Source: Hyphomonas sp.
GTDB lineage: Bacteria > Pseudomonadota > Alphaproteobacteria > Caulobacterales > Hyphomonadaceae
Length of the DNA: 64,000 nucleotides
Assembly: GCF_013823385.1 (NCBI RefSeq)
Contig: NZ_PNMA01000002.1
Span: 62,001 to 126,000 of the forward strand
Reading direction: 5' to 3'
Part shown: piece after piece, positions 1 to 64,000 of the stretch
How the letters are laid out: each line of letters opens with the position of its first letter
How positions within the stretch are numbered: position 1 is the stretch's first letter
Position numbers and translations under genes: made by a program
The notes under the pieces: model-generated
Told to the model about the DNA's origin: nothing
Seen by the model: the letters and a program-made list of their open reading frames with translations, nothing else
The model's database searches: none

Positions 1-2
1 TC

Positions 3-524
3 GAAGCGGTCCGGTTCATCGGACGGTGGACCATTCGGGTTGCGGTCGTCCTATTTTCGCTGGCTTTCATGGCGGCAGCGTTGGCTTCCTTGTTGCCAGG
101 TCGAACCACGAAGTGGCTGCTCGAAAACCACCGAAACATCATGGTCGCGTTCTCGGTTGCTTTCGCCCTGCACCTATGTGCGATCGCTAGGTTCTTTTCG
201 CTGGATCAAGGACTGTTTTGGTCGGTTAGCCCTGTTTTCTTGATCGTACTGCGAGGCATCGGCGTCGCTTTCATAGTGCTCACATTGTTCGCATCTCTAG
301 GAGGCGGGCGGCGCGAGCGTTGGACTTGGCTGACCGCGCTCGGGTACTATTACGTCTGTGGCGCATTTTTGGCCGGCTTTGCCAAGCGGATACCACAAGA
401 TCATTTCTACATTGCGCCGGTCGCACTGTTGTCGTTGGCGTTGGTGGTGAATTTGCTGTCGGTGGTCAAGCAGCGCAATATGCGAGCGTCACAGCGGTCA
501 ATCGGGTCCAGCGACCACGAATGA
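3..524 (+). CDS. Ferric-reductase-like transmembrane protein, C-terminal part
   Basis: The frame is open to the left edge, so the true start lies outside the window; 173 residues are visible. It is an integral membrane protein with about five hydrophobic segments. A segment reading ENHRNIMVAFSVAFALHL and a later LGYYYVCGAFLAGF resemble the heme-binding-helix layout of ferric reductase-like (MsrQ/YedZ-type) membrane domains, but only one obvious internal His sits in a helix, so heme binding is uncertain. It ends in a short charged tail. An internal Met at position 69 could be mistaken for the start, but the upstream codons keep the same hydrophobic character. The family call is tentative. Confidence 0.5.
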   Translation, partial: EAVRFIGRWTIRVAVVLFSLAFMAAALASLLPGRTTKWLLENHRNIMVAFSVAFALHLCAIARFFSLDQGLFWSVSPVFLIVLRGIGVAFIVLTLFASLGGGRRERWTWLTALGYYYVCGAFLAGFAKRIPQDHFYIAPVALLSLALVVNLLSVVKQRNMRASQRSIGSSDHE

Positions 525-584
525 GCTGCTTTCAGCGAAGTCGGATCGACGGCACATATCCATTCCGGCCCGCCGCTTAGCGCC

Positions 585-1193
585 TCAAAGTACCGACGCG
601 TCCACCACGGCGTCGATCAGCGCAGGCTCGGCCGGCACCTGTCCGTCGAGCATCAACATGGCGAGGCCATGCACCAGCGCCCAGGATTTCAGCCGCCGCA
701 TCTCCCGCAGGCGCGCGGGCATATCCGGGCCATAGAGATCATCCAGCGCGCGCACCAGCATCGTCATGCCGTCTTCAGGTCTGCCTTCGGCGCAGGGCTC
801 CGGAGCGCGGACAGGGCCCGCTCCCGGCTGTGCCATCATCAGCCGGAACAGCGCAGGATGGGCGAGCGCAAACTGCACATAGGCCCGCCCCATGGCCACA
901 AAGGCCGACAGGGAATCCCCCTTGCCAGTCATCGCCTCCCGGAACGCTCCGGCCATCATCCCATGGCCTTCCATGCAGAGGGCGCCCAGAAGGGCCGCCT
1001 TGTCCGGAAAGTGGCGATACACCGCCGTCGCCGACACCCCGGCATTCCGCGCAATCTCGCGCAGGCTGAGCGCGTCTGCCGGGCCTGACCCGATCAGCTT
1101 CAGCCCTTCCGCGACCAGCGCCGCCCGCAGGTCGCCATGATGGTAGCGGTTTTTCTCCGCGCCCATGTTGACAGTGTTATCATTCTCGGTCAT
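585..1193 (-). CDS. TetR/AcrR-family transcriptional regulator
   Basis: DNA-binding repressor with an N-terminal helix-turn-helix (about residues 30-75, with NRYHHGDLR followed by SLREIARNAGVSATAVYRHF) and an alpha-helical ligand domain. The C-terminal part resembles the WHG-type TetR_C domain. It is divergent from the carotenoid oxygenase gene and probably controls it. Two start codons are possible: the ATG at 1193, with weak GGTGA upstream, and an in-frame ATG at 1166 (Met10), which would leave the whole first operator-like box upstream of the gene. The ligand is not predictable. Confidence 0.88.
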   Translation of the reverse strand: MTENDNTVNMGAEKNRYHHGDLRAALVAEGLKLIGSGPADALSLREIARNAGVSATAVYRHFPDKAALLGALCMEGHGMMAGAFREAMTGKGDSLSAFVAMGRAYVQFALAHPALFRLMMAQPGAGPVRAPEPCAEGRPEDGMTMLVRALDDLYGPDMPARLREMRRLKSWALVHGLAMLMLDGQVPAEPALIDAVVDASVL

Positions 1194-1217
1194 GTTGTCA
1201 CCGTAAACATTGTTCCC
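1168..1217. promoter_or_regulatory. Paired TetR operator-like boxes in the divergent promoter
   Basis: Two imperfect palindromes share GTnnACAnTGTTnnC: one at 1168-1182 and one at 1203-1217. Their centres (1174 and 1210) are 36 bases apart, on either side of the regulator start at 1193. An ACAnTGT core is common in TetR operators. The boxes are seen directly; binding is inferred. Confidence 0.45.
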
Positions 1218-1253
1218 GTCATCCGCAACCTGTCTGCTTCAGAGGAGCCCCCC

Positions 1254-2696
1254 ATGCCCAGCCCCGTCGAGACCGCCATCCGCAGCGTTGTTACCAAAGG
1301 CATCATGGGTGTGGCGGGCTTCAACCGCGCGCACCGCAAATCCAGCGCGCCCAATCCTTACCTCACCGGCATCCATCAGCCGATGGAAGCCGAATACACC
1401 CTGACAGACCTGAAAGTGACCGGGGCCATCCCGCCTGCGCTGAATGGTCTCTACCTGCGCAATGGCCCCAACCCTTTCAGCCCGCCCAATCCGGCCACCC
1501 ATCACTGGTTTGTGGGCGACGGGATGCTGCATGGCGTGCGCCTGGAGGGCGGCAAGGCGCTCTGGTATCGCAACCGCTGGGTCCGCTCACCGGAGATCAG
1601 CGAGGCTCTGGGCGAGCCGCCCGCCCCCGGCCCGCGCACACCCGCTGGTTCTGAAAGTCCGAACACGAATGTCGTCGCCATGGCCGGGCGCATCTGGGCA
1701 CTGGTTGAGGCCGGCGGCCTGCCGGTGGAAGTGTCCGACACGCTGGAAACCCGTCTGCGCAGCGATTTTGGCGGCCTGCTGCGCAAGGGCTTCACCGCCC
1801 ACCCCCACCTTGATCCGCTGACCGGCGAAACCCACGCCATCTGCTATGGCGCGCAGGACCACACCACGGTCTGGCATACCGTCATCTCCGCAGATGGCAC
1901 CGTCCGGCGGCACGAACCCATCGCCGTGGAAAACGGCCCCTCGATCCATGACTGCATGATCACCCGCAACTATGTGATCGTGATGGACCTGCCGGTCACC
2001 TTCTCCATGGCCGCGCTGATCGGCGGGGCGTCCTTCCCCTATCGCTGGAACCCGAAGCATACCGCCCGCATCGGCCTCCTCCCCCGCGAGGGCAAGGGCA
2101 GCGACATCATCTGGTGCGCCGTGGAGCCCTGCTACATCTTCCACCCGGCAAACGCCTATGAAACCGAAGACGGCAAGGTGATCATGGATGCCTGCGTGCA
2201 TCAGGATATGTTCGTGGACGGAAAAACTGGCCCCGACGGCAGCATCAGCGCCTTTGAGAGCCTGGAGATCGATCCCGCCAGCCGCAGCGTCACCCGCAGG
2301 ATCATCGACGACGCCCCGCAGGAATTTCCGCGCCCGGATGAACGCCGCATCGGCCAGCCCTACCGCTATGCCTACACCGTCGCCCTGCCCGCCCATGGCG
2401 ATCCGGGCTTCCTGGGCGACCCGCGCCTCTTCAAGCATGACCTTGGCGCCGGCACGCGCGAGGTCCACGATTTCGGCCCCGGCCACATGCCCGGCGAATT
2501 TGTCTTCGTGCCCGCCCATGAAACCGCCGCCGAGGATGAAGGCTGGCTCATCGGCTATGTCATCGACACCGCGGCAGACACCACCGACCTCGTGATCCTC
2601 GACGCGCAGGACTTCACCGGCCCGCCGGTGGCCAGCATCACCCTGCCCCACCGGATTCCCCCCGGCTTCCATGGCAACTGGGTGCCGCTCGGCTGA
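1254..2696 (+). CDS. Carotenoid oxygenase (RPE65/CCD family)
   Basis: Non-heme Fe(II) dioxygenase of the carotenoid cleavage or lignostilbene dioxygenase family, 480 residues, the usual size. The four iron-binding His positions expected of the seven-bladed propeller are present: His183 (AHPHLDP), His232 (SIHDCM), His297 (YIFHPANAYE) and His473 (GFHGNW). The start is the ATG at 1254, preceded by AGAGGAG with 6-base spacing; the reading frame extends further upstream but without a ribosome site. It cleaves a double bond in a carotenoid, apocarotenoid or stilbene; which substrate cannot be read from sequence. It is divergent from a TetR gene that is likely its regulator. Confidence 0.93.
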   Translation: MPSPVETAIRSVVTKGIMGVAGFNRAHRKSSAPNPYLTGIHQPMEAEYTLTDLKVTGAIPPALNGLYLRNGPNPFSPPNPATHHWFVGDGMLHGVRLEGGKALWYRNRWVRSPEISEALGEPPAPGPRTPAGSESPNTNVVAMAGRIWALVEAGGLPVEVSDTLETRLRSDFGGLLRKGFTAHPHLDPLTGETHAICYGAQDHTTVWHTVISADGTVRRHEPIAVENGPSIHDCMITRNYVIVMDLPVTFSMAALIGGASFPYRWNPKHTARIGLLPREGKGSDIIWCAVEPCYIFHPANAYETEDGKVIMDACVHQDMFVDGKTGPDGSISAFESLEIDPASRSVTRRIIDDAPQEFPRPDERRIGQPYRYAYTVALPAHGDPGFLGDPRLFKHDLGAGTREVHDFGPGHMPGEFVFVPAHETAAEDEGWLIGYVIDTAADTTDLVILDAQDFTGPPVASITLPHRIPPGFHGNWVPLG

Positions 2697-2766
2697 CAGC
2701 GCCCGGCGCCTGTGTCGCAAACGCGCTTGATTGCCATGGCCCCCCGCCCCCGCTAAGAGCGCGGCC

Positions 2767-3399
2767 ATGACCCGCGTGGCCCTCATCGATTACGGTTCCG
2801 GCAACCTGCATTCCTGCGCGCGCGCGCTCGCCGCCGCCGCAGGCGACGCCGCCGCCGTAGAGGTCACCGCCCGCCCCGAAGACATCCTCGCGGCCGAGCG
2901 CATCGTGCTGCCGGGCGTTGGCCACTTTGCCGATTGCGCGGGCGCGCTGCGCGCCATTCCGGGCATGGTTGAGGCCCTGGAAGAGGCCGTACTGCGCAAG
3001 GGCCGGCCTTTCCTCGGCATCTGCGTCGGCATGCAGCTGATGGCAGACACCGGCCTTGAGGATGGCGAAACCGCCGGTCTTGGCTGGGTGCATGGCATTG
3101 TCGAGGCGCTGGAGCCGGCGCCCGGCCTGCCCGTGCCGCATGTCGGCTGGAACGAGCTGATGATCCCCGCGCCCCACCCCGTTCTCTCGGGCCTCGGCGA
3201 GCGGCCCCACGCCTATTTCACCCATTCCTACGCCTTCCGCCCCGAAGACCAGGGAGAGGTCGCCGCCTGGACTGACTACGGCGCCCCGCTCGCCGCCGCC
3301 ATCGCCCGCGACAACCTCTTCGGCACGCAATTCCACCCCGAAAAAAGCCAGCGCCTCGGCCTGACGCTGCTGGCAAACTTCCTGGAGTGGAAACCTTGA
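2767..3399 (+). CDS. hisH: Imidazole glycerol phosphate synthase glutaminase subunit HisH
   Basis: Class I glutamine amidotransferase that supplies ammonia to HisF in histidine biosynthesis, in the cytoplasm. 210 residues. The nucleophile loop GICVGMQ carries Cys86, and the His-Glu pair lies in QFHPEKSQ near the C terminus. DYGSGNL at the N terminus is the usual HisH opening. The ATG at 2767 fits the family start; upstream codons in the same frame do not. hisA follows 142 bases downstream, after a pair of REP-like palindromes; hisF lies 4.4 kb away rather than adjacent. Confidence 0.97.
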
Positions 3400-3407
3400 C
3401 CTTCTAG

Positions 3408-3520
3408 CCCCCTCTCCCCTGGGAGAGGGGGTTGGGGGTGAGGGCGCGCAACACCGCCCCGCCGCCCCCGGCCAGACTGTACCACCCCCTCACCCCTGCC
3501 CCTCTCCCGAGGGAGAGGGG
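3408..3520. repeat. Inverted pair of REP-like palindromes
   Basis: Two copies of a dispersed element, CCCTCTCCC-N-GGGAGAGGGG followed by TTGGGG(G)TGAGGG, lie head to head: the first at 3408-3444, the second reversed at 3486-3520. Each is a strong hairpin. The same element recurs at 8597, 8673 and 9613. It fills the hisH-hisA gap and may end or attenuate transcription. Confidence 0.75.
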
Positions 3521-3541
3521 TTCAAGCAGAAGACGCACCCC

Positions 3542-4270
3542 ATGACCTTCACCCTCTATCCCGCCATTGACCTCAAGGACGGCGCCTGCGTGCGCCTGCT
3601 GCGCGGGGAGATGGACGCGGCCACCGTGTTCAACACCGATCCCGGCGCCCAGGCCCGCGCCTTCCATGAGATGGGCTTCACTCATCTGCATGTGGTGGAC
3701 CTCAACGGCGCCTTCGCCGGCGAACCGGTGAACAGGGCGGCCGTCGAGAGCATCCTCAAATCCACCCCCGCCCCGGTTCAGCTTGGCGGCGGCATCCGCA
3801 CGCGCGCGCAGATCGACGCCTGGCTCGAGGCGGGCATCTCCCGCGTCATCCTCGGCACCATTGCCCTGCGCGATCCTCAGCTCGTCAAGGACGCCGCCCG
3901 CGCCCTGCCCGGCCGCATCGTCGTCGGCATAGACGCGAAGGATGGCATGGTCGCCGTGGAAGGCTGGGCCGAAACCAGCGACATGCGCGCCACCGAGCTC
4001 GCCAAGGCCTTCGAAGGCTGCGGCGTCGCCGCCATCGTGGCGACAGACATCGGCCGCGACGGCCTCAAGACCGGCGTCAATGTTCCGTTCACGGCAGAAC
4101 TCGCAAACGCCGTCTCCATCCCCGTCATCGCCTCCGGCGGCGTCAAAAGCGTAGACGACATCCGTGCCCTGAAGGCCAGCGGCGCCCCCATCGCGGGCAC
4201 GATTTTGGGGCGGGCGCTTTATGATGGGGACATTGTGGCGAGTGAGGCGATTGGGGCGGCTTCACATTAA
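3542..4270 (+). CDS. hisA: Phosphoribosylformimino-AICAR-P isomerase HisA
   Basis: (Beta/alpha)8 isomerase converting ProFAR to PRFAR in histidine biosynthesis. 242 residues, normal length. The catalytic Asp of the first strand is in PAIDLKDG (Asp9), and the second acidic residue is in ATDIGRDG. It carries the half-barrel repeat shared with HisF. The ATG at 3542 follows the REP pair directly. The stop lies only 3 bases from the convergent stop of the vWA gene. Confidence 0.97.
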
Positions 4271-4273
4271 ACA

Positions 4274-5824
4274 CTAGTCAAGATTTGAGAGAGCTTCTTT
4301 TATCGCTGGAACGTTCTTCAATCTGATGGCTTCATTCAGAGCTTTCCATTCTGCCGCCTTATCTCCAAACCAGCCAGTTTCTCCTATTGCCTCGATCATC
4401 TGCTCCACTGTTCGAGATTTACGAAGCGGCCTTGGAGCAAAAAGCTGGATTCGCTGGATTGCAGCTTTGATGCCATCCGTATCTGCGGCCTCAGCCTGCA
4501 GCATTGGCCCTTGAGCAACTTGTAGAAGTTTTCTCTTCACTCGCTCCAATCGACCGAGATCCTCCTGAGAAAACTCTGGGGATGGGCGCACCGACCTAAA
4601 GCCGAACCGCTTTGTATTTGTCCAATTTGAATTCAGTTCGGTTAGAAGAACACTGTCACGAACTGATAAGTAAGTCTTATAAAGATCACCGAATTCTTGG
4701 CGGAGCCGCGCTGCCTCCTCCTGCGCAGCAAGCCCAGCTACAAATGCAAAAGTCCTCTGCGCTTGAAGACGTCGCCAGTTCTGAGAGAATGCAAATATTA
4801 TCGGAGTAACTACCAAGACCGCAAAGGCAGTCGAGAAGTTTGAACTTAGCACGAACCAGCCCATCGCACGCGCGGTGCTTAGTTCAAAATCGTTTATGGA
4901 CGCATCGCAAAACAAAAGCCAAATGGTCATAGCAAGAGAGGCTATCAGAAGCCCCCACGCCAACCATTTGAGAATTTGCCTATCTGCCTCTTTGAAGGCA
5001 CTCCATGTTTTTATCTGACCGCGGAGATCGCTGGCGTTCTCAGGTCTGGTTAAAAGCACGCGTTCGTTCTCTTGAATAAGACCCGAATGATGCTCAAAGT
5101 CTTTCGCACGAAGACCGTCTCTTGAGCCAAACACCCCTGAAGCTGCGCAAACGATCATTGTGATGAACAGCCAAAGCCAGCGCTCAAAAAGTCCCGCTTC
5201 ATCCCATTTTGACTTGCTATGTGTGTCAGAGATTTTTTCAGCGGTTATCTCTTTTCCATCCTGTTCCTTCGCCCTGTCGACACACGTCGCCAAGCTTTCT
5301 GTAACCGGATCATTTCCCACAGGTAGTATCTGCACGTTCAAATTGGCGCGCGGCAATAACTCTCGAGCCACAGAGCAGAAATCTAGGCCGCAGTCGGGTG
5401 TTTGGTGCCCGTCTGTAATGATGAAAACATCAGCGGGATTGTCGCCTATCTGCGTAACAGCAGATGCGAGAGCATTCCCCAACGGGGTGTAATCGTTGTT
5501 TCCAGAAACAACGAATTCCCGAACACTGTCTGATGCAGGCACCGGGTTTGCGATTGTGATCGGATGAGAGCAGAAATCCCGATTAGGAGCTTTGAAATAG
5601 GTTCTCGAAACTGGGGCGTTGGGGTTGATCGCTTTTATTTTTTCTAGGGTTTTGGAGACTTCCAATTCAGCCTTGTTTGCAATCGTCCGTTCATTCATCG
5701 AGCCACTTGCATCTATGAGAAAGTAAGTGACCCTCTCCGCAGGCGCGTGTGCATCAACTACCTGCGCCAGCGAAACCGAAGAGAATGCCGCGACAACAGC
5801 GACAAGTAGGGCGAACCTGCGCAT
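4274..5824 (-). CDS. Secreted/membrane von Willebrand factor A domain protein
   Basis: 516-residue protein with an N-terminal signal peptide (MRRFALLVAVVAAFSSVSLA) and then a vWA domain with a MIDAS motif DASGSMN (Asp38, Ser40, Ser42) and a later ITDGHQTPD strand-end motif. After the vWA domain come about three membrane-spanning segments, then a long soluble charged tail of about 170 residues with no family I recognise. The start is the ATG at 5824, with GGAG 6 bases upstream; a longer frame to 5887 lacks the signal peptide at its N terminus. Base composition is clearly lower in GC than the neighbours, and the gene splits the histidine cluster, so acquisition by transfer is likely. Function unknown. 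Confidence 0.8.
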   Translation of the reverse strand: MRRFALLVAVVAAFSSVSLAQVVDAHAPAERVTYFLIDASGSMNERTIANKAELEVSKTLEKIKAINPNAPVSRTYFKAPNRDFCSHPITIANPVPASDSVREFVVSGNNDYTPLGNALASAVTQIGDNPADVFIITDGHQTPDCGLDFCSVARELLPRANLNVQILPVGNDPVTESLATCVDRAKEQDGKEITAEKISDTHSKSKWDEAGLFERWLWLFITMIVCAASGVFGSRDGLRAKDFEHHSGLIQENERVLLTRPENASDLRGQIKTWSAFKEADRQILKWLAWGLLIASLAMTIWLLFCDASINDFELSTARAMGWFVLSSNFSTAFAVLVVTPIIFAFSQNWRRLQAQRTFAFVAGLAAQEEAARLRQEFGDLYKTYLSVRDSVLLTELNSNWTNTKRFGFRSVRPSPEFSQEDLGRLERVKRKLLQVAQGPMLQAEAADTDGIKAAIQRIQLFAPRPLRKSRTVEQMIEAIGETGWFGDKAAEWKALNEAIRLKNVPAIKEALSNLD

Positions 5825-5900
5825 GTAACACTCCGAATACGGAATCATGTTCGCAGAATGTTCTGGCCGATTCCTGGATTCGTTCAAGTGGAATCTGCTG

Positions 5901-6017
5901 CTAGCTATTATCGAAGACGGCGCGACTGAGGAGGGCGGAGAGGCTTTCCTGGCCCGTTTCGCGGCAGAGGCCGAGGCTGATGGTGACCCTGCGGGTCAAC
6001 ACGTTAGCAAGCCCCTT
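5901..6017 (-). pseudogene. Possible relic of a GGDEF-domain C terminus
   Basis: Read on the minus strand, this stretch encodes LTRRVTISLGLC, then ESLSALLSRA, then a stop at 5901-5903. That resembles the final strand and helix of diguanylate cyclase GGDEF domains (VTVSIGVA...LLxRAD). The expected ALYxAKxxGRN ending is lost, and the upstream side runs straight into the 33-base inverted repeat. It looks like a broken remnant; the match is short and only suggestive. Confidence 0.3.
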
Positions 6018-6106
6018 CGTAGGGTGGGTTAGGCGAAGCCGTAACCCACCATCAGATCGTGCGGCTTGAAAACGGTGGGTTACGGCTTCGCCTAACCCAC
6101 CCTACG
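6018..6106. repeat. Large perfect inverted repeat (33-base arms)
   Basis: The arm at 6018-6050 is the exact reverse complement of 6074-6106, with a 23-base loop. The arms begin CGTAGGGTGGGTTAGGCG and contain GTAACCCACC. Related GGTGGGTTA palindromes occur as dispersed repeats in many proteobacterial genomes. It lies between the vWA gene and a small membrane-protein gene. Confidence 0.85.
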
Positions 6107-6161
6107 GGCACGGAACAGCCCCTCCCCTCAACCTTGGCACGCATCTCGCATAGCGCCTGCC

Positions 6162-6359
6162 ATGACCCCGCAGCGCCCCAAACGCCCGTCTGAGAAAACC
6201 GCGCAGGATCTGGCGCAGGAGGCCGGGTTTCAACTGCTGGTGGGCCAGATGCGCCAGGCCCGCGCCGCGCAGGCGCGCTTTGCCGGGCGGATGGCGGCGG
6301 TCTTCACCGGTGCCGGCATCGCCGCTGTTTACCTCTTCGTCTCCAGCCTCTCCAAATAG
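6162..6359 (+). CDS. Small single-span membrane protein, hypothetical
   Basis: 65-residue protein with a charged N-terminal half (MTPQRPKRPSEKTAQDLAQ) and one C-terminal hydrophobic segment (MAAVFTGAGIAAVYLFVSSL). No domain recognised. It sits 85 bases before the L,D-transpeptidase gene on the same strand, so the two may be co-transcribed. Codon use matches the GC-rich neighbours, which argues for a real gene. Confidence 0.55.
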   Translation: MTPQRPKRPSEKTAQDLAQEAGFQLLVGQMRQARAAQARFAGRMAAVFTGAGIAAVYLFVSSLSK

Positions 6360-6444
6360 GCCGCGCCCCCACGCCGCCTTGCCAGGCGCGCGCTTTTCTG
6401 GTGCCCTCCCCTGCCTCCCCCTGAAGTTGTCCGCAGGTTTGCCA

Positions 6445-7458
6445 GTGAAACGTCCCCTCGCCTTCCTGATGGCCGCCGCGCTGCTGGCGATGCCGCTTGC
6501 CGCCCCCGCCGGGGCGCAGGGCGTGCTGGTCGCCACAGCGGCGGAGTTGACCGCGCAGGCAGAGACGCTCCAGCCGGGAGACTGGGTCTGGGCGCCTGCC
6601 CTCTCCCCGGCCGGCCCGGTCACCGTCTTCGTGGACCTCACCCGCCAGACCGCCACCGTCTATCGCAATGGCGTGCGCATCGGCGTCTCCACCATCTCCT
6701 CGGGCAAGCCCGGCCATGAAACGCCCACCGGCGTGTTCGTCATCCTCCAGAAGGACGCTGACCACCGGTCAAACCTCTATGACAACGCGCCCATGCCCTA
6801 TCAGCAGCGCCTCACCTGGGATGGCATCGCCCTGCATGCCGGCGGCCTGCCCGGCTATCCGCAAAGCCATGGCTGCATCCGCCTGCCGCTGGAATTTGCC
6901 AAACGCCTCTTCGGCGTCACCGAAATGGGCGGCACGGTCATCGTTTCCGGCATCGCCGGAGAGCCCGCGATCACGCCCGCCGCGGGCCTGCTGGCGGCCG
7001 AAGGCCCCGGCGGCGTGCCGCTGGACCATGCCCCGCTGGCCGGCGACGAGCTTTACCGCTGGATGCCGGAAACCGCCGCCGATGGCCCGCTCACCCTCGT
7101 CATCTCGCGCCGGGATCAAACCCTGGTCGCCCTGCGCGGGGGCGCCGAAATCGGCCGCGCGCGCGTCTATGTCCCGCAGGAAGAAACCGCCACCCATGTG
7201 CTGATGCTCAGCCAGGCCCCCGGCGGCGTGCTACACTGGATCCAGTTGGAATTGCCCGAAGGCAAGCCCGGCGCGCCGGTGGCGGTCCTGCCTCCTCCGT
7301 CGCCGGATGAACTGGCCGATCAGACGCTGCTGCCGCCCGCCTTTGCCGCGCTGCTGGAACCCCTGCTGCTGCCGGGCACAACCATCCTGATAACGCCTGA
7401 CGCCCTCGAGGAAGGCTCCGGCGGCCAGCAGCTCACCATTGTGGATGCCATCGGCTGA
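6445..7458 (+). CDS. Periplasmic L,D-transpeptidase (YkuD domain)
   Basis: Peptidoglycan cross-linking or anchoring enzyme. 337 residues from a GTG start at 6445, which places a clean signal peptide (MKRPLAFLMAAALLAMPLAAPAGAQ) at the N terminus. The YkuD catalytic motif is intact: His131 in ALHAGG and SHGCIRLP with His142, Cys144 and Arg146. About 190 residues follow the catalytic domain; they look like a second beta-rich domain of unknown role. An upstream in-frame ATG exists at 6280 but it overlaps the previous gene and would bury the signal peptide. Confidence 0.9.
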   Translation: MKRPLAFLMAAALLAMPLAAPAGAQGVLVATAAELTAQAETLQPGDWVWAPALSPAGPVTVFVDLTRQTATVYRNGVRIGVSTISSGKPGHETPTGVFVILQKDADHRSNLYDNAPMPYQQRLTWDGIALHAGGLPGYPQSHGCIRLPLEFAKRLFGVTEMGGTVIVSGIAGEPAITPAAGLLAAEGPGGVPLDHAPLAGDELYRWMPETAADGPLTLVISRRDQTLVALRGGAEIGRARVYVPQEETATHVLMLSQAPGGVLHWIQLELPEGKPGAPVAVLPPPSPDELADQTLLPPAFAALLEPLLLPGTTILITPDALEEGSGGQQLTIVDAIG

Positions 7459-7494
7459 GCGCCGGCAAATTCGGCCAGCGCCCGAAAGTCTTCC

Positions 7495-7689
7495 TCAGCG
7501 CGCCGAAGAAAGCGGCCGCCGCAGCCGGCGCCGCGTGCGCAGGGCGTGCGCCATGTCGCTTTCCCCGCTACTGGGCACGCTGCTGCCCACATCCAGCCGG
7601 GACAATCCCGCCGCCAGCCGGGCGAGCGTTTCGGCCTCGTCATTCTGCAGTCTTGCGGCGGTTTTCCGCTCTGTCTGTTTCATGTCCAT
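7495..7689 (-). CDS. Small hypothetical protein
   Basis: 64 residues, mostly polar and basic, ending RTRRRLRRPLSSAR. An AGGAG ribosome site lies 6 bases before the ATG at 7689, the main reason to accept it as a gene. No domain recognised. It faces the L,D-transpeptidase gene convergently, and its start region is divergent from hisF. Confidence 0.45.
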   Translation of the reverse strand: MDMKQTERKTAARLQNDEAETLARLAAGLSRLDVGSSVPSSGESDMAHALRTRRRLRRPLSSAR

Positions 7690-7837
7690 GTCTGTCTCCT
7701 GGTGCTTACTTCGTCAGTTCGCTCGGTCGAGATCAGCCTCCCGTGACGTCAATATAGGTCAGCGCGCCGCCCCTTCCCACCCCGCACAACCTTAAGGATT
7801 GTTTGCATTCGCCCCGCTTTGGCGGCAAAGGAGCGCC

Positions 7838-8596
7838 ATGCTGAAAACGCGCATCATCCCCTGCCTCGATGTCAAAGACGGGCGCACCGTGAAGGGCGTC
7901 AACTTCGTCGACCTGAAAGACGCCGGAGACCCCGTCGCCCTTGCCCGCGCCTATGACGCGGCCGGCGCCGACGAGCTCTGCTTCCTCGACATCACCGCCA
8001 GCCATGAAGGCCGCGGCACGCTGCTGGAAACCGTCAGCCGCACGGCCGAGGCCTGCTTCATGCCGCTCACCGTGGGCGGCGGCGTGCGCTCAGTGGAGGA
8101 TATGGTCGCCCTGCTGCGCGCGGGCGCCGACAAGGTGGCGATCAATTCGGCCGCCGTGGCAGACCCGGCGCTGATTTCCGCCTGCGCCGCCAAGGCGGGC
8201 CGCCAATGCGTCGTCGTCGCGATTGATGCTCGCGCGGTGGATGACCACTGGGAAATCTTCACCCATGGCGGGCGCAAGGCCACCGGCATCAACGCCGTGG
8301 AGTTTGCCCGCGAAGCGGCCAGGCGCGGCGCCGGCGAAATCCTGCTCACCTCGATGGACCGGGACGGCACAAAGTCCGGCTATGACATCCCGCTCCTCAA
8401 AGCGGTGTCCTCCGCCGTCACCATCCCCGTCATCGCCAGCGGCGGCGCGGGCAGCGTGGCAGACTTCGCCCCCGCCGTACTTGAAGGCGGCGCCAGCGCC
8501 GTCCTCGCCGCCTCCATCTTCCACTTTGGCGAAGCCACCCTGGCAGACGCCCGCGCGGCGCTGGCCGACGCGGGCGCGCCGGTGCGCACCCTCTAA
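7838..8596 (+). CDS. hisF: Imidazole glycerol phosphate synthase cyclase subunit HisF
   Basis: (Beta/alpha)8 cyclase that, with HisH, turns PRFAR plus ammonia into imidazole glycerol phosphate and AICAR. 252 residues. The two catalytic Asp are in IPCLDVKDG (Asp11) and [15 protein letters not shown] lies 5 bases before the ATG at 7838. It is separated from hisA by 3.6 kb of inserted genes and is followed by two REP-like palindromes. Confidence 0.97.
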
Positions 8597-8715
8597 GCCC
8601 CTCTCCCGCGGGAGAGGGGTTGGGGTGAGGGCATCCCGCCCCATCCGCCCTGCACAAACTTTAGAGCTCAGCTCCCCCTCATCCCCAACCCCTTCTCCCC
8701 GAGGGGAGAAGGGGC
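8597..8715. repeat. REP-like palindromes between hisF and the crotonase gene
   Basis: One element at 8597-8631 (CCCCTCTCCCGCGGGAGAGG then TTGGGGTGAGGG) and a reversed copy at 8673-8715 containing CCTTCTCCCCGAGGGGAGAA. They sit between the convergent hisF and crotonase genes, where they could act as a two-way terminator. Confidence 0.7.
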
Positions 8716-8723
8716 TTTGAGGG

Positions 8724-9533
8724 TTACTCCGAAAACACCGGCTTGCGTTTCTGCATTTCCGCCATCACCGCTTCCATCTGGTTGGGTGTACGGATCACTT
8801 TCTTCTGCTCGTCGCTTTCCATCTGCAGCAGCTCGGCATCGGTGCTGTCGGCCATCGCGTTGAGCAGGCGTTTGGCGCCCTGCATGGCAGCGGGGTTCTT
8901 GCTCGCCATCAGCTTGGCCAGCCACAGCGCGTCTTCCAGCGGCGTCTCGGAAACCTTGGTGGCAAAGCCCAGCGCATGGGCCTCGGTGCCCTTGAACTCG
9001 CGGTTGGTGTACGTCAGCTCACGGAGCACATCGTCACGCACATTGCCGCGCCAGAGCGGGAAACCTGCCATGTCCGGCACCAGGCCCCATTTCATTTCCA
9101 TAATCGCGCAGCGCGTATCGGGGTGAATGATGCGAATGTCGGCGCCCGAGAGAATCTGGAAGCCACCGCCAAACGCCACGCCATGGGCCGCCGCGATCAC
9201 CGGCACCGGCAGCTCGCGCCAGCCCCAGGCCACATATTGGGCGAGGTTGGCAATGCCATGGCTGCGGTCGCCCAGATTGGAGGTCACATTCCCCTGCCCC
9301 GGCTTCTTGTCCTCGCTCGCGGCAAAGTTCGAAAGGTCGAGGCCGGCACAGAAGGCCCGCCCCTCGCCCGACAGCACCACCACACGCAGGCCCTTGGTGG
9401 CCTTCAGCGTGTCGATGGCTTCGGCAATGCCGGCAAACATCGCGCTGTCGAGCGCATTCATCTTGTCGGTACGAGTCAGGCGCACATCGGCAACGCCGTC
9501 ATCCAGCAGGGTAATCGAAACGCGGTCTTTCAT
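8724..9533 (-). CDS. Enoyl-CoA hydratase/isomerase (crotonase) family protein
   Basis: 269 residues from the ATG at 9533, which has GGAGG 8 bases upstream; a longer frame starts at 9557. Crotonase-fold acyl-CoA enzyme, cytoplasmic. The oxyanion-hole regions are visible (GRAFCAGLDLSNF and AHGVAFGGGFQ). EMKWGLVPDM follows the second loop, and an acidic residue there may be catalytic. Substrate unknown. It lies between hisF and hisE on the opposite strand, so it is probably not part of histidine synthesis. Confidence 0.88.
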   Translation of the reverse strand: MKDRVSITLLDDGVADVRLTRTDKMNALDSAMFAGIAEAIDTLKATKGLRVVVLSGEGRAFCAGLDLSNFAASEDKKPGQGNVTSNLGDRSHGIANLAQYVAWGWRELPVPVIAAAHGVAFGGGFQILSGADIRIIHPDTRCAIMEMKWGLVPDMAGFPLWRGNVRDDVLRELTYTNREFKGTEAHALGFATKVSETPLEDALWLAKLMASKNPAAMQGAKRLLNAMADSTDAELLQMESDEQKKVIRTPNQMEAVMAEMQKRKPVFSE

Positions 9534-9612
9534 CTGGGCTTCCTCCGGAACTCTCACGATGAAGCTGGCGCCCTTCCGCTGGGGACGTCAAGCGGGCGCG
9601 CGACGCGAAAGT

Positions 9613-9655
9613 CCCCTCGCCCCGCTCGCGGGGAGAGGGGGTTGGGGGTGAGGGC
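9613..9655. repeat. REP-like palindrome upstream of hisE
   Basis: Another copy of the CCCCTC...GAGAGGGGGTTGGGGGTGAGGG element, with a longer stem top (CCCCGCTCGCGGGG). It lies in the divergent gap between the crotonase start and hisE. Confidence 0.65.
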
Positions 9656-9700
9656 CCCTTGCCCCTTCTCGCCCCGCTTCGATGGCGTTAAAGAAACCCC

Positions 9701-10063
9701 ATGACCGCCAAAGCCCCCCTCGCCTCGCCTGCGCGCCTCAGCGCTGCCCTGACGCATCTTGCTGAAACCATCGATGCGCGCGCCCTTGAGGGGGACGCCG
9801 CTTCAAGCTGGACCGCGAAACTCCTCGCCAGGGGCCCGGACGCCGCCGCCTCCAAGGTGGCCGAGGAGGGCGGGGAGCTGGCAGAGGCCGTCCGCCGCGA
9901 GAGTGATGAGCGCGTGGCGAGTGAAGCGGCGGATGTGCTCTACCATGTCTTCGTGGCCCTCCGCGCGCGCGGCGTCGCGCTCGATGCTGTGGCCGCCGCC
10001 CTGGAAAAACGCCAGGGCATTTCGGGCATCGCTGAAAAGTCTGCCCGCCCGGCCAAGGACTGA
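9701..10063 (+). CDS. hisE: Phosphoribosyl-ATP pyrophosphohydrolase HisE
   Basis: Second step of histidine synthesis, hydrolysing PR-ATP to PR-AMP. 120 residues, a stand-alone HisE rather than a HisIE fusion. The MazG-like metal site is visible in KVAEEGGELAEAV and in SEAADVLYHVFVAL. It is cut off from hisF by the crotonase gene. A cluster of GTTGGAGT palindromes starts immediately after the stop. Confidence 0.95.
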   Translation: MTAKAPLASPARLSAALTHLAETIDARALEGDAASSWTAKLLARGPDAAASKVAEEGGELAEAVRRESDERVASEAADVLYHVFVALRARGVALDAVAAALEKRQGISGIAEKSARPAKD

Positions 10064-10065
10064 AA

Positions 10066-10130
10066 AAACTCCAACGGCGTTGGAGTTTCTGGGGTCACGG
10101 TTGGAGTTTTTTTGGAGGGCCGTTGGAGTT
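10066..10130. repeat. ACTCCAAC/GTTGGAGT cluster, possible hisE terminator
   Basis: Four copies of an 8-base motif lie just after hisE: ACTCCAAC at 10068, then GTTGGAGT at 10079, 10100 and 10122. The first two form a perfect AAACTCCAACG/CGTTGGAGTTT hairpin with almost no loop. The same motif clusters at 43034-43074 and appears singly at 41903. Terminator function is inferred. Confidence 0.6.
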
Positions 10131-10188
10131 TTTTCGCGCCCTTATCCACGGGATAAGCGGGCGCCTCCCCAACCCCCTATCCAACACC

Positions 10189-10923
10189 CTACATGTCCTT
10201 CGGAGGCTTCAGGCGGCGCTTGGTCTGATGGGCCTCGGCCTTCTCGCCATCGGGCTTCTCGCCGCGCATATAATGGCGCTGCCAGCGTTCCTTCATGGCG
10301 TTTTCCTCGCCCGATTTGAGCCGCGTGTTGAAGTCCGCCCGGCTCTCGCGCCAGCCTTCATATTCCTTCACCAGCTCCGGATTTGTCTTCAAAAGCTTGC
10401 GTTCCGGGGTGATCTCTTCCAGCCGCTTGTGTTCCATAAGCGTAATGAAAGCAAAGGGTTCGCCCTTCTTGAAGATCACCTCGCCCGGCCGCGTCATCTG
10501 CCAGTTCATGGTGAAGGGAAAGGGCAGCCAGTCGGTCTCCACAAGGCCCGTCAGCGGCGCAATGCCGTCCTTGGGCCAGTTGGGCGCGCCCGTCACCCAC
10601 ACGCCCCAGCCCGGCGGCGTGCGGAAAAGATGGCCGGTGTGGAAGGTCACGATGCCCCGCATGAAATGCGCGTCCGCAAAGCTGGGGATAGCGCGCGGAT
10701 CGCCCGTCGTCAGAAGCTCGATGTCCTCATTCCGCGGCCCGCCATTCCATTTGATCTTGATGTCCATCGGGCAGAGAATTTCCCATCCCGTGGAGTTCGC
10801 CATCGTCAGCGGCAGGCACCGGTAGGGGTGGCGATCGGTGAAGGCATCCATCCAGTCCCGGTCAGACCGGCCAGGCACGATCTCGGGCGCAACGTCGTAA
10901 ATCTTATAACATTCAAGGCGCAT
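10189..10923 (-). CDS. DUF6065 family protein
   Basis: 244 residues starting MRLECYKIYD; the frame extends 24 codons further upstream but the family start is at 10923. The opening LECY...PEIVPGR...RCLPL and the following NSTGWEILCP are the signature I associate with DUF6065. It contains GIVTFHTGHLFRTPPGW and MEHKRLEEITP, which suggests a jelly-roll-like fold. No signal peptide; a basic C-terminal tail. Biochemical role unknown. Confidence 0.75.
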   Translation of the reverse strand: MRLECYKIYDVAPEIVPGRSDRDWMDAFTDRHPYRCLPLTMANSTGWEILCPMDIKIKWNGGPRNEDIELLTTGDPRAIPSFADAHFMRGIVTFHTGHLFRTPPGWGVWVTGAPNWPKDGIAPLTGLVETDWLPFPFTMNWQMTRPGEVIFKKGEPFAFITLMEHKRLEEITPERKLLKTNPELVKEYEGWRESRADFNTRLKSGEENAMKERWQRHYMRGEKPDGEKAEAHQTKRRLKPPKDM

Positions 10924-10985
10924 GGGCTGGGTTTCCGCTTCCTGGCTGCTTGACGGCAAGGCAAAGTCCTGCCCCAAAGGACACC

Positions 10986-11483
10986 ATGCCTGCAAGCCCT
11001 GATGACCTCTTCGCCTATCTCGCCGCCCTCGGCATCGCCCACGCCACCACCTGGCACGAGGCGATGTTCACCGTCGAGCAGTCAGCCGCCCTGAAGGCAG
11101 ACATGCCGGGCGCCCACACAAAAAATCTGTTCCTGAAAGCCGCTGACGGCGACCTCGTCCTGATCGCGGCCGAGGCCCACAATCAGCTGAAACTGAACCA
11201 GCTGCACCGGAAGATCGGCACAAAACGCCTCTCCTTCGGCGCGCCCGAACTGATGACGGAAGTGCTCGGCGTCACGCCCGGCTCGGTGACCGCCTTCGCC
11301 CTGATGAATGACCGCCCGGCCCGCGTGCGGTTCCTTGTCGACGCGGTCCTTGCTGGGGCAGACATCGTGAATTTCCACCCGCTGACCAATACGGGCACCA
11401 CCGCCATCAACCAGGCCGATTTCCGCCGCTTCGTGGAAGCCACCGGTCACAGCTTTGAAATCGTGGATTTTTCCGAGCTATGA
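10986..11483 (+). CDS. YbaK/ProX-type prolyl-tRNA editing deacylase
   Basis: 165-residue trans-editing domain that hydrolyses mischarged aminoacyl-tRNAPro, most likely Ala-tRNAPro (ProXp-ala/PrdX type). Family features seen: HTKNLFLK (the conserved Lys of the YbaK fold), SFGAPELM, and the ending VNFHPLTNTGTTAINQADFRRFV. The ATG at 10986 is preferred; the frame continues 36 bases upstream into the divergent DUF6065 gene. A strong hairpin follows the stop. Confidence 0.88.
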   Translation: MPASPDDLFAYLAALGIAHATTWHEAMFTVEQSAALKADMPGAHTKNLFLKAADGDLVLIAAEAHNQLKLNQLHRKIGTKRLSFGAPELMTEVLGVTPGSVTAFALMNDRPARVRFLVDAVLAGADIVNFHPLTNTGTTAINQADFRRFVEATGHSFEIVDFSEL

Positions 11484-11491
11484 AGCGGAAA

Positions 11492-11520
11492 ATCCCGGCC
11501 AGCGGGTGGCTGGCCGGGAT
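11492..11520. terminator. Hairpin between convergent genes
   Basis: A perfect 12-bp stem ATCCCGGCCAGC/GCTGGCCGGGAT with a 5-base loop sits 9 bases after the deacylase stop and 27 bases before the asd stop on the other strand. There is no long T run on either side, so it may be a weak or bidirectional terminator. Confidence 0.6.
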
Positions 11521-11546
11521 CTGAAAACTGGACAGCGTGGTCCTCG

Positions 11547-12587
11547 TTACGCTTTCGCGTGGGCCGTCTCCGGCTTGATCACGCCGCGATTGAGCAGCTC
11601 TTCGGCAATCTGCACAGCATTGAGGGCGGCGCCCTTGCGCAGATTGTCCGACACGCACCAGAAGGCGAGGCCATTGGGCGTGGTGGGGTCATTGCGGATG
11701 CGGCTGATATAGGTCGCCCACTCTCCCACACACTCTTTCGGCGTGATGTAGAGGTCTTCCTTGGGATCATCGACCACCATCAGGCCGGGGCTTTCGCGCA
11801 GCAGGGCGCGGCATTCATCGGCGGTCATATGGCCGATGGTCTCGATGTGAACGGCTTCGGAATGGCCGACAAAGACCGGCACGCGCACGCAGGTGGCGAC
11901 CAGCTCGATGCTCTCGTCGACGATCTTCTTCGTCTCGACGCGCATCTTCCATTCTTCCTTGGTGTAGCCGTCCTCCATGAACACATCGATCTGCGGGATG
12001 AGGTTAAAGGCGATCTCCTTCGGGAACACCTGCGGCGCGGGCTCGTCATTGACAAAAATGCCGCGCGTCTGGTTCCAGAGCTCGTCCATGGCTTCCTTGC
12101 CGGCGCCGGAAACAGATTGATACGTCGCTACGACCACCCGTTTGATGCCAACAGCATCATGGATAGGCTTCAGCGCCACAACGAGCTGGGCGGTCGAGCA
12201 GTTGGGGTTAGCGATGATGCCCTTTTTCTTGTAGCCCATCACGGCGTCAGCGTTCACTTCCGGAACGACCAGCGGCACATCCGGGTCCATCCGCCACTGG
12301 GACGAGTTATCGATGACAATCGCGCCGGCCTTGGCGATCTTCGGTGACCAGACCTTCGAAACAGAGCCACCGGCCGACATCAGGACGAGATCGACCTTGC
12401 TGAAGTCGAACTGTTCGAGGTCATGGCATTTCAGCGTGCGGTCGCCATAGGAAACTTCCTTGCCGATGGAGCGGCGCGAGGCGACGGCATAGACTTCATC
12501 GGCCGGAAACAGCCGCTCATCGAGAATATTGAGGAGTTCCCGCCCGACATTGCCTGTGGCGCCGACAACCGCGATGCGTGTGCCCAT
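11547..12587 (-). CDS. asd: Aspartate-semialdehyde dehydrogenase
   Basis: NADPH-dependent reduction of aspartyl phosphate to aspartate semialdehyde, in the pathway to lysine, diaminopimelate, threonine and methionine. 346 residues. The dinucleotide loop is VVGATGNVGRELL and the catalytic nucleophile is Cys130 in NPNCSTAQLV. A catalytic His is likely in the RVPVFVGHSEA segment. Convergent with the prolyl-tRNA deacylase gene. Confidence 0.97.
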   Translation of the reverse strand: MGTRIAVVGATGNVGRELLNILDERLFPADEVYAVASRRSIGKEVSYGDRTLKCHDLEQFDFSKVDLVLMSAGGSVSKVWSPKIAKAGAIVIDNSSQWRMDPDVPLVVPEVNADAVMGYKKKGIIANPNCSTAQLVVALKPIHDAVGIKRVVVATYQSVSGAGKEAMDELWNQTRGIFVNDEPAPQVFPKEIAFNLIPQIDVFMEDGYTKEEWKMRVETKKIVDESIELVATCVRVPVFVGHSEAVHIETIGHMTADECRALLRESPGLMVVDDPKEDLYITPKECVGEWATYISRIRNDPTTPNGLAFWCVSDNLRKGAALNAVQIAEELLNRGVIKPETAHAKA

Positions 12588-12712
12588 GATAATCTCCTCT
12601 TATGCTTGCTCGCGGGCTATATGGCCCATCTCGCCCGCATCTTAAAGCGGCTTGTGCAATTCCCCCGCGTCGGGCAGGACAGGCCCGGGCTTAACTGGGT
12701 GGAGCTGGCAAC

Positions 12713-13084
12713 ATGCTCGACGAGATCATTCGCAAATATATCGCCGCCTATAATGAGCGGGATATCGACGCCATGCTGTCCTATGTGACCGAGGATGTGG
12801 TGTTCGAGAACATCTCCAACACCGGCCAGTCAATGCGCCTGGAAGGCAAGGACATGATGCGCCAGGTGGCGGAAGTTTCCGGCAATGCCTTCTCCTACCG
12901 CCGCCAGCGGCTGATCAATCTCGTCTCCGGCGCCGGCAAGGCCGCTGCAGAAATCGAATTTGAAGGCCGCGCCGCCGTTGACCTTCCGACCGGCGTGAAA
13001 GCCGGCCAGTCGGTCAAGGTGCGCGGCGCGAGCTTTTTCGAGTTCCGCGGCCCCCTGCTCTGCCGGATTGCTGATTACAGCTAG
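12713..13084 (+). CDS. NTF2-like/SnoaL-like protein
   Basis: 123 residues with the cone-shaped NTF2 fold pattern: an N-terminal helix LDEIIRKYIAAYNERDIDAMLSYVTEDV, then curved strands. TGGAG lies 8 bases before the ATG. Members range from enzymes to small-ligand carriers, and nothing here fixes the role. Its stop overlaps the convergent SRPBCC gene by 4 bases. Confidence 0.75.
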   Translation: MLDEIIRKYIAAYNERDIDAMLSYVTEDVVFENISNTGQSMRLEGKDMMRQVAEVSGNAFSYRRQRLINLVSGAGKAAAEIEFEGRAAVDLPTGVKAGQSVKVRGASFFEFRGPLLCRIADYS

Positions 13085-13614
13085 GCCGGGAAGCGGGCGT
13101 CATATTCCGACCGCAAGCGGACCCAGTTGTCCCAGTGAGGCGCTGGTTTGGTGCCGCCAAGTTTTGCTTCCAGAACATCCACATGCGCATGCCAGCCGGC
13201 GGAGACGCTGAGCAGGACGTCGCGCGTCGGCGGGCGGCGGTGGGTGATGGTGAGGAGCGTATCCGCTCCCTTCTCGGCCAGTTCGAACAGGACATCCGAC
13301 TGGACACCCCAGCTGATGAACAGGCGGCGCGGCGGCTCCACTTCGAGGATCTTGCAGGTCATGCGGTTTTCAGCGCCCATGCCCTCTGGCCGCGCGCCCG
13401 GCGGATCGGTCAGCTCATCATTGCGCCAGATAAATTCAAACTCTGTGCCGGGGGTAAGGTCCATTTCGCCCGAGGCGAGCCATTGGCGGCGCAGTTCGCT
13501 CTGCGTGAGATAGTCCCAGACGCGGGCGACCGGGCCAGGCAAAAGGCGCTCAAGCTTGAGGACCGTCGGCTCAATGAGTTGGCCGTAGGCGGAGGGTTTC
13601 GTGGTCTGGGTCAT
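13081..13614 (-). CDS. SRPBCC (AHSA1-like) domain protein
   Basis: 177-residue START/Bet v1-like ligand-binding protein of the AHSA1 group. The opening LERLLPGPVARVWDYLTQSELRRQWLASGEMDL is typical. Its start overlaps the stop of the ArsR gene by 4 bases, a common ArsR-SRPBCC pairing in which the regulator controls its partner. Ligand unknown. Confidence 0.85.
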   Translation of the reverse strand: MTQTTKPSAYGQLIEPTVLKLERLLPGPVARVWDYLTQSELRRQWLASGEMDLTPGTEFEFIWRNDELTDPPGARPEGMGAENRMTCKILEVEPPRRLFISWGVQSDVLFELAEKGADTLLTITHRRPPTRDVLLSVSAGWHAHVDVLEAKLGGTKPAPHWDNWVRLRSEYDARFPA

Positions 13615-13973
13615 GATTTCTTTCCTTTGGGAGGCAAAGCGCTGGCATCTACCTCGCGCAGCAGGCGTTCGAGGGTATCGAGGCGGCCAGTCCAGAAACG
13701 TTCATAGAAGGCAAGCCAGGACGAGGCCTCCGCGAGGGGGCCGGGTTCAAGATGGCAGACATGGGTGCGCCCGCGCACTTCGCGGCGGATAAGCCCCGCC
13801 CCTTCCAGCGCCTTGATGTGTTTCGAGGCCGCAGCAAGCGACATTTCGAACGGCTCGGCAAGCTGGCTGACGGTGCGGGAACCTTCGGTCAGATCACGGA
13901 GCATGTGGCGGCGGGTAGCGTCTCCCAAGGCGTGGAAGACGGCGTCGAGGCGGGGAGCATCTAGTTCAACCAT
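13611..13973 (-). CDS. ArsR-family transcriptional regulator
   Basis: Winged-helix repressor, 120 residues from the ATG at 13973; a second in-frame ATG at 14012 would add 13. HTH region: DATRRHMLRDLTEGSRTVSQLAEPFEMSLAAASKHIKALEGAGLIRR. The metal-site Cys residues of arsenic sensors are absent, so it belongs to the non-metal ArsR group paired with SRPBCC proteins. Both candidate starts lie inside palindromic operator-like boxes, which points to autoregulation and perhaps a leaderless mRNA. The amidohydrolase gene lies just upstream on the same strand. Confidence 0.87.
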   Translation of the reverse strand: MVELDAPRLDAVFHALGDATRRHMLRDLTEGSRTVSQLAEPFEMSLAAASKHIKALEGAGLIRREVRGRTHVCHLEPGPLAEASSWLAFYERFWTGRLDTLERLLREVDASALPPKGKKS

Positions 13974-14020
13974 GTGGTTGAATATAGACGCCTCACCCCA
14001 ATAGTCAACCATTTGGTTGA
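13965..14020. promoter_or_regulatory. Twin palindromic ArsR operator-like sites
   Basis: TTCAACCATGTGGTTGAA (13965-13982) and TCAACCATTTGGTTGA (14005-14020) share the TCAACCA-N2-TGGTTGA palindrome with centres 39 bases apart. On the minus strand each is preceded closely by an A/T-rich -10-like hexamer (TATATT and TATAAAT). Each contains one candidate ATG of the ArsR gene. Binding is inferred. Confidence 0.7.
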
Positions 14021-14027
14021 ATTTATA

Positions 14028-15218
14028 TCAGCCCGCCGCTTTCAGCATTGGCCGGCGCAATTCCGGGCTGAGCCCTTCGCCCATCAGATCAATGAAGTTT
14101 TCCGAATAGAAGCCGGTGATCTGGGACGGCGTGCATCCGGCAAGCGTTTCATCAAACCGTTTCAGCGGGTTCCGGCCGCCCTCGACATGCGGATAGTCCG
14201 ACGAGAAGATGCAGATCTCGTCGCCAGCATTCCGGATGATCCAGCCGGCATCCTCATGCGGATAAGGCGCAGCGCGGAACTGGCGGCGCACGATTTCGGA
14301 AGGTTTCGCAGAGAGCTTTTGCAGGCGCTCCTCATTGCGAACGAAAGCATGCGCGGCCGAGTCCATGGACCGCATCCATCCGGGCACCCACGCGGCGCCA
14401 AGCTCGATCGCGCCCCATTTCAGCTTCGGGAAGCGGTCAAACACGCCGTCGAAGATCAGCGTGGCAAGCGTCTGCATCGCGGCGTTGGGAATGGGCATAT
14501 AGGAAACGGAGGTGAAATTGTCGTCGCCGCCATGGAAATCCGGCACCGGCGGAAGCCCGTTCTCCTTGTAGACCGGGTTCATTTTCTCCTCTCCGCCCAC
14601 ATGCAGCAGGATCGGCAGACCCGCCTCCTCTGCCATGCGCCAGACCGAATCAAGACCGATATGGCTGGGCGAATGCTTCTGCGGGCAGAGCGAGGGAACC
14701 ATCAGCGCCTTGGCGCCCAGCCTTATGGCAAGTTTCGCCGTTTGCTCCGCCCTCTGAAAATCCTCCAGCGGCACATAGGCGACCGCCAGAAGCCGTGGGT
14801 CGACCACGCAGAAGTCCGTCATCATCCGGTTATGCGCATCAGCCGCTGCGTAGCAAAGCTCCATGTCGTCTGACTGGTCGAGCCCGAAATTGCCGAGGCA
14901 GAATGTGGTGAAGACAAGCTGGCTCGCAAAGCCGAGCCGGTCGAGTGCCGCTGGCCGGTCTTCGCGCCGGAATGCGCCGAGCGCCTCATAATTCTTCTTC
15001 AGCAGGATGGCCTCGCCCGCCGCTGCCCGGTAGGCGGCGTCTTCATGCCGGGCGCGTTCCTCATTCATCCAGCGCGCGTGGGAATGTTTCTCTTTATAGA
15101 CCGGCAGCGCGTGATAGCGCTCCAGCAGTCGGCGTTCGAAATAGGGATCGAGCACATCCGTCATCTCCATCAGATGACTGTCAGCATCATGGATCAGCCG
15201 CCCGGCAGCATAAGACAT
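14028..15218 (-). CDS. Metal-dependent amidohydrolase family 2 protein
   Basis: 396-residue TIM-barrel hydrolase or decarboxylase of the ACMS-decarboxylase-like amidohydrolase group. Metal-binding features: HDADSHLME at the N terminus, ILLHVGGEE in the middle and IFSSDYPHVEGG near the end. Substrate unknown; relatives act on aromatic acids. The ATG at 15218 is preceded by a GGAGG site that lies inside a perfect hairpin (see separate entry). Downstream on the same strand are the ArsR and SRPBCC genes. Confidence 0.87.
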   Translation of the reverse strand: MSYAAGRLIHDADSHLMEMTDVLDPYFERRLLERYHALPVYKEKHSHARWMNEERARHEDAAYRAAAGEAILLKKNYEALGAFRREDRPAALDRLGFASQLVFTTFCLGNFGLDQSDDMELCYAAADAHNRMMTDFCVVDPRLLAVAYVPLEDFQRAEQTAKLAIRLGAKALMVPSLCPQKHSPSHIGLDSVWRMAEEAGLPILLHVGGEEKMNPVYKENGLPPVPDFHGGDDNFTSVSYMPIPNAAMQTLATLIFDGVFDRFPKLKWGAIELGAAWVPGWMRSMDSAAHAFVRNEERLQKLSAKPSEIVRRQFRAAPYPHEDAGWIIRNAGDEICIFSSDYPHVEGGRNPLKRFDETLAGCTPSQITGFYSENFIDLMGEGLSPELRRPMLKAAG

Positions 15219-15226
15219 CGCTTGGT

Positions 15227-15253
15227 TCCTCCGCTCTTCTTTTGAGCGGAGGA
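15227..15253 (-). promoter_or_regulatory. Shine-Dalgarno-sequestering hairpin of the amidohydrolase gene
   Basis: A perfect 10-bp stem TCCTCCGCTC/GAGCGGAGGA with a 7-base loop (AAAAGAA on the transcript) contains the GGAGG site in its 3' arm, 8 to 9 bases before the ATG at 15218. Its design closely matches the hairpin before cysK. It also lies downstream of leuB, so it could serve as an end-of-message structure. Confidence 0.6.
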
Positions 15254-15299
15254 TGTCACAAGGCAGATGGAATGTCCAAATCCAGACCAGGCCGTCAGA

Positions 15300-16352
15300 T
15301 CAGAGCGCGGCGAGGATCGCGTCGGCCATCTGTCGGGTTGTCAGGTCCCCGCCAAGGTCGCGCGTGCGAGCGCCCCTGTCGAGCGCCTTGCCAACAGCCG
15401 CAAACAGCGTGTCAGCGGCTTTTTCCTTGCCGAGGGACCAGCGCAGCGCCATTTCCAGCGACAGGATCGCCGCGCAGGGGTTGGCGATACCCTGGCCAGC
15501 GATGTCAGGCGCCGATCCATGGACCGGCTCATAAAGGCCCGGCGTGCCCGGCGTACCAAGTGAGGCCGACGGCAGCATGCCGATGGACCCTGTCAGCATC
15601 GCCGCCTCGTCGGAGAGAATGTCGCCGAAGAGATTGTCCGCCAGGATGACATCAAACTGCTTCGGCGCCCGGACAAGTTCCATGGCGCAGGCATCGGCGT
15701 ACATATGGGAAAGCTCCACACCGCCGCCGAGCGCGGCATGGGCGAGTGTCACTTCCTGGCGCCAGAAGAGACCCGATTCCATGACATTGGACTTCTCGAC
15801 CGAGGTGACACGGGCCTTGCGGCCACGGGCGATCTCGAAAGCCACGCGGGCGACGCGCTCGATTTCCGGATGGGTATAGACGGCAGTATCATAACCCCGG
15901 CGCAAGCCGCCCTGCTCATCAATGCCGCGCGGCTGGCCGAAGTAAACGCCGCCCGTCAGTTCCCGGACGATCATGATGTCGAGGCCCTCGACACGGTCCT
16001 TCTTCAAGCTGGAGGCTTCCACCAGCGCCGGAAAGCAGAAAGCCGGGCGCAGGTTTGCGAAGACATCCAGACCCTTGCGCAGGGCAAGCAGGCCTGCTTC
16101 CGGCCGCTTGTCGCGCCCCACGCTGTTCCATTTGGGACCGCCCACGGCGCCAAGCAGAACCGCGCTCGCCTTGCGAGCGCGGTCCAGAGTTTCTTCAGTC
16201 AGCGGCGTCGCGTGCGCATCGAAGCTGGCGCCGCCAACGAGCCCCTCCTCGATCTGCACATCGGGCACAAGCGCCTCAGCAATACGCCGCGCCTGCGCAA
16301 CAACTTCGGGGCCAATGCCGTCGCCCGGCAGCAGAAGGAGGGTCTGTTTCAT
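15300..16352 (-). CDS. leuB: 3-Isopropylmalate dehydrogenase
   Basis: NAD-dependent oxidative decarboxylation of 3-isopropylmalate in leucine synthesis. 350 residues. Family markers: [22 protein letters not shown], the SVEKSNVM segment and the nucleotide-binding [18 protein letters not shown]. It is followed after 82 bases by the amidohydrolase gene and preceded on the same strand by a small lipoprotein gene and leuD. Confidence 0.98.
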
Positions 16353-16415
16353 GGGAAATCAACGCCTGCAATGTTTCAACATTGCGGCGGGTCTTACTGC
16401 CAGGCAGCCGATTAA

Positions 16416-16667
16416 TCAAAAAGAATTCGGATCGACATTCTGTTTTGCGCTTGCGCTGGCGGCTTCGGCCTGAGCGGCCTGTTCCTGATCACGCTTTGCC
16501 CAATCGGAAACCGTCCGGCATTCACGCTTGGCAATTTTAGAGCCGGTAATATCGAGCGCGCGGCACTCTCTCTCTTCATTTGCGGCCATGCCGTCTGGTG
16601 TGCCGGCGCACGCAACTACTGAGAGCATGGCGATGAGTGGCAAACTGCGCAGTGTAGAACGAACCAT
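16416..16667 (-). CDS. Small predicted lipoprotein
   Basis: 83 residues. The signal peptide RSTLRSLPLIAMLSVVACAG has a lipobox ending at Cys (VVAC), then a short polar domain (ECRALDITGSKIAKRECRTVSDWAK) and a Q/A-rich tail. A GGGG stretch precedes the ATG at 16667; the frame extends upstream without a signal sequence. It sits between leuD and leuB. The ECRALDITGSKI...CR motif recurs in small alphaproteobacterial secreted proteins of unknown role. Confidence 0.65.
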   Translation of the reverse strand: MVRSTLRSLPLIAMLSVVACAGTPDGMAANEERECRALDITGSKIAKRECRTVSDWAKRDQEQAAQAEAASASAKQNVDPNSF

Positions 16668-16846
16668 AATTCCCCGCTTTCTGAGTGAAAAATATTGTAG
16701 GAAACACAGTTTGCCAGGGCAACGGATAATCGTTGCTTCCTTCCTTTTATGGACTGGAAAATTATTCCAACGGCGAACCGGACCCGCACTGCCGGAATAT
16801 TCATCAGCAAGTTGCCAAAAGCCGCCAGGCCACTGCTCTTGAAAAA

Positions 16847-17476
16847 TCAGCGCGCCCGTTCCAGCCAAGGCGTCGACAGGCGGCGCTGATCTTCGAACCG
16901 GTCGATCTCGGAGGCCGCGGTCAGCGAAGCGCCGATTTCATCAAGGCCTGCAATCAGGTTCGATTTGCGGCCAGGATCAATGTCGAAGCGATGCACCTCG
17001 CCCGAGGGCGTCGTCACCGTCTGGGCCTGCAGGTCTACCGAAAACACATGGTTGGGACCGCCCGCTTCCGCCACGAGTTTTTCGCAGACCTCTGCCGGAA
17101 GACGGACGGGCAGGATGCCGTTCTTGTAGCAGTTATTGTGGAAGATATCGGCAAAGGACGGCGCGATGATGCAGGTGATGCCCTGATCTGCCAGCGCCCA
17201 GGGGGCATGTTCGCGCGAGGAGCCGCAGCCGAAATTCTCGCCCGCGATCAGAATGCTCGCCTTGGCGTATTGCGGACGGTTGAGCACGAAGTTGGGGTCT
17301 TCGGAGCCATCGGGCCGCGTTTTCAGCTCATAGAAGAGGCCCTTTGCCAGACCGGTACGCTCGGTCGTCTTCAGGAACTGTTTGGGGATGATCATGTCGG
17401 TGTCGACATTGGACATGGGCTTGCCCTTGTCCATGAGCGGCGCGGCGGTTCCATCAAGGCGTGTAAAGGGGGTCAT
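16847..17476 (-). CDS. leuD: 3-Isopropylmalate dehydratase small subunit
   Basis: Swivel-domain subunit that pairs with LeuC to isomerise 2- to 3-isopropylmalate. 209 residues. Typical LeuD segments: [13 protein letters not shown] near the N terminus, [17 protein letters not shown], and [16 protein letters not shown]. It is separated from leuC by four unrelated genes. Confidence 0.98.
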
Positions 17477-17487
17477 GGGCTGAGCTT

Positions 17488-18336
17488 TTAAACCGTCTCG
17501 TGGGCAATGAACAAGGTCGGCACGTTCATAGTACCGTTGCGGATGGTGAAGACCCGGCTGCCGGGCTTCCTGCCCTTGCGGATTTCAGAAATATCAAAGC
17601 CGCTGCCGGAGAGGCGCTTGTGAGCCGCCTCGATATCCTCGACCGCCCAGGTCAGCCCCCAGAAGGTATCGGGCCGGGAGGTATCCTCAGGCTCGGACAG
17701 TCGCCGCGCGACCTCAATCGTCAGCCCGCCCGTGCGGAAAAAGATCAGGCGCACGCCCCAGTCCGGGTTGGTCCGGTCCATCGCCAGCCGCAGCCCGAGC
17801 TTCGCGCCATAAAAGGCGAGCGCCCGGTCAGGGGCAGCGGTGTTGACCACCGCATGATCGAGGCCGTGGACCGCATCCGCCGCCGCGGGCGCCGGTGAAA
17901 GCACGCCCTCCCCCGGCTCGACGATGAACACCTTGATCCCGCCAGCTTTCTCGTCGGGGAGGCGCAGGCTCTGCGACTGGCGCTGCGCCCCAGTTTCAGA
18001 ATGCGTGGACTGTCCTTGCGTGACGGCACCTGGCTCGAGCCCCCGGCGAAGGAACGTCTCGCGGTCTGCCGTAAGGCCATCGCTGCCGAAGGCGAGCGTC
18101 GTCAGCCCCGGCCCGTTCGCCTCGATCAGCTCTGCAAGACGATCACCCAGCGGCCCCTCCCCGGCCGGGGCCAGCAGTTCGAGCGAGGTATTGCCAAGGC
18201 GGAACAGGGCCGAAGCGCCACCCCCTTCCACCTCTGCCCGCCAGTCTGCCTTCCGGCCCAGAAGCCGTTCATAGACCGCCACGCCGGAGTCGATTTCCGG
18301 GCAGAGCAGCACCAGATGGTCGAGTCCGGTAATCAC
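17488..18336 (-). CDS. VOC (glyoxalase/bleomycin-resistance fold) family protein
   Basis: 282 residues with two VOC modules, one opening [26 protein letters not shown] and one opening [29 protein letters not shown]. Metal ligands of the second module are partly visible (LDHAVV and TIEVA). The start is the GTG at 18336, overlapping the GST stop by 4 bases, which suggests translational coupling. The GST neighbour makes a detoxification role plausible, but the substrate is unknown. Confidence 0.8.
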
Positions 18337-18971
18337 GGCGCTTTTACACTGGCTTGTGGCAGGCAATCCTGCGGCCCCTTGAACCCGGCAAGGTCTTCCA
18401 CACGGCCCATCCATTTGCGGACATTGCCGACCCCCTGCAGGTCGATCTGGGCCTGACCGGTATAGGCGGTGATGCCATAGATATCGAGGTCAGCAATCGT
18501 AGCGCCGCCGCCGACCAGCCAGCTGCGCCCGGCAAGCAGGCCGTCGAGCTCCTTCAGCGCGCCAAGCGCCGATTGCAGGTTTGCCGCCTGAACCTCCTCC
18601 GGAAACTTGAAGAAACCCAGCTTCACCGCCCGCGTGCGATAAATGCCAGTGGTAAGTGGGCCTGCGCCCCAGAACTGCCATTCGCGCGCGCGCAGGCGCT
18701 CAGAACGATCCTTGCCGCCGAACTGGCCTGTTTCATCGGCGAGGTAATCAAGGATCACCGAAGACTGGGAAAGACAGATGTCTTTCTCATGATCATCCAG
18801 CACCGGCACCTGACCATAGCGGTTCTTCGCCAGGAAGGCGTCCGCCTTGTGCGCGCCGGCCCGCAGATCGACATGCTCGTAATCATGCGGCGTATTGGTC
18901 AGGCGCAGCATCAGGCCGACCTTGTAGGTCGGCCCCGACGGCCACATTCCGTGAAGTGTGTAGCGCGCCAT
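18333..18971 (-). CDS. Glutathione S-transferase family protein
   Basis: 212 residues from the ATG at 18971, with GGAGG 6 bases upstream. N-terminal thioredoxin-like domain (YTLHGMWPSGPTYKVGLMLRL, GQVPVLDD, SQSSVILDYLAD) and a C-terminal helical domain (TIADLDIYG). The conserved VPVL cis-Pro and S residues for glutathione binding are present. The next gene starts within its stop codon. Confidence 0.87.
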   Translation of the reverse strand: MARYTLHGMWPSGPTYKVGLMLRLTNTPHDYEHVDLRAGAHKADAFLAKNRYGQVPVLDDHEKDICLSQSSVILDYLADETGQFGGKDRSERLRAREWQFWGAGPLTTGIYRTRAVKLGFFKFPEEVQAANLQSALGALKELDGLLAGRSWLVGGGATIADLDIYGITAYTGQAQIDLQGVGNVRKWMGRVEDLAGFKGPQDCLPQASVKAP

Positions 18972-19061
18972 CGGGTTCCTCCAGTGATGTGTCTGCTGGC
19001 GGCACTTATCCACCAGCTGCCGGAGATTGGCGAGCCCTGCCGCTGCGAAGCCCCTGGCCGG

Positions 19062-20045
19062 TCAAACCCCGTCGAAAAGGGCGGTCGAAAGGTAGCGCTC
19101 GGCAAAGCTCGCCAGGATGACGACGATGGTCTTGCCCGCCATGTCCGGCCGCTTGCCGATGCGAACGGCCGCGGCCGCCGCGGCGCCCGACGAGATGCCG
19201 CCCGGGATTCCTTCGGTCTTTGCGAGCTTGCGGGCTGTCTCGAACGCCTCATCGTTGGAGACCTTCACGATCTCGTCGATGAGACCGGTATCGGCATTGC
19301 CCGGGACGAATCCGGCGCCGATGCCCTGGATCATGTGCGGGCCGGGCGCGCCTCCGGAGAGGACCGGCGAGGCTTCCGGCTCGATCGCGAACATTTTCAG
19401 GCTGGGCTTGCGCGGCTTCAGGACGCGGCCGACCCCGGTGAAGGTGCCGCCCGTGCCGATGCCCGAAATTATGGCATCAACGCCGCCGGCAGTATCGGCC
19501 CAGATTTCCTCGGCAGTGGTCTTTTCGTGGATCGCCGGGTTTGCCGGATTGTCGAACTGGCTGGGGCTGACCGCGCCGGGAATTTCGGCAAGCAGTTCCT
19601 TGGCGCGCGCGATGGCGCCGCCCATCCCCTTCTCTTTCGGTGTCAGCACCAGCTCTGCGCCGAGATAAGCGAGCATCTTGCGCCGCTCGATCGACATCGA
19701 TTCCGGCATGGTGAGGATCAGGCGATAGCCCTTGGCGGCGGCGACAAAAGCAAGGCCAATGCCGGTATTGCCCGACGTTGGCTCAACCAGCACGCCGCCG
19801 GGCTTCAGCTTGCCGTCTGCTTCAAGGCCCAGGACCATCGCCAGACCGATCCGGTCTTTCACACTGGCGAGCGGATTGAAGAATTCGAGTTTGAAGAGAA
19901 GATCTGCCCCGACGCCTTCGGCCTTGGCGAACTTCTCGGCGCGAACCAGCGGCGTGGATCCGACCGTTTCAAGGATCGAGCCATAGACCCGCCCGCGTGG
20001 GCCATCCAGCGTAACACCGCCCTCAAGCTTGACTGTTCCGGTCAT
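19062..20045 (-). CDS. cysK: Cysteine synthase (O-acetylserine sulfhydrylase)
   Basis: PLP-dependent conversion of O-acetylserine and sulfide to cysteine. 327 residues. PLP Lys63 in NPLASVKDR; substrate loop PTSGNTGIG at 89-97; phosphate-binding loop GIGTGGTFTG. The ATG at 20045 follows a ribosome site that lies in a perfect 12-bp hairpin (see next entry), so translation may be controlled by RNA structure. Confidence 0.96.
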   Translation of the reverse strand: MTGTVKLEGGVTLDGPRGRVYGSILETVGSTPLVRAEKFAKAEGVGADLLFKLEFFNPLASVKDRIGLAMVLGLEADGKLKPGGVLVEPTSGNTGIGLAFVAAAKGYRLILTMPESMSIERRKMLAYLGAELVLTPKEKGMGGAIARAKELLAEIPGAVSPSQFDNPANPAIHEKTTAEEIWADTAGGVDAIISGIGTGGTFTGVGRVLKPRKPSLKMFAIEPEASPVLSGGAPGPHMIQGIGAGFVPGNADTGLIDEIVKVSNDEAFETARKLAKTEGIPGGISSGAAAAAAVRIGKRPDMAGKTIVVILASFAERYLSTALFDGV

Positions 20046-20049
20046 GACT

Positions 20050-20080
20050 TTCTCCCTTCAGATCTTTTCTGAAGGGAGAA
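20050..20080 (-). promoter_or_regulatory. cysK: Shine-Dalgarno-sequestering hairpin of cysK
   Basis: On the transcript, TTCTCCCTTCAG pairs perfectly with CTGAAGGGAGAA across a 7-base AAAAGAT loop. The 3' arm carries GAAGGGAG, the only ribosome site, 6 bases before the ATG. No T run follows, so it is not an ordinary terminator. The layout and loop match the hairpin before the amidohydrolase gene. Confidence 0.65.
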
Positions 20081-20139
20081 TATCGGGCCGCGCAGCCGGA
20101 ATGGCAACCAAGGCAGCGTTTAGCGTATCTAAAGGCTGA

Positions 20140-21102
20140 TCAGCAGGTCGCGCAGCTGCCGCCCACGGATTCCAGTAGTCGGGCGTCCTTGTCCATCGCC
20201 GGGTTGGCGGTGGTCAGCAGGCGGTCTCCCACGAAGATCGAGTTGGCGCCGGCCAGGATGCAGAGCGCCTGACCTTCCGGGCTCATGGTTTCGCGGCCCG
20301 CCGAGAGGCGCACCCAGCTTTTCGGGAATACGATGCGGCAAACCGCAATCGCGCGGGCGAGTTCCAGCGTGTCGAGCTCTTCGCTGTTTGCCAGCGGTGT
20401 GCCTTCGATGGGCACCAGCTTGTTGACCGGAACGCTTTCCGGATGGGGGCTCAGCAGGGAGAGTTCATGAATGAGGCCCACCCGGTCAGCGCGCGACTCG
20501 CCCATGCCGAGGATACCGCCGCAGCAGAGTTTGATGCCGGCCTGACGCGCGCGGCCCAGCGTTTCGATCCGGTCGTCAAACGTCCGTGTCGTGACGACCG
20601 TGCTATAATACTCTCGCGAGGTGTCGAGGTTGTGATTGTAATAGTCAAGGCCGGCTTCTTTCAGCGCTTCGGCCTGGCCTTCTTCCAGCATGCCGAGCGT
20701 CACGCAGGTTTCGAGGCCTTCAGCTTTGACGGCAGAAATCATTTCGGCGACTTTGGGCAGGTCACGGTCTTTCAGGGAGCGCCAGGCGGCGCCCATGCAG
20801 AACCGGTCAGCGCCATTGGCCTTTGCGCGGCGGGCGGCGTCGACGACCTCTTCCACCGGGAGCAGTTTTTCAGCCTTCAGGCCCGTCTTGAAGCTCGCCG
20901 ACTGGCTGCAATAGCCGCAATTCTCGGCGCAGCCGCCGGTCTTGATCGACAGGAGCTGGGATTTCTGCACGGCCCCATCTGCCCAATGGGCAGCCTTCAC
21001 GGCAAGCGCGCGCGCAAAAAGCTGATCGAGGGGCAGATCATAAATGGCCGCGATTTCCTCGCGGGTCCAGTTCTGGCGGGGGGTGAGGTCAGAAGACGTC
21101 AT
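20140..21102 (-). CDS. bioB: Biotin synthase
   Basis: Radical SAM enzyme that inserts sulfur into dethiobiotin. 320 residues. The SAM cluster motif is [13 protein letters not shown] with Cys58, Cys62 and Cys65. The [20 protein letters not shown] region is typical and carries conserved BioB residues. The protein ends GGSCATC. No other biotin gene is nearby; it lies between leuC and cysK on the same strand. Confidence 0.97.
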
Positions 21103-21127
21103 GAAATGATCCTGATCAGTTAACAGA

Positions 21128-22525
21128 TTATCCGAGGACGCCGTTGATGGCGGCCCGGGCAGCCAGTGCGGGGCTCATCAGATGGGTGCGCCCACCCCTG
21201 CCCTGCCGGCCTTCGAAATTGCGGTTGGATGTGGAGGCGCAGCGCTCACCCGGCGAAAGAATGTCCGGGTTCATGCCGAGGCACATGGAGCAGCCCGGTT
21301 CCCGCCACTCAAAGCCAGCTTCCATCAGAATGAGATCGAGCCCTTCGGCTTCCGCCTGGGCGCGCACGAGGCCAGAGCCCGGCACCACCATGGCGCGCAC
21401 GCCCGGCGCCACCTTGTTGCCTTTGGCAACTTCGGCGGCGGCGCGCAGATCTTCGATCCGGCTGTTGGTGCAGGAGCCGATGAAAACACGCTGCACCGGC
21501 GTTCCGGCAATCGGCTTGCCGCCTTCAAGGCCCATATATTCCAGCGCGCGCTCGCAGGCGGCCCGCTTGACCGGATCGGCAAAATCCTCCGGCTTCGGAA
21601 TAAGGCCGGAGAGGGGAATGCCTTGTTCCGGGCTGGTGCCCCAGGTTACAGTCGGCTCGACTTCTTCGCCCTTGATGTGGATCACCGTATCGAACACGGC
21701 ACCTTCATCAGAGAACAGCGTGCGCCAGTATTTCTCGGCGACCTCCCAGGCCCCGCCCTTGGGCGAAGACCGGCGGCCCTTCATGTAGTCGAACGTCACG
21801 TCATCCGGCGCGATGAGGCCTGCGCGGGCGCCGCCTTCGATGGAGAGGTTGCAGAGCGTCATGCGGCCTTCCATCGAAAGCGCGCGGACAGCTTCGCCGC
21901 GATATTCGATGACATGGCCCGTGCCGCCCGCTGTGCCGGTGATGGCGATGACATGCAGGGCGAGATCCTTGGCCGTCACCCCGTCGCGCAGGCGGCCGGA
22001 GACTTCCACCGCCATATTCTTCATCTTGCGGGCGCGCAGGGTCTGCGTGGCCAGCACATGCTCGACTTCCGAGGTGCCGATGCCATGGGCCAGCGCGCCG
22101 AACGCGCCATGGGTGGAAGTGTGGCTGTCGCCGCATACGATGGTCATGCCCGGCTGGGTGCGCCCCTGCTCCGGGCCGACCACATGCACGATGCCGTTAT
22201 TGATGTCGCCCATCGGAAAGAATTCGATGCCGTGTTCGGCAACGTTCCGCGTCAGCGTTTCAAGCTGGTTGCGGGCTTCAGGGTCTTTCACGCCGGCAAG
22301 GCCGAGGGACTGGTTCTCGGTCGGGGTATTGTGATCGGCAACGGCCAGCGTCAGCTCCGGGCGGCGCACCTTGCGGCCGGCGGATTTGAGACCTGCAAAA
22401 GCCTGAGGCGTCGTCACCTCATGGATCAGGTGAAGATCGATATAAAGGAGGCTCTCGCCCGACTGCGCGTCGGTGTGGACGACATGGGCATCCCAGATTT
22501 TGTCGTAGAGCGTCTTAGGGGACAT
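21128..22525 (-). CDS. leuC: 3-Isopropylmalate dehydratase large subunit
   Basis: Aconitase-family [4Fe-4S] subunit, pairing with LeuD. 465 residues. Cluster Cys residues are in FIGSCTNSR and CSMCLGMN. The N-terminal [11 protein letters not shown] and [15 protein letters not shown] segments are diagnostic. It lies downstream of rplS on the same strand, behind a rho-independent terminator. Confidence 0.98.
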
Positions 22526-22592
22526 TTCGGCCTCTCACTTTCGCGGCGCACCATAACGCTGACGCGCACATAGGGAAGCCTTGCCCATGCGA

Positions 22593-22620
22593 AAACGCCC
22601 TCCACGAAGGGAGGGCGTTT
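22593..22620 (-). terminator. Rho-independent terminator of rplS
   Basis: An 11-bp stem AAACGCCCTCC/GGAGGGCGTTT with a 6-base loop, ending in T residues on the minus strand, lies 30 bases after the rplS stop and upstream of leuC. Confidence 0.75.
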
Positions 22621-22649
22621 CACATAGCTGATATGTTTCAGCCAGAAGC

Positions 22650-23207
22650 TTACGCTTCACCGCCCTCGGCGGGAGCTTCTGCAGCGGCGGCGGCTTCAGC
22701 CGCAGCGGCCTCGGCAGCAGCAGCGTCAGCCTTGGCCTTGTCGGCGCGGGCCTGGGCAGCGGCTTCCTTGCGGTTTGCCTTCTCTGCGTCTTTCTGGCGG
22801 CGGCGCTCGGTTTTCGAGACAGCGACTTCCTGCACCTCGATGCCGTGACCGGTCGTACGCTCGGCGATACGGGCGCCTTTGCCGCGCAGGTCGCGCAGAT
22901 AGTAGAGCTTCGCGCGGCGGACGCGGCCCTTGCGGAGCACTTCGATCGAGTCGATCAGCGGGGACACCAGCGGGAAGACCCGCTCAACGCCTTCGCCGAA
23001 GGAGATCTTGCGGACCGTGAAGCTCTCATTGATGCCACCGCCGGAGCGGGCAATGCAGACGCCCTCATAGCGCTGGACGCGCTCACGGTCGCCTTCCTTG
23101 ATCTTCACGTTCACGGCGAGGGTATCGCCGGGCGAGAATTGCGGAATTTTCTTGTCGCCGAGGACACGGGCCATTTCGGCGGTCTCAAGCTCTTTAATCA
23201 GGTTCAT
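22650..23207 (-). CDS. rplS: 50S ribosomal protein L19 with Ala-rich extension
   Basis: Large-subunit protein near the 30S interface. The L19 core occupies about residues 1-125 ([50 protein letters not shown]). A charged then Ala-rich tail of about 55 residues follows, making the protein 185 residues against about 115-130 for many relatives. The ATG at 23207 has GGAG 7 bases upstream; the trmD stop overlaps its start by 14 bases, so the two are coupled. Confidence 0.97.
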
Positions 23208-23949
23208 CGCCAGTCTCCGGCGCAGTAGGGGTCGGGGTTTCGGAGTAAGCGGCGTATAAATCGGGGCGGCGCTCAAAAGTCAACGCCTTTGAGCGGCTGA
23301 TTCGCCACTCTTCTATCCGCCTGTGGTCGCCGGACAGCAAAACTTCCGGGGTCTTGTGGCCTTCCCACTCTCTGGGGAGGGTATATTGGGGGTATTCAAG
23401 CAGGCCATTCTCGAAAGATTCCCCTGTAATTGAAGCAGAATTTCCCGCCACGCCGGGCAGAAGACGGATCGCGGCCTCCAGCATGGCCATGGCGGCGACA
23501 TCCCCGCCTGCCAGGACGAAATCGCCGAGAGAAACTTCCTGCATATCCCGCGCTTCGATGGCGCGTTCGTCCAGCCCTTCAAACCGGCCGCAGAAAAGGA
23601 TGACGCCCGGCCCGGCGGCCCACTGGCGGGCCATTTCCTGGTCAAACCGGCGTCCGCGCGGGGACAGATAGATGACAGGCCGGGACACTTCCTGGACAGT
23701 TTTGGACAAATCCGGACACTTCCGGACACTATCGACCGCTGCGGCGGCCACATCCGGACGCAGCACCAGCCCTGCCCCGCCCCCGGCGGGCGTGTCATCC
23801 ACCTTGCGATGCCTGCCGAGGCCGAACTGGCGCAGATCGACCGTTTCGAGATCCCAGATGCCTTCGGCGCGCGCCCGCCCGAGGATGGAGGCGCCGAGGG
23901 GCCCCGGCCAGGCTTCCGGGATGAGGGTGATGGCAGTGGCCTTGAACAT
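23194..23949 (-). CDS. trmD: tRNA (guanine-N1)-methyltransferase TrmD
   Basis: SPOUT-class enzyme making m1G37 in tRNAs. 251 residues. The knot region is recognisable ([39 protein letters not shown]). Between residues about 73 and 89 there is an unusual segment ([12 protein letters not shown]) encoded by a DNA repeat of GGACA every 10-11 bases, which looks like an insertion relative to standard TrmD. C-terminal domain normal ([26 protein letters not shown]). It is separated from rimM by about 5 kb of unrelated genes. Confidence 0.95.
23662..23728. repeat. Helically phased GGACA repeat inside trmD
   Basis: GGACA begins at 23662, 23683, 23694, 23704, 23714 and 23724, with TGACA at 23673. The steps are 10 or 11 bases throughout, close to one DNA turn. 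The coding frame ignores the period, so the repeat acts at DNA or RNA level or is a leftover of slippage. Confidence 0.7.
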
Positions 23950-24090
23950 GGGCGGGGTTTAGCGGCGCTCGGACCGCCAGACAAATACCTTCTTTCCCAG
24001 GATACCCAATCAGCCACAAATATCGTTTCGGTTTCAGAACGATCCAGCCTAGGGTATATATTTGTATTATGGGAAGTTGGGGAGGCTGGG

Positions 24091-24822
24091 ATGACGGTGA
24101 AAAGTGGTACTATGGCCCTTTGCGGGCTGATCATGCTGGGCGGGTGCGCGACGGTAAGTTTTGCCCCGCCGCGGGAATGGGCCGACGCTGCTGGCAAAGC
24201 GAAAACCCTGGATACTGGCCTGACCATTCTAGGTGATGCGACAAATGAATATTCGCAAGCTGCGAACGAACTCGCAAACGGCCGGCAGCTTTTTGATGTG
24301 CCGCTGTTTTTGGCCGCCGTGGGCGGCGCCACTGCGGTTGCGCTGGGGGCTAATGCCGATGTGGCTATTGGCGTCGGCGCGGTGAGCGCGTTGTCGACTT
24401 CCGGAAAAACATACTATCAGCCAACGGAGCGCGCCGCGATCTACACAGATGCGGTTTCAGCCTTCGCCTGCATGCAGCGAGAGACAATTGGCCTAAATGA
24501 GAACTGGACCAACGGGCTGAAACTTCGCGGGCTGTCCGACGCATCGCTCAACAACGAGCAGCGCGCATTTGAGCTTCTGATGAGCGCGATCTACGAAGTT
24601 GAGGGGACGGTCCGCACTCGCCTGGCGCAAAAAGGAAGTATCACGGACGCTGCGTCCATTGCCGCGCTGGTTGGCTTATACCAAGCCCAAATAGATGAAG
24701 CGGCGAAGAAAGACACGGCCGCACCCAGCGGGTTCGTTGCGCTCAACGCCAATGAATACCGTATCAATCTGGAAGCCCTGGCACCAAAGCTCTCGATTTG
24801 CGCGCTTCGGGCGCGGGGGTGA
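24091..24822 (+). CDS. Predicted lipoprotein, hypothetical
   Basis: 243 residues. The signal peptide has an LGGC lipobox (ALCGLIMLGGCATVSF). A hydrophobic alanine/glycine stretch (VPLFLAAVGGATAVALGANADVAI) in the middle may be a membrane-associated helix. GGAGG lies 6 bases before the ATG at 24091. GC is lower than in the neighbours. It faces the antiporter gene convergently and starts divergently from trmD. No family recognised. Confidence 0.7.
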   Translation: MTVKSGTMALCGLIMLGGCATVSFAPPREWADAAGKAKTLDTGLTILGDATNEYSQAANELANGRQLFDVPLFLAAVGGATAVALGANADVAIGVGAVSALSTSGKTYYQPTERAAIYTDAVSAFACMQRETIGLNENWTNGLKLRGLSDASLNNEQRAFELLMSAIYEVEGTVRTRLAQKGSITDAASIAALVGLYQAQIDEAAKKDTAAPSGFVALNANEYRINLEALAPKLSICALRARG

Positions 24823-24833
24823 CGTACTGCCGC

Positions 24834-26627
24834 TTAGCCTTCGTTCTTCTGATCCAATTTGGCATTCAGCGGCACAGCGCCGCCGCCATTGCCGAACATC
24901 AGTTCGCGGCCGGCAAACGTGCCGCCGGTGAGCTGGAGGGCGAAGCGTTCCTCGTCGCGGCGGCGGACTTCTTCGATGGCATCGGCGATGGCGTCTTCCG
25001 GCTCCCCGAGCCGGTCGAGCGCGGCATGGGCGAATTTGAGGGCGGATTCGAAGGTTTCGCGGACGGGATAGTCGACCCCGGCCTTGACCAGTTCGAGGCC
25101 GTGATCGCGGTCATAGGCCCGGGCGAGCAGGAGGGCGCCTGGAAATTCGTGGCGGACAAGCTCCACAATCTTCGTGGCGGCGGCCTGATCATCGACGCAG
25201 ACCAGCACGAGGCTGGCATGATGGGCCCCGGCCGCATGGAGAATGTCGAGCCGGGCGCCATCGCCATACCAGACCTTGAAGCCGAACTGCCCTGCGACAC
25301 GGATCATCTCGGGGTCGTTATCAATCAGCGTGATGGTGTAGCCGCGTGCCAGAAGGGGCTGGCTGACCACCTGGCCGAACCGGCCAAAGCCGATCAGCAG
25401 GGCCGTGCCGCGCGCGTCATGCGGGGTTTCGACGCCCGAAGCATCGACCTCAACTTCCGGCATCAGCCGGTCATGGATGAGGACGAAGAGCGGCGTCATC
25501 AGCATCGACACAATGATGATGGCCGTCAGCATGGCGGAGCCTTCCGGATCAATGATGCCGACAGCGAGCGCGGCGGCATAGAGGACGAAGGCGAACTCCC
25601 CGCCCTGGGTCATCAGGACTGTCCGCTCGATGGCTTCGCGGTGGCCAGCCTTGAACAGGCGGGCTACGCCATAGACCCCGGCGGCCTTGAGCAGGGTGAA
25701 GGCGACGACGCTGATGGCGATGACCTGCCAGTTGGCGGCAACGACGTTGAGATCGAGCGACATGCCGACGGCGAGGAAGAAGAGGCCGAGCAGCACGCCG
25801 CGGAAGGGTTCGATGTCGGCTTCAAGCTCGTGCCGGTAGGACGATTCTGACAGGAGCACGCCGGCCAGGAAGGCGCCCATCGCGGTGGAGAGGCCGCCAA
25901 GCTGCATCCACCAGGCCGCACCGAGCACGAGGAGCAACGACGCGGCCGTCATCACCTCACGGGCGCGGGCCGCAGCGAGCACGCGGAAGATGGGATTGAG
26001 GAGGTATCGGCCCGCCAGGACGAGGCCGAGAATGCAGCCAAGACCGATGGCGACGCCCTGCAGGCGCTGGCCCAAAGAGACCTCCCCGCCTCCCGGCGCC
26101 AGGAAGGCGACGAGCGCGAGCAGCGGCACGATGGCGAGATCCTCAAACAGCAGGATGGAGACCATCTTCTGCCCGCGCGGCTTGGCAAGGTCTCCCCGCT
26201 CCTGCAGCATCTGCATGACGATGGCGGTGGAGGTGAGGACAAAGCCTGTGCCCGCGATCAGCGAGGTTTGCGCCGGATAGCCGAGCGCCATCCCGACCCA
26301 GCAGAGCAGCAGGATGCAGACGCCGACCTGGGCCAGGCCGAGGCCGAAGATTTCCTTCCGCATGGACCAGAGGCGGGAGGGCTGCATCTCCAGCCCGATG
26401 ATGAAAAGGAACATGACGACGCCAAGTTCGGCGACATGCAGGATGGCCGTAGGCTCTGTGAACACACGGAAGCCGAAGGGCCCGATGACGAGGCCGGCGG
26501 CGAGATAGCCGAGCACCGAGCCAAAGCCGATCTTCTTGAACAGGGGCACGGCCAGGACGGCAGCCCCGAGCAGAATAACGACTGGGGCGAGATCCACCGC
26601 ATGGGCGGCGTGTGTTTCAGCGGCCAT
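24834..26627 (-). CDS. Kef-type monovalent cation:proton antiporter (CPA2) with RCK domain
   Basis: 597 residues. The first about 380 form 12-13 membrane segments of the Na+/H+ exchanger fold (opening VVILLGAAVLAVPLFKKIGFGSVLGYLAAG). A cytosolic RCK/TrkA-N domain follows, with a nucleotide-binding GXGXXG-like motif LIGFGRFGQVVSQPLL. It probably exports K+ in exchange for H+ under electrophile or alkaline stress. AGGGGA precedes the ATG at 26627; a longer frame into the divergent GT2 gene is rejected. No KefF/KefG ancillary gene is adjacent. Confidence 0.92.
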   Translation of the reverse strand: MAAETHAAHAVDLAPVVILLGAAVLAVPLFKKIGFGSVLGYLAAGLVIGPFGFRVFTEPTAILHVAELGVVMFLFIIGLEMQPSRLWSMRKEIFGLGLAQVGVCILLLCWVGMALGYPAQTSLIAGTGFVLTSTAIVMQMLQERGDLAKPRGQKMVSILLFEDLAIVPLLALVAFLAPGGGEVSLGQRLQGVAIGLGCILGLVLAGRYLLNPIFRVLAAARAREVMTAASLLLVLGAAWWMQLGGLSTAMGAFLAGVLLSESSYRHELEADIEPFRGVLLGLFFLAVGMSLDLNVVAANWQVIAISVVAFTLLKAAGVYGVARLFKAGHREAIERTVLMTQGGEFAFVLYAAALAVGIIDPEGSAMLTAIIIVSMLMTPLFVLIHDRLMPEVEVDASGVETPHDARGTALLIGFGRFGQVVSQPLLARGYTITLIDNDPEMIRVAGQFGFKVWYGDGARLDILHAAGAHHASLVLVCVDDQAAATKIVELVRHEFPGALLLARAYDRDHGLELVKAGVDYPVRETFESALKFAHAALDRLGEPEDAIADAIEEVRRRDEERFALQLTGGTFAGRELMFGNGGGAVPLNAKLDQKNEG

Positions 26628-26778
26628 CAGTTTCCCCTGCGGTCTGCCTGAGGGGTAAGTCTTAGAGGGATTGGCGCGCGGCGCAACGCCTGCCTCGCCA
26701 GGCGGGCGGCCCGCGCAGCATGGGTGGCAGGCGCCCCGATTTGCGGTTATGAGGCGGGGGTCTCCACAAGGCCAACCC

Positions 26779-27531
26779 ATGAGCCCAGCGCCTCAGCTTA
26801 CCGTTCTGATCCCCTTCTTCAATGAAGCCGGAAACATCCATCCGGTGATTGATGAGGTGCATGCGGCCCTTGCCGGGATCGATTTCGAGATTGTCTGTGT
26901 CAATGACGCCTCCGCCGACGCGACCGGCGCGGAACTGGCCGAAGCCAGGGCGCGCCATCCGGAGACGGTGACCGTGCTGACCCATGTGCAGCGCCGGGGA
27001 AAATCGGCCGCGCTGTTCACCGGCCTCAAATCCGCGCGCGGGGACTGGGTGCAACTGCTGGATGGGGACGGGCAGAACGACCCGGCCGATACCGCCCGCC
27101 TGTGGCGCGAGATCATCGCGCCGGGCGCGCCGCCACGCCTGGGCATCATTGCCGGCAAGCGCAACAGCCGGAACGATTCAGGCTTCAAATGGGTGCAATC
27201 GCGCATCGCCAATGGTGTGCGCCGGTTTGTGCTTCAGGATGATGCCAAGGATACCGGATGCGGGTGGAAACTGATCCGCACGTCAGCGTTCAGAGACCTG
27301 CCCTTCTTTGCCTCGATGCACCGGTTCCTCCCGGCCCTGATCAAACGGGCCGGGTGGGAGGTGCGCGAAGAACTGGTGAATGATCGCCCGCGCCTGGCCG
27401 GGCAATCCAAATATGGCTTCCTCGGCCGCCTGGGCGCGGGGGTGTTCGACCTGATCGGCATGTTCTGGCTGATCCGGCGGGGCGGCTATGGAATCGCCGC
27501 CGAGTGGGATGATCCGCGCGCGAACGGTTAA
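26779..27531 (+). CDS. GT2 glycosyltransferase, polyprenyl-phosphate sugar synthase type
   Basis: 250-residue GT-A fold enzyme resembling dolichol-phosphate mannosyltransferase. It has LTVLIPFFNEAGNI, VNDASADAT, the metal-binding LLDGDGQNDP and a C-terminal QSKYGFLGRLGAGVFDLIGMFWL amphipathic segment for membrane contact. Probably transfers a sugar to undecaprenyl phosphate. The ATG at 26779 has AAGG upstream; an earlier ATG at 26749 is possible. Its stop overlaps the convergent crystallin-like gene by 4 bases. Confidence 0.88.
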   Translation: MSPAPQLTVLIPFFNEAGNIHPVIDEVHAALAGIDFEIVCVNDASADATGAELAEARARHPETVTVLTHVQRRGKSAALFTGLKSARGDWVQLLDGDGQNDPADTARLWREIIAPGAPPRLGIIAGKRNSRNDSGFKWVQSRIANGVRRFVLQDDAKDTGCGWKLIRTSAFRDLPFFASMHRFLPALIKRAGWEVREELVNDRPRLAGQSKYGFLGRLGAGVFDLIGMFWLIRRGGYGIAAEWDDPRANG

Positions 27532-28970
27532 TCCGGATCGCGGCGGGGGCCATCGCCTCTGGAAATGCCGCCGCCCCGGCCTTCTCCACCACGGCCGCCC
27601 CGTTCTACACGCGGAGGTGGCGCCGGCCGGGATACGGCTGTCGGCGGCGGTGGCGGCGGGGAGGCTGACGCCGCAGGGGCGGACGCGGCGCCGCCATCGC
27701 GGCGGCCACCATCTCCACGCCAGCTGCCTTCGCCGCCACCACCCCGGCGGGGCGTATCGGCGACCGGGCGGCTGCCCCCACCATCGGGCGCGCCGAGGAG
27801 GGCGCCATCGCCGCCAGGCCTGCGGCCTTCACCGCGAGACCCACTGCCGCGATCCGGACGGCCTGAGGGGGGAGAGCTGATCACGGGTGGGGAGGAGGGC
27901 GTTACAGTGCCGGCATCGCGGCTCCCCCGCCAGTCGCTTCTTCCGCCTTCACGGCCGTCGCCTCTGCTGCGGCCATCGCCGCGCCGGGGATCAGTCGGGA
28001 TTGTGCTGGTCTCAGCGCGCGGGGGACGGCCGGTGCCTGTGCGTGGGCTATCTGACCGGGGCGCGTCTGCGCGGGGGCCGTCTCTGCGGGACCCATCCGT
28101 ACGCGAACCATCAGTGCGCGGGCCATCGCTGCGCCATCCGTCACGGCTGCCGCCGGTCCGGCCGCCATCACGGCCGCCCCGGTCCCGGTCACGGTCGCGG
28201 TCCCAGCCATCGCTGCCCCGGCCCGGGCTGCGGCCAGGGTCTCCGCGCCAGTCAGGCTTGCGGCGCCAGTCGTCCCGGTGGCCGCGGCGGTCCCAATGCT
28301 TGTGGCTCGAGCTCCAGTGCGTTTTCCAGTAGGTGTTGATAATGACCGGACGCGGATGAACGCGGTAGGTGTAGGAGACATAGCGCGGGCCACCGACGGG
28401 GCGCCAGGCAAAGCCATAGGGATCATAGCCCCAGCGCGGATCGTAATAGCCAAAGCGCCAATAGTCGGGCGAATAGCCGTAATGCTGGACACTTATACGG
28501 ACGGTGCTGGAATAGCCGTAATTCCAGGTGTCATAGCCATAGGACTGGTTGTGCGCGTAGCGGATGTAGCCGTTATTGTCGCGCGTGAACATGAGGCCGT
28601 GCTGGGCCTCGGTATATTCGAAAATCGGGCGGATGGAGGAGACGCGGCCGTTGAGGTCAAACCAGCCGAGATCGGGCACATCTTCGCGGATGAAGACGCA
28701 GCGGCCGGTGAAGTCTGCATGTTCGCAAAGCTCCCACTGTCCGGCGAGCACCGCGACGGAGCGGGCGCGGTCGTTGAAGGCAAGGTCGTGCAGCGAGCCG
28801 AAGGGGTCGAAGGCTTCGCGCACGTCGCCCTGGAAATTCTGCGAGGAGAAGAGGGCGATGGCGGCCGGGGGCTGGTAGTCGTCATAATAGCCACCCTGCG
28901 CGAAGGCCGGCAGGGCAGCAGCAGCCGGAAGCGACAGAACAAGCGCGAAATACCGGATCGAGACCCGCAT
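27528..28970 (-). CDS. Secreted beta/gamma-crystallin-like protein with long R/D/G/S-rich tail
   Basis: 480 residues. Signal peptide to PAFAQ (about residue 25), then one beta/gamma-crystallin-like domain at about 38-115 (IALFSSQNFQGD, FNDRARSVAVLAGQWELCEHADFTGRC, LNGRVSSIRPI). The Ca-binding motif positions read NDRARS and NGRVSS, a degenerate form of N/D-N/D-x-x-S/T-S. A Tyr/Trp-rich middle (about 120-215) is followed by about 260 residues of low-complexity Arg, Asp, Gly, Ser and Pro with near-repeats such as DGSRTDGSRRDGPR. It is a paralogue of the gene at 29613. Role unknown; likely an envelope or extracellular matrix protein. Confidence 0.75.
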   Translation of the reverse strand: MRVSIRYFALVLSLPAAAALPAFAQGGYYDDYQPPAAIALFSSQNFQGDVREAFDPFGSLHDLAFNDRARSVAVLAGQWELCEHADFTGRCVFIREDVPDLGWFDLNGRVSSIRPIFEYTEAQHGLMFTRDNNGYIRYAHNQSYGYDTWNYGYSSTVRISVQHYGYSPDYWRFGYYDPRWGYDPYGFAWRPVGGPRYVSYTYRVHPRPVIINTYWKTHWSSSHKHWDRRGHRDDWRRKPDWRGDPGRSPGRGSDGWDRDRDRDRGGRDGGRTGGSRDGWRSDGPRTDGSRTDGSRRDGPRADAPRSDSPRTGTGRPPRAETSTIPTDPRRGDGRSRGDGREGGRSDWRGSRDAGTVTPSSPPVISSPPSGRPDRGSGSRGEGRRPGGDGALLGAPDGGGSRPVADTPRRGGGGEGSWRGDGGRRDGGAASAPAASASPPPPPPTAVSRPAPPPRVERGGRGGEGRGGGISRGDGPRRDPD

Positions 28971-29059
28971 GAGGGCTCCTTTCGTCCATTACGCCCTCAG
29001 AATGACATGGGCGACCTGAATGGCCCGCAACAAACTGCAATTTTTGTGCAGCTCGCCTG

Positions 29060-29602
29060 TCAGGCGTCCTCGTCATCCGGATTGGCCCAGAGGGCGAGTT
29101 CGGGGATGACGATGCGGCGGGCGGCCATGTCGATCACCGGCACATCGGCCCGGGTGAACGGTACGTATACGGTGGCCTGAGCGCCGGGGATCTCGATCTC
29201 GAGGAGATCATCCGAGCCGAAATTCTGCACCGCGCGGACACGGCCTTCCGGCGTGTCCCCGACAGTATAGACGGGCATGCCGATCAGGTCTTCGAAGTAG
29301 AACTCGTCATCATCGGCTTCCGGCAGCTGGTCGCGGGAGACATGAACGAGGCAGCCGCGCAGCGCGTCCCATTCTTCCTTCTGGAGGTTTTCCTTCGGGC
29401 GGACGATGAAATGATCCTTGCCGGGGCGGGCGGAAAGGGGCGTCACGAGCACCTTGCCGGCCTCGTCCATCAGAGGGCCATAGGTGAAGAGGGCGTCCGG
29501 GTCGGCGGTGAAACTCTTCACCCGCACCTCACCGCGAACACCATGGGCGCCCTTCAGGACGCCCATGGGAATAAGTCTGTCAGTCTTTGCTTTTGCGCTC
29601 AT
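29060..29602 (-). CDS. rimM: 16S rRNA processing protein RimM
   Basis: Assembly factor for the 30S head, binding S19. 180 residues from the ATG at 29602. The N-terminal RimM domain (IPMGVLKGAHGVRGEVRVKSF) and the C-terminal PRC-barrel (FYFEDLIGMPVYT, GRVRAVQNFGSDDLLEI, YVPFTRADVPVIDM) are clear. A longer open frame continues upstream into the crystallin-like gene but starts elsewhere. It lies between two crystallin-like genes instead of next to trmD. Confidence 0.96.
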   Translation of the reverse strand: MSAKAKTDRLIPMGVLKGAHGVRGEVRVKSFTADPDALFTYGPLMDEAGKVLVTPLSARPGKDHFIVRPKENLQKEEWDALRGCLVHVSRDQLPEADDDEFYFEDLIGMPVYTVGDTPEGRVRAVQNFGSDDLLEIEIPGAQATVYVPFTRADVPVIDMAARRIVIPELALWANPDDEDA

Positions 29603-29612
29603 GGCGCGCTTG

Positions 29613-30479
29613 TTAGCGGCAAACGACGTCGGAGAGAACGGGGCCAGGTGCTTTATAGACCGCTTCATAGAAGCCCATGCTCTGGCAGAAGCGGGTGGCA
29701 GCGCCCGAGCCGTCATTGATGCGGCGGCCATTGGTGGTCGGCGTGGGGAAGAACACCGTCTGCTCGCCCCGGAAACCGCCGCGCGTATCCTGCACCGGGC
29801 CGGTGACCGGCGGGATGGGACGGCGCCACGGGCCTTCGCGGCGCACATCATAGCGGCGGAAGGAGGTGATCTTGTCGTTGAGGCCGAGGCTGGCGAGATT
29901 TCCGGTGGACGCCTCAAGCAGTTCGCACTGGCCGCGATAATCGGCATGCTCACAGACGAGCCAGGTGCCCCGGTTGATCATGATGGAGCTGGCCGCGTCA
30001 TTGAACCGGTATTGGGAGAGGTCTGCCACGCCTTCGTCAAAGCCGACAAAGGCGCCGCCATAATTCCCGTCAGCGAAGAGGGCGATGTCATAGCTGCGCG
30101 GGCCTTTGTCATAAGGCAGGCGCTTGGCCGAGGAGATGGCGCCGGAGAGACCGATCTCCCCGAGATTGCGCACGGTGCGGTCGATATATTCGCAGCGGCC
30201 CTTATAGTTGCCATCGGCGCAGACCATCCAGACGCCGCCGCGCACCTCGATGCTGCGAGCCTGGTCGTTGAAGTGGATGGTGTTGAAGTTGGGCTGGTCG
30301 CCGGTGAGTTCCACCGCATTGCCGCGCAGGTTCGTATCCGAATAGAGCGTGATGCCGGGCGGGCCGGACGGTGTATCCGGGCGCCCGCCGCCGCCCCGCT
30401 GGGCGAGGGCAACAGGGCTGATCGCAGCGGCGGCAAGGCCGGCGGCCAGAAGCAGGCGGGACAGGGCGGACGTGGACAT
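29613..30479 (-). CDS. Secreted protein with two beta/gamma-crystallin-like domains
   Basis: 288 residues. Signal peptide (AAGLAAAAISPVALAQ) and then two tandem domains: about 44-120 (ITLYSDTNLRGN, NDQARSIEVRGGVWMVCADGNYKGRC, SGAISS) and about 128-205 (IALFADGNYGG, NDAASSIMINRGTWLVCEHADYRGQC, NDKITS). Only the second domain keeps both canonical Ca-binding motifs (NDAASS and NDKITS), so at least that domain may bind calcium. The C-terminal about 80 residues include RFCQSMGFYEAV. It lies 10 bases upstream of rimM on the same strand, inside the ribosomal operon. Function unknown. Confidence 0.78.
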   Translation of the reverse strand: MSTSALSRLLLAAGLAAAAISPVALAQRGGGGRPDTPSGPPGITLYSDTNLRGNAVELTGDQPNFNTIHFNDQARSIEVRGGVWMVCADGNYKGRCEYIDRTVRNLGEIGLSGAISSAKRLPYDKGPRSYDIALFADGNYGGAFVGFDEGVADLSQYRFNDAASSIMINRGTWLVCEHADYRGQCELLEASTGNLASLGLNDKITSFRRYDVRREGPWRRPIPPVTGPVQDTRGGFRGEQTVFFPTPTTNGRRINDGSGAATRFCQSMGFYEAVYKAPGPVLSDVVCR

Positions 30480-30579
30480 GAGCCAGGCTCCTTTTGATCT
30501 TCAGGGCCAGCTTTGGCACGGATGATCTGAACAGTCCGTGCAGCCGGCGTTGGCCTGCGTTCAGCCGGGGCAGAAAAGA

Positions 30580-30614
30580 AAAGACCGGCGCCCCGAAGGG
30601 ACGCCGGCCGTTTC
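30580..30614 (-). terminator. Hairpin terminator after rpsP
   Basis: The stem CCGGCGCCCC/GGGACGCCGG has one mismatch and a 3-base loop, and lies 24 bases after the rpsP stop on the minus strand. It would separate rpsP from the crystallin-like and rimM genes. Confidence 0.55.
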
Positions 30615-30637
30615 AGGAGATGGCAGAGGCCGGGAGC

Positions 30638-31039
30638 TTAGCCTTCGCTGGCTTCCTCGGCAGGGGCCTCGGCGGCCGCAGCGCGGGCAGCGGCTTTCTC
30701 GGCGCGCTCTTTGGCGCGCTCCTGGGCTTTCTTGCCCGGCTCGGCTTTCTTCGGGTTGTTGCCAGCGGTCCATTTGGCGACCGGCTTGCCGTCGACTTCG
30801 ACTTTCGAGAGGAAGCGGGCGACGCGGTCAGTCGGCTGGGCGCCTTTCTTGATCCAGTCGGCGGCTTTTTCAGCATCGACCTTCACGCGGTCCGGAGAGT
30901 CTTTTGCGATACGCGGATCATAGGTGCCGATCTTCTCGATGAAGCGGCCGTCCCGCGGGGCGCGGGCGTCAGCAACGACGATAGAATAGAAGGGGCGTTT
31001 TTTCGAGCCGCCACGGGCGAGCCGGATTTTGAGTGACAT
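30638..31039 (-). CDS. rpsP: 30S ribosomal protein S16 with Ala-rich extension
   Basis: Core S16 at residues 1-85 ([40 protein letters not shown]). The tail of about 45 residues is rich in Ala, Lys and Glu, giving 133 residues against about 80-90 in most bacteria. The tail is similar in character to that of L19 in this window. AGGAG precedes the ATG. It lies 35 bases after the chorismate mutase gene. Confidence 0.97.
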
Positions 31040-31074
31040 GGGGATCTCCTGTAAGTCTTGTCTCTCGGGGTTTC

Positions 31075-31386
31075 TTATTCGGCCTCTTGGCCGCGGATCT
31101 GTTCATGATGGCGGATGACTTCCGCCACGATGAAATTGAGGAATTTTTCGGCAAAGGCCGGATCAAGCCCGGACTCCTTGGCCAGATGGCGCAGACGTTC
31201 AATCTGCTGGGCCTCGCGGGATTTGTCCGCAGGCGGCATATTGTACAGCGCCTTCAGCTTGCCGACCTGCTGGGTCAGCTTGAAGCGCTCGGCGAGCGTA
31301 TGGATGAGGATCGAGTCCAGATTGTCGATGGACGCGCGCAGCTGGCCAAGCTGGAACTGGGCGAGGGCCTGATCAGGGTTGGTCAT
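31075..31386 (-). CDS. Chorismate mutase (AroQ type)
   Basis: 103-residue all-helical mutase converting chorismate to prephenate for Phe and Tyr. Active-site positions visible: the N-terminal helix with [31 protein letters not shown] (Arg and Lys contacts) and the middle loop [12 protein letters not shown]. Its start overlaps the ffh stop by 4 bases. An AroQ gene between ffh and rpsP is a recurrent alphaproteobacterial arrangement. Confidence 0.93.
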
Positions 31387-32867
31387 TTCTTCTTGTTCCC
31401 TCCAGGAAGACCGGGAAGGCCACCGGGCAGGCCCGGCAGGCCGTTGCCGCTGAGGCCGGGCAGACCGCCGGGGGGCAGCGCGCCGCCGCCCATTTTCGCC
31501 AGATCAGACTGGGAAATACCCGCCTGCTGCGCCATGCCGAGCAGGTTTTTCATGCCGCCCTTGGTGCGCATCTTCTTCATCATGGTGGCCATCTGAAGAT
31601 GCATCTTCAGCAGCTTGTTGACGTCCGACACCTCAACCCCGGCGCCGGCGGCAATGCGCTTGCGGCGGGAGGCGTTTAGGATGGCCGGCTTGCGGCGCTC
31701 CTCGCGCGTCATCGAATAAATGATCGCCTCCTGACGTTTCAGGATACGGTCATCAACGTTCGCGTTGGCCATGGCTTCCTTGGCTTTGCGCACGCCGGGC
31801 ATCATGCCCATGATGCCGCCAAGCCCGCCCATGCGCTGCATCTGGCGCAGCTGGTCGGCGAGGTCTTCCAGGTCAAACTCGCCCTTCTTGAGCTTGGCCG
31901 CCATACGCTCGGCCTTCTCGGCGTCGTAATGTTCGGCGGCCTTTTCGACGAGGCTGACGATATCGCCCTGACCGAGGATACGGCCGGCAACGCGCTTGGC
32001 ATCGAAAGCATCGAGGCCATCGAGTTTTTCGCCAACGCCGAGGAATTTGATCGGCAGGCCGGTGACCGCGCGCATGGAGAGCGCGGCGCCGCCGCGGCCA
32101 TCGCCGTCCATCCGTGTCAGGACAAGGCCGGTCAGCGGCAGGCGTTCATGGAAGCGGCGGGCGGTTTCCACCGCGTCCTGACCGGTGAGCGCATCTGCCA
32201 CCAGGAGGACTTCGGAGGGGTTCGCGATGGCGGCGATCTCTGCCGCCTCAGCCATCATCTGCTCGTCAATCGAGGTGCGGCCGGCAGTATCGAGGATCAG
32301 GACATCATAGCCGCCGATCTTGGCCGCCTGCAGGGCGCGGCGGGCGATGTCTGCCGGAAGCTGGCCGGGGATGATCGGCAGGGAGCTGACGGTCTCACCC
32401 GCTTGCCCCGCCAGGATCGCCAGCTGTTCCATGGCCGCCGGACGGCGCACGTCGAGCGAGGCGAGGAGGACTTTCTTCTTGCCGCGATCGGCCAGGCGTT
32501 TGGCGATCTTGCCGGTGGTGGTGGTTTTACCCGAGCCCTGAAGGCCCGCCATCATCACGACCGCCGGGGGCGTATCAACGCGGAGGTGGTTTTCCTCCTC
32601 ATCGGCGCCGAGCATTTCAACGAGGGCATCATAGACGATCTTGATGACCTGCTGGCCGGGTTTCACCGAGCGGATGACCTCTTCGCCAACGGCGCGGGTT
32701 TTGACCTTCTCGACGAATTCCTTGACGACGGGCAGGGCCACATCGGCCTCAAGGAGGGCAACGCGGATTTCGCGCAGGGCTTCGCTGACGTCCTTGTCGG
32801 ACAGCGCGCCACGGCCGGTGAGACCGTCGAAAATACTGCCAAGGCGTTCGCTCAGTGCATCGAACAT
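31383..32867 (-). CDS. ffh: Signal recognition particle GTPase Ffh
   Basis: SRP54 homologue targeting membrane proteins co-translationally. 494 residues. N domain at about 1-90; GTPase at about 100-295 with GLQGSGKTTTTGK, DTAGR and TRMDGDGRGG; Met-rich M domain at about 325-440 (GIMGMMPGVRK, MHLQMATMMKKM). A C-terminal tail of repeated GLPGL units ends in NKKK. GGAG lies about 9 bases before the ATG. First gene of the run CM-rpsP-(crystallin)-rimM. Confidence 0.98.
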   Translation of the reverse strand: MFDALSERLGSIFDGLTGRGALSDKDVSEALREIRVALLEADVALPVVKEFVEKVKTRAVGEEVIRSVKPGQQVIKIVYDALVEMLGADEEENHLRVDTPPAVVMMAGLQGSGKTTTTGKIAKRLADRGKKKVLLASLDVRRPAAMEQLAILAGQAGETVSSLPIIPGQLPADIARRALQAAKIGGYDVLILDTAGRTSIDEQMMAEAAEIAAIANPSEVLLVADALTGQDAVETARRFHERLPLTGLVLTRMDGDGRGGAALSMRAVTGLPIKFLGVGEKLDGLDAFDAKRVAGRILGQGDIVSLVEKAAEHYDAEKAERMAAKLKKGEFDLEDLADQLRQMQRMGGLGGIMGMMPGVRKAKEAMANANVDDRILKRQEAIIYSMTREERRKPAILNASRRKRIAAGAGVEVSDVNKLLKMHLQMATMMKKMRTKGGMKNLLGMAQQAGISQSDLAKMGGGALPPGGLPGLSGNGLPGLPGGLPGLPGGNKKK

Positions 32868-33041
32868 ACCGCGTTACTCCTCATTCTGCGCGCAATAGAC
32901 AAAAGCCCCGCTGAGCGAAACTTCGCCGGGCGGGGGCCCCGCTGGCCTCCCGTTCCTGTCATATAGGAACTTGTGCCGGTCAGGGCGCGCTTATGAACTG
33001 CGCGGAATTTGGGCGGCCTAAAGCACGCCGCAATCCACAGG

Positions 33042-33638
33042 TCAAGCTTTGGCGGCCTCCAGGGCCTCCACATGCTGGCGGAGGCTGGCGATCGTGCGGT
33101 CTATTTCCGGGCCGATCAGGGAGAAGGCCGCCACATCGGCCCAGAGGCCGTTGGCCGTGCGCATATAGTGGCGCAGCGTGCCTTCGCGGGCCGCGCCGAA
33201 ACGTTCCACCGCCGCGATGGCCTCCTTGTTGGCGACATTCACCAGGAATTCGATGCGCTGGAAGCGGCAATCGCGGGCCCGCTGGATCAGGGCCAGGGAG
33301 GTGGCCGCCGAGACGAGGCCGCCGCGCATTTCGGGGGGATGCCAGCGGTATCCGATGCGCAGGCGCCGGTGCAGCCGGGCAATATTCATATAGGCCACCA
33401 CCCCGGCAAAGGCGCCATCGGTGGTGCGTTTGACCGCAAAGGGCACCATCCGGCCATCGCGGGCGTCCTGCAGGGTCTGGTCGAAATAGGCGTTGAAGCT
33501 GGTGCCGGTATCCATCAGCGGCATCCAGTTCCACATGGCCTCGATGGCGCCGGAAGCCGCAAGAATTTCCCGGTGCGCCTCGCTCACACGATCCAGGCGC
33601 ACGTTTGCCACCACAAGTCCGGGCGCATCGAGCTTCAT
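33042..33638 (-). CDS. GNAT-family N-acetyltransferase (RimJ/RimL type)
   Basis: 198 residues from the ATG at 33638; an in-frame ATG at 33674 is possible and neither has a good ribosome site. The GNAT fold is indicated by GVVAYMNIARLHRRLRIGYRWHPPEMRGGLVSAATSLAL (acetyl-CoA site region, with an unusual EMRGGLVS in place of Q/RxxGxG/A) and RIEFLVNVANKEAIAAVERFGAAREG. Substrate unknown. Confidence 0.85.
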   Translation of the reverse strand: MKLDAPGLVVANVRLDRVSEAHREILAASGAIEAMWNWMPLMDTGTSFNAYFDQTLQDARDGRMVPFAVKRTTDGAFAGVVAYMNIARLHRRLRIGYRWHPPEMRGGLVSAATSLALIQRARDCRFQRIEFLVNVANKEAIAAVERFGAAREGTLRHYMRTANGLWADVAAFSLIGPEIDRTIASLRQHVEALEAAKA

Positions 33639-33755
33639 GGCAGGGAGTATGCCACAATCGGGATGCGGCGGCAAAAGAAAGCCAAGAAGAAACGGGCCGG
33701 AATGACCGGCCCGCCCTCGAAAGTCTGCCGGCGGAGGGCCTGCGCCCTGCTGGGA

Positions 33756-35924
33756 TTAGTCAGCCGCCGCCTTCGGGAAAAGCTGACGGGTCAGATAGGT
33801 ATATTCCAGCGCCGAGCGCTTGGCCCGGGCGGTCTGGTCAGCGGCGGCGGCGTGGCCGCCATCCATGTTCTCGAAATAATAGAAGGGCAGGCCTGCCTCC
33901 TCAAAGCGCTTGGCCATCTTGCGGGCATGGCCGGGATGGACGCGGTCGTCCTTCGTCGAGGTGACGAAGAAGGGCGTGGGATAGGGCTTTGCCGCATCGA
34001 AGTTCTGGTAGGGCGAGATGGTTTCGAGGAAGGCGCGCTCTTCGGGCACTTCGGGCGAGCCATATTCATCGACCCAGGAGGCGCCCGCCAGCAGGAGATG
34101 GTAGCGCAGCATGTCGAGCAGCGGCACCTGAACGACGACAGCATTCCAGAGATCCGGGCGCTGGTTGAGCATCACGCCCATCAAGAGGCCGCCATTGGAG
34201 CCGCCCATAATGCCGAGATGTTCGGGGCTGGTGATCTTCCGTTCAATGAGATCTTCGCCCACGGCGATGAAATCGTCATAGATGCGCTGACGGTTCTGTT
34301 TGAGGCCCGCCTGGTGCCAGTTGGGGCCGAATTCGCCGCCGCCGCGGATGTTGGCGAGGACATACGCCCCGCCCTCTTCCAGCCAGAGACGGCCGCTGAC
34401 CGGGCTGTAGCCGGGTGTCATCGACACCTGGAAACCGCCATAGCCGTAAAGCAGCGTGGGCGTCGTGCCATCGAGGGTCATGTCTTCGCGGTGGATGATG
34501 AAATAAGGCACGCGGGTGCCATCTTTCGAGGTGGCGAAGAACTGTTCCACCTTGAGGCCGGTGGCATCGAACTTGGCCGGGAGGGATTTCAGCGGGGTAA
34601 CGGCGCCGGAGCCGACATCATAGGTCAGCAGTGAGCTGGGGGTGAGGAAGTCTTCATAATTGAGGAAGACGGCGGTTTCATCCTCATCGGCAAAGGCGAT
34701 GCCGACCTGGCCTGTGCCGGGGAGTTCCACCGGAGATGTGGTCCATCCGCCTACGGACGGCTCGATACGCAGCACCTTGCCCACGACATTATCGCTGATG
34801 GAGAGGAGCGCCGCGCCCTTGGCGATGGCGACACCGTTGACGGCCTGGGTTTCCGACGGGCGGAAAGCGAGGGTTACCGGCGGCAGCGTGCGGGTTTCCA
34901 GGAACGCGGCAAGGTCGAAGGAAAGCAGGTCGCCGGCCTTGAAGGCATCCTGGCCTTCGGGCGTCCAGTCCTGCTCGATGGTGAAGAGGAACTGGCCCTT
35001 ATAGATGCCATTGGGCGTGGCTTTCAGGGGCAGCGGCCAGCGGACAGGCTCGGTCTCCCCTTCCGGGAACCAGAAATATTTCTGGGTAAAGAAGGTTTCC
35101 GCCTGCACCGCGCCCTGCAGGACGCGGCCATCTTCCAGTTTCATCGTCATCGGCCAGACGCCGACATCGGTTTCCTTGCCGCGGAAAAGCTCGACCGCCT
35201 CTTCCACCGGTGTGCCGCGTTGCCAGCGCTTGACGATGGAGGGGTAGCCCGATTCCGTCAGCGTGCCTTCGCCCCAGTCCGTGGCGATCAGCAGCGTATC
35301 GGGGCCCGCCCAGGCGATCCCCTGCTTGGCTTCGGCGGTGACGAAGCCACCTTCAACGAACTGCTTTGTGGCGAGGTTGAATTCGCGGTTGATCACGGCA
35401 TCCTTGCCGCCGTCTGACAGCGAGACCAGGCAGCGCCATTCGCCGCCCGGCGCCGGGCGCAGGCAGTTGGCACCCTTGTAGACCCAGTTGGCGCCTTCAT
35501 CGGCCGACAGCTTGTCGAAATCGACAATCGTTTCCCAGACGGGCGTTTCGGTGGCGTAGCTGGCCAGCGGCGTGCGGCGCCAGAGGCCGCGAACGTTCTT
35601 TTCGTCCTGCCAGAAATTATAGACATAGCCGTCGCGCACGCTGCCATAGGGAATGCGCTCGGACGAGTTGAGCACTTCGAGTGCCTCGGCCTCAAAACCG
35701 GCATAGCGCGGATCGGCCTGAAGCTCGGCCAGCGTCCGCTCGTTCTGCGCTGTTACCCAGGCAAGCGCGTCTGCGCCCTCAACCTCTTCCAGCCAGAGAT
35801 GGGAGGCTTCATCAAAGGGAACAGCGGCGGGGGAAGTGTCAGCGGTCAAATTCGTCTCCGATTGGGGGCCTGAAGCACAGGCGGCAAGAAGCAAGGCGCT
35901 CAGCGACACGAATACGGTGCGCAT
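33756..35924 (-). CDS. Prolyl oligopeptidase family (S9A) lipoprotein
   Basis: 722 residues. The lipobox LLLAACASG targets it to the periplasm as a lipoprotein. An N-terminal beta-propeller and a C-terminal alpha/beta-hydrolase domain follow. Catalytic triad as seen: Ser576 in GGSNGGLL, Asp660 in TKDDRVHP and His691 in DGGHAAA, with spacing close to that of prolyl oligopeptidases. Cleaves peptides on the carboxyl side of proline or a related residue. AGGAG lies 6 bases before the ATG. Confidence 0.95.
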   Translation of the reverse strand: MRTVFVSLSALLLAACASGPQSETNLTADTSPAAVPFDEASHLWLEEVEGADALAWVTAQNERTLAELQADPRYAGFEAEALEVLNSSERIPYGSVRDGYVYNFWQDEKNVRGLWRRTPLASYATETPVWETIVDFDKLSADEGANWVYKGANCLRPAPGGEWRCLVSLSDGGKDAVINREFNLATKQFVEGGFVTAEAKQGIAWAGPDTLLIATDWGEGTLTESGYPSIVKRWQRGTPVEEAVELFRGKETDVGVWPMTMKLEDGRVLQGAVQAETFFTQKYFWFPEGETEPVRWPLPLKATPNGIYKGQFLFTIEQDWTPEGQDAFKAGDLLSFDLAAFLETRTLPPVTLAFRPSETQAVNGVAIAKGAALLSISDNVVGKVLRIEPSVGGWTTSPVELPGTGQVGIAFADEDETAVFLNYEDFLTPSSLLTYDVGSGAVTPLKSLPAKFDATGLKVEQFFATSKDGTRVPYFIIHREDMTLDGTTPTLLYGYGGFQVSMTPGYSPVSGRLWLEEGGAYVLANIRGGGEFGPNWHQAGLKQNRQRIYDDFIAVGEDLIERKITSPEHLGIMGGSNGGLLMGVMLNQRPDLWNAVVVQVPLLDMLRYHLLLAGASWVDEYGSPEVPEERAFLETISPYQNFDAAKPYPTPFFVTSTKDDRVHPGHARKMAKRFEEAGLPFYYFENMDGGHAAAADQTARAKRSALEYTYLTRQLFPKAAAD

Positions 35925-36057
35925 GAATTCTCCTATTTCTGAATATATGGGCCGGCAGCCTGGGCATATGAATGCCCCCGGACCCTCTCAAAAGATAAGG
36001 TTTGATACCGGCGGAGCGAAAGCTGTGCAACCGGCTTCCCCGCCGCATGACGCCAGC

Positions 36058-36636
36058 TCAGGGCAGGCGTTCCAGCACGATGCTTTCCAGAATGATGGCG
36101 CGCGAACCTTCAGGCGCCGCCGGGCGGATGGCGATGTAGTCGACCCCCTGCTCACCCTGAAGTGGGGGCACATCATATTCGAAGCTTACCTCTGTGAAGC
36201 CCTGCCCCAGATCCAGCGTCTGCCAGCCCGAATCCCCTGCCCGGCCAGCTGAATAATTCATCTCGACCTGGCTGGCGCCCCTGGCGTCTGCAGGGCGCAC
36301 ACGGGCGGTAACGCGAATGCGGCGCCCGGCAAACTGCATCTCGACATCGGCCGCGATCCGGAAATGCGGGTTGAGTTCCGGGGCAGCGATCAACTCGTCT
36401 GCAGCCGCCTCGATATAGAGGAAATAGGTGCCCTTGTCCCGGATCAGCTGGGCGCTGGCCTCGGTGCCCTGTACGATCTTGTTGAGATAGGTGTCGTCAA
36501 TCACGATGCGCGAATAGTCCACGCCATCTCCCGCTACGGCGCCCGTCGGCAGGCGGCCAATGCCCGGCTGGATTGCCAGGAAAATCATCATCACGGTCAG
36601 CAGAGCCGCGAGCGGGAAGAAAAACTTGTCGCGCAT
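36058..36636 (-). CDS. Hypothetical membrane-anchored beta-rich protein
   Basis: 192 residues. One N-terminal membrane segment (FFFPLAALLTVMMIFLAIQPGI) and a periplasmic domain rich in predicted strands, ending RAIILESIVLERLP, which looks like a jelly-roll or CBM-like sandwich. No catalytic motif seen. It is divergent from the AGE-family gene, which acts on sugars, so a carbohydrate link is possible but unproven. Confidence 0.6.
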   Translation of the reverse strand: MRDKFFFPLAALLTVMMIFLAIQPGIGRLPTGAVAGDGVDYSRIVIDDTYLNKIVQGTEASAQLIRDKGTYFLYIEAAADELIAAPELNPHFRIAADVEMQFAGRRIRVTARVRPADARGASQVEMNYSAGRAGDSGWQTLDLGQGFTEVSFEYDVPPLQGEQGVDYIAIRPAAPEGSRAIILESIVLERLP

Positions 36637-36752
36637 CGGCGCTCCTGCATTGCCTGTCGGGCGCTGGCCAATCTGTCAGGCTCCTGTTAGCAGGTGGACG
36701 CAGATATTGGCGAGCCAATTGCAGCGTTAGTCCGGGGGGAAGGCAACACCTT

Positions 36753-37895
36753 ATGTCTGTATCAGCGCTTCAGAGGCGGGCCCGTGAGGCCAGAAGCTGG
36801 CTGTTTGACAGCTGCTTCCCGCTTTGGGCGGATCACGGCGTGAATGAAGCCGGCCTGTTTCCCGAAGCGCTGACCATGTCGATGGATGAAGTGCCTGCCG
36901 ACATCACCCGCGTGCGCGTGCAGGCCCGGCAGACCTATATGTTTTCCGAAGCCTGGAGAATGGGCTGGAAGCGCGACACGGCCGCCCGCCTGGTGAATGC
37001 CGGCGTGGCAACACTCGCCGGCCCGGCCCTCAATGCACAGGGGCTGCCGGGGCGTGTGCTTTCCTGTGCCACCGGCCAGCTGACCGACCCGGCCTTCGAT
37101 CTTTATGACACTGCCTTCGCCCTATTTGCGCTGGCAGAAGCAGCCCGCGGCCCCGGCCCTGCCGAGCCGGCCCTGGCCGCCGCCCAGGGTATCCTTGCCA
37201 GTCTGGAGCGGGAAGCGCGCGACAGCGTGAATGGTGGCTATGCCGAGACCCTGCCCTCCCCTGCCCAACGCCAGCAGAACCCGCACATGCACCTGCTGGA
37301 AGCCTGCCTGTCGCTGCACGCCCTTCAGCCGGGCGGCGGGCATATGGAGCGGGCCGAAGCGCTGTTTGCTCTTTTCGAAACGAAGTTCACGGCCGGAGAG
37401 CGGGGACTGCTCGGCGAATTCTTCGCGCCCGACTGGAGCCCCCTGCCAGGCGAACCCAGCCGGGTCGTTGAACCGGGCCATCAGTTTGAGTGGGTATGGC
37501 TGCTGCACGCCTATGCCCGGGCGCGCGGAGAACCGGTTTCGCCAGCGGCCGAGCGGCTTTACGCCTATGCGCTGACGACGCTGGATGTGGATGGGCGCGC
37601 CATCCAGTCAGCCGCGCGCGGTGGCGCGCCGGTGGACGCCTCCCGCCGCACCTGGCCGCAGACTGAAGCCCTCAAGGCCCACCTTGCCATGCTGGAGTCC
37701 CGGCGGGACGAGCGCTACGCGGCGGCCGCCTGCCGCAGCTTTGACATCCTGATGGACGAATATCTCACCGAAGACGGCGGCTGGATTGATCATTTTGGCG
37801 CCGATGGCGCGATCCTCTCTTCCAGCATGCCCGCCTCTACCGGCTATCATGTGGTGCTCGCCTTTGCAGAGCTGATCCGCGTGATGGGCGCTTGA
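36753..37895 (+). CDS. AGE family epimerase/isomerase
   Basis: 380-residue (alpha/alpha)6-barrel sugar epimerase or isomerase of the N-acylglucosamine 2-epimerase / mannose-6-phosphate isomerase-like group. Family segments with active-site His and Arg residues: RVRVQARQTYMFSEA, NPHMHLLEACL, EPGHQFEWVWLL, RRTWPQTEALKA and PASTGYHVVLAFAEL. GGGGGAAGG lies before the ATG at 36753. Possibly mannose or glucose isomerase; substrate not fixed. Confidence 0.88.
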   Translation: MSVSALQRRAREARSWLFDSCFPLWADHGVNEAGLFPEALTMSMDEVPADITRVRVQARQTYMFSEAWRMGWKRDTAARLVNAGVATLAGPALNAQGLPGRVLSCATGQLTDPAFDLYDTAFALFALAEAARGPGPAEPALAAAQGILASLEREARDSVNGGYAETLPSPAQRQQNPHMHLLEACLSLHALQPGGGHMERAEALFALFETKFTAGERGLLGEFFAPDWSPLPGEPSRVVEPGHQFEWVWLLHAYARARGEPVSPAAERLYAYALTTLDVDGRAIQSAARGGAPVDASRRTWPQTEALKAHLAMLESRRDERYAAAACRSFDILMDEYLTEDGGWIDHFGADGAILSSSMPASTGYHVVLAFAELIRVMGA

Positions 37896-37973
37896 TATTC
37901 GGCAGATTTGCAGGAAAGAGAGCGGCAAAACCCGGCAGCCTTGAGCCTGGCTGCCCAGAAATTGAGGAACGTC

Positions 37974-38687
37974 ATGACCAAGCTCGTCCTGATCCGGCAC
38001 GGCCAGTCTGCCTGGAACCTTGAAAACCGCTTCACCGGCTGGTGGGACGCAGACCTGACGGAAAAGGGCGAAGCCGAGGCCCGCAAGGCCGGCCAGATGC
38101 TGGCCGCGCTCGACGCCGATTTCCGCGCCGGCTTCACCAGCGTCCAGACGCGCGCCATCCGCACGCTTTGGCTCGCCCTCACCGAAATGAAGCGCGTGTG
38201 GCTGCCCATTGAGAAAGACTGGCACCTCAACGAGCGCCATTATGGCGGCCTCACCGGCCTCGACAAGGCAGAGACGGCTGCCAAGCATGGCGAGGATCAG
38301 GTTCACGTCTGGCGCCGCAGCTATGACATTCCGCCCCCACCGCTGGAAATCGGCAGCCCGCATGATCTCACCCCGGATCCGCGCTATTACGGCATCGACA
38401 TTCCGAACACGGAAAGCCTGAAGACGACGCTGGAACGCGTGCTGCCCTATTGGGAACAGCGCATCGCGCCTGAGCTGATGGCGGGTAAGGACACGCTGAT
38501 CGCCGCGCATGGCAATTCGCTGCGCGCGTTGGTGAAGCATCTCTTCCAGGTGCCGGATGACCAGATCACCGGCATCGAGATTCCAACCGGCAATCCGCTG
38601 TTGATCGAGCTGGATGCCAATCTCAAGCCAATTTCCGTACGCTATCTCGACGAAAGCCGGGCCCAACCGCTGCCGCCGCTGCCATGA
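37974..38687 (+). CDS. gpmA: 2,3-Bisphosphoglycerate-dependent phosphoglycerate mutase
   Basis: Glycolytic mutase interconverting 3- and 2-phosphoglycerate. 237 residues. The phospho-accepting His is in LIRHGQSAWN; other active-site segments are LNERHYGGLTG and AAHGNSLRALVKHL. A 7-bp GGCAGCC/GGCTGCC hairpin lies 18 bases upstream of the start. Its stop overlaps the next gene by 4 bases. Confidence 0.96.
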   Translation: MTKLVLIRHGQSAWNLENRFTGWWDADLTEKGEAEARKAGQMLAALDADFRAGFTSVQTRAIRTLWLALTEMKRVWLPIEKDWHLNERHYGGLTGLDKAETAAKHGEDQVHVWRRSYDIPPPPLEIGSPHDLTPDPRYYGIDIPNTESLKTTLERVLPYWEQRIAPELMAGKDTLIAAHGNSLRALVKHLFQVPDDQITGIEIPTGNPLLIELDANLKPISVRYLDESRAQPLPPLP

Positions 38688-39133
38688 GCAAGCGGCGTGA
38701 CCGGCGGATGATGGGGCGGGCCTTTCAGCTTGCCCGTCTCAATCAGGGGCTTACGGGCAAGAACCCTTCCGTGGGCTGCATACTGGTGGACCCGGCCGGG
38801 CATATCGTTGGCGCGGGCGTCACCGGCACCGGCGGGCGGCCCCATGCCGAAGAGATCGCGCTGGAAGAGGCCGCCGGGAAAGCCAAAGGCGGCACGGCCT
38901 ATGTAACGCTGGAACCCTGCCGGGAGCGCTCCAGCGGGGCGGCTTCCTGCTCACGCAAGCTTGTGGATGCGGGGATTGCGCGCGTGGTGGTCGCCATCGA
39001 AGACCCCCACCCCACCGCGCGGGACGGGCTGGCGATCCTCCGCGAAGGCGGCGTGCGCGTGGAAACCGGCCTTGGAAAACACGCCGCCGCGCGGCTTTAC
39101 CGCTGGTTCTTCGCGGCGTCTCAGGAACACTGA
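38684..39133 (+). CDS. Stand-alone RibD-like pyrimidine deaminase domain
   Basis: 149 residues corresponding only to the N-terminal deaminase half of RibD; the reductase domain is missing. The zinc site is His54-Ala-Glu56 plus Cys79 and Cys89. The motif reads TLEPCRERSSGAASC, with nine residues between the cysteines instead of the usual eight of RibD, and the SHxGRTPPC loop is altered. It may deaminate a different nucleoside or nucleotide. ATGA overlap with gpmA and tail-to-tail contact with the GT4 gene. Confidence 0.8.
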   Translation: MSKRRDRRMMGRAFQLARLNQGLTGKNPSVGCILVDPAGHIVGAGVTGTGGRPHAEEIALEEAAGKAKGGTAYVTLEPCRERSSGAASCSRKLVDAGIARVVVAIEDPHPTARDGLAILREGGVRVETGLGKHAAARLYRWFFAASQEH

Positions 39134-40183
39134 TCAGCCGGCGAACGGCCCGGCATGGGCGCGCACGCGCTCATAGAAAGCAGCCGAATCACGCTGGAAG
39201 GCGGCCTTGTTGAACTGCGCCTCATAGCTGGCGCGGCCACCTTCAACCAGCCGGGCGGCAAGGGCCTTGTCGGTGATCACGCGGGTCAGCGCATTGGCGA
39301 GGGCATCCACATCATTCTTCGGAATGAGGAGGCCATTGATACCGTCTTTGACATAAGCCGCCGGGCCAACCGCATCAGCGGCCACCAGCGGGCGCGAAGC
39401 GGCCCAGGCATCCACCGTCACCGTGCCGAAGGGTTCATAGCGCGAAGGGAAGGCCACCACATCGCAGGCTTCCAGCAGCGCGCCGCGATCATTCCGCCAG
39501 CCGAGGAAACGCACCCGGTCATCCAGGCCAAGGCGTGTGCAATGGGCTTTGAGGTCTGCTTCCAGCGGCCCCTCCCCCGCGATCCACACATAGAGCCCGG
39601 GCACCTTGGCAGTGGCGTCGAGCAGCGTGTCGAGCCCCTTCTTCTCATGCAGGCGGGCCAGGGCGAGGGCCACGGGCGCATCTGCCGGTGTGTTGAGGGC
39701 GGCGCGGTCTGCGGGCGCGGAGCCAGTGAAATCCGCATACGTATGAATGATCCCCGAGCGATCTTCCGGCACGCCCTGCTCGCAGATATGGCGCAGAAGG
39801 TCGATGGTGAGGCCGACATGCCATTCGCAATGGGTGAAGCGGGCCAGCTTGTAATAGCCGCCATACCAGGCAACCGAGCGGTTGCGGTAAGCCTTGGGCG
39901 CGAACTGGCCGGCACGGCCCATCCAGTATTCGATCACATCCGGCTTGAACGCCTTGATGGCCCGGCCAAGAACGCTGCGCGTGGGGAAGGGCCAGGCATT
40001 GTTGAAACTGGCGGTATCGACGCCGATGCCGGCCTCCTTGAACTTGCCGATGCGGAACTGATTGTCCGGGCGTGTCACGACATGCTGGGTGTATCCGGCC
40101 TCGGCAAGGGCCAGCACCGATTCCAGCATGATGTTCTCTGCGCCGCCTTCAGCTGCGCCCGCCATGACATGCATCACCCGCAT
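39134..40183 (-). CDS. GT4-family glycosyltransferase
   Basis: 349 residues from the ATG at 40183, with GGGAG 7 bases upstream. GT-B fold: N-terminal HVMAGAAEGGAENIM, C-terminal donor site ARLHEKKGLDTLLDA, IAGEGPLE, and FPSRYEPFGTVTVDAWAASRPLVAADAVGPAAYV. Probably acts in LPS, capsule or glycolipid assembly; no other glycan genes adjoin it. Confidence 0.9.
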   Translation of the reverse strand: MRVMHVMAGAAEGGAENIMLESVLALAEAGYTQHVVTRPDNQFRIGKFKEAGIGVDTASFNNAWPFPTRSVLGRAIKAFKPDVIEYWMGRAGQFAPKAYRNRSVAWYGGYYKLARFTHCEWHVGLTIDLLRHICEQGVPEDRSGIIHTYADFTGSAPADRAALNTPADAPVALALARLHEKKGLDTLLDATAKVPGLYVWIAGEGPLEADLKAHCTRLGLDDRVRFLGWRNDRGALLEACDVVAFPSRYEPFGTVTVDAWAASRPLVAADAVGPAAYVKDGINGLLIPKNDVDALANALTRVITDKALAARLVEGGRASYEAQFNKAAFQRDSAAFYERVRAHAGPFAG

Positions 40184-40313
40184 TTTTCGTCTCCCGGAAC
40201 CGTATTCCTGTTGCAACAGCGCATACCGGGGAACAGCGATTGCGGCAAACTATGCTTGGCAGCGGGAAATGAACTGCCTAGAGAGACCCCATGTTTCCCG
40301 AGAGATTTTTCTG

Positions 40314-41339
40314 ATGGCTGGCTACAGACTCTTTGGCGCTGACACGTCGCCCTACTCTTTCAAGGTGCGCGCGGCGTTGCGTTACAAGGGGCTCGACTTT
40401 GAATGGGTCGCGCGCTGCAGCGCCAATGAAGCCGAATTCCGCGAGCTGGCCAGGACACCCACCGTGCCGCTGCTGGTCTCGCCGGAAGGCAAGGTGAACC
40501 AGGATTCCACGCAGATCCTGTCGATCCTCGACAAGGCCCATCCGGAACCCGCGATCCAGCCGGAAGACAGCGCGCTGGCACTTCTGTCGCTGATCCTTGA
40601 GGATTATGCGGACGAATGGCTGAACAAGGCGATGTTCCAGCAGCGCTGGGGCCAGATGCCTGACCGGGACGCGGCCTCCATCCGCGTGCTGGTGCAGCTC
40701 AATGGCGGCAAGCGCCCGCGCGCCTACAAGACCCCGGCCAAGCAGATTGCCGAGCGGATGCTGGCGCGCCTGCCGCTGGTGGGGGCCGAAGCCCAGAATG
40801 CCGGCGCGCTGGAAGCCTCCTATCGCCGCTTTGCGCTGCGCCTGAACGACCATCTGAAGGAGCATCTGTTCCTGCTGGGCGGGCGCCCTTCTGCGGCTGA
40901 CTTTGCGCTGGCCGCGCAGTTTCAGCAGATGCTGACCGATCCGACCCCCGCTGCCTGGCTGAACGACCGGGCGCCTTTCGTGGTGGCCTGGTGCGAGAAT
41001 ATGGCGGACCCCAAGGCGGGCGGGCCGTTTGCCGAGCTGGACGCGCTGAAGCCCACGCTGCTGGCGCTGTTCGAGGAAGATGTGGCGCGCGCCTATCTGC
41101 CCTGGGCAAACGCCAATGCGGCGAGCGCCGGGCGTCAGGCCAGGCGGTTTTCGGTGACGCTGGAAGGCGGCGTATTCGAGCAGGCGACGCAGAATTATGC
41201 CGGCCGCTCTTTCCAGAAACTGCGCGACCGCGTGCGCAGCGCCAAGGAGGCCGAGGGCCTGGATGCCTTCCTGGCCGAAGCCGGAGCGGCGGCGTTTTTT
41301 GCCGAGCCGCGCGCCAAGGAAAAAACCCCCGCAGCCTGA
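40314..41339 (+). CDS. Glutathione S-transferase-like protein with extended C terminus
   Basis: 341 residues, well over the usual about 210. GST N-terminal domain (LFGADTSPYSFKVRAALRYKGL, TVPLLV, NQDSTQILSILD) and a helical C-terminal domain (PSAADFALAAQF). An extra about 90 residues follow (from about 250 on). The SPYSFK motif could place a Ser or Tyr at the glutathione site. The ATG at 40314 fits the family. Role unknown. Confidence 0.82.
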   Translation: MAGYRLFGADTSPYSFKVRAALRYKGLDFEWVARCSANEAEFRELARTPTVPLLVSPEGKVNQDSTQILSILDKAHPEPAIQPEDSALALLSLILEDYADEWLNKAMFQQRWGQMPDRDAASIRVLVQLNGGKRPRAYKTPAKQIAERMLARLPLVGAEAQNAGALEASYRRFALRLNDHLKEHLFLLGGRPSAADFALAAQFQQMLTDPTPAAWLNDRAPFVVAWCENMADPKAGGPFAELDALKPTLLALFEEDVARAYLPWANANAASAGRQARRFSVTLEGGVFEQATQNYAGRSFQKLRDRVRSAKEAEGLDAFLAEAGAAAFFAEPRAKEKTPAA

Positions 41340-41389
41340 GCTGCGAGGGCCTTCGTTCCGTCGCCTCACGGCAAACGCTGTAAGCTGAT

Positions 41390-41875
41390 TTAAGCTGCGT
41401 TGTCTGTGGCGGACTTCTTGCCGATCAGTTTCGGACCCTTGGCGGGGACACCGGTCCCGATTTCGATCTTGCGCGCTTTCTTCTCTTCCGGGATCTCCCG
41501 GATGAGGTCGATGCGCAGCACGCCATGCTCAAGACTTGCCCCGGTCACGAGAACGTGATCGGCCAGCTGGAAGCGGCGGATGAAGCTGCGCTGGGCGATG
41601 CCGCGATGGAGGAAATTGCGGCCATTGCCATCTTCGGTTTCGCCTTTCTTGCCGGCGACCGTGAGCAGGCCTTCCTTGGTTTCGATTTCGAGGTCAGCCT
41701 CGGTAAACCCGGCGACGGCGATCTCGATGGCGAAGGCGTTTTCGTCTACTTTCTCGATATTATAAGGGGGATAGCCCTGCGTCCCGTCGAGGCGGGAGGC
41801 CTGATCAATCATGCCGGCGAGACGGTCAAAGCCGACCATGGTGCGATACAGGGGGGTGAGATCGATATTGCTCAT
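41390..41875 (-). CDS. Small heat shock protein (Hsp20/IbpA type)
   Basis: 161-residue holdase chaperone with an alpha-crystallin domain at about 38-130 (PYNIEKVDENAFAIEIAVAGFTEADLEIETKEGLLTV, LHRGIAQRSFIRRFQLADHV, GVLRIDLIREIPEEKK) and a short C-terminal tail. The opening LTPLYRTMVGFDRLAGMID matches IbpA. GAGGA lies 7 bases before the ATG. The leader contains CAACCACAGTTG, a TTGCT near the ribosome site, and one GTTGGAGT motif copy. Confidence 0.94.
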   Translation of the reverse strand: MSNIDLTPLYRTMVGFDRLAGMIDQASRLDGTQGYPPYNIEKVDENAFAIEIAVAGFTEADLEIETKEGLLTVAGKKGETEDGNGRNFLHRGIAQRSFIRRFQLADHVLVTGASLEHGVLRIDLIREIPEEKKARKIEIGTGVPAKGPKLIGKKSATDNAA

Positions 41876-42051
41876 TTAACAGTCCTCTCAAAAGCAACTG
41901 TGGTTGGAGTTTTTCGGAGGGGAAGCGAGACCCCAGCCCGTTGACGTGGCGCTGGCACTTCTTCCGGCCCCGGCCCGCTCTGCGGCACCGTGACAAGCCC
42001 TATGTGGGTAGCGTAGGAGGGGTATCAAGACCCCTGGGATGGAGACGTTTG

Positions 42052-42951
42052 ATGAAAAAACTGATGCTGATGGCCGCTTCTGCGGCGATGCTGGCCGCCT
42101 GCTCTCAGGCAGCGCCGCCGGCAGAAGCGCCCGCAGACGGCGCCGGCGCCGAGACCGCCACAAGCGAGGCCGCCCCGGCCGTGAGCCTGGCCGATATCGT
42201 CAATTCCGACCTGCGCTCGGCCGAGGAAAAGGCGCGTGACCAGTGGCGCCACCCGGTGGAGACGCTGGAATTCTTCGGCATCGAGGCAGATGACAAGGTG
42301 GTCGAGATCTGGCCGGGCGGGGGCTGGTACACCAATATCCTGGCGCCCTGGCTGGCCTCGGGCGGCGGCACGCTGGTGGCGGCCGGCTTTGACACGGCCT
42401 CGGTGGAAGATCCTGAGCGCCGCGCCCGGATGGAGGAGCGCCTGGCCGAATTCAAGAACGCCTATGCCGATCCGCGCTTCGGAACCATTGAATATTCAGC
42501 GTTTTCTGCCACCTCCGGCCCGCTGACCGAGGCCGGCACGGCCGATGCCGTGCTGACCTTCCGCAACATCCATAACTGGATGGCGGGCGGCTATACCGAG
42601 AAATTCTTCACCGACGCCTATGCCGCGCTGAAGCCCGGCGGCACCCTGGGCGTGGTGGAACACCGCCTGCCCTCGACCGCGATGCAGGACCCGACCGCCT
42701 CCAGCGGCTATGTTCACGAGGACTTCGTGAAGGGCCTCGCCACCGCCGCCGGTTTTGAATTCGTGGAAGCGAGCGAAATCAACGCCAACCCGGCCGACAC
42801 CGCCGACCACCCCTTCGGCGTGTGGACCCTGCCGCCCAACAGCGCCACCGCCGGCCGCGACGGGGTGACCATCGAGGGCTTTGACCCGGAGAAATACAAG
42901 GCCATCGGCGAGAGCGACCGGATGACCCTTAAATTCCGCAAGCCGGACTAA
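42052..42951 (+). CDS. Predicted lipoprotein, SAM-dependent methyltransferase-like
   Basis: 299 residues. Signal peptide with a lipobox at LAACSQ, an Ala/Pro/Glu linker, then a Rossmann-like methyltransferase domain (VVEIWPGGGWYTNILAPWLASGG as motif I, FRNIHNWM, LKPGGTLGVVEHR). This matches the family of periplasmic predicted methyltransferases (COG4798 type). Methyl transfer in the periplasm is surprising because SAM is cytosolic, so the real activity is open. GGAG lies 7 bases before the ATG at 42052. Confidence 0.87.
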   Translation: MKKLMLMAASAAMLAACSQAAPPAEAPADGAGAETATSEAAPAVSLADIVNSDLRSAEEKARDQWRHPVETLEFFGIEADDKVVEIWPGGGWYTNILAPWLASGGGTLVAAGFDTASVEDPERRARMEERLAEFKNAYADPRFGTIEYSAFSATSGPLTEAGTADAVLTFRNIHNWMAGGYTEKFFTDAYAALKPGGTLGVVEHRLPSTAMQDPTASSGYVHEDFVKGLATAAGFEFVEASEINANPADTADHPFGVWTLPPNSATAGRDGVTIEGFDPEKYKAIGESDRMTLKFRKPD

Positions 42952-42974
42952 GGGCCACTTCCCTTCCCCAACCC

Positions 42975-43010
42975 AAAGCCCGCCCGGACCCCCGCGGCGG
43001 GCTTTCCTTT
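42975..43010 (+). terminator. Rho-independent terminator after the methyltransferase gene
   Basis: A perfect 10-bp stem AAAGCCCGCC/GGCGGGCTTT with an 11-base loop, followed by CCTTTT, 24 bases after the stop. Confidence 0.8.
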
Positions 43011-43033
43011 TGGGGGACAAGCGCCCGGAAAAA

Positions 43034-43074
43034 ACTCCAACGGAAACTCCAACGAGGAGGGCAAAAACTCCAAC
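43034..43074. repeat. Second ACTCCAAC cluster
   Basis: ACTCCAAC occurs at 43034, 43046 and 43067, each preceded by a run of A. Same motif as the cluster after hisE. All three copies are in one orientation here, so there is no hairpin. Confidence 0.6.
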
Positions 43075-43406
43075 GGGGCTTCAACTGCATTTGGATATAA
43101 CGACGATCGAAAGTTTGAACCGGATGGGGTGGAAGGCAAGCGCCTTGCGGATAGGCGGATGGTGCGGCCGGTATCGCATATTCAGATGGTGAAGCGCTTT
43201 AAGTGCTGGCATGCTAAACAGAATAAAACGTGAACATGGGGAATCGACTCAGGGTTGCGAATCCGCTCCTATGAGTTGCCGCCGAATCGCCCGCCAGCGA
43301 CCGGGGCTTATGTTCAAACGTTGGAGTGCGATTGGTCTTGGTTAGAACCCCACCTTTTGGAGCCGGGACTCAGGGTCAATTAACTCTGCAACACAAGGAG
43401 TTCTCA
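43075..43406. other. Gene-free stretch
   Basis: 332 bases of lower GC than the surroundings. No convincing coding frame, RNA gene or strong repeat was seen apart from one GTTGGAGT at 43320 and the ribosome site AAGGAG (43395-43400) of the next gene. Confidence 0.5.
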
Positions 43407-43703
43407 GTGACCGAGAAGAGCCCTTCGCAACAAGGAATTGTCATAAAAGGCAACACCTTCAAGCATGTCGGAACCGCCGCTCTTATCGACGGACGTACAG
43501 ACGTTTCGTACGAAGACAACGTTCACATCCATACACAACGGGGTCTGGTGGTTTCACGGGAACCAATCGAACCTGATGGCCAAGTAATCGAAGGCTTCTA
43601 CAAACGCGCCGCAGCAGGCTGGATAAAGCCAATCGTGATTACCGCAGTAGGCGGCGTTATTGCTGGCTTGGGCCTGATTTTCTTTGGTGCTGGATCTGGA
43701 TAG
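43407..43703 (+). CDS. Hypothetical protein with C-terminal membrane segment
   Basis: 98 residues from a GTG at 43407, with AAGGAG 6 bases upstream. A soluble N-terminal domain (GIVIKGNTFKHVGTAALIDGRTDVSYEDNVH) and one C-terminal membrane span (IVITAVGGVIAGLGLIFFGAG). Composition is lower in GC than the neighbours, suggesting recent arrival. No family recognised. Confidence 0.6.
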   Translation: MTEKSPSQQGIVIKGNTFKHVGTAALIDGRTDVSYEDNVHIHTQRGLVVSREPIEPDGQVIEGFYKRAAAGWIKPIVITAVGGVIAGLGLIFFGAGSG

Positions 43704-43846
43704 CGTCACTGCTAACCGTTTGGGGGCGGAATTTGGCGCCCGCCCTTTCTTGCGGCGGTGACGGCGATACCGACTTGGTGGTATGTATTCTTCGATAAGC
43801 ATCCACCCGTGGCTCAAATCCCAAGCATCGAGTCAGATCGCGCCAC

Positions 43847-43940
43847 CTAGGTCGGATAGAGGCTGGGAAGCCGAAATCCGGCGCGCACGGGCGCCGTATT
43901 GGGTGATGGCGGATTTCGCTTTGCTCTATCCGCCCTACGG
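43847..43940. repeat. Dispersed inverted-repeat element
   Basis: Imperfect arms at 43847-43880 and 43910-43940 share GGATAGAG and GAAATCCG on one side and CGGATTTCGC and CTCTATCCGCCCTACG on the other. In design it resembles the 33-base palindrome at 6018-6106, ending in the same CCCTACGGG. Confidence 0.55.
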
Positions 43941-43974
43941 GTTGGGAACCGGCTTTGCCTTCCGCTTGACGGCA

Positions 43975-43992
43975 ATACCGACTAGTTGGTAT
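43975..43992. promoter_or_regulatory. Operator-like palindrome of the TetR gene
   Basis: ATACCGACTAGTTGGTAT is an 18-base palindrome with one mismatched pair, 25 bases before the ATG at 44018. A weaker copy lies at 43767-43784, with 208 bases between the two centres. Confidence 0.55.
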
Positions 43993-44017
43993 GCTTCCCG
44001 TCAAGGAGCACCCACCC

Positions 44018-44641
44018 ATGGCCCGGAAGGCGAATCCGCAGACGCGGGACAATCTGATGGAGGCCGCTTTCGGGCTGGTGCGCCAGCAGGGGCTCTCCGC
44101 GACGAGTGTGGATGAGATCTGTGCGGCCGCTGGCGTGTCGAAGGGCGCGTTCTTTCATCATTTCCGCAGCAAGGAGGAGCTGGCCGCCGCCGCCGCCCAT
44201 CACTGGAGCGAGGTGACCGAGGCCTTCTTCGAGACCGCGCCTTACCATGACGCGGCTGATCCGCTGGCCCGCGTGCTCGGCTATATCGACTTTCGCCGCG
44301 AGATGATGAGCGGGGAGATTGCCGAATTTACCTGTTTTGTTGGCACGATGGCGCAGGAGGCCTGGGCGACGAGCGCGCCTGTGGCGGCCGCCAGCTGGGA
44401 CAGCATGCGCCGGCATGGCGAGCGGCTGGTGCCCGATATTGAAGCGGCGATGGCCGCGCGCGGCATTACGGGCGGCTGGAGCGCGCAGGGCCTGGCGCTG
44501 CATATCGTGGCGGTGACGCAGGGCGCGTTCATCCTGGCCAAGGCGAGCGGAGACGCCGCGCCCGCGCGGGAGAGCCTGGATCATCTGCGCCGCTATGTGG
44601 CGCTGCTGTTTGCAGCCCCTGCCCTACCCGCAACAGAATAA
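44018..44641 (+). CDS. TetR-family transcriptional regulator
   Basis: 207 residues from the ATG at 44018, with AAGGAG 9 bases upstream; an ATG at 43991 would lie inside the operator. HTH region: GLVRQQGLSATSVDEICAAAGVSKGAFFHHFRSKEELA. The C-terminal domain is of the type often found with SRPBCC/DHFR-like operons (FTCFVGTMAQEAW). First gene of an operon with a deleted SRPBCC gene, a RibD-C/DHFR-like gene and a second SRPBCC gene. Confidence 0.88.
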   Translation: MARKANPQTRDNLMEAAFGLVRQQGLSATSVDEICAAAGVSKGAFFHHFRSKEELAAAAAHHWSEVTEAFFETAPYHDAADPLARVLGYIDFRREMMSGEIAEFTCFVGTMAQEAWATSAPVAAASWDSMRRHGERLVPDIEAAMAARGITGGWSAQGLALHIVAVTQGAFILAKASGDAAPARESLDHLRRYVALLFAAPALPATE

Positions 44642-44655
44642 CCGGAGGAAACGCC

Positions 44656-44802
44656 ATGCTATCGGCCATTCATCTGCACCGTGTGCTGACGGCCAATCCG
44701 CAGAAGGTGTACCGCGCCTTCATCGCGCCTGATGCGATGGCAAGCTGGCAGGAAGGCCTGGAGAAACTGGCCTGGCCGGCGGGGCCGGGGATCAATCAGT
44801 AG
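44656..44802 (+). pseudogene. Internally deleted SRPBCC gene (48 codons left)
   Basis: The first 30 residues (IHLHRVLTANPQKVYRAF, ending at MASW) match the start of SRPBCC/AHSA1 proteins. The last 18 (SWQEGLEKLA...INQ) match their usual C terminus (GWQESLxxLAxLVEPEI). The roughly 100 residues in between are missing, without a frameshift; the join falls at a Trp shared by both ends. GGAGGAA precedes the ATG, so it may still be translated. Either a relic or a minimal peptide. Confidence 0.75.
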
Positions 44803-44814
44803 ACGGAGCGCGCG

Positions 44815-45420
44815 ATGCGGAAGATAACTCTACTCGAATACATCTCGCTGGACGGGGTTATCCAGGCGCCGGGCGGGCCGGGGGAAGACAGCGATGCGGG
44901 CTTTGCCCATGGCGGATGGGCCGCGCCGTTTGATGATCCGATCCTGGACGAGGCCGTGGAGACCGCGCATGCCGACCGCTTTGACCTGCTGCTGGGGCGC
45001 AGGACGTATGACATCTGGGCAGGCTACTGGCCCCATGCGGGCGAAGGCCCGCTTGCCACGAAGTTCAACGGCGCGACCAAATATGTGGCGACCCACCGGC
45101 CGGAAAGCCTCAGCTGGGGGCCGGCAGAAAGCCTGGGGACGGACATTGTGGCCGGTATCCGGCGCATAAAAGAAACGCGCGGGCCGGACCTGCTGGTCTG
45201 GGGAAGCTCAAGCCTCGCCGCCGCGCTGCTGGAACACGGGCTTGCAGACGAGGTGGTGCTGATCGCCGTGCCGGTGCTGATTGGCACGGGAAAGCGCATC
45301 TTTCCCGACGGCACCCCGCCCAGAGAGCTGAAGCTGATCCGGACACGGACGGGAGAGACCGGGCTGATGATCCACACATTTGAACCTGCCGGGCCGCTGC
45401 GCACCGGACGCTATACCTAG
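44815..45420 (+). CDS. Dihydrofolate reductase/RibD C-terminal-like protein
   Basis: 201 residues with the DHFR-like fold seen in YwjB/YyaP-type proteins: ITLLEYISLDGVIQAPGG, LLLGRRTYDIW, YVATHRPESLSW, DLLVWGSSSLAAALLEHGLADEVVLIAVPVLIGTGKRIF. Probably a NAD(P)H-binding reductase; substrate unknown. Third gene of the TetR operon, 12 bases from each neighbour. Confidence 0.87.
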   Translation: MRKITLLEYISLDGVIQAPGGPGEDSDAGFAHGGWAAPFDDPILDEAVETAHADRFDLLLGRRTYDIWAGYWPHAGEGPLATKFNGATKYVATHRPESLSWGPAESLGTDIVAGIRRIKETRGPDLLVWGSSSLAAALLEHGLADEVVLIAVPVLIGTGKRIFPDGTPPRELKLIRTRTGETGLMIHTFEPAGPLRTGRYT

Positions 45421-45432
45421 AGGAGACGGCCC

Positions 45433-45915
45433 ATGACCGGAACGATTAGCACGGCAGAACCGAAATTCGCCCTGACCCATGAGCGCGTGATGGATGCGCC
45501 GGTGGAGAAGGTGTGGCGCTGCTGGACCGAGCCTGCCCTGCTGGAGCAGTGGTTTTGCCCCAAGCCCTGGTATGTGAGCGATGCGCGGATGGACCTGCGC
45601 CCCGGCGGGGAAAGCTATAGCGTGATGAATGGTCCGGATGGGGAGCGGTTTGAGACTCTCGGCGTGTTCCTGGAAGTGACGCCGATGCGGCGGATCGTGA
45701 CGACGGATGCCTTCCTGCCGGGCTGGATCCCGTCGGAGCGGCCGTTCATGACCTGCGAGACGGTGTTTGCCGATGCCGGGGAGGGCCGCACGCATTACAT
45801 CTGGCGCGCGCTGCACTGGAACGAGGAAACGATGAAGGAACATGAGGCCATGGGCTTTCATGAGGGCTGGCGGATGGCGGCCGATCAGCTTGAAGCCCTC
45901 GCCAAGGGATTGTAA
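45433..45915 (+). CDS. SRPBCC (AHSA1-like) family protein
   Basis: 160-residue hydrophobic-cavity protein: HERVMDAPVEKVWRCWTEPALLEQWFCPKPW, then DARMDLRPGGESYSVM and a C-terminal helix FHEGWRMAADQLEALAKGL. AGGAG lies about 9 bases before the ATG. Complete counterpart of the deleted copy at 44656. Ligand unknown. Confidence 0.88.
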   Translation: MTGTISTAEPKFALTHERVMDAPVEKVWRCWTEPALLEQWFCPKPWYVSDARMDLRPGGESYSVMNGPDGERFETLGVFLEVTPMRRIVTTDAFLPGWIPSERPFMTCETVFADAGEGRTHYIWRALHWNEETMKEHEAMGFHEGWRMAADQLEALAKGL

Positions 45916-45945
45916 GGGCGCGGGGAGCTTTGGAGGCCCCTGCCC

Positions 45946-46557
45946 ATGCGCGTTCTGTTTGCCACCCGGATCGAGGAAGTGAAGCTTGGCAGCGACGCCC
46001 TGCGCGAGGGGCTGGAGCGATGCGCGTGGCTGCTGGAAGAGGAAGACGTTGCGGGGAATGAATGGTGCGAGGCGGAGGGGTATGATGGGTATACGTCCTA
46101 TGCCTCGCTCGACGACCTGCCGGCACGCTTCCCCGAATTTGCGGAGCTGAAGAAGCATCTGGACAAGGCGGCGGCGAAGTTTGCCCGCGATCACCATTGG
46201 GACATGGAGGGGCTGGCGCTCAGCCTTGATGCGATCTGGGTGAACATCCTCGGCGAAGGCGGGCATCATTCGGGGCACATACATCCCGGTAGTGTGATCT
46301 CGGGCACCTATTATGTGCGCGTGCCGGATGGAGCCGGGCGCATCAAGTATGAAGACCCGCGCCTGGCGATGATGATGGCTGCCCCGCAGCTGACGGACGG
46401 GGCGCCGGAAGACGCGCGGCGGTTTGTGTATGTGGCGCCGCGCGAAGGCCATTGCCTGCTCTGGGAAAGCTGGCTGCGGCATGAGGTGATGCCAAGCCGG
46501 ACGGACGAGGCGCGCATCTCGGTGAGCTTCAATTATGGGCTGAAGCGCAAGGGCTAG
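45946..46557 (+). CDS. Putative 2OG-Fe(II) oxygenase (TIGR02466 type)
   Basis: 203 residues. Jelly-roll dioxygenase features: HSGHIHPGSVISGTYYVRVPDGAGRIKYEDPR (first iron His and acidic partner region), then LLWESWLRHEVMP (second His) and the 2-oxoglutarate-binding RISVSFNY. This arrangement is what I associate with the TIGR02466 family. TGGAGG precedes the ATG. Substrate unknown. Its stop overlaps the convergent membrane-protein gene by 4 bases. Confidence 0.8.
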   Translation: MRVLFATRIEEVKLGSDALREGLERCAWLLEEEDVAGNEWCEAEGYDGYTSYASLDDLPARFPEFAELKKHLDKAAAKFARDHHWDMEGLALSLDAIWVNILGEGGHHSGHIHPGSVISGTYYVRVPDGAGRIKYEDPRLAMMMAAPQLTDGAPEDARRFVYVAPREGHCLLWESWLRHEVMPSRTDEARISVSFNYGLKRKG

Positions 46558-47237
46558 GCGAAAAGCAGGTCCAGCCTCAGGGCGCCCCAGATCAGATGCC
46601 ACCAGGCATAATAGCCAAGCCGCATCAGCAATGATGGCAGGAAGCCCCACACCCGCAGGAGGTGGAGGGCGAGCAGGTTGAAGGCGAACACGTGCAGGAA
46701 GGTAAAGCCGCTGATGGGCGAAAATGCCCCGGCATGGCTGATCTGGAAGAGGGGCTCAACAAGGGCTGCGGCGAGCGCGGCCGGCAGCCAGGGCAGGGGC
46801 CGGCCGGCAGGACGCGTCAAGGCGCGGCGAAGACCGGCGATCAGCGCAGCCGGCAGGATATGGAAACAGATGACGGCGACCACCGCCATTGCGGGGTAGA
46901 AGACCGCCCCCGCCCCGCCGGTGAGGTTGATCCCTTCCGGAAAGCGAAAGGCAAGGTCTGCCAGCGTCACGGCCACGCAGAATGGAAGGGCGCAGGCGAG
47001 GGCGAGAATGGCCTGGATGGCGGGCCGGGGCCTGCTGCCGGCAAGTGCCCATCCGCCGGGCGCGCGCAGGAGGCGCAGGCCGAGGAGGCCGGCGCCGGTA
47101 ATGGCCAGGACGATCGGCAATGGGTGGAGCCCGCCGAAGAAGCGCGCGGTGCTGCCGGGCGCGATGTGGTGCAGCACGCCGAGCAGGATGGCTGCGCCCA
47201 GACCTGCCGAGAGGAGGTGCCAGCGCTCGCCTGTCAT
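46554..47237 (-). CDS. Polytopic membrane protein, possibly degenerate CPBP type
   Basis: 227 residues with about six to seven membrane segments. The C-terminal part, VEPLFQISHAGAFSPISG...FAFNLLALHLLRVWGFLPSLLMRLGYYAWWHLIWGA, follows the layout of CPBP intramembrane proteases, but the EExxxR motif is absent or reduced to EPLFQ. It may be a non-proteolytic member. No function can be assigned. Confidence 0.65.
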   Translation of the reverse strand: MTGERWHLLSAGLGAAILLGVLHHIAPGSTARFFGGLHPLPIVLAITGAGLLGLRLLRAPGGWALAGSRPRPAIQAILALACALPFCVAVTLADLAFRFPEGINLTGGAGAVFYPAMAVVAVICFHILPAALIAGLRRALTRPAGRPLPWLPAALAAALVEPLFQISHAGAFSPISGFTFLHVFAFNLLALHLLRVWGFLPSLLMRLGYYAWWHLIWGALRLDLLFA

Positions 47238-47330
47238 CTTTCGCCCCCCAATGACGCCGCCTTGTTCATACTACCCCGGCCGGGAATTTCCGAAGTCTCA
47301 AACTCAGATCAGGCTAACGCAATTTGCCCC

Positions 47331-47371
47331 TTGACGAATTCCATATTTCGACGATATTGGAAATATGGAAT
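47331..47371. promoter_or_regulatory. arsR: arsR promoter with overlapping 12-bp-arm operator
   Basis: ATTCCATATTTC (47338-47349) and GAAATATGGAAT (47360-47371) are perfect inverted arms. A promoter reads through them: TTGACG at 47331, 16 bases, then GATATT at 47353. Transcription would begin about at the ATG (47365), which lies inside the second arm, so the mRNA is probably leaderless. Confidence 0.65.
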
Positions 47372-47700
47372 CGAAAACCGCTCTTGCTCAACTCTCTGCG
47401 CTGGCTCAGGCAAACCGGCTGGCCCTCTTCCGTCTGCTGATCAAGGCGGGCCGGGACGGGCTGCCAGCGGGGGAAATTGCCGCCGCGCTGGGCGTGCCGC
47501 CCAATACGCTGTCCTCACAGCTGACCCTCCTCTCCCATGCCGGGCTGATCGAGGGCACGCGGCAGGGCCGGTCGATCATCTACAAGGCTCAATACGAGGC
47601 CATCAGCGGACTGATCGTGTTCCTGATGGAAGATTGCTGCCAGGGGCGGAGCGAAGTTTACGCCCCTGTGCTTGAGGCGGCGCAGTCGCGCTGCTGCTGA
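47365..47700 (+). CDS. arsR: ArsR/SmtB arsenical-responsive repressor
   Basis: 111-residue winged-helix repressor. HTH: LPAGEIAAALGVPPNTLSSQLTLLSHAGLIEG. Cys residues cluster near the C terminus (LMEDCCQGRSEVY and SRCC), typical of As(III)- or organoarsenical-sensing ArsR proteins of the Corynebacterium/Acidithiobacillus kind. It precedes arsI by 24 bases. Derepression by arsenicals is inferred. Confidence 0.87.
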   Translation: MESKTALAQLSALAQANRLALFRLLIKAGRDGLPAGEIAAALGVPPNTLSSQLTLLSHAGLIEGTRQGRSIIYKAQYEAISGLIVFLMEDCCQGRSEVYAPVLEAAQSRCC

Positions 47701-47724
47701 CATTCCGGGAAGAAAGGAAATCCC

Positions 47725-48204
47725 ATGAAACGCCTGCATGTTCACATTGCAGTGGATGACCTGTCACGCTCCGTGGCGTTCTATTCCACCCTGTTTGCCA
47801 CCCAGCCTACGGTGCTGAAGGATGATTATGCCAAATGGATGCTGGATGATCCGCGCGTCAACCTTGCGATCAGCGCGCGGGGCGCGGCGGCCGGTGTCGA
47901 GCATCTCGGCATCCAGGCGGAGAGCAGCGAGGAGCTGGCCGAAGTCTATGCACGCCTGAAGGCAGCCGATGCGCCGGTTCTGGAAGAAGGCGCGACGGTG
48001 TGCTGCTATGCCAAGTCAGAGAAAAGCTGGATCAGCGATCCGGCCGGCGTTCCCTGGGAAGTGTTCCACACGGTTGGCGAAAGCGCCGTCTATGGCGGTG
48101 GGCCGGAGGTTGCCGGCGGACGCCTCGCCGCAACGCAGACCGGCATGGCGGTTGCAGCCCCTGCCCCCAAGGCGGAGGCGCCTGCCGCCAGCTGTTGCGG
48201 CTGA
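47725..48204 (+). CDS. arsI: ArsI/CadI-type VOC protein (C-As lyase)
   Basis: 159 residues. VOC fold with RLHVHIAVDDLSRSVAFYSTLF and DDPRVNLAISARG. It carries the vicinal Cys pair of ArsI (TVCCYAKSEKSW) followed by SDPAGVPWEVFHT, where metal and arsenical bind. A Pro/Ala-rich tail ends SCCG. Family members cleave the C-As bond of trivalent organoarsenicals. No arsP, arsM, arsB or arsC lies nearby. Confidence 0.88.
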   Translation: MKRLHVHIAVDDLSRSVAFYSTLFATQPTVLKDDYAKWMLDDPRVNLAISARGAAAGVEHLGIQAESSEELAEVYARLKAADAPVLEEGATVCCYAKSEKSWISDPAGVPWEVFHTVGESAVYGGGPEVAGGRLAATQTGMAVAAPAPKAEAPAASCCG

Positions 48205-48285
48205 CAGGACAGCAGCGGCCGAAAGGCTGACTGCGGGACTGAAATTCAGGGTTGGCGCGGGGCGAGGAAACGTTAGCCTCCGGGC

Positions 48286-49599
48286 ATGAAGACTGTTTCC
48301 TGCTTGCTTCGCGCCGCCTGCCCGATGCTTTGTGCGGCTGGGCTGTTGCTGCCTTCGGGCGCGGCGATGGCCGGGGACCTTTCAAACCGGTATGAGATCA
48401 CCGCCCGCTTTGATCCGGCCAGCGGGGCGATATCCGCTGACGGAACATTCACCGTGGTGGCCGATGGCGATGTGGCGGAAATCCGGCTGTTGCTGAATGC
48501 GGGGGTGGATATCACCGCCTTCACCTTCGGCGCGGGCGAGGCCGCGCGCATAGAGCCGGTGGCCACCTTTGGCGGCGAGGTTCTGGAAAAGACGCAGGCG
48601 ATCATCGTGACGCCTGTGCCTCCCCTGACGAGAGGCGACACGCTGGAGATGGCCTTCTCCTATGCCGGCCATATCACCACGGACGACATCTTCATCGGGC
48701 GGGGCGTGGTTTCGCCCGGCTGGACGGAGATGACGCTGGAAACGCTGTGGTATCCGGTCTGGCTGGAAGAGTCGCTGGTGCGCTCCCGCGTCACGCTGGA
48801 GGTTCCAGAGGCGTATGAGGTTATCGGGCCGGGCGAGGCCACGCAGATTGCGCCGGGCCGCTGGACGCTTGATCCGGGCGGGCCGGTGGGCGGGCGGATC
48901 ACCTTTGCGATGTCTGACAGCTGGGTGATGGAAGCGCGCGCGCTGGGCGGCGGGCTCTCGGCCCGGCTCTACAGTGTTGTGGCCGAACCCGAGGCGGATG
49001 AAATTCTCGGCACGGTCAGCGCGGCCTACAGCTATTATGCCGGCATCTTTGGCCCGCCGCGGACGGATAAATCCACGATCACCCTGCTTTATCCCAATAT
49101 CGACCCCGGCCTTGTCTATCCCAACCAGGCCTATGCCACGGCGGGGGATTTCATCGTGATGAACCTCTCCAATCTGGAGGTGCAGCTCGATACGCTCAAC
49201 CATGAGATAGCGCATCTCTGGTGGTCGGCCGGACAGCCGGGCACCGCGGACGAGTTTCTGTCAGAATCCGTGGCCGAATATCTGGCCATGCGGCGGGGAG
49301 GAGCGGCCTGGGGAGAGAGCTGGCTGGCAAAGCGCCGCAGCACACTGGACGCCGCCGCAGCCGAGGCTGAAGGCTCCATCCTGACCCTCGACGGATTTGG
49401 CCACGCCCGGCAGAGCCTGCTCTACGAGAAGGGCCCTTCCCTGCTTTGGCAACTGCAGGATCATATCGGCGAGGCAGCGATGGACGGCCTTTTCCGCGAT
49501 GCCTATGATCGGCGAACCGAAACGCTGGAGAGCTTTCTGAGCCTTTTGGCCGACCGCGAAGGCGAGCAGGTCGCCGGCTGGTTCCGGGAAGCGCTTTGA
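48286..49599 (+). CDS. Secreted M1-like metallopeptidase
   Basis: 437 residues with a signal peptide (AGLLLPSGAAMA). Zinc site HEIAHLWW (His306, Glu307, His310) with the third ligand probably Glu327 in FLSESVAEY. The gap is 16 residues rather than the 18 usual in M1, so it is a divergent or shortened member. An N-terminal beta-sandwich precedes it. Its substrate is likely a peptide N terminus in the periplasm. Confidence 0.82.
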   Translation: MKTVSCLLRAACPMLCAAGLLLPSGAAMAGDLSNRYEITARFDPASGAISADGTFTVVADGDVAEIRLLLNAGVDITAFTFGAGEAARIEPVATFGGEVLEKTQAIIVTPVPPLTRGDTLEMAFSYAGHITTDDIFIGRGVVSPGWTEMTLETLWYPVWLEESLVRSRVTLEVPEAYEVIGPGEATQIAPGRWTLDPGGPVGGRITFAMSDSWVMEARALGGGLSARLYSVVAEPEADEILGTVSAAYSYYAGIFGPPRTDKSTITLLYPNIDPGLVYPNQAYATAGDFIVMNLSNLEVQLDTLNHEIAHLWWSAGQPGTADEFLSESVAEYLAMRRGGAAWGESWLAKRRSTLDAAAAEAEGSILTLDGFGHARQSLLYEKGPSLLWQLQDHIGEAAMDGLFRDAYDRRTETLESFLSLLADREGEQVAGWFREAL

Positions 49600-49729
49600 G
49601 CCCGGATTTCCAGGCGCTGCGCGCCAATAACCCGCCTAGTTAACGATCCGGGCCTTGACCTTAAGCGCTGGCAGGTTCATCGGAGCGCCGAACTTTCCTG
49701 CCCTCCCACAGCGAAGGATGCGACGCGCT

Positions 49730-50266
49730 ATGGACCTTTCCAAAATCTCCGCCGGCCACAATCCGCCTGACGACATCAACGTGCTGATCGAAGTGCCCCT
49801 CGGCGGCGACGCGATCAAATACGAGATCGACAAGGCCTCCGGCGCGATGTTCGTCGACCGCTTCCTCTACACCGAGATGCGCTATCCCTGTAATTACGGC
49901 TTTGTGCCCCACACGCTGAGCCTCGATGGCGACCCGGTGGACGTGATGGTGGTGGGCAACCGGCCGCTGGTGCCGGGCTCTGTCCTGCGCGCGCGCCCCG
50001 TGGGCGTGCTGATGATGACCGACGACAAGGGCCAGGACGAGAAGATCCTCGCCGTGCCCCACCCGAAACTGACGGGCTATTACGACAAGATCTCGACCTA
50101 TCACGACCTGCCCCAGACCCTCTGCGACAAGATCCAGCACTTCTTCGAGCATTACAAAGACCTCGAGAAGGGCAAATGGACCCGTATCGACGGCTGGCAG
50201 GGCATCGAGAAGGCGCGCGAGCTGATCCGCGAAGCCGTGGCCCGCGAGCAGGCCAATACGAAGTAA
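49730..50266 (+). CDS. ppa: Inorganic pyrophosphatase (family I)
   Basis: 178 residues. Mg-dependent hydrolysis of pyrophosphate. Signature [11 protein letters not shown]; substrate-binding Lys and Tyr in [32 protein letters not shown]. The ATG at 49730 has AAGGA about 11 bases upstream; another in-frame ATG lies at 49718. A strong terminator follows the stop. Confidence 0.97.
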
Positions 50267-50286
50267 GACTTCGCCCTTCAGAAACG

Positions 50287-50327
50287 AAAACGGCCCGGAG
50301 GGATGATCCTTCCGGGCCGTTTTGTTT
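50287..50327 (+). terminator. Rho-independent terminator of ppa
   Basis: A 13-bp stem AAAACGGCCCGGA/TCCGGGCCGTTTT followed by GTTTT. It also serves the convergent carbonic anhydrase gene, whose stop is 21 bases further on. Confidence 0.88.
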
Positions 50328-50347
50328 TGCCCCCTGCCTTGGCGGGT

Positions 50348-50971
50348 TCAGGGCGCGACGATCTCGAAGCGTTTCGAGCGCGGGTTCCGCCAGTGCAGCT
50401 CGCCATGCTTGATGGCAAACCAGGCCCCATGGATTTCCAGCGCGCCGGCTTCGACCTTCTCGCGCACGAAGGGGAAGGTCATCAGGTTCTGGATGGAGGT
50501 TTCGATGCCTTCCAGTTCCAGCGCGAATTGCGGATTTACCGGCTGGGTGGCCAGCACACGCTCCCGCGCGTCATCCAGCAATTTAACCCAGGGGGCCACA
50601 AACTCGCCGATCAGCGGGCTGTCATTCTTGGTGAGGGAGGCGGTGACGCCGCCGCAACCGCCATGGCCCATCACCACGATGATCTTCACCTTGAGAATAT
50701 TGACGGCAAATTCCAGCGCAGCCGAAACCCCGTGCAGCCCGCCATTGGGCTGATAGGGCGGCACGAGATTGGCCACATTGCGCACCACGAACATCTGTCC
50801 GGGGGCTGCATTGAAAATATCAGACGGCTCCGCGCGGCTGTCGGCGCAGCCGATCAGCATGATATCCGGATCCTGCCCATGACCGAGCTTCTGGTAGAGT
50901 TCTGCCTGCTCGGCGTACACACCGGCCCGGAAGCGCCGGTAGCCGGTGATCATGTCATCAACGGTTTTCAT
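50348..50971 (-). CDS. Beta-carbonic anhydrase
   Basis: 207 residues from the ATG at 50971, with GGAG 7 bases upstream; the frame continues upstream without support. Zinc ligands Cys42 and the Asp44-Arg46 dyad in GCADSR, His103 and Cys106 in GHGGCGG. Hydrates CO2 to bicarbonate in the cytoplasm. A long upstream frame overlaps the divergent TetR gene and is not used. Confidence 0.95.
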   Translation of the reverse strand: MKTVDDMITGYRRFRAGVYAEQAELYQKLGHGQDPDIMLIGCADSRAEPSDIFNAAPGQMFVVRNVANLVPPYQPNGGLHGVSAALEFAVNILKVKIIVVMGHGGCGGVTASLTKNDSPLIGEFVAPWVKLLDDARERVLATQPVNPQFALELEGIETSIQNLMTFPFVREKVEAGALEIHGAWFAIKHGELHWRNPRSKRFEIVAP

Positions 50972-51107
50972 CCCAGTTCTCCAAGCTTTCGGAGGGGCGG
51001 ATCGCCCAAAAACTGCTGGGGCGCAAGCAATTTTGAAACGAATTCTCCCTAACACGGAACGGTCAGTCTCGCCTGAGCGCCGAATCCGGTTTATCAAGGC
51101 GGGCCCC

Positions 51108-51731
51108 ATGGAGAAACCAGACATGAGCACGCCGACCGAGACCCCGAGCACGCCTTCGCGCTCCCGCAAGGGCCCGACGCGCAGCGAAGTGTCCAAAGCG
51201 GCCATCCTCGAAGCGGCGCGCGACGAGATGGCGGAGAATGGCTGGCGCGGCTTCAGTGTCGATTCCGTCGCCAAGCGTGCCAGCGCCTCGAAACAGACGA
51301 TCTATCGCTGGTGGCCCTCCATCGGCGCGATGTGTGTCGACGCTGCCCTGGCCCTGATCCCCGACGCCCCGGAGGGCGGGCGCGACCCGCAGGAGCGGAT
51401 CACCGCGCTGATCATCCCGCTGGAGGCAGCCGCGCGCACCGGGCATGGCCATGCCGTGCTGCGGGTGGCGCTGCTGGCGGCGGCCGATGACAAGGATGCC
51501 GGGGAAGTCTGGCGCGCCTGGGTGGGCCGCGACATTCGCCAGCCGCTGCGCATGCTGCTGGCGGAATTGGCGGCAAAACGCGTGATCCGGCGCGATTTCG
51601 AGCTGGATGACGTGCTGGAACAATTGCTGGGACCGATCTTCCACCGGCTGACGATTTCCCGCGCGCCGGTCAAGGAAGGCTTCTGCGCCGAGCAGGCGAC
51701 CGCCTTCCTGCGGACCTACGCGCAGTTCTGA
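51108..51731 (+). CDS. TetR-family transcriptional regulator
   Basis: 207 residues; a second ATG at 51123 (preceded by GGAG) would give 202 and may be the true start. HTH: SKAAILEAARDEMAENGWRGFSVDSVAKRASASKQTIYRWW. A disordered Ser/Thr/Pro N terminus precedes it. Divergent from the carbonic anhydrase gene, 136 bases away. No clear operator palindrome was found in the gap. Confidence 0.88.
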   Translation: MEKPDMSTPTETPSTPSRSRKGPTRSEVSKAAILEAARDEMAENGWRGFSVDSVAKRASASKQTIYRWWPSIGAMCVDAALALIPDAPEGGRDPQERITALIIPLEAAARTGHGHAVLRVALLAAADDKDAGEVWRAWVGRDIRQPLRMLLAELAAKRVIRRDFELDDVLEQLLGPIFHRLTISRAPVKEGFCAEQATAFLRTYAQF

Positions 51732-51763
51732 GGGGTTGAATACTGAGGTGGGTGAGCTGCGCG

Positions 51764-52306
51764 CTATTTCGCGCGGCGCCAGATCATCAGCGGGTCAAAC
51801 GCGCCGGTATCGGCCGCTTTCTGAAGCGCGGCCATCTGTTGGGACACCGGATTGGCCGCCCCAGCCGCGCGGCCGGGCTGGTAGAGGGCTTCATCCAGGC
51901 GGCAGATCTGTTCGAACAGCGCTTCGGCCCGGCCGACGAGTTCGAGGAAACGCGGCGGCAGGCCCCTGCCCTCCTGCATGGCCGGATCAAGGGCGGGTTC
52001 GTCCCGGCGGATGCGGTATTTGCGGGCGCTGGCATCTTCGCGGCGCATGTCACCATCGCGCACGGCCTTCTGCATCACCAGCCAGGAGGCCGCCTGCATC
52101 AGGCGCGTGGTCAGCTCCATGCTCCAGGCCGCATAGGTGAGGCTGGCTTCGCGGGGCAGGCTTTTTGACTGCTCGCGGCCGGGGCCATCGAGATAGGCGG
52201 CGGTTTCCTCAACCAGGGCCATGCCGCGCGTGAACACGGTGTCGAACAGCTTGCCACCCGTGAACGGCTCCAGCGGCTGTGGGGGAACCAAATCGCGCTC
52301 TGCCAT
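51764..52306 (-). CDS. rcdA: Regulator of CtrA degradation RcdA (DUF1465)
   Basis: 180-residue three-helix-bundle adaptor that in Caulobacter helps deliver CtrA to ClpXP at the swarmer-to-stalked transition. Diagnostic segment: FDTVFTRGMALVEETAAYLDGPGREQSKSLPREASLTYAAWSMELTTRLMQAASWLVMQKAV. The ATG at 52306 has GGAG 7 bases upstream. It sits with DUF1192 and trcR, and is consistent with the CtrA-like sites in the candidate origin. Confidence 0.93.
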   Translation of the reverse strand: MAERDLVPPQPLEPFTGGKLFDTVFTRGMALVEETAAYLDGPGREQSKSLPREASLTYAAWSMELTTRLMQAASWLVMQKAVRDGDMRREDASARKYRIRRDEPALDPAMQEGRGLPPRFLELVGRAEALFEQICRLDEALYQPGRAAGAANPVSQQMAALQKAADTGAFDPLMIWRRAK

Positions 52307-52372
52307 CACATCTCTCCACGCGCTCTCGCGGCATATCTCCGCAGGTTTACCCTGCAAGCCGTTTCGGCCCGC

Positions 52373-52558
52373 TTAACTGTTACCACCAAACAGGGCATCT
52401 GCGGCGCGTTTCTGCGCTTTCTTTTTCTCAATCTCGGCCTCGCAGGCCAGAATTTCGGCTTTCAGCTGGCCGATGCGCGTTTCGAGTTCATCAATCGACA
52501 TCTGGTCGAGGGCCTGCGCCTTGCGCACCAGGACGGGCTCTTCATCATTGAGGGCCAT
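52373..52558 (-). CDS. DUF1192 family small coiled-coil protein
   Basis: 61 residues: MALNDEEPVLVRKAQALDQM, then a coiled coil SIDELETRIGQLKAEILACEAEIEKKKAQKRAADALF. This is the compact alphaproteobacterial DUF1192 signature. GGAG precedes the ATG at 52558. Usually found beside rcdA, as here. Function unknown. Confidence 0.85.
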   Translation of the reverse strand: MALNDEEPVLVRKAQALDQMSIDELETRIGQLKAEILACEAEIEKKKAQKRAADALFGGNS

Positions 52559-52663
52559 GGCTAATTCTCCGGGGAATGTCTCCGTCTCACTGGTTTCATC
52601 AAAGCAGAAAGCCGGGCTAGAAGCGACTCCGAGACCCTTAATACTGCGCAAGGAGTTACCCCG

Positions 52664-53638
52664 ATGACCGCACTCATGACCGCCGCCCATGGCGAGCCTG
52701 GCGCGCCGTTGACACTGATCGAGCGGCCCCGGCCGGTGCCCGGCCCCGGCGAAATCCTGATCGAGGTGGCCGCTGCCGGTCTAAACCGCGCCGACCTTGC
52801 CCAGCGGGCGGGCCGTTACCCGCCGCCGCCGGGGGCTTCGGACATACTCGGGCTTGAGGTTTCCGGCGTCGTTGCCGGGATCGGACCTGGCGCGGCGCGC
52901 TTCCAGATGGGAGACCGCGTGTGCGCCCTGTTGGCCGGTGGGGGTTATGCCAGCCATGTGGTGGTGGATGAGGGCTCTGTGCTGCCGGTGCCGCAAAGCA
53001 TCGACCTTGTGACGGCGGCCTGTTTTCCCGAAGCGATGATGACGGCCTGGGCCAATGTGTTTGACCGGGCGGGCCTGAAACCGGGCGAGACCTTCCTCTG
53101 CCATGGCGCCACCAGCGGCATCGGCGTGATGGCGATCCAGATGGCGAAGGTCTACGGCGCCTCGAAAATCTTTGGCACGGCCGGATCAGAGGAAAAATGC
53201 GCGCTGGCCCGGGATCTGGGCGCCGACATCGCCATCAATTACCGCGCCGAGGATTTCGAAAAGGTGGTGAAGGAAGCGGGCGGCGCAGACGTGACGCTGG
53301 ACATGGTGGGCGGCGATTACATCCAGAAGAATATCGGCGCCGCAAAAGCCGATGGGCGGATCATCAACATTGCCTATCAGAACGGGATGACGGCGACGGT
53401 GAATTTCGGCCTTGTGCTGATGAAGCGCCTCTCCCTGATGGCAACCACCCTGCGGGCCCGGCCTGTGCCGGAGAAATCGCGCATCCGGGCAGCCGTGGAG
53501 GCCGATTTCTGGCCGCATGTGGCCAGCGGAAAGATCCGCCCCGTGCTGGATACGGTCTATTCGCTGGCCGAAGCGGAAGTGGCCCTCGCCCATATGGACA
53601 AGGGCGGCCATTCGGGGAAAATCCTGCTCAGGGTGTAG
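52664..53638 (+). CDS. NAD(P)H quinone oxidoreductase (PIG3-like MDR family)
   Basis: 324 residues, medium-chain dehydrogenase/reductase without the zinc ligands of alcohol dehydrogenase. GroES-like N domain (GLNRADLAQRAGRYPPPPGASDILGLEVSGVV) and Rossmann domain (HGATSGIGVMAIQMAKVYGASKIFGTAGSEEKC). Conserved beside rcdA and DUF1192 in relatives. Its stop lies inside the 3' end of the convergent protease gene (11-base overlap). Confidence 0.92.
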   Translation: MTALMTAAHGEPGAPLTLIERPRPVPGPGEILIEVAAAGLNRADLAQRAGRYPPPPGASDILGLEVSGVVAGIGPGAARFQMGDRVCALLAGGGYASHVVVDEGSVLPVPQSIDLVTAACFPEAMMTAWANVFDRAGLKPGETFLCHGATSGIGVMAIQMAKVYGASKIFGTAGSEEKCALARDLGADIAINYRAEDFEKVVKEAGGADVTLDMVGGDYIQKNIGAAKADGRIINIAYQNGMTATVNFGLVLMKRLSLMATTLRARPVPEKSRIRAAVEADFWPHVASGKIRPVLDTVYSLAEAEVALAHMDKGGHSGKILLRV

Positions 53639-54896
53639 GCAGACTGGCGGGGGGCAAGAGTTCAAACCGCCGCGCGCCGAAATCGATCACATAGCCGGTG
53701 GTGGCGTTGAGGATGTCCTGGCCGATCAGGCCGTGGCGCCCATCGGCCGCATCGTCCAGGACATGAATGTCGCTGAGCGTCACGGTCTGTCCGGCGATCT
53801 CAATCTCAAGGCGGGGAATGATGGCGGCGTCTTCAAACACGCGTTCTCCCCCTGCCCCGCCGATCCGGGTGCTGTCTGACGTGGCCCCTTCCAGCAGGGC
53901 CGGGTAATCGAGCACCGCACGCGGCGTGAGATGGCTGGTGGTGGCGCCGCTGTCGATGAACATGCGGACCGGGGAACCATTCGCCTTCAGAAGCGCGATG
54001 GGGCTGAGGCCGCTGAACACGAGATTCGAGCCCTCGGTCCAGCCTTCCTCCGAGGCGGCATGGCGAAGCCATTCAGTCTCGCCTTGCTGCTCGAAGCTGA
54101 CCCGGCCGAGCGCGGCGAAAACCGGGAGGCCGATGATCGCCGGTATCGTGTAAGCCCCGTCCGCAAATGAGAGCGCCTCATCGGGCAGCACGATGAAGAC
54201 CACATCTGTCATCTCGCCGCCCGCCAGAACGAGATTGCTGGCAATGCCGATCCGTCCGGCTACGGAATCGTTTGCCGAGGCGCCGACGGAGATATCCCCC
54301 TCCAGCAGATGCACGCCGAGCGCTTCGGCAACCGAGGCCATGATGGTGGAATAATTGGCGCCGGTATCGAGCACCGCGTCCTGCGGCTGTCCGTTGATCA
54401 GGGCGGTGGCACGGGGAAGGCCCGCCAGATCGCGGGTGATCTCTGCTTCACCGGTATCGGCAACATGGGCGCGCATGGCGGCTGCCGGTGCGGCCGTGCG
54501 GGCAAAGTCGCGCGCCTGGGCCGCGCTGCGGGCCGCCTCTTCATCTGCTTCCGGCAAGGCCGCGTCGGCAGCCTCGAAAGCATCGGCCGCCTCGGCAAAA
54601 CGGCCCTGCCGGAGATAGACACCCGCTGAGACAGACCAGGCGGCTCGCTTCAGGGGGGCTGCCATCGCGTCATCTTCGGCAGCTGCGGCAAGGATTTCCA
54701 GCGCGGCATCATCTTCCCGCCGCAGCGCCGCCAGCGCGCCCTGCGCCACCGCGCTTTCTTTCCCATCCGACCCCGCAACCGCCTCGATCACGGCCAGATC
54801 ATTCTGACGGATGGCGGCGGCCAGATCGGGCGGATCCGCCCAAGCGGCAGAGGCGAAGAAAAATGTAACCGGCAGGGCAGCAAGCAGGGGTTTCAT
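53628..54896 (-). CDS. Secreted retropepsin-like aspartic protease with two domains
   Basis: 422 residues. Signal peptide (LLAALPVTFFFASAAWA), an Ala-rich helical region (about 25-150, TPR-like), then two aspartyl-protease folds with active motifs LDTGANYS (Asp177) and IDSGATTS (Asp315). Two copies in one chain would allow a monomeric pepsin-like active site. AGGAG lies 6 bases before the ATG. It is inserted between the quinone reductase gene and trcR. Substrate unknown. Confidence 0.82.
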   Translation of the reverse strand: MKPLLAALPVTFFFASAAWADPPDLAAAIRQNDLAVIEAVAGSDGKESAVAQGALAALRREDDAALEILAAAAEDDAMAAPLKRAAWSVSAGVYLRQGRFAEAADAFEAADAALPEADEEAARSAAQARDFARTAAPAAAMRAHVADTGEAEITRDLAGLPRATALINGQPQDAVLDTGANYSTIMASVAEALGVHLLEGDISVGASANDSVAGRIGIASNLVLAGGEMTDVVFIVLPDEALSFADGAYTIPAIIGLPVFAALGRVSFEQQGETEWLRHAASEEGWTEGSNLVFSGLSPIALLKANGSPVRMFIDSGATTSHLTPRAVLDYPALLEGATSDSTRIGGAGGERVFEDAAIIPRLEIEIAGQTVTLSDIHVLDDAADGRHGLIGQDILNATTGYVIDFGARRFELLPPASLPTP

Positions 54897-55060
54897 CGCA
54901 GCACTCCTTCTCCCGCGATTAATATCGATAAACGATAATGATTGCAAGCCATGAAACCCTGAGTGTCAGATCCGGCGAGGTTGCATCCCTTCGCGCTTCC
55001 CAAGGGGACGCATTTGGCCTATAAGCCTTTCAAGGTTCACAGTTTGCCTGAAACCTCATC

Positions 55061-55086
55061 CCGCCCGGCACTCGCGTGCCGGGCGG
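55061..55086 (+). promoter_or_regulatory. Perfect hairpin in the trcR leader
   Basis: CCGCCCGGCAC pairs perfectly with GTGCCGGGCGG across a TCGC loop, 44 bases before the trcR start. No T run follows. It could be an mRNA-stability or attenuation structure. Confidence 0.5.
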
Positions 55087-55129
55087 CTGCATTTCAGGCC
55101 CCCAGTTTGGAAAGATACAGGAGACTTCC

Positions 55130-55801
55130 ATGGCCGATGTCCTGATGCCCCGCGCCACCGCCGTCTGGCTCCTCGACAACACGACGCTGACCTTCGCGCA
55201 GATCGCGAAATTCTGCGGCCTGCACCATCTCGAGGTCAAAGGCATTGCCGATGGCGATGTTGCCGAGAACATGCGCGGCGTTGACCCGATCGCCGGCGGA
55301 ATGCTGTCGCGCGAAGAGATCGCCAAGGGCGAGAAAAACCCGGATTATGAGCTGCAGGTGGCCAAATCCAAGATCGCCCACATTCCCCAGCCCAAGCGCA
55401 AGGGCAGCCGCTATACGCCGGTGATCCGCCGTCAGGATAAGCCCGACGCCGTGGCCTGGTTCATCCGCAACCACCCGGAAGTGACCGACGCGCAGATCAT
55501 CAAGCTGATCGGCACCACCAAGACGACGATCAACAATGTGCGCGACAAGTCTCACTGGAATGCCCAGAATATCCGCCCGGTTGACCCGGTGACGCTGGGC
55601 CTCTGCAGCCAGATCGAGCTGGATGAGGTGATCTCCAAGGCATCCGACCGCCGCCGCAAGATGGACGCCGAGCGCGCCGCACGCGGCGAAGGCCCCGGCC
55701 TCACCCCGGCCAAGGATACGGCTGACGCGTATGAGGTTGAGGAAGAGGATGTCCGCAAGAAGGACGTCTCGGCCGCAGACGTGTTCCGCGACTTCGACTG
55801 A
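55130..55801 (+). CDS. trcR: Cell cycle transcriptional regulator TrcR (DUF1013)
   Basis: 223 residues. DUF1013 signature: PRATAVWLLDNTTLTFAQIAKFCGLHHLEVKGIADGDVA, NPDYEL, and the second HTH-like segment HPEVTDAQIIKLIGTTKTTINNVRDKSHWN. An acidic/basic tail ends AADVFRDFD. Described as acting with RNA polymerase in alphaproteobacterial cell-cycle transcription. AGGAG lies 6 bases before the ATG at 55130. A terminator follows. Confidence 0.92.
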   Translation: MADVLMPRATAVWLLDNTTLTFAQIAKFCGLHHLEVKGIADGDVAENMRGVDPIAGGMLSREEIAKGEKNPDYELQVAKSKIAHIPQPKRKGSRYTPVIRRQDKPDAVAWFIRNHPEVTDAQIIKLIGTTKTTINNVRDKSHWNAQNIRPVDPVTLGLCSQIELDEVISKASDRRRKMDAERAARGEGPGLTPAKDTADAYEVEEEDVRKKDVSAADVFRDFD

Positions 55802-55826
55802 TCCTCCGGTGTCAGACAAATTTGAG

Positions 55827-55855
55827 AGCCGGGCCTTTCGGGGCCCGGCTTTTTT
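55827..55855 (+). terminator. Rho-independent terminator of trcR
   Basis: The stem AGCCGGGCC/GGCCCGGCT has a 6-base loop followed by six T. It lies between trcR and the convergent Smr-domain gene. Confidence 0.88.
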
Positions 55856-56387
55856 ATTCCATCCGCCTCAGGAACACATAGAACGCGCCGCTGCCGCCAT
55901 GCTTGGGATGGGACTCGGCATAGCCGGAGACGAGCGCGCGCGCCTCCGGGCTTTCCAGCCAGAGCAGGAAATTGCGCCGCAACACCCCCTGCCCTTCCCG
56001 CCCCTTGCCGGTGATGACGAGAACGCAGCGCGCCCCGTCCGCCTGCTGAGCGATCAGGAAGCCTGGCAGCGCGCGCGAAGCGCTGATCTGCGTATGCCCG
56101 TGAAGATCAAAGGTGGAGGCAATATCCAGCTTGCCGCGCCGGACGCGCTTTTCGCGGCCACGGTCTGCGGGCGGGACCGGCGCTCGCGGCGCGGGCTGTT
56201 CGGGCGGAGCAGCGCGGGCGGGTGTTTTGCGCGCAGGCTTTTTCTCGTCCCGCAGCTCGGCTTCGCCTGCTTCGAGCGCGGCCTGGAAATCCGGCAACGA
56301 GGCTTCGCGTGGGCCGATGCGCTTCACCGTCGAGGCGACCTTCGCCCAGGCGCGGACCTCTTCTTCGCTGAGCCGGCGGCCTTTCAC
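55854..56387 (-). CDS. Smr-domain protein
   Basis: 177 residues from a GTG at 56387, 4 bases after the mltA stop. A disordered Lys/Pro/Ala linker is followed by a C-terminal Smr domain (about 95-177) with FDLHGHTQISASRALPGFL, CVLVITGKG and HPKHGGSGAFYVFLRR. Smr domains are nucleases or nucleic-acid binders; the DLHG and TGKG motifs are intact. No ATG fits, so the GTG start is inferred. Confidence 0.87.
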   Translation of the reverse strand: MKGRRLSEEEVRAWAKVASTVKRIGPREASLPDFQAALEAGEAELRDEKKPARKTPARAAPPEQPAPRAPVPPADRGREKRVRRGKLDIASTFDLHGHTQISASRALPGFLIAQQADGARCVLVITGKGREGQGVLRRNFLLWLESPEARALVSGYAESHPKHGGSGAFYVFLRRME

Positions 56388-56391
56388 CGGT

Positions 56392-57621
56392 TCAGCCCAT
56401 GTCCGGCGCAGTCTCGAGCGCAGCAACAGGACGCGCGCCAAGATTGTGATAGAGCCGCTCAGCCACCTTGCGCGGCAGGAGCACCCACAGGCGGCCCTGC
56501 GCATTCATCGTGCCGGCACGCTGGCCGGCGTCAAATCCGGTGCCGAAATAGATGTCGCCGCGCACGGGGCCCTTGATGGCGCCGCCCGTATCCTGCGCGA
56601 TCAGCAGGCCGGACCATGCCCCGCCGAGGCCCGGCGCCGTAGTCTGCACGAACATCGGCACGCCGAGCGCATGGAAGGAGGGGTCCACTGCCATGGAGCC
56701 GAGCGGGGTGAGCGGTACATTGTGCGCGCCATTGGGGCCGAGCGCCGCGTCGCCTTCGGGCAGCGCCTGGAAGAAGACAAAGCGCGGATTGATGTTCATG
56801 GCCTGACGCACTTCATCCGGGGACGCACGGTCCATCCAGGCGCGGATGCCCTGCATGGACCCTTCCCCGCGCGTGATGCGGCCAGTTTCGATCAGCCAGT
56901 TGGCGACCGATTTGAAAGGCTGGCCATTATGCGCGGCATAAGCGGCGCGCATGGTGTGACCGTCCGGAAAGATCAGGCGGCCGGAGCCCTGCACCTGCAG
57001 GAAGAAGACATCAGAGGGATGCGCCCAGGCGATGACCGGCGCGGAGACATTCGAGGCGATCTCGGCCCGCGGCGGATAAGGCCGGGTGGTGCCATTGGGC
57101 AGGCGCTGGAGCGGGCTGTCACCATTGGCCACGAAATCTGACGGCAGGGCGAGCACAGGCTCGGTGAACCCGGGCTCGGGCGTGCGGCGAGCTTCGTACA
57201 TCGGCTCGAAATAGCCGGTGAAGCGGGGCTTGCCTTCCGGATCGATGATCTCGACCGGGACGAACAGGGATTCAAACACGCGCCGGGCGGCCGCGTCATC
57301 CAGCGGGGTGGAGAGCGAGGCGCAGGCGGGCGCCCAGTCTTCGGCAGTTCCCGCCCAGGCGGCATTGCGCGAGAGCGGCGCGTCCCAGGCGCGGCGGGAG
57401 AAACGGTCGCAGGTGCGCCGGAAGGCTTCGAGCGAGGCGGCAAGCGGGGCGCTCTGCCAACCGGGCAGATCGCGGTAGCTGGCGGGGCTGGAGGCGGGCG
57501 GCGGCGTAAACAGGCCGGGCACCTGCTGGCCGGGGCCCGTCACCGGTGGCGCGGGGCGCGGCGCGGTCTGACAGGCTGCCAGAAGGAGTGCGGCGAAAAG
57601 AAGCGAGACAAGACGGATCAT
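56392..57621 (-). CDS. mltA: Membrane-bound lytic murein transglycosylase A
   Basis: 409 residues. Lipobox LLAACQTA anchors it to the outer membrane. The MltA domain holds FTGYFEPMYEARR and YPPRAEI. The 3D domain at the C terminus has MAVDPSFHALGVPMFV and the catalytic Asp in GDIYFGTGFDAG. Cleaves glycan strands to 1,6-anhydro products. Upstream gene of the Smr protein, downstream of the Tim44-like gene. Confidence 0.95.
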   Translation of the reverse strand: MIRLVSLLFAALLLAACQTAPRPAPPVTGPGQQVPGLFTPPPASSPASYRDLPGWQSAPLAASLEAFRRTCDRFSRRAWDAPLSRNAAWAGTAEDWAPACASLSTPLDDAAARRVFESLFVPVEIIDPEGKPRFTGYFEPMYEARRTPEPGFTEPVLALPSDFVANGDSPLQRLPNGTTRPYPPRAEIASNVSAPVIAWAHPSDVFFLQVQGSGRLIFPDGHTMRAAYAAHNGQPFKSVANWLIETGRITRGEGSMQGIRAWMDRASPDEVRQAMNINPRFVFFQALPEGDAALGPNGAHNVPLTPLGSMAVDPSFHALGVPMFVQTTAPGLGGAWSGLLIAQDTGGAIKGPVRGDIYFGTGFDAGQRAGTMNAQGRLWVLLPRKVAERLYHNLGARPVAALETAPDMG

Positions 57622-57672
57622 GGCCCGCCGGTTATGCCGCGAAACCCCTTAACTTGTCATCTGAGAGATATG

Positions 57673-58287
57673 TCAGGCAGCAACATCCACATCATCCAGC
57701 AGCCAGTTCGGGTCGCTGGAGGAAACATTGCGCATGAAGGTCCAGATTTCGCGCGCGATGCGGGTTGTCTCGCCATCGCCCAGTTCGGCCTCATAGCGCA
57801 CCATCACGCGGGCCATCGTGCCATCCAGTTCGGCACGCTCGATCTCGGCTTTCTTGATGCGCAGCAGCTCGAACGGACGGGCGCCGCTGGCATCGCGCGC
57901 GGCGATCGCCGCGTCCCAGGCTTCATACACGTCATCATCCAGCAGCGGACGCAGGGCATTGCGGTCGCCCTTGGAATAGGCGGCCACAATCATCTGATAG
58001 GCGGCCTTGGCACCGCGCATGAAGTCTTCAGCGCGGAAAGACGGGTCGGCATTATAGATGTCTTCGAGGCCGGCCGCGGCGGGGCCGGTAAAGATCGGGC
58101 GCTCATTATCGACCCGGCGCTGCATCGGCACAGGGGCCTCTCCCTGCGGGGCGCGTTTTTCCGGCGTCGGCGCCGGGCGCTGCATCGGGCCTTCATCCCC
58201 TCCCCGGCCAAGGGCGGAGTAGAGCCGCCACAGAACGAACAGGGCGACAGCCGCAAGGATAAGGACTTCAATCAGCGGGTTGGACAT
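57673..58287 (-). CDS. Tim44-like (TimA) inner-membrane protein
   Basis: 204 residues from the ATG at 58287. One N-terminal membrane helix (LIEVLILAAVALFVLWRLY), a Pro/Arg linker, and a C-terminal Tim44 domain of NTF2 fold (DPSFRAEDFMRGAKAAYQMIVAAYSKGDRNALRPLLDDDVYEAWDAAI). TimA in alphaproteobacteria is thought to assist membrane-protein or respiratory-complex assembly. It lies divergent from secB. Confidence 0.92.
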   Translation of the reverse strand: MSNPLIEVLILAAVALFVLWRLYSALGRGGDEGPMQRPAPTPEKRAPQGEAPVPMQRRVDNERPIFTGPAAAGLEDIYNADPSFRAEDFMRGAKAAYQMIVAAYSKGDRNALRPLLDDDVYEAWDAAIAARDASGARPFELLRIKKAEIERAELDGTMARVMVRYEAELGDGETTRIAREIWTFMRNVSSSDPNWLLDDVDVAA

Positions 58288-58423
58288 TTTAGCGGCGAAA
58301 TCCTTCAGTGCATTTACAGGGTCTCCGGCACACATAGTGCCACTACCGTCCTGTTGCCAGCCCATGCGTTGCACCTGACGGGGCTGCATGCTAGGCGCGA
58401 GACCCTAACTTCAGAGGTGGATA

Positions 58424-58924
58424 ATGACAGATACGAGCGCCCCCGGAAACCCCACCCCCGGTCAGCAGCCCGCCAATCCGCCGAGCCTTCGTGTGCTCGG
58501 CCAGTATGTGAAGGATCTCTCTTTCGAGAATCCGGGCCATGCACCGGTTCAAACCCAGCCGAATATCGATCTGGGGATCGATGTGGGCGCCACGCCGCAT
58601 GCCGATGGCAACGGCCTGTTCGAGGTTTCCCTGAAACTCTCGGCCAAGGCGACGGCTGGCGAAACTGTCCTGTTCATTTCTGAACTGGACTATGCAGGCC
58701 TGTTCCAGCTGCAGAACGTGCCGGAAAACCAGATTGAGCCGATGCTGCTCATCGAATGCCCGCGCCTGCTTTTCCCTTTTGCCCGCCGCATCATTGCCGA
58801 GATCACCCGTGAGGGCGGCTTCCCGCCCCTGCTGATCGATCCGGTCGATTTTGTCGCGCTGTATCAGGCGCAATACCGCCGCGCCGCAGAGCGCGTGCAG
58901 AACGGAAATGGCGGCGCGAACTGA
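58424..58924 (+). CDS. secB: Protein-export chaperone SecB
   Basis: 166-residue tetrameric chaperone handing preproteins to SecA. An N-terminal Pro-rich leader precedes LRVLGQYVKDLSFENPG, then FEVSLKLSAKA, CPRLLFPFARRIIAEITREGGFPPLLIDPVDFVALY. Convergent with dnaQ, whose stop is 8 bases away. The dnaQ-secB-timA neighbourhood is typical of the Caulobacter origin region. Confidence 0.97.
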   Translation: MTDTSAPGNPTPGQQPANPPSLRVLGQYVKDLSFENPGHAPVQTQPNIDLGIDVGATPHADGNGLFEVSLKLSAKATAGETVLFISELDYAGLFQLQNVPENQIEPMLLIECPRLLFPFARRIIAEITREGGFPPLLIDPVDFVALYQAQYRRAAERVQNGNGGAN

Positions 58925-58931
58925 TCGCCCG

Positions 58932-59630
58932 TCAGAGATACGACTTCCAGAGCGCGTCCGGCCCAAGCTTCTCGACAAGCGCAGCATGGGCGGCGCGCTC
59001 TGCCTCGGTCACCAAAGACGGCAGCGGCTCTGGCCGCTGTTTTGCCGCAGGGCGCTTGTAGCTGCTGCTGTCAAAGGCCGGCTCGAACGCGAAGGCGCGG
59101 GCCCGCCCGCCTAGCAGTTCCAGATAGACGCTCGCGAGCAGCTGGCTATCGAGCAGCGCGCCGTGGAAGGTGCGGCTTTCCAGAGAAATGTCGAACCGCT
59201 TGCAGAGCGCGTCCAGGCTGGCCGGGGCGCCGGGATAGCGTTTACGCGCGATCCGAACCGTGTCGACCCAGCGCTCTTCCGGAATAATGTCCCGTCCGCA
59301 GCGTTGCAGCTCCATATTCAGGAAGCCGCGGTCGAAGCTGGCATTGTGCGCGACGATGGTGGCGTCGCCCAGGAAATCCATGAAAGCATCTATAATGTCG
59401 GGATGCTCGAAGGGCGGCTTGTCGCGCAGGTGATCATCGGTGATGCCGGTGATGCGGATCGTGGCTTCGGATACCGGCTTGCCGGGATTGATCAGGCGGC
59501 GGAAAGTCTTGCCCGTCGGGATGTGATTGATCATCTCGACCGCGCCGATCTCGATGATCCGGTCGCCTTCATTCGGATTGAGGCCGGTGGTCTCGGTATC
59601 GAAGGCGATTTCGCGGATACGGTCTGTCAT
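58932..59630 (-). CDS. dnaQ: DNA polymerase III epsilon subunit (proofreading exonuclease)
   Basis: 232 residues. DEDDh exonuclease: Exo I FDTETTG (Asp11, Glu13), Exo [10 protein letters not shown], Exo III HGALLDS. A C-terminal tail, likely for alpha-subunit binding, follows from about residue 180. The ATG at 59630 overlaps the coaE stop by 4 bases; the frame runs on upstream inside coaE and is not used. Confidence 0.96.
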
Positions 59631-60235
59631 GACGCCTCTCCGGAAGCGATTCGCTGCATCAGGGCAATGATGGCGCGGACCTGGTCGCGTGCAAAGTCGA
59701 AACCATGGGCTGTCGACAGGATAAAGTCGGCGCGGGCGCGCTTGTCGGCGTCTGGCATCTGGCGGGCGAGGATAGCCTCGAACGCATCTTCCGTCATGCC
59801 GGGCCGGGCGAGCACGCGGGCGCGCTGCACATCGGCCGGCGCGGTGACCACCAGCGTGTAGGTGCAATGCCGGTTGCCGCCGGTTTCAAACAGCAGCGGA
59901 ATATCCAGCACCGCAAACGGCGCGCCCTGTTCTTTCGCCCGGCGGCGGAAATCAAGCTGGGCCTCTCCGGCGAGCGGGTGAACGATGCCTTCCAGCCGCT
60001 TCATCGCGGCGGCATCATCCAGCACGCGGGCGCGCAGCTTCTGCCGGTCTATGGCGCCCTTCTCGGCGACGCCAGGAAAGGCTTCCTCGATCGGGGCCAC
60101 CGCTGCGCCGCCTTCGGCATAGAGCGCGTGAACGGCGGCATCGGCATCATAGACCGGCACACCGGCGTCGCGGAAAAGGCCCGACGTGGCGGACTTGCCC
60201 ATGCCGATGGAACCGGTCAGCCCAAGGATGATCAT
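59627..60235 (-). CDS. coaE: Dephospho-CoA kinase
   Basis: Last step of CoA synthesis. 202 residues. P-loop [13 protein letters not shown] at residues 5-17, catalytic Asp in VPVYDADA, lid region with [12 protein letters not shown] overlaps on both sides with aroE and dnaQ. Confidence 0.96.
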
Positions 60236-61044
60236 GAGGTTGCCTCCACAAGTCTGCGGCAGCGGGCATGGGCTTCGGCCATATCCGGCATGACGCCGAA
60301 CCAGTGATCAAAGCTGATGGCTGCCTGGGCCACCAGCATGCCCAGCCCGTCCAGCGTGCGCCAGCCCTTGGACTTGGCTTCGGCCAGCGCGGCAGCCGCG
60401 CCTTTGCCATAGCTGATATCATAAAAGATGCCGCCAGCCGATTGGGGCAGCTCCAACTCTCCGCCCGAATGGCCCAGGCTGAGCGTGTTGACGGCGAGCG
60501 CCGCAGAGGGAAGCTGGCGCAGCCCCTCTTCCAGCGAAAGCACGCGCGCGCCGGGCGCGAGTTCCCGCGCCAGGGCTTCTGCCCGCGCCACCGTCCGGTT
60601 ACAGATCGTCAGCTTTGCGCCGCGCTCAGCCAGCACAGAAGCAACTGCCCGCGCAGACCCCCCTGCCCCGAGCAGGAAAACCGCGCGGCCGGAGACATCA
60701 ATCTCGCCATAGTCAAGCGTCAGTCCAAAGCCGGGGGCATCTGTATTGTCGCCAATCCAGCCATTGTCGCGGCGGACGAGGAAATTCACCGCGCCGAGGC
60801 GCTGGGCGGTTTCACTGACCGATGCAGAGAGGCGCAGGGCCTCTTCCTTGTGCGGAAGGGTGACGTTGAGGCCGATAACGCCTTGCCGGGCGAGCCCCTC
60901 CAGACCGGCAGCCAGTTCGCCCGCCTTGACCTCGAAGGCCGAGTAAACCGCGTCAATCTGATTGCCGCGCAGCCACCCATTATGGATGAAGGGCGAAAGC
61001 GAATGGGCGATGGGATCGCCCACCACGCCGAGAAGATGTGTCAT
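60232..61044 (-). CDS. aroE: Shikimate dehydrogenase
   Basis: NADPH-dependent reduction of 3-dehydroshikimate. 270 residues. Substrate site [11 protein letters not shown], catalytic Lys in VTLPHKE, NTDAPGF, and nucleotide loop [12 protein letters not shown]. Start and stop overlap the neighbouring genes by 4 bases, making a tightly coupled maf-aroE-coaE-dnaQ unit. Confidence 0.96.
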
Positions 61045-61637
61045 GTAGGAAGCACTTTCCGGATACGGAGGTAGTCCAGGAGCGGCAGCAGGGGCAGACC
61101 GAGAATGGAGAAATAATCTCCCTCGATCCGCGCAAACAGCTGCGCGCCCAGACCCTCGAGCTGGTAAGCCCCCACAGTCGAGAGAAGCGCGTCGCCACAG
61201 GCCGAAACATAGGTTTCGATGAATTCTTCCGTGAGCGGGCGCATGGTCAGTTTCGGCCGGGCTAGGTGGCGCCAGACTGGCGCGCCATCCTCGCAGACGA
61301 CAATCGCGGTTTCCAGCGTGTGGGATTTGCCCGACAGCTGGCGCAGATGGTTTTTCGCCGCCTCAAGATCAGCGGGCTTGTCGAAGGCCTGATCGCCAAG
61401 GGCGAGCATCTGGTCCCCGCCGATCACAAGACCGGGGCGCTGGGCTGATACGCGCATCGCCTTGAGCTCCGCCAGCTGCATCGCCTGCTCGCGCACGGGC
61501 AGCCTGTTGGCGCGCATCGCGTTGCGGAAGGCTTCCTCATCCACATTCGGCGCGGCGCTCTCGGCTTCAACACCGGCAGCGGCCAGCAGCGCGCGGCGGC
61601 TCTTGCTGGTGGATGCAAGCGTGACGGCAAGGCTCAT
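61041..61637 (-). CDS. maf: Maf-family nucleotide pyrophosphatase
   Basis: 198 residues. Hydrolyses non-canonical or modified NTPs. The N-terminal TLASTSKSRRALL and the VIGGDQMLAL segment with the catalytic Asp are visible; later HTLETAIVVCEDG and VGAYQLEGLGAQLF. Coupled by 4-base overlaps with ppsR and aroE. Confidence 0.94.
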   Translation of the reverse strand: MSLAVTLASTSKSRRALLAAAGVEAESAAPNVDEEAFRNAMRANRLPVREQAMQLAELKAMRVSAQRPGLVIGGDQMLALGDQAFDKPADLEAAKNHLRQLSGKSHTLETAIVVCEDGAPVWRHLARPKLTMRPLTEEFIETYVSACGDALLSTVGAYQLEGLGAQLFARIEGDYFSILGLPLLPLLDYLRIRKVLPT

Positions 61638-62476
61638 GAATGCCCCCAGCGTTCATGCAGCATGTTGAGAATGCCGGCGGCAGTCTCTTCCACCGAGCGG
61701 CGGGAGACATCTATCGTTTTCCAGCCATTGCGCTGGAACAGGCGGTTGGCCTGGGTGATCTCGTCGCGCACGGCTTCTTCGTCAGCGTATTCGGTGATCT
61801 CGTCCTGGTTCAGCGAGATGAGCCGCTGACGGCGGATCTGCACGAGGCGTTCGGCGGAAATCTTGAGGCCGACAACCAGCGGGCCCTTGTCGCCCAGTTT
61901 TTCCATGAAGTCCGGCAGCGGCACGCCGGGCACCAGCGGGATATTCCCGGCCCTCACCTTCCGGTTTGCCAGATATACGCAGGTTGGCGTTTTCGACGTG
62001 CGGCTGACGCCCAGGAGGATGACATCGGCGCCGATCAGGCCTTCCACATTCTGCCCATCATCATGGGCCAGGGTGAAGTTGATCGCTTCCATCCGCTCGA
62101 AATAGTCTTCGTCGAGGGCGTGCTGGCCGGCGACCCGGTTGTTCGGGGCCACACCCAGATGGCGGCTCAGCATGGCAATTGACGGGTCCAGCACCGGCAG
62201 GGTGGGTATGCTCCGCTCACGGCAGAAGGCTTCCAGCCGGCCGCGCAGCGCGCCGTCCGAAATGGTGTACCACACCACACCGGGGGCCGCCTCGATCTCC
62301 TTCATCACTCTTTCAAGCTGACGTTCGGAGCGAACGAGGTAATAGTTGTGTTCCAGCGGCTGCACATTCTCGAACTGGGCGCAGGCCGCGCGCTGGATGG
62401 CGTTGAGCGTCTCGCCCGTACTGTCGGACACGAGATGCACATTGAAGTAGATGCTGGGGCGTTGAGGCTGGGTCAC
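61634..62476 (-). CDS. ppsR: Pyruvate,phosphate dikinase / PEP synthase regulatory protein
   Basis: DUF299 kinase/phosphorylase controlling PPDK or PEP synthase by ADP-dependent phosphorylation. 280 residues from a GTG at 62476, 14 codons before FNVHLVSDSTGET, as in relatives; in-frame ATGs at 62527 and 62548 would extend it into the GANTC-rich origin region. P-loop GVSRTSKTPTCVYLAN. First gene of the leftward ppsR-maf-aroE-coaE-dnaQ run. Confidence 0.92.
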   Translation of the reverse strand: MTQPQRPSIYFNVHLVSDSTGETLNAIQRAACAQFENVQPLEHNYYLVRSERQLERVMKEIEAAPGVVWYTISDGALRGRLEAFCRERSIPTLPVLDPSIAMLSRHLGVAPNNRVAGQHALDEDYFERMEAINFTLAHDDGQNVEGLIGADVILLGVSRTSKTPTCVYLANRKVRAGNIPLVPGVPLPDFMEKLGDKGPLVVGLKISAERLVQIRRQRLISLNQDEITEYADEEAVRDEITQANRLFQRNGWKTIDVSRRSVEETAAGILNMLHERWGHS

Positions 62477-62817
62477 GGATGTCTCTTGCCGGTCTGGCGC
62501 CGATTTCACAAGGGGTGTGACTCCCATGTGGAATTCCAAATCACACACACGGATTCACAGGCGACTCACAATTGCAGGATTCTCACCTCTGGAGAGTCAC
62601 GCTGCGTTCTCCTCTGTGATTCCAACACGGACGTTTACACCCTGTTAACCATTGACTCATTTCGGATTTGAAACGCCACAGCATCGCGGGCCAATCTGTG
62701 ACTCGCCTGTGGATTTGCCGGGATAAAGCGTTAACAGATGGGTTATCCCTGAATCCCTCGGGGTTATAATCATAAGCGCCCTGACGGGCATTTAGATGAG
62801 ATTGGGAAGGGGACTTC
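62477..62817. other. Candidate chromosomal replication origin (hemE-proximal oriC)
   Basis: A 341-base gap between the divergent ppsR and hemE genes. GANTC sites start at 62519, 62552, 62563, 62578, 62594, 62618, 62654, 62700 and 62751: nine in 237 bases, against about one expected by chance. Six of them are part of GANTCAC or TGTGANTC, which resemble DnaA boxes. TGTGGATTT (62708) keeps the DnaA core ATCCACA in reverse. TTTA-N7-TTAA at 62634-62648 matches the CtrA consensus with one change; TTAA-N7-GTTA at 62731-62745 is a weaker one. The Caulobacter origin lies next to hemE with the same kinds of sites. Origin function is inferred. Confidence 0.65.
62742..62770 (+). promoter_or_regulatory. 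hemE promoter overlapping a CtrA-like site
   Basis: A perfect TATAAT lies at 62765-62770, with TTATCC at 62743 as a poor -35, 16 bases upstream. The -35 overlaps the second half of the TTAA-N7-GTTA box, so CtrA binding there would block both hemE transcription and origin opening, as reported for Caulobacter. Confidence 0.45.
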
Positions 62818-63852
62818 GTGGCAACGTCCGTTAAGAAATTGCTGGCTGTACTGTCAGGCGAGGCTGTGAAACCACCTCCGGTGTGGATGATGCGCCAGGC
62901 TGGGCGCCACCTGCCCGAATATCTGGAGACGAGAGCGAGAGCGAAAGACTTTCTCGATTTCTGCTACACCCCGTCCCTTGCCACCGAAGCCACGCTTCAA
63001 CCCATCCGCCGCTATGGCATGGACGGGGCAATCCTCTTCGCAGACATCCTGCTCATCCTGGATGCGATGGGTCTGAAAGTGGCTTTCGAGAAGGGAGAAG
63101 GCCCGCTGGTCGAACAGATTTCCGGCCCATCCGATCTGGGAAGGGTCACGCCTCAGAAAGCGGCCGACCGTCTCGCGCCTGTCTATGAAACCGTTTCCCG
63201 CGTGAAAGCCGCCCTGCCTTCGTCCACCACGCTGATCGGATTTGCCGGTTCACCCTGGACGGTCAGCCTCTATGCCGTCGAGGGCCGGGGCAAGACCGAC
63301 AAGTCCACCGCCTGGCGCTGGGCCCATGGCCGGCCGGAGGATCTGGCAGCCGTAATGGATCAGGTCACCGAAGCGACAGCGCATTATCTTTCCCGCCAGG
63401 TCGAGGCCGGCGCCGATGCGCTGATGCTGTTTGACAGCTGGGCCGAGGGCCTTCCGGACAACATCTTCCGCGAAGTCGTCATCCAGCCGACGAAGAAGCT
63501 GGTCGCCCGGCTGCGGGAAATGGGCATCACGGTGCCGGTGATCGGATTTCCGCGCGGCGCGGGCGTCATGCTGCCCGAATATGTGCGGGAAACCGGGGTC
63601 ACAGCTGTTGGGCTGGACACGGCTGTCTCGCCCGCCTTCATCAATGCGCAGTTGCCGGCGGGTTTTCCGGTCCAGGGGCATCTTGATCCCCTCCTCCTGA
63701 TCGAAGGGGGCGGGCGACTTGACGCACGCGTCCGCGAATTGCTGGACGCCTACAAGGGACGGCCCCATATCTTCAATCTCGGTCATGGCATTCGCCCCGA
63801 GACCCCGATTGCGCATGTCGAACGTGTGCTGGAACTGATCAGAACCGAATAG
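62818..63852 (+). CDS. hemE: Uroporphyrinogen decarboxylase
   Basis: Heme pathway enzyme making coproporphyrinogen III. 344 residues from a GTG at 62818, with AAGGGG upstream. Signature RQAGRHLPEY near the N terminus, the catalytic Asp in FADILLILDAMG, and GFAGSPWTVSLYAVEG and DSWAEGL. Rightward from the candidate origin and followed 15 bases later by hemH. Confidence 0.97.
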   Translation: MATSVKKLLAVLSGEAVKPPPVWMMRQAGRHLPEYLETRARAKDFLDFCYTPSLATEATLQPIRRYGMDGAILFADILLILDAMGLKVAFEKGEGPLVEQISGPSDLGRVTPQKAADRLAPVYETVSRVKAALPSSTTLIGFAGSPWTVSLYAVEGRGKTDKSTAWRWAHGRPEDLAAVMDQVTEATAHYLSRQVEAGADALMLFDSWAEGLPDNIFREVVIQPTKKLVARLREMGITVPVIGFPRGAGVMLPEYVRETGVTAVGLDTAVSPAFINAQLPAGFPVQGHLDPLLLIEGGGRLDARVRELLDAYKGRPHIFNLGHGIRPETPIAHVERVLELIRTE

Positions 63853-63867
63853 AAAGTGAGGGCCGAA

Positions 63868-64000
63868 ATGGGCCGCCGGATCGCTGTTGTCTTGTTCAAC
63901 CTGGGTGGCCCGGATACCGGTGACGACGTTCAGCCTTTCCTGAAAAATCTATTCCGGGATCCGGCCATCATCCGGGCACCTCTTCCTATCCGCTGGCTGA
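63868..64000 (+). CDS. hemH: Ferrochelatase, N-terminal part
   Basis: The first 44 residues before the window ends: [20 protein letters not shown], then [21 protein letters not shown]. The NLGGPD opening and FLxNLFxDP are the standard ferrochelatase start. GAGG lies before the ATG. The enzyme inserts iron into protoporphyrin IX, and the gene follows hemE as in Caulobacter. Confidence 0.93.

Follow-up and report, generated by a model that had tools for sequence, protein, structure and literature searches.

Introduction

Whether methylation of the DNA by CcrM acts directly on the start of replication is an unsettled question in the Alphaproteobacteria. The Hyphomonas DNA analysed here, a stretch of 64,000 nucleotides referred to below as the window, raises this question in a specific form: beside hemE, sites of adenine methylation (GANTC) share bases with the CACA cores of sites resembling those of the initiator DnaA, giving the composite motif GANTCACA. 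Is this region the origin of the chromosome, is the fusion of the two motifs maintained by selection, and which protein reads it?

The hemE-side gap as probable replication origin

The region is a 338-bp gap (62480..62817) at the end of the window, between two genes which, as a first-pass annotation of this DNA had stated, point away from it on both sides. These are ppsR, encoding a regulator of pyruvate, phosphate dikinase/PEP synthase (61634..62479, minus strand; NF003742, 315.7 bits, cut-off 225), and hemE, encoding uroporphyrinogen decarboxylase (62818..63852, plus strand; TIGR01464, 368.5 bits, cut-off 302.95). Further minus-strand genes (maf-like, aroE, coaE and dnaQ) lie to the left of ppsR. 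The HemE of the window is 97% identical to that of a Hyphomonas sp. (L001) and 96% identical to that of H. polymorpha (L002).

This putative origin beside hemE is very probably the start point of replication of this Hyphomonas chromosome. The assignment, which had been proposed earlier, is supported by marker-frequency sequencing in H. neptunium, reported to place the origin close to hemE (PMC6650430), by the conserved array of CtrA-like and DnaA-like boxes described below, by a trio-like AT-rich element and by nearby parS sites. The arrangement corresponds to that of Cori-type origins: the gap sits between divergent ppsR and hemE, and, as for parS/parAB within some kb of such an origin, two exact parS sites (L057, 5636 and 6159, equal to C2:131636 and C2:132159) are located approximately 7 kb to its right. 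Furthermore, CtrA is reported to bind beside the H. neptunium ori in ChIP-seq (PMC7200025), and in the 32 Hyphomonas gaps that were aligned, a CtrA-like site identified by sequence match alone occurs somewhere in the gap in 25/32 as exact TTAA-N7-TTAA and in 32/32 with at most one mismatch. In the window, the best match (TTTA-N7-TTAAC, one mismatch; 62634..62649, plus strand) falls within the array itself, with the composite at 62615 on one side and that at 62697 on the other, and a weak second one (two mismatches) is found at 62730..62745 on the minus strand. The CtrA-like boxes therefore do not simply flank the cluster, as the first-pass annotation had described them.

The AT-rich element GGTTATAATCATAAG (62762..62776, plus strand) reads like a run of DnaA-trios, defined as 3'-(G/A)AT-5' (PMC10797057), and its AT content and this definition suggest a role in unwinding. 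The alignment columns in which it is held (301-320) are 66% AT in the 32 gaps, compared with 30-60% in the other 20-column bins. Just upstream of hemE, the aligned Hyphomonas gaps also contain a near-invariant GCGCCCTGACGGGC (62776-62789), which could form a short hairpin, GCCC-TGAC-GGGC.

GC skew, of which a sign change at this position had been named as possible support, points the other way in the contig itself. Contig C2 goes from plus to minus near 126 kb, opposite to the usual sense, and the local skew within 20-40 kb is likewise the wrong way round (+0.03 to the left of the gap, -0.04 to -0.05 to the right). In H. neptunium, GC skew and DnaA-box searches are reported to have given no clear result (PMC6650430). 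The complete genome of a relative (G021, HemE 91% identical), covered by 20 sampled stretches, has one arm of mostly positive skew and another of varying sign with a weakly negative mean. Placing the split at 700 kb, with hemE at 695 kb, gives a permutation P of 0.005, and the best eight positions of the fit, all tied, fall at 580-650 kb; because this sampling is coarse, the skew of G021 is taken as weak support for the origin.

A cluster of composite motifs

The nine GANTC sites that had been noted within 237 bases are confirmed, starting at 62519, 62552, 62563, 62578, 62594, 62618, 62654, 62700 and 62751 and spanning 62519-62755. Across the window GANTC is depleted (66 found, about 271 expected from dinucleotide shuffles), and this rarity makes the cluster in the gap a strong one: nine sites fall in the gap compared with 57 in the remaining 63.7 kb (Poisson P ~4e-11), and 5000 mono-nucleotide shuffles of the gap contain 1.3 sites on average and seven at most. 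Elsewhere in the window, a second cluster of five sites in 131 bp (43241-43371) surrounds the start (43326) of a 125-aa ORF without Pfam match, and four sites in 54 bp (5842-5895) lie at the 5' end of a 537-aa minus-strand ORF, also without Pfam match.

Copies that match GANTCACA exactly, on either strand, begin at 62516(-), 62552(+), 62563(+), 62615(-) and 62697(-). The earlier count of at least six GANTC sites embedded in GANTCAC(A) or its reverse thus stands with five exact copies and a sixth site, at 62594, which is GANTCAC only. In the whole genome (4,179,865 bases or 4.18 Mb, 172 contigs) GANTCACA occurs 61 times; five of these copies lie in the 338-bp gap, where 0.005 are expected (P ~2e-14), and, among the copies listed, never more than two per 1 kb are found elsewhere.

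The sites were compared in an alignment of 32 Hyphomonas gaps, and changes were counted by parsimony on a tree built from the coding sequences on either side. Of 53 named loci taken, 52 had both ppsR and hemE homologues aligned, and loci were labelled Hyphomonas on a hemE identity of at least 78% together with most record titles. L007 was left out of the gap counts, its contig ending 119 bases before the hemE match, and L016 (766-bp gap, short ppsR match) was left out of the alignment, its four composites being counted among the 33 gaps given below. L041 and L042 have identical figures in the gap count and are possibly one genome. Four loci (L008, L009, L012, L042) are titled Sulfopaludibacter, Acidobacteria or Cytophagaceae, yet possess hemE and ppsR of the Hyphomonadaceae type and are probably mislabelled.

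From the ppsR side onwards, the first composite, S1 (62516..62523, minus strand; GAGTCACA, reading TGTGACTC on the plus strand), is a composite in 26/32 aligned gaps, TNCACA in 5/32 and CACA only in 1/32. Its partner S1p, a DnaA-like box TGTGGA (62527..62532, minus strand), is located 11 bp away. On the plus strand follow S2 (GATTCACA, 62552..62559), a composite in 32/32, and, 11 bp from it, S3 (GACTCACA, 62563..62570), which is a composite in 13/32, TNCACA in 15/32 and CACA only in 4/32. The partial composite S4 (62594..62600, plus strand) reads GAGTCAC with G as the next base. On the minus strand lie S5 (62615..62622; GAATCACA, reading TGTGATTC on the plus strand), a composite in 31/32, and S6 (62697..62704), identical in sequence to S1 and a composite in 30/32, with its own TGTGGA partner S6p (62708..62713, minus strand) at a distance of 11 bp. 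The three remaining GANTC are non-composite, namely GATTC (62578..62582) and GACTC (62654..62658) in the array and GAATC (62751..62755) on its hemE side. The 11-bp spacing of S1-S1p, S2-S3 and S6-S6p is kept in 32/32 gaps, as is an S1-to-S6 distance of 179-183 bp.

Selection on the methylation site

In all 32 gaps the seven letters GA_TCACA of S2 are without change, and the N between them has changed five times (T 12, G 9, C 7, A 4); at S5, N has likewise changed five times and the other seven columns once. Taking S1, S2, S5 and S6 together, 17 changes fall in the four N columns and 8 in the 28 other columns (binomial P 1.8e-10), the background in the gap being 2.96 changes per column and the average for the N of GANTC 4.25. 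With the central N free and the other columns held, the composites display the signature of a methylation site, and, judged from this pattern of substitutions, the GANTC overlay is maintained by selection. CACA is invariant in 32/32 at S1, S2, S3, S5 and S6. The overlay is more variable between sites: S1 is without GANTC in six of the 32 species, five of these reading TNCACA, and S3 has it in 13/32, so that S2 is the only composite kept in all 32. When all 8-column windows were scanned blindly for a single free inner column surrounded by near-invariant ones, four emerged, including S2 and S5; column shuffles gave 0.5 windows on average and up to 11, and the scan alone is therefore not decisive.

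Distribution across the genus and its relatives

Conservation of the composite in close relatives, which the first-pass annotation had set as a check, is borne out. Exact GANTCACA is present in 3-5 copies per gap in 33/33 Hyphomonas-type gaps (32 loci and the window) and in 1/20 sister gaps (L032, two copies). Among 60 gaps of other genera and families, drawn from 119 genomes with a HemE match, three have a single copy (L105, L122, L135) and 57 have none, L138, in which no ppsR was found, being counted on the last 600 bases. Family f2, which we guess to be Caulobacteraceae, has a single copy in 1/12 gaps.

A tandem of composite, three bases and TGTGNA, which places the box 11 bp away, was searched for in 398 genomes, grouped by a 'same genus' label, and occurs in 38/38 same-genus genomes compared with 16/360 from elsewhere in the order; as a control, the reversed pattern occurs in 0/38 and 8/360, respectively. 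A HemE position was available for 13 of the same-genus genomes; their tandems are 108-321 bases away from the match to HemE, the exceptions being one extra tandem each in G115 and G051 on other contigs. Together with the substitution pattern, these comparisons make the composite an element that is shared across the genus and under selection, a finding which is new here.

Outside the genus, L122 (G092, family f3) has one tandem, TCCACAATTGAGTCACA, in a hemE gap of 27% GC, possibly a case of convergence; G217, of the same genus as G092, has the same tandem. A one-contig Hyphomonas genome (G200:C1:21-218) has a record that begins beside tandem composites.

DnaA as the likely reader of the CACA cores

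For E. coli DnaA, major-groove recognition of TNCACA is reported, with Arg399 reading the 5' TTA through the minor groove and no constraint on position 5 (PMC5742627, PMC5043019). Set against the DnaA box TTATNCACA, with T at position 4 and CACA at positions 6-9, the partner boxes (TGTGNA) agree with both features, whereas the composites keep CACA and have T4 in only 12 of the 132 composites in the alignment, all of them at S2. Most composites are thus poor DnaA boxes by the E. coli rule. The S1 partner also behaves as this rule predicts and opposite to the composites: in S1p position 4 is fixed and position 5 has changed three times in the 32 sequences. The TGTGGA of S6p has never changed.

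TGTGGA is found at the S1 position in 14/15 aligned sister gaps, L105 being without clean alignment there; these 15 derive from 32 (20 named and 12 of family f1), with Hirschia, Ponticaulis and others left out. A Hirschia gap outside this alignment (L036) has TGTGTACA at an apparently equivalent S1 place. Since S1 and S3 alternate between GANTCACA and TNCACA across species, one place can be occupied by a DnaA-like box or by a composite, and CACA is probably read by DnaA. Composites and partners together resemble the Caulobacter W-boxes, weak sites which are reported to depend on cooperation with G-boxes (PMC4468827). A two-way origin of the composites, from DnaA boxes gaining GANTC and from GANTC gaining CACA, was considered and dropped for S2, since, by alignment count, the Henriciella-like GANTC is displaced by 3 bases from S2 of Hyphomonas.

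The DnaA proteins themselves differ at one relevant residue. Opposite E. coli R399, a position which we place via the PRQ motif and take to follow the E. coli numbering, a lysine is found in 7/7 readable Hyphomonas sequences and 5/5 of genus g2 (12/12; L061 1465-2922, L154-L165), L157, an eighth Hyphomonas stretch with a wrong-frame match only, being left out. The residue is R in 28/29 readable DnaA of families f2, f3 and f4, the one K being in L064; L071 was unreadable, and family f5 is not among the loci. Bacillus DnaA has an arginine where the Hyphomonas lysine aligns. This family may differ in how the 5' half of DnaA boxes is read. As the cause of the composite the altered DnaA was rejected: all 10 g2 gaps are without composites, and the lysine change is thus insufficient. 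A separate 114-aa protein (L062 1453-1797) consists of nearly only DnaA domain IV (49 bits to TIGR00362, with matches to PRK06030 models too), and similar fragments recur in many relatives.

Methylation and regulator genes

The genome encodes DnaA and GcrA, both above model cut-off, and a homologue of CcrM (L063 718-1797), which scores 609 bits (2.1e-183) with NF050803, below the model cut-off of 830, and has a RAMA domain above cut-off. A ccrM gene, as required of a CcrM system, is thereby represented by this homologue. The SeqA model PF03925 matches none of 42 same-genus genomes, 38 of which were in the tandem search; among 14 control genomes it matches E. coli.

A proposed mode of action and its rivals

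We hold with moderate confidence that the gap is an origin in which DnaA sites are overlaid with a selected CcrM site, and in which methylation modulates the cooperation of DnaA onto the composites. We infer here that DnaA is the binder, that CcrM methylates the sites and that methylation affects initiation. The array would be made up of DnaA-type sites in which the CACA core is invariant; in three to five of them (five in the window) GANTC would lie over the 5' half and so form GANTCACA. DnaA would bind firmly to the canonical TNCACA boxes and reach the weak composites, one helical turn away, by cooperation. Methylation of the composites would be full before replication, half after passage of the fork, and full again once CcrM is present, late in the cycle. 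The methylation state would raise or lower the step of DnaA onto the composites, so that a just-fired origin would not be equivalent to a ready one. In favour of such a mechanism, full and half methylation in Caulobacter are reported to be timed by replication, with origin-near sites half methylated in approximately 80% of cells (PMC3973325). Counting against it, Caulobacter without ccrM is reported to have wild-type-like DNA content in minimal medium (PMC3973325).

This last observation also favours the strongest rival, in which two independent codes merely share bases: DnaA would need CACA, GANTC would be clustered for hemimethylation timing or CcrM loading, and methylation would have no effect on DnaA. 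Composite-free sister gaps can indeed be GANTC-rich (L035 7, L037 9, L038 6, L039 5), and the GANTC at 62578, 62654 and 62751 of the window are non-composite. The exact fusion at 3-5 sites in 33/33 gaps and the rigid 11-bp spacing, however, exceed what side-by-side clustering needs, and we consider this explanation somewhat unlikely.

A bolder form of the DnaA proposal appears to us a little less probable still. The Hyphomonas DnaA would read the methyl mark itself, with m6A in GANTCACA replacing the T4 contact, and only fully methylated composites would complete the array, so that CcrM would license the origin once per cycle without SeqA. If true, methylation would here directly license an origin based on DnaA.

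The scarcity of T4 among the composites, which makes most of them weak by the DnaA rule, could instead indicate that another protein reads them, for example a binder of hemimethylated GANTC with a preference for a CACA flank. Such a functional counterpart of SeqA would fill a role left vacant in the same-genus genomes by the missing match to the SeqA model. The alternation of composites with TNCACA at S1 and S3 and the location at the origin speak for DnaA, and the search among SeqA and GcrA yielded no candidate protein; a different reader is therefore distinctly improbable.

GcrA acts in Caulobacter at GANTC in front of genes and is encoded in this genome, and the sites could thus be part of the hemE and ppsR promoters, acting through GcrA and CcrM, instead of origin elements. 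A promoter, however, would not need CACA, which is invariant here, and the sites are distributed across the gap in both orientations at fixed spacing, which leaves a promoter role very unlikely. Chance or drift, in a genus too recent for the sites to have diverged, is suggested by the fact that all 32 aligned sequences belong to one genus by hemE similarity, yet it has next to no credibility with GA_TCACA at S2 unchanged in 32 sequences against the background rate of the gap and the still higher rate at N.

Comparison with known origins

The hemE-side place of the origin, GANTC in Caulobacter origins (PMC3973325) and methylation-bearing RctB sites (PMC2865523) are already known. The Cori of Caulobacter crescentus shares with the Hyphomonas gap the hemE side, CtrA boxes, weak DnaA boxes and several GANTC (PMC6650430, PMC4468827, PMC10797057, PMC3973325); its DnaA sites, in contrast, are two G-boxes and five W-boxes, and the accessible parts of these descriptions contain no GANTC-DnaA fusion. 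The closest analogue is provided by the RctB 11-/12-mers of Vibrio cholerae chromosome II, repeated initiator sites each with an adenine-methylation site, good initiator binding being reported to require full methylation (PMC2865523). The V. cholerae system combines RctB with Dam/GATC, whereas Hyphomonas would combine a putative DnaA reader with CcrM/GANTC, and methylation dependence is conjectural in the latter. Furthermore, unlike in the RctB array, not every initiator site has a methylation site: S1p and S6p have none, and S3 has one in 13/32.

The oriC of E. coli is similarly dense in methylation sites, with 11 GATC (PMC5742627), but its sequestration needs SeqA, for which the same-genus genomes gave no model match. 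The repABC origins of alphaproteobacterial secondary replicons are GANTC-rich, and the methylation level is reported to alter initiation at Agrobacterium ori2 (PMC11514494); they differ in their RepC initiator, the in vitro binding of which is reported as methylation-independent (PMC6090056). Searches of the open-licence literature yielded no earlier description of DnaA-type sites with a built-in GANTC.

Significance for Hyphomonas

An excess of CcrM in Caulobacter is reported to lead to extra chromosomes (PMC3973325). The retention of the composite across the genus points to methylation as a possible direct gate on replication initiation. Hyphomonas offers a concrete test case for such an effect, with a methylation site built into a putative DnaA array and with few exact sites (S2, S5, S6), and the species with TNCACA at S1 or S3 provide a natural comparison. 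The unclear outcome of DnaA-box searches in H. neptunium may likewise be due in part to these composites.
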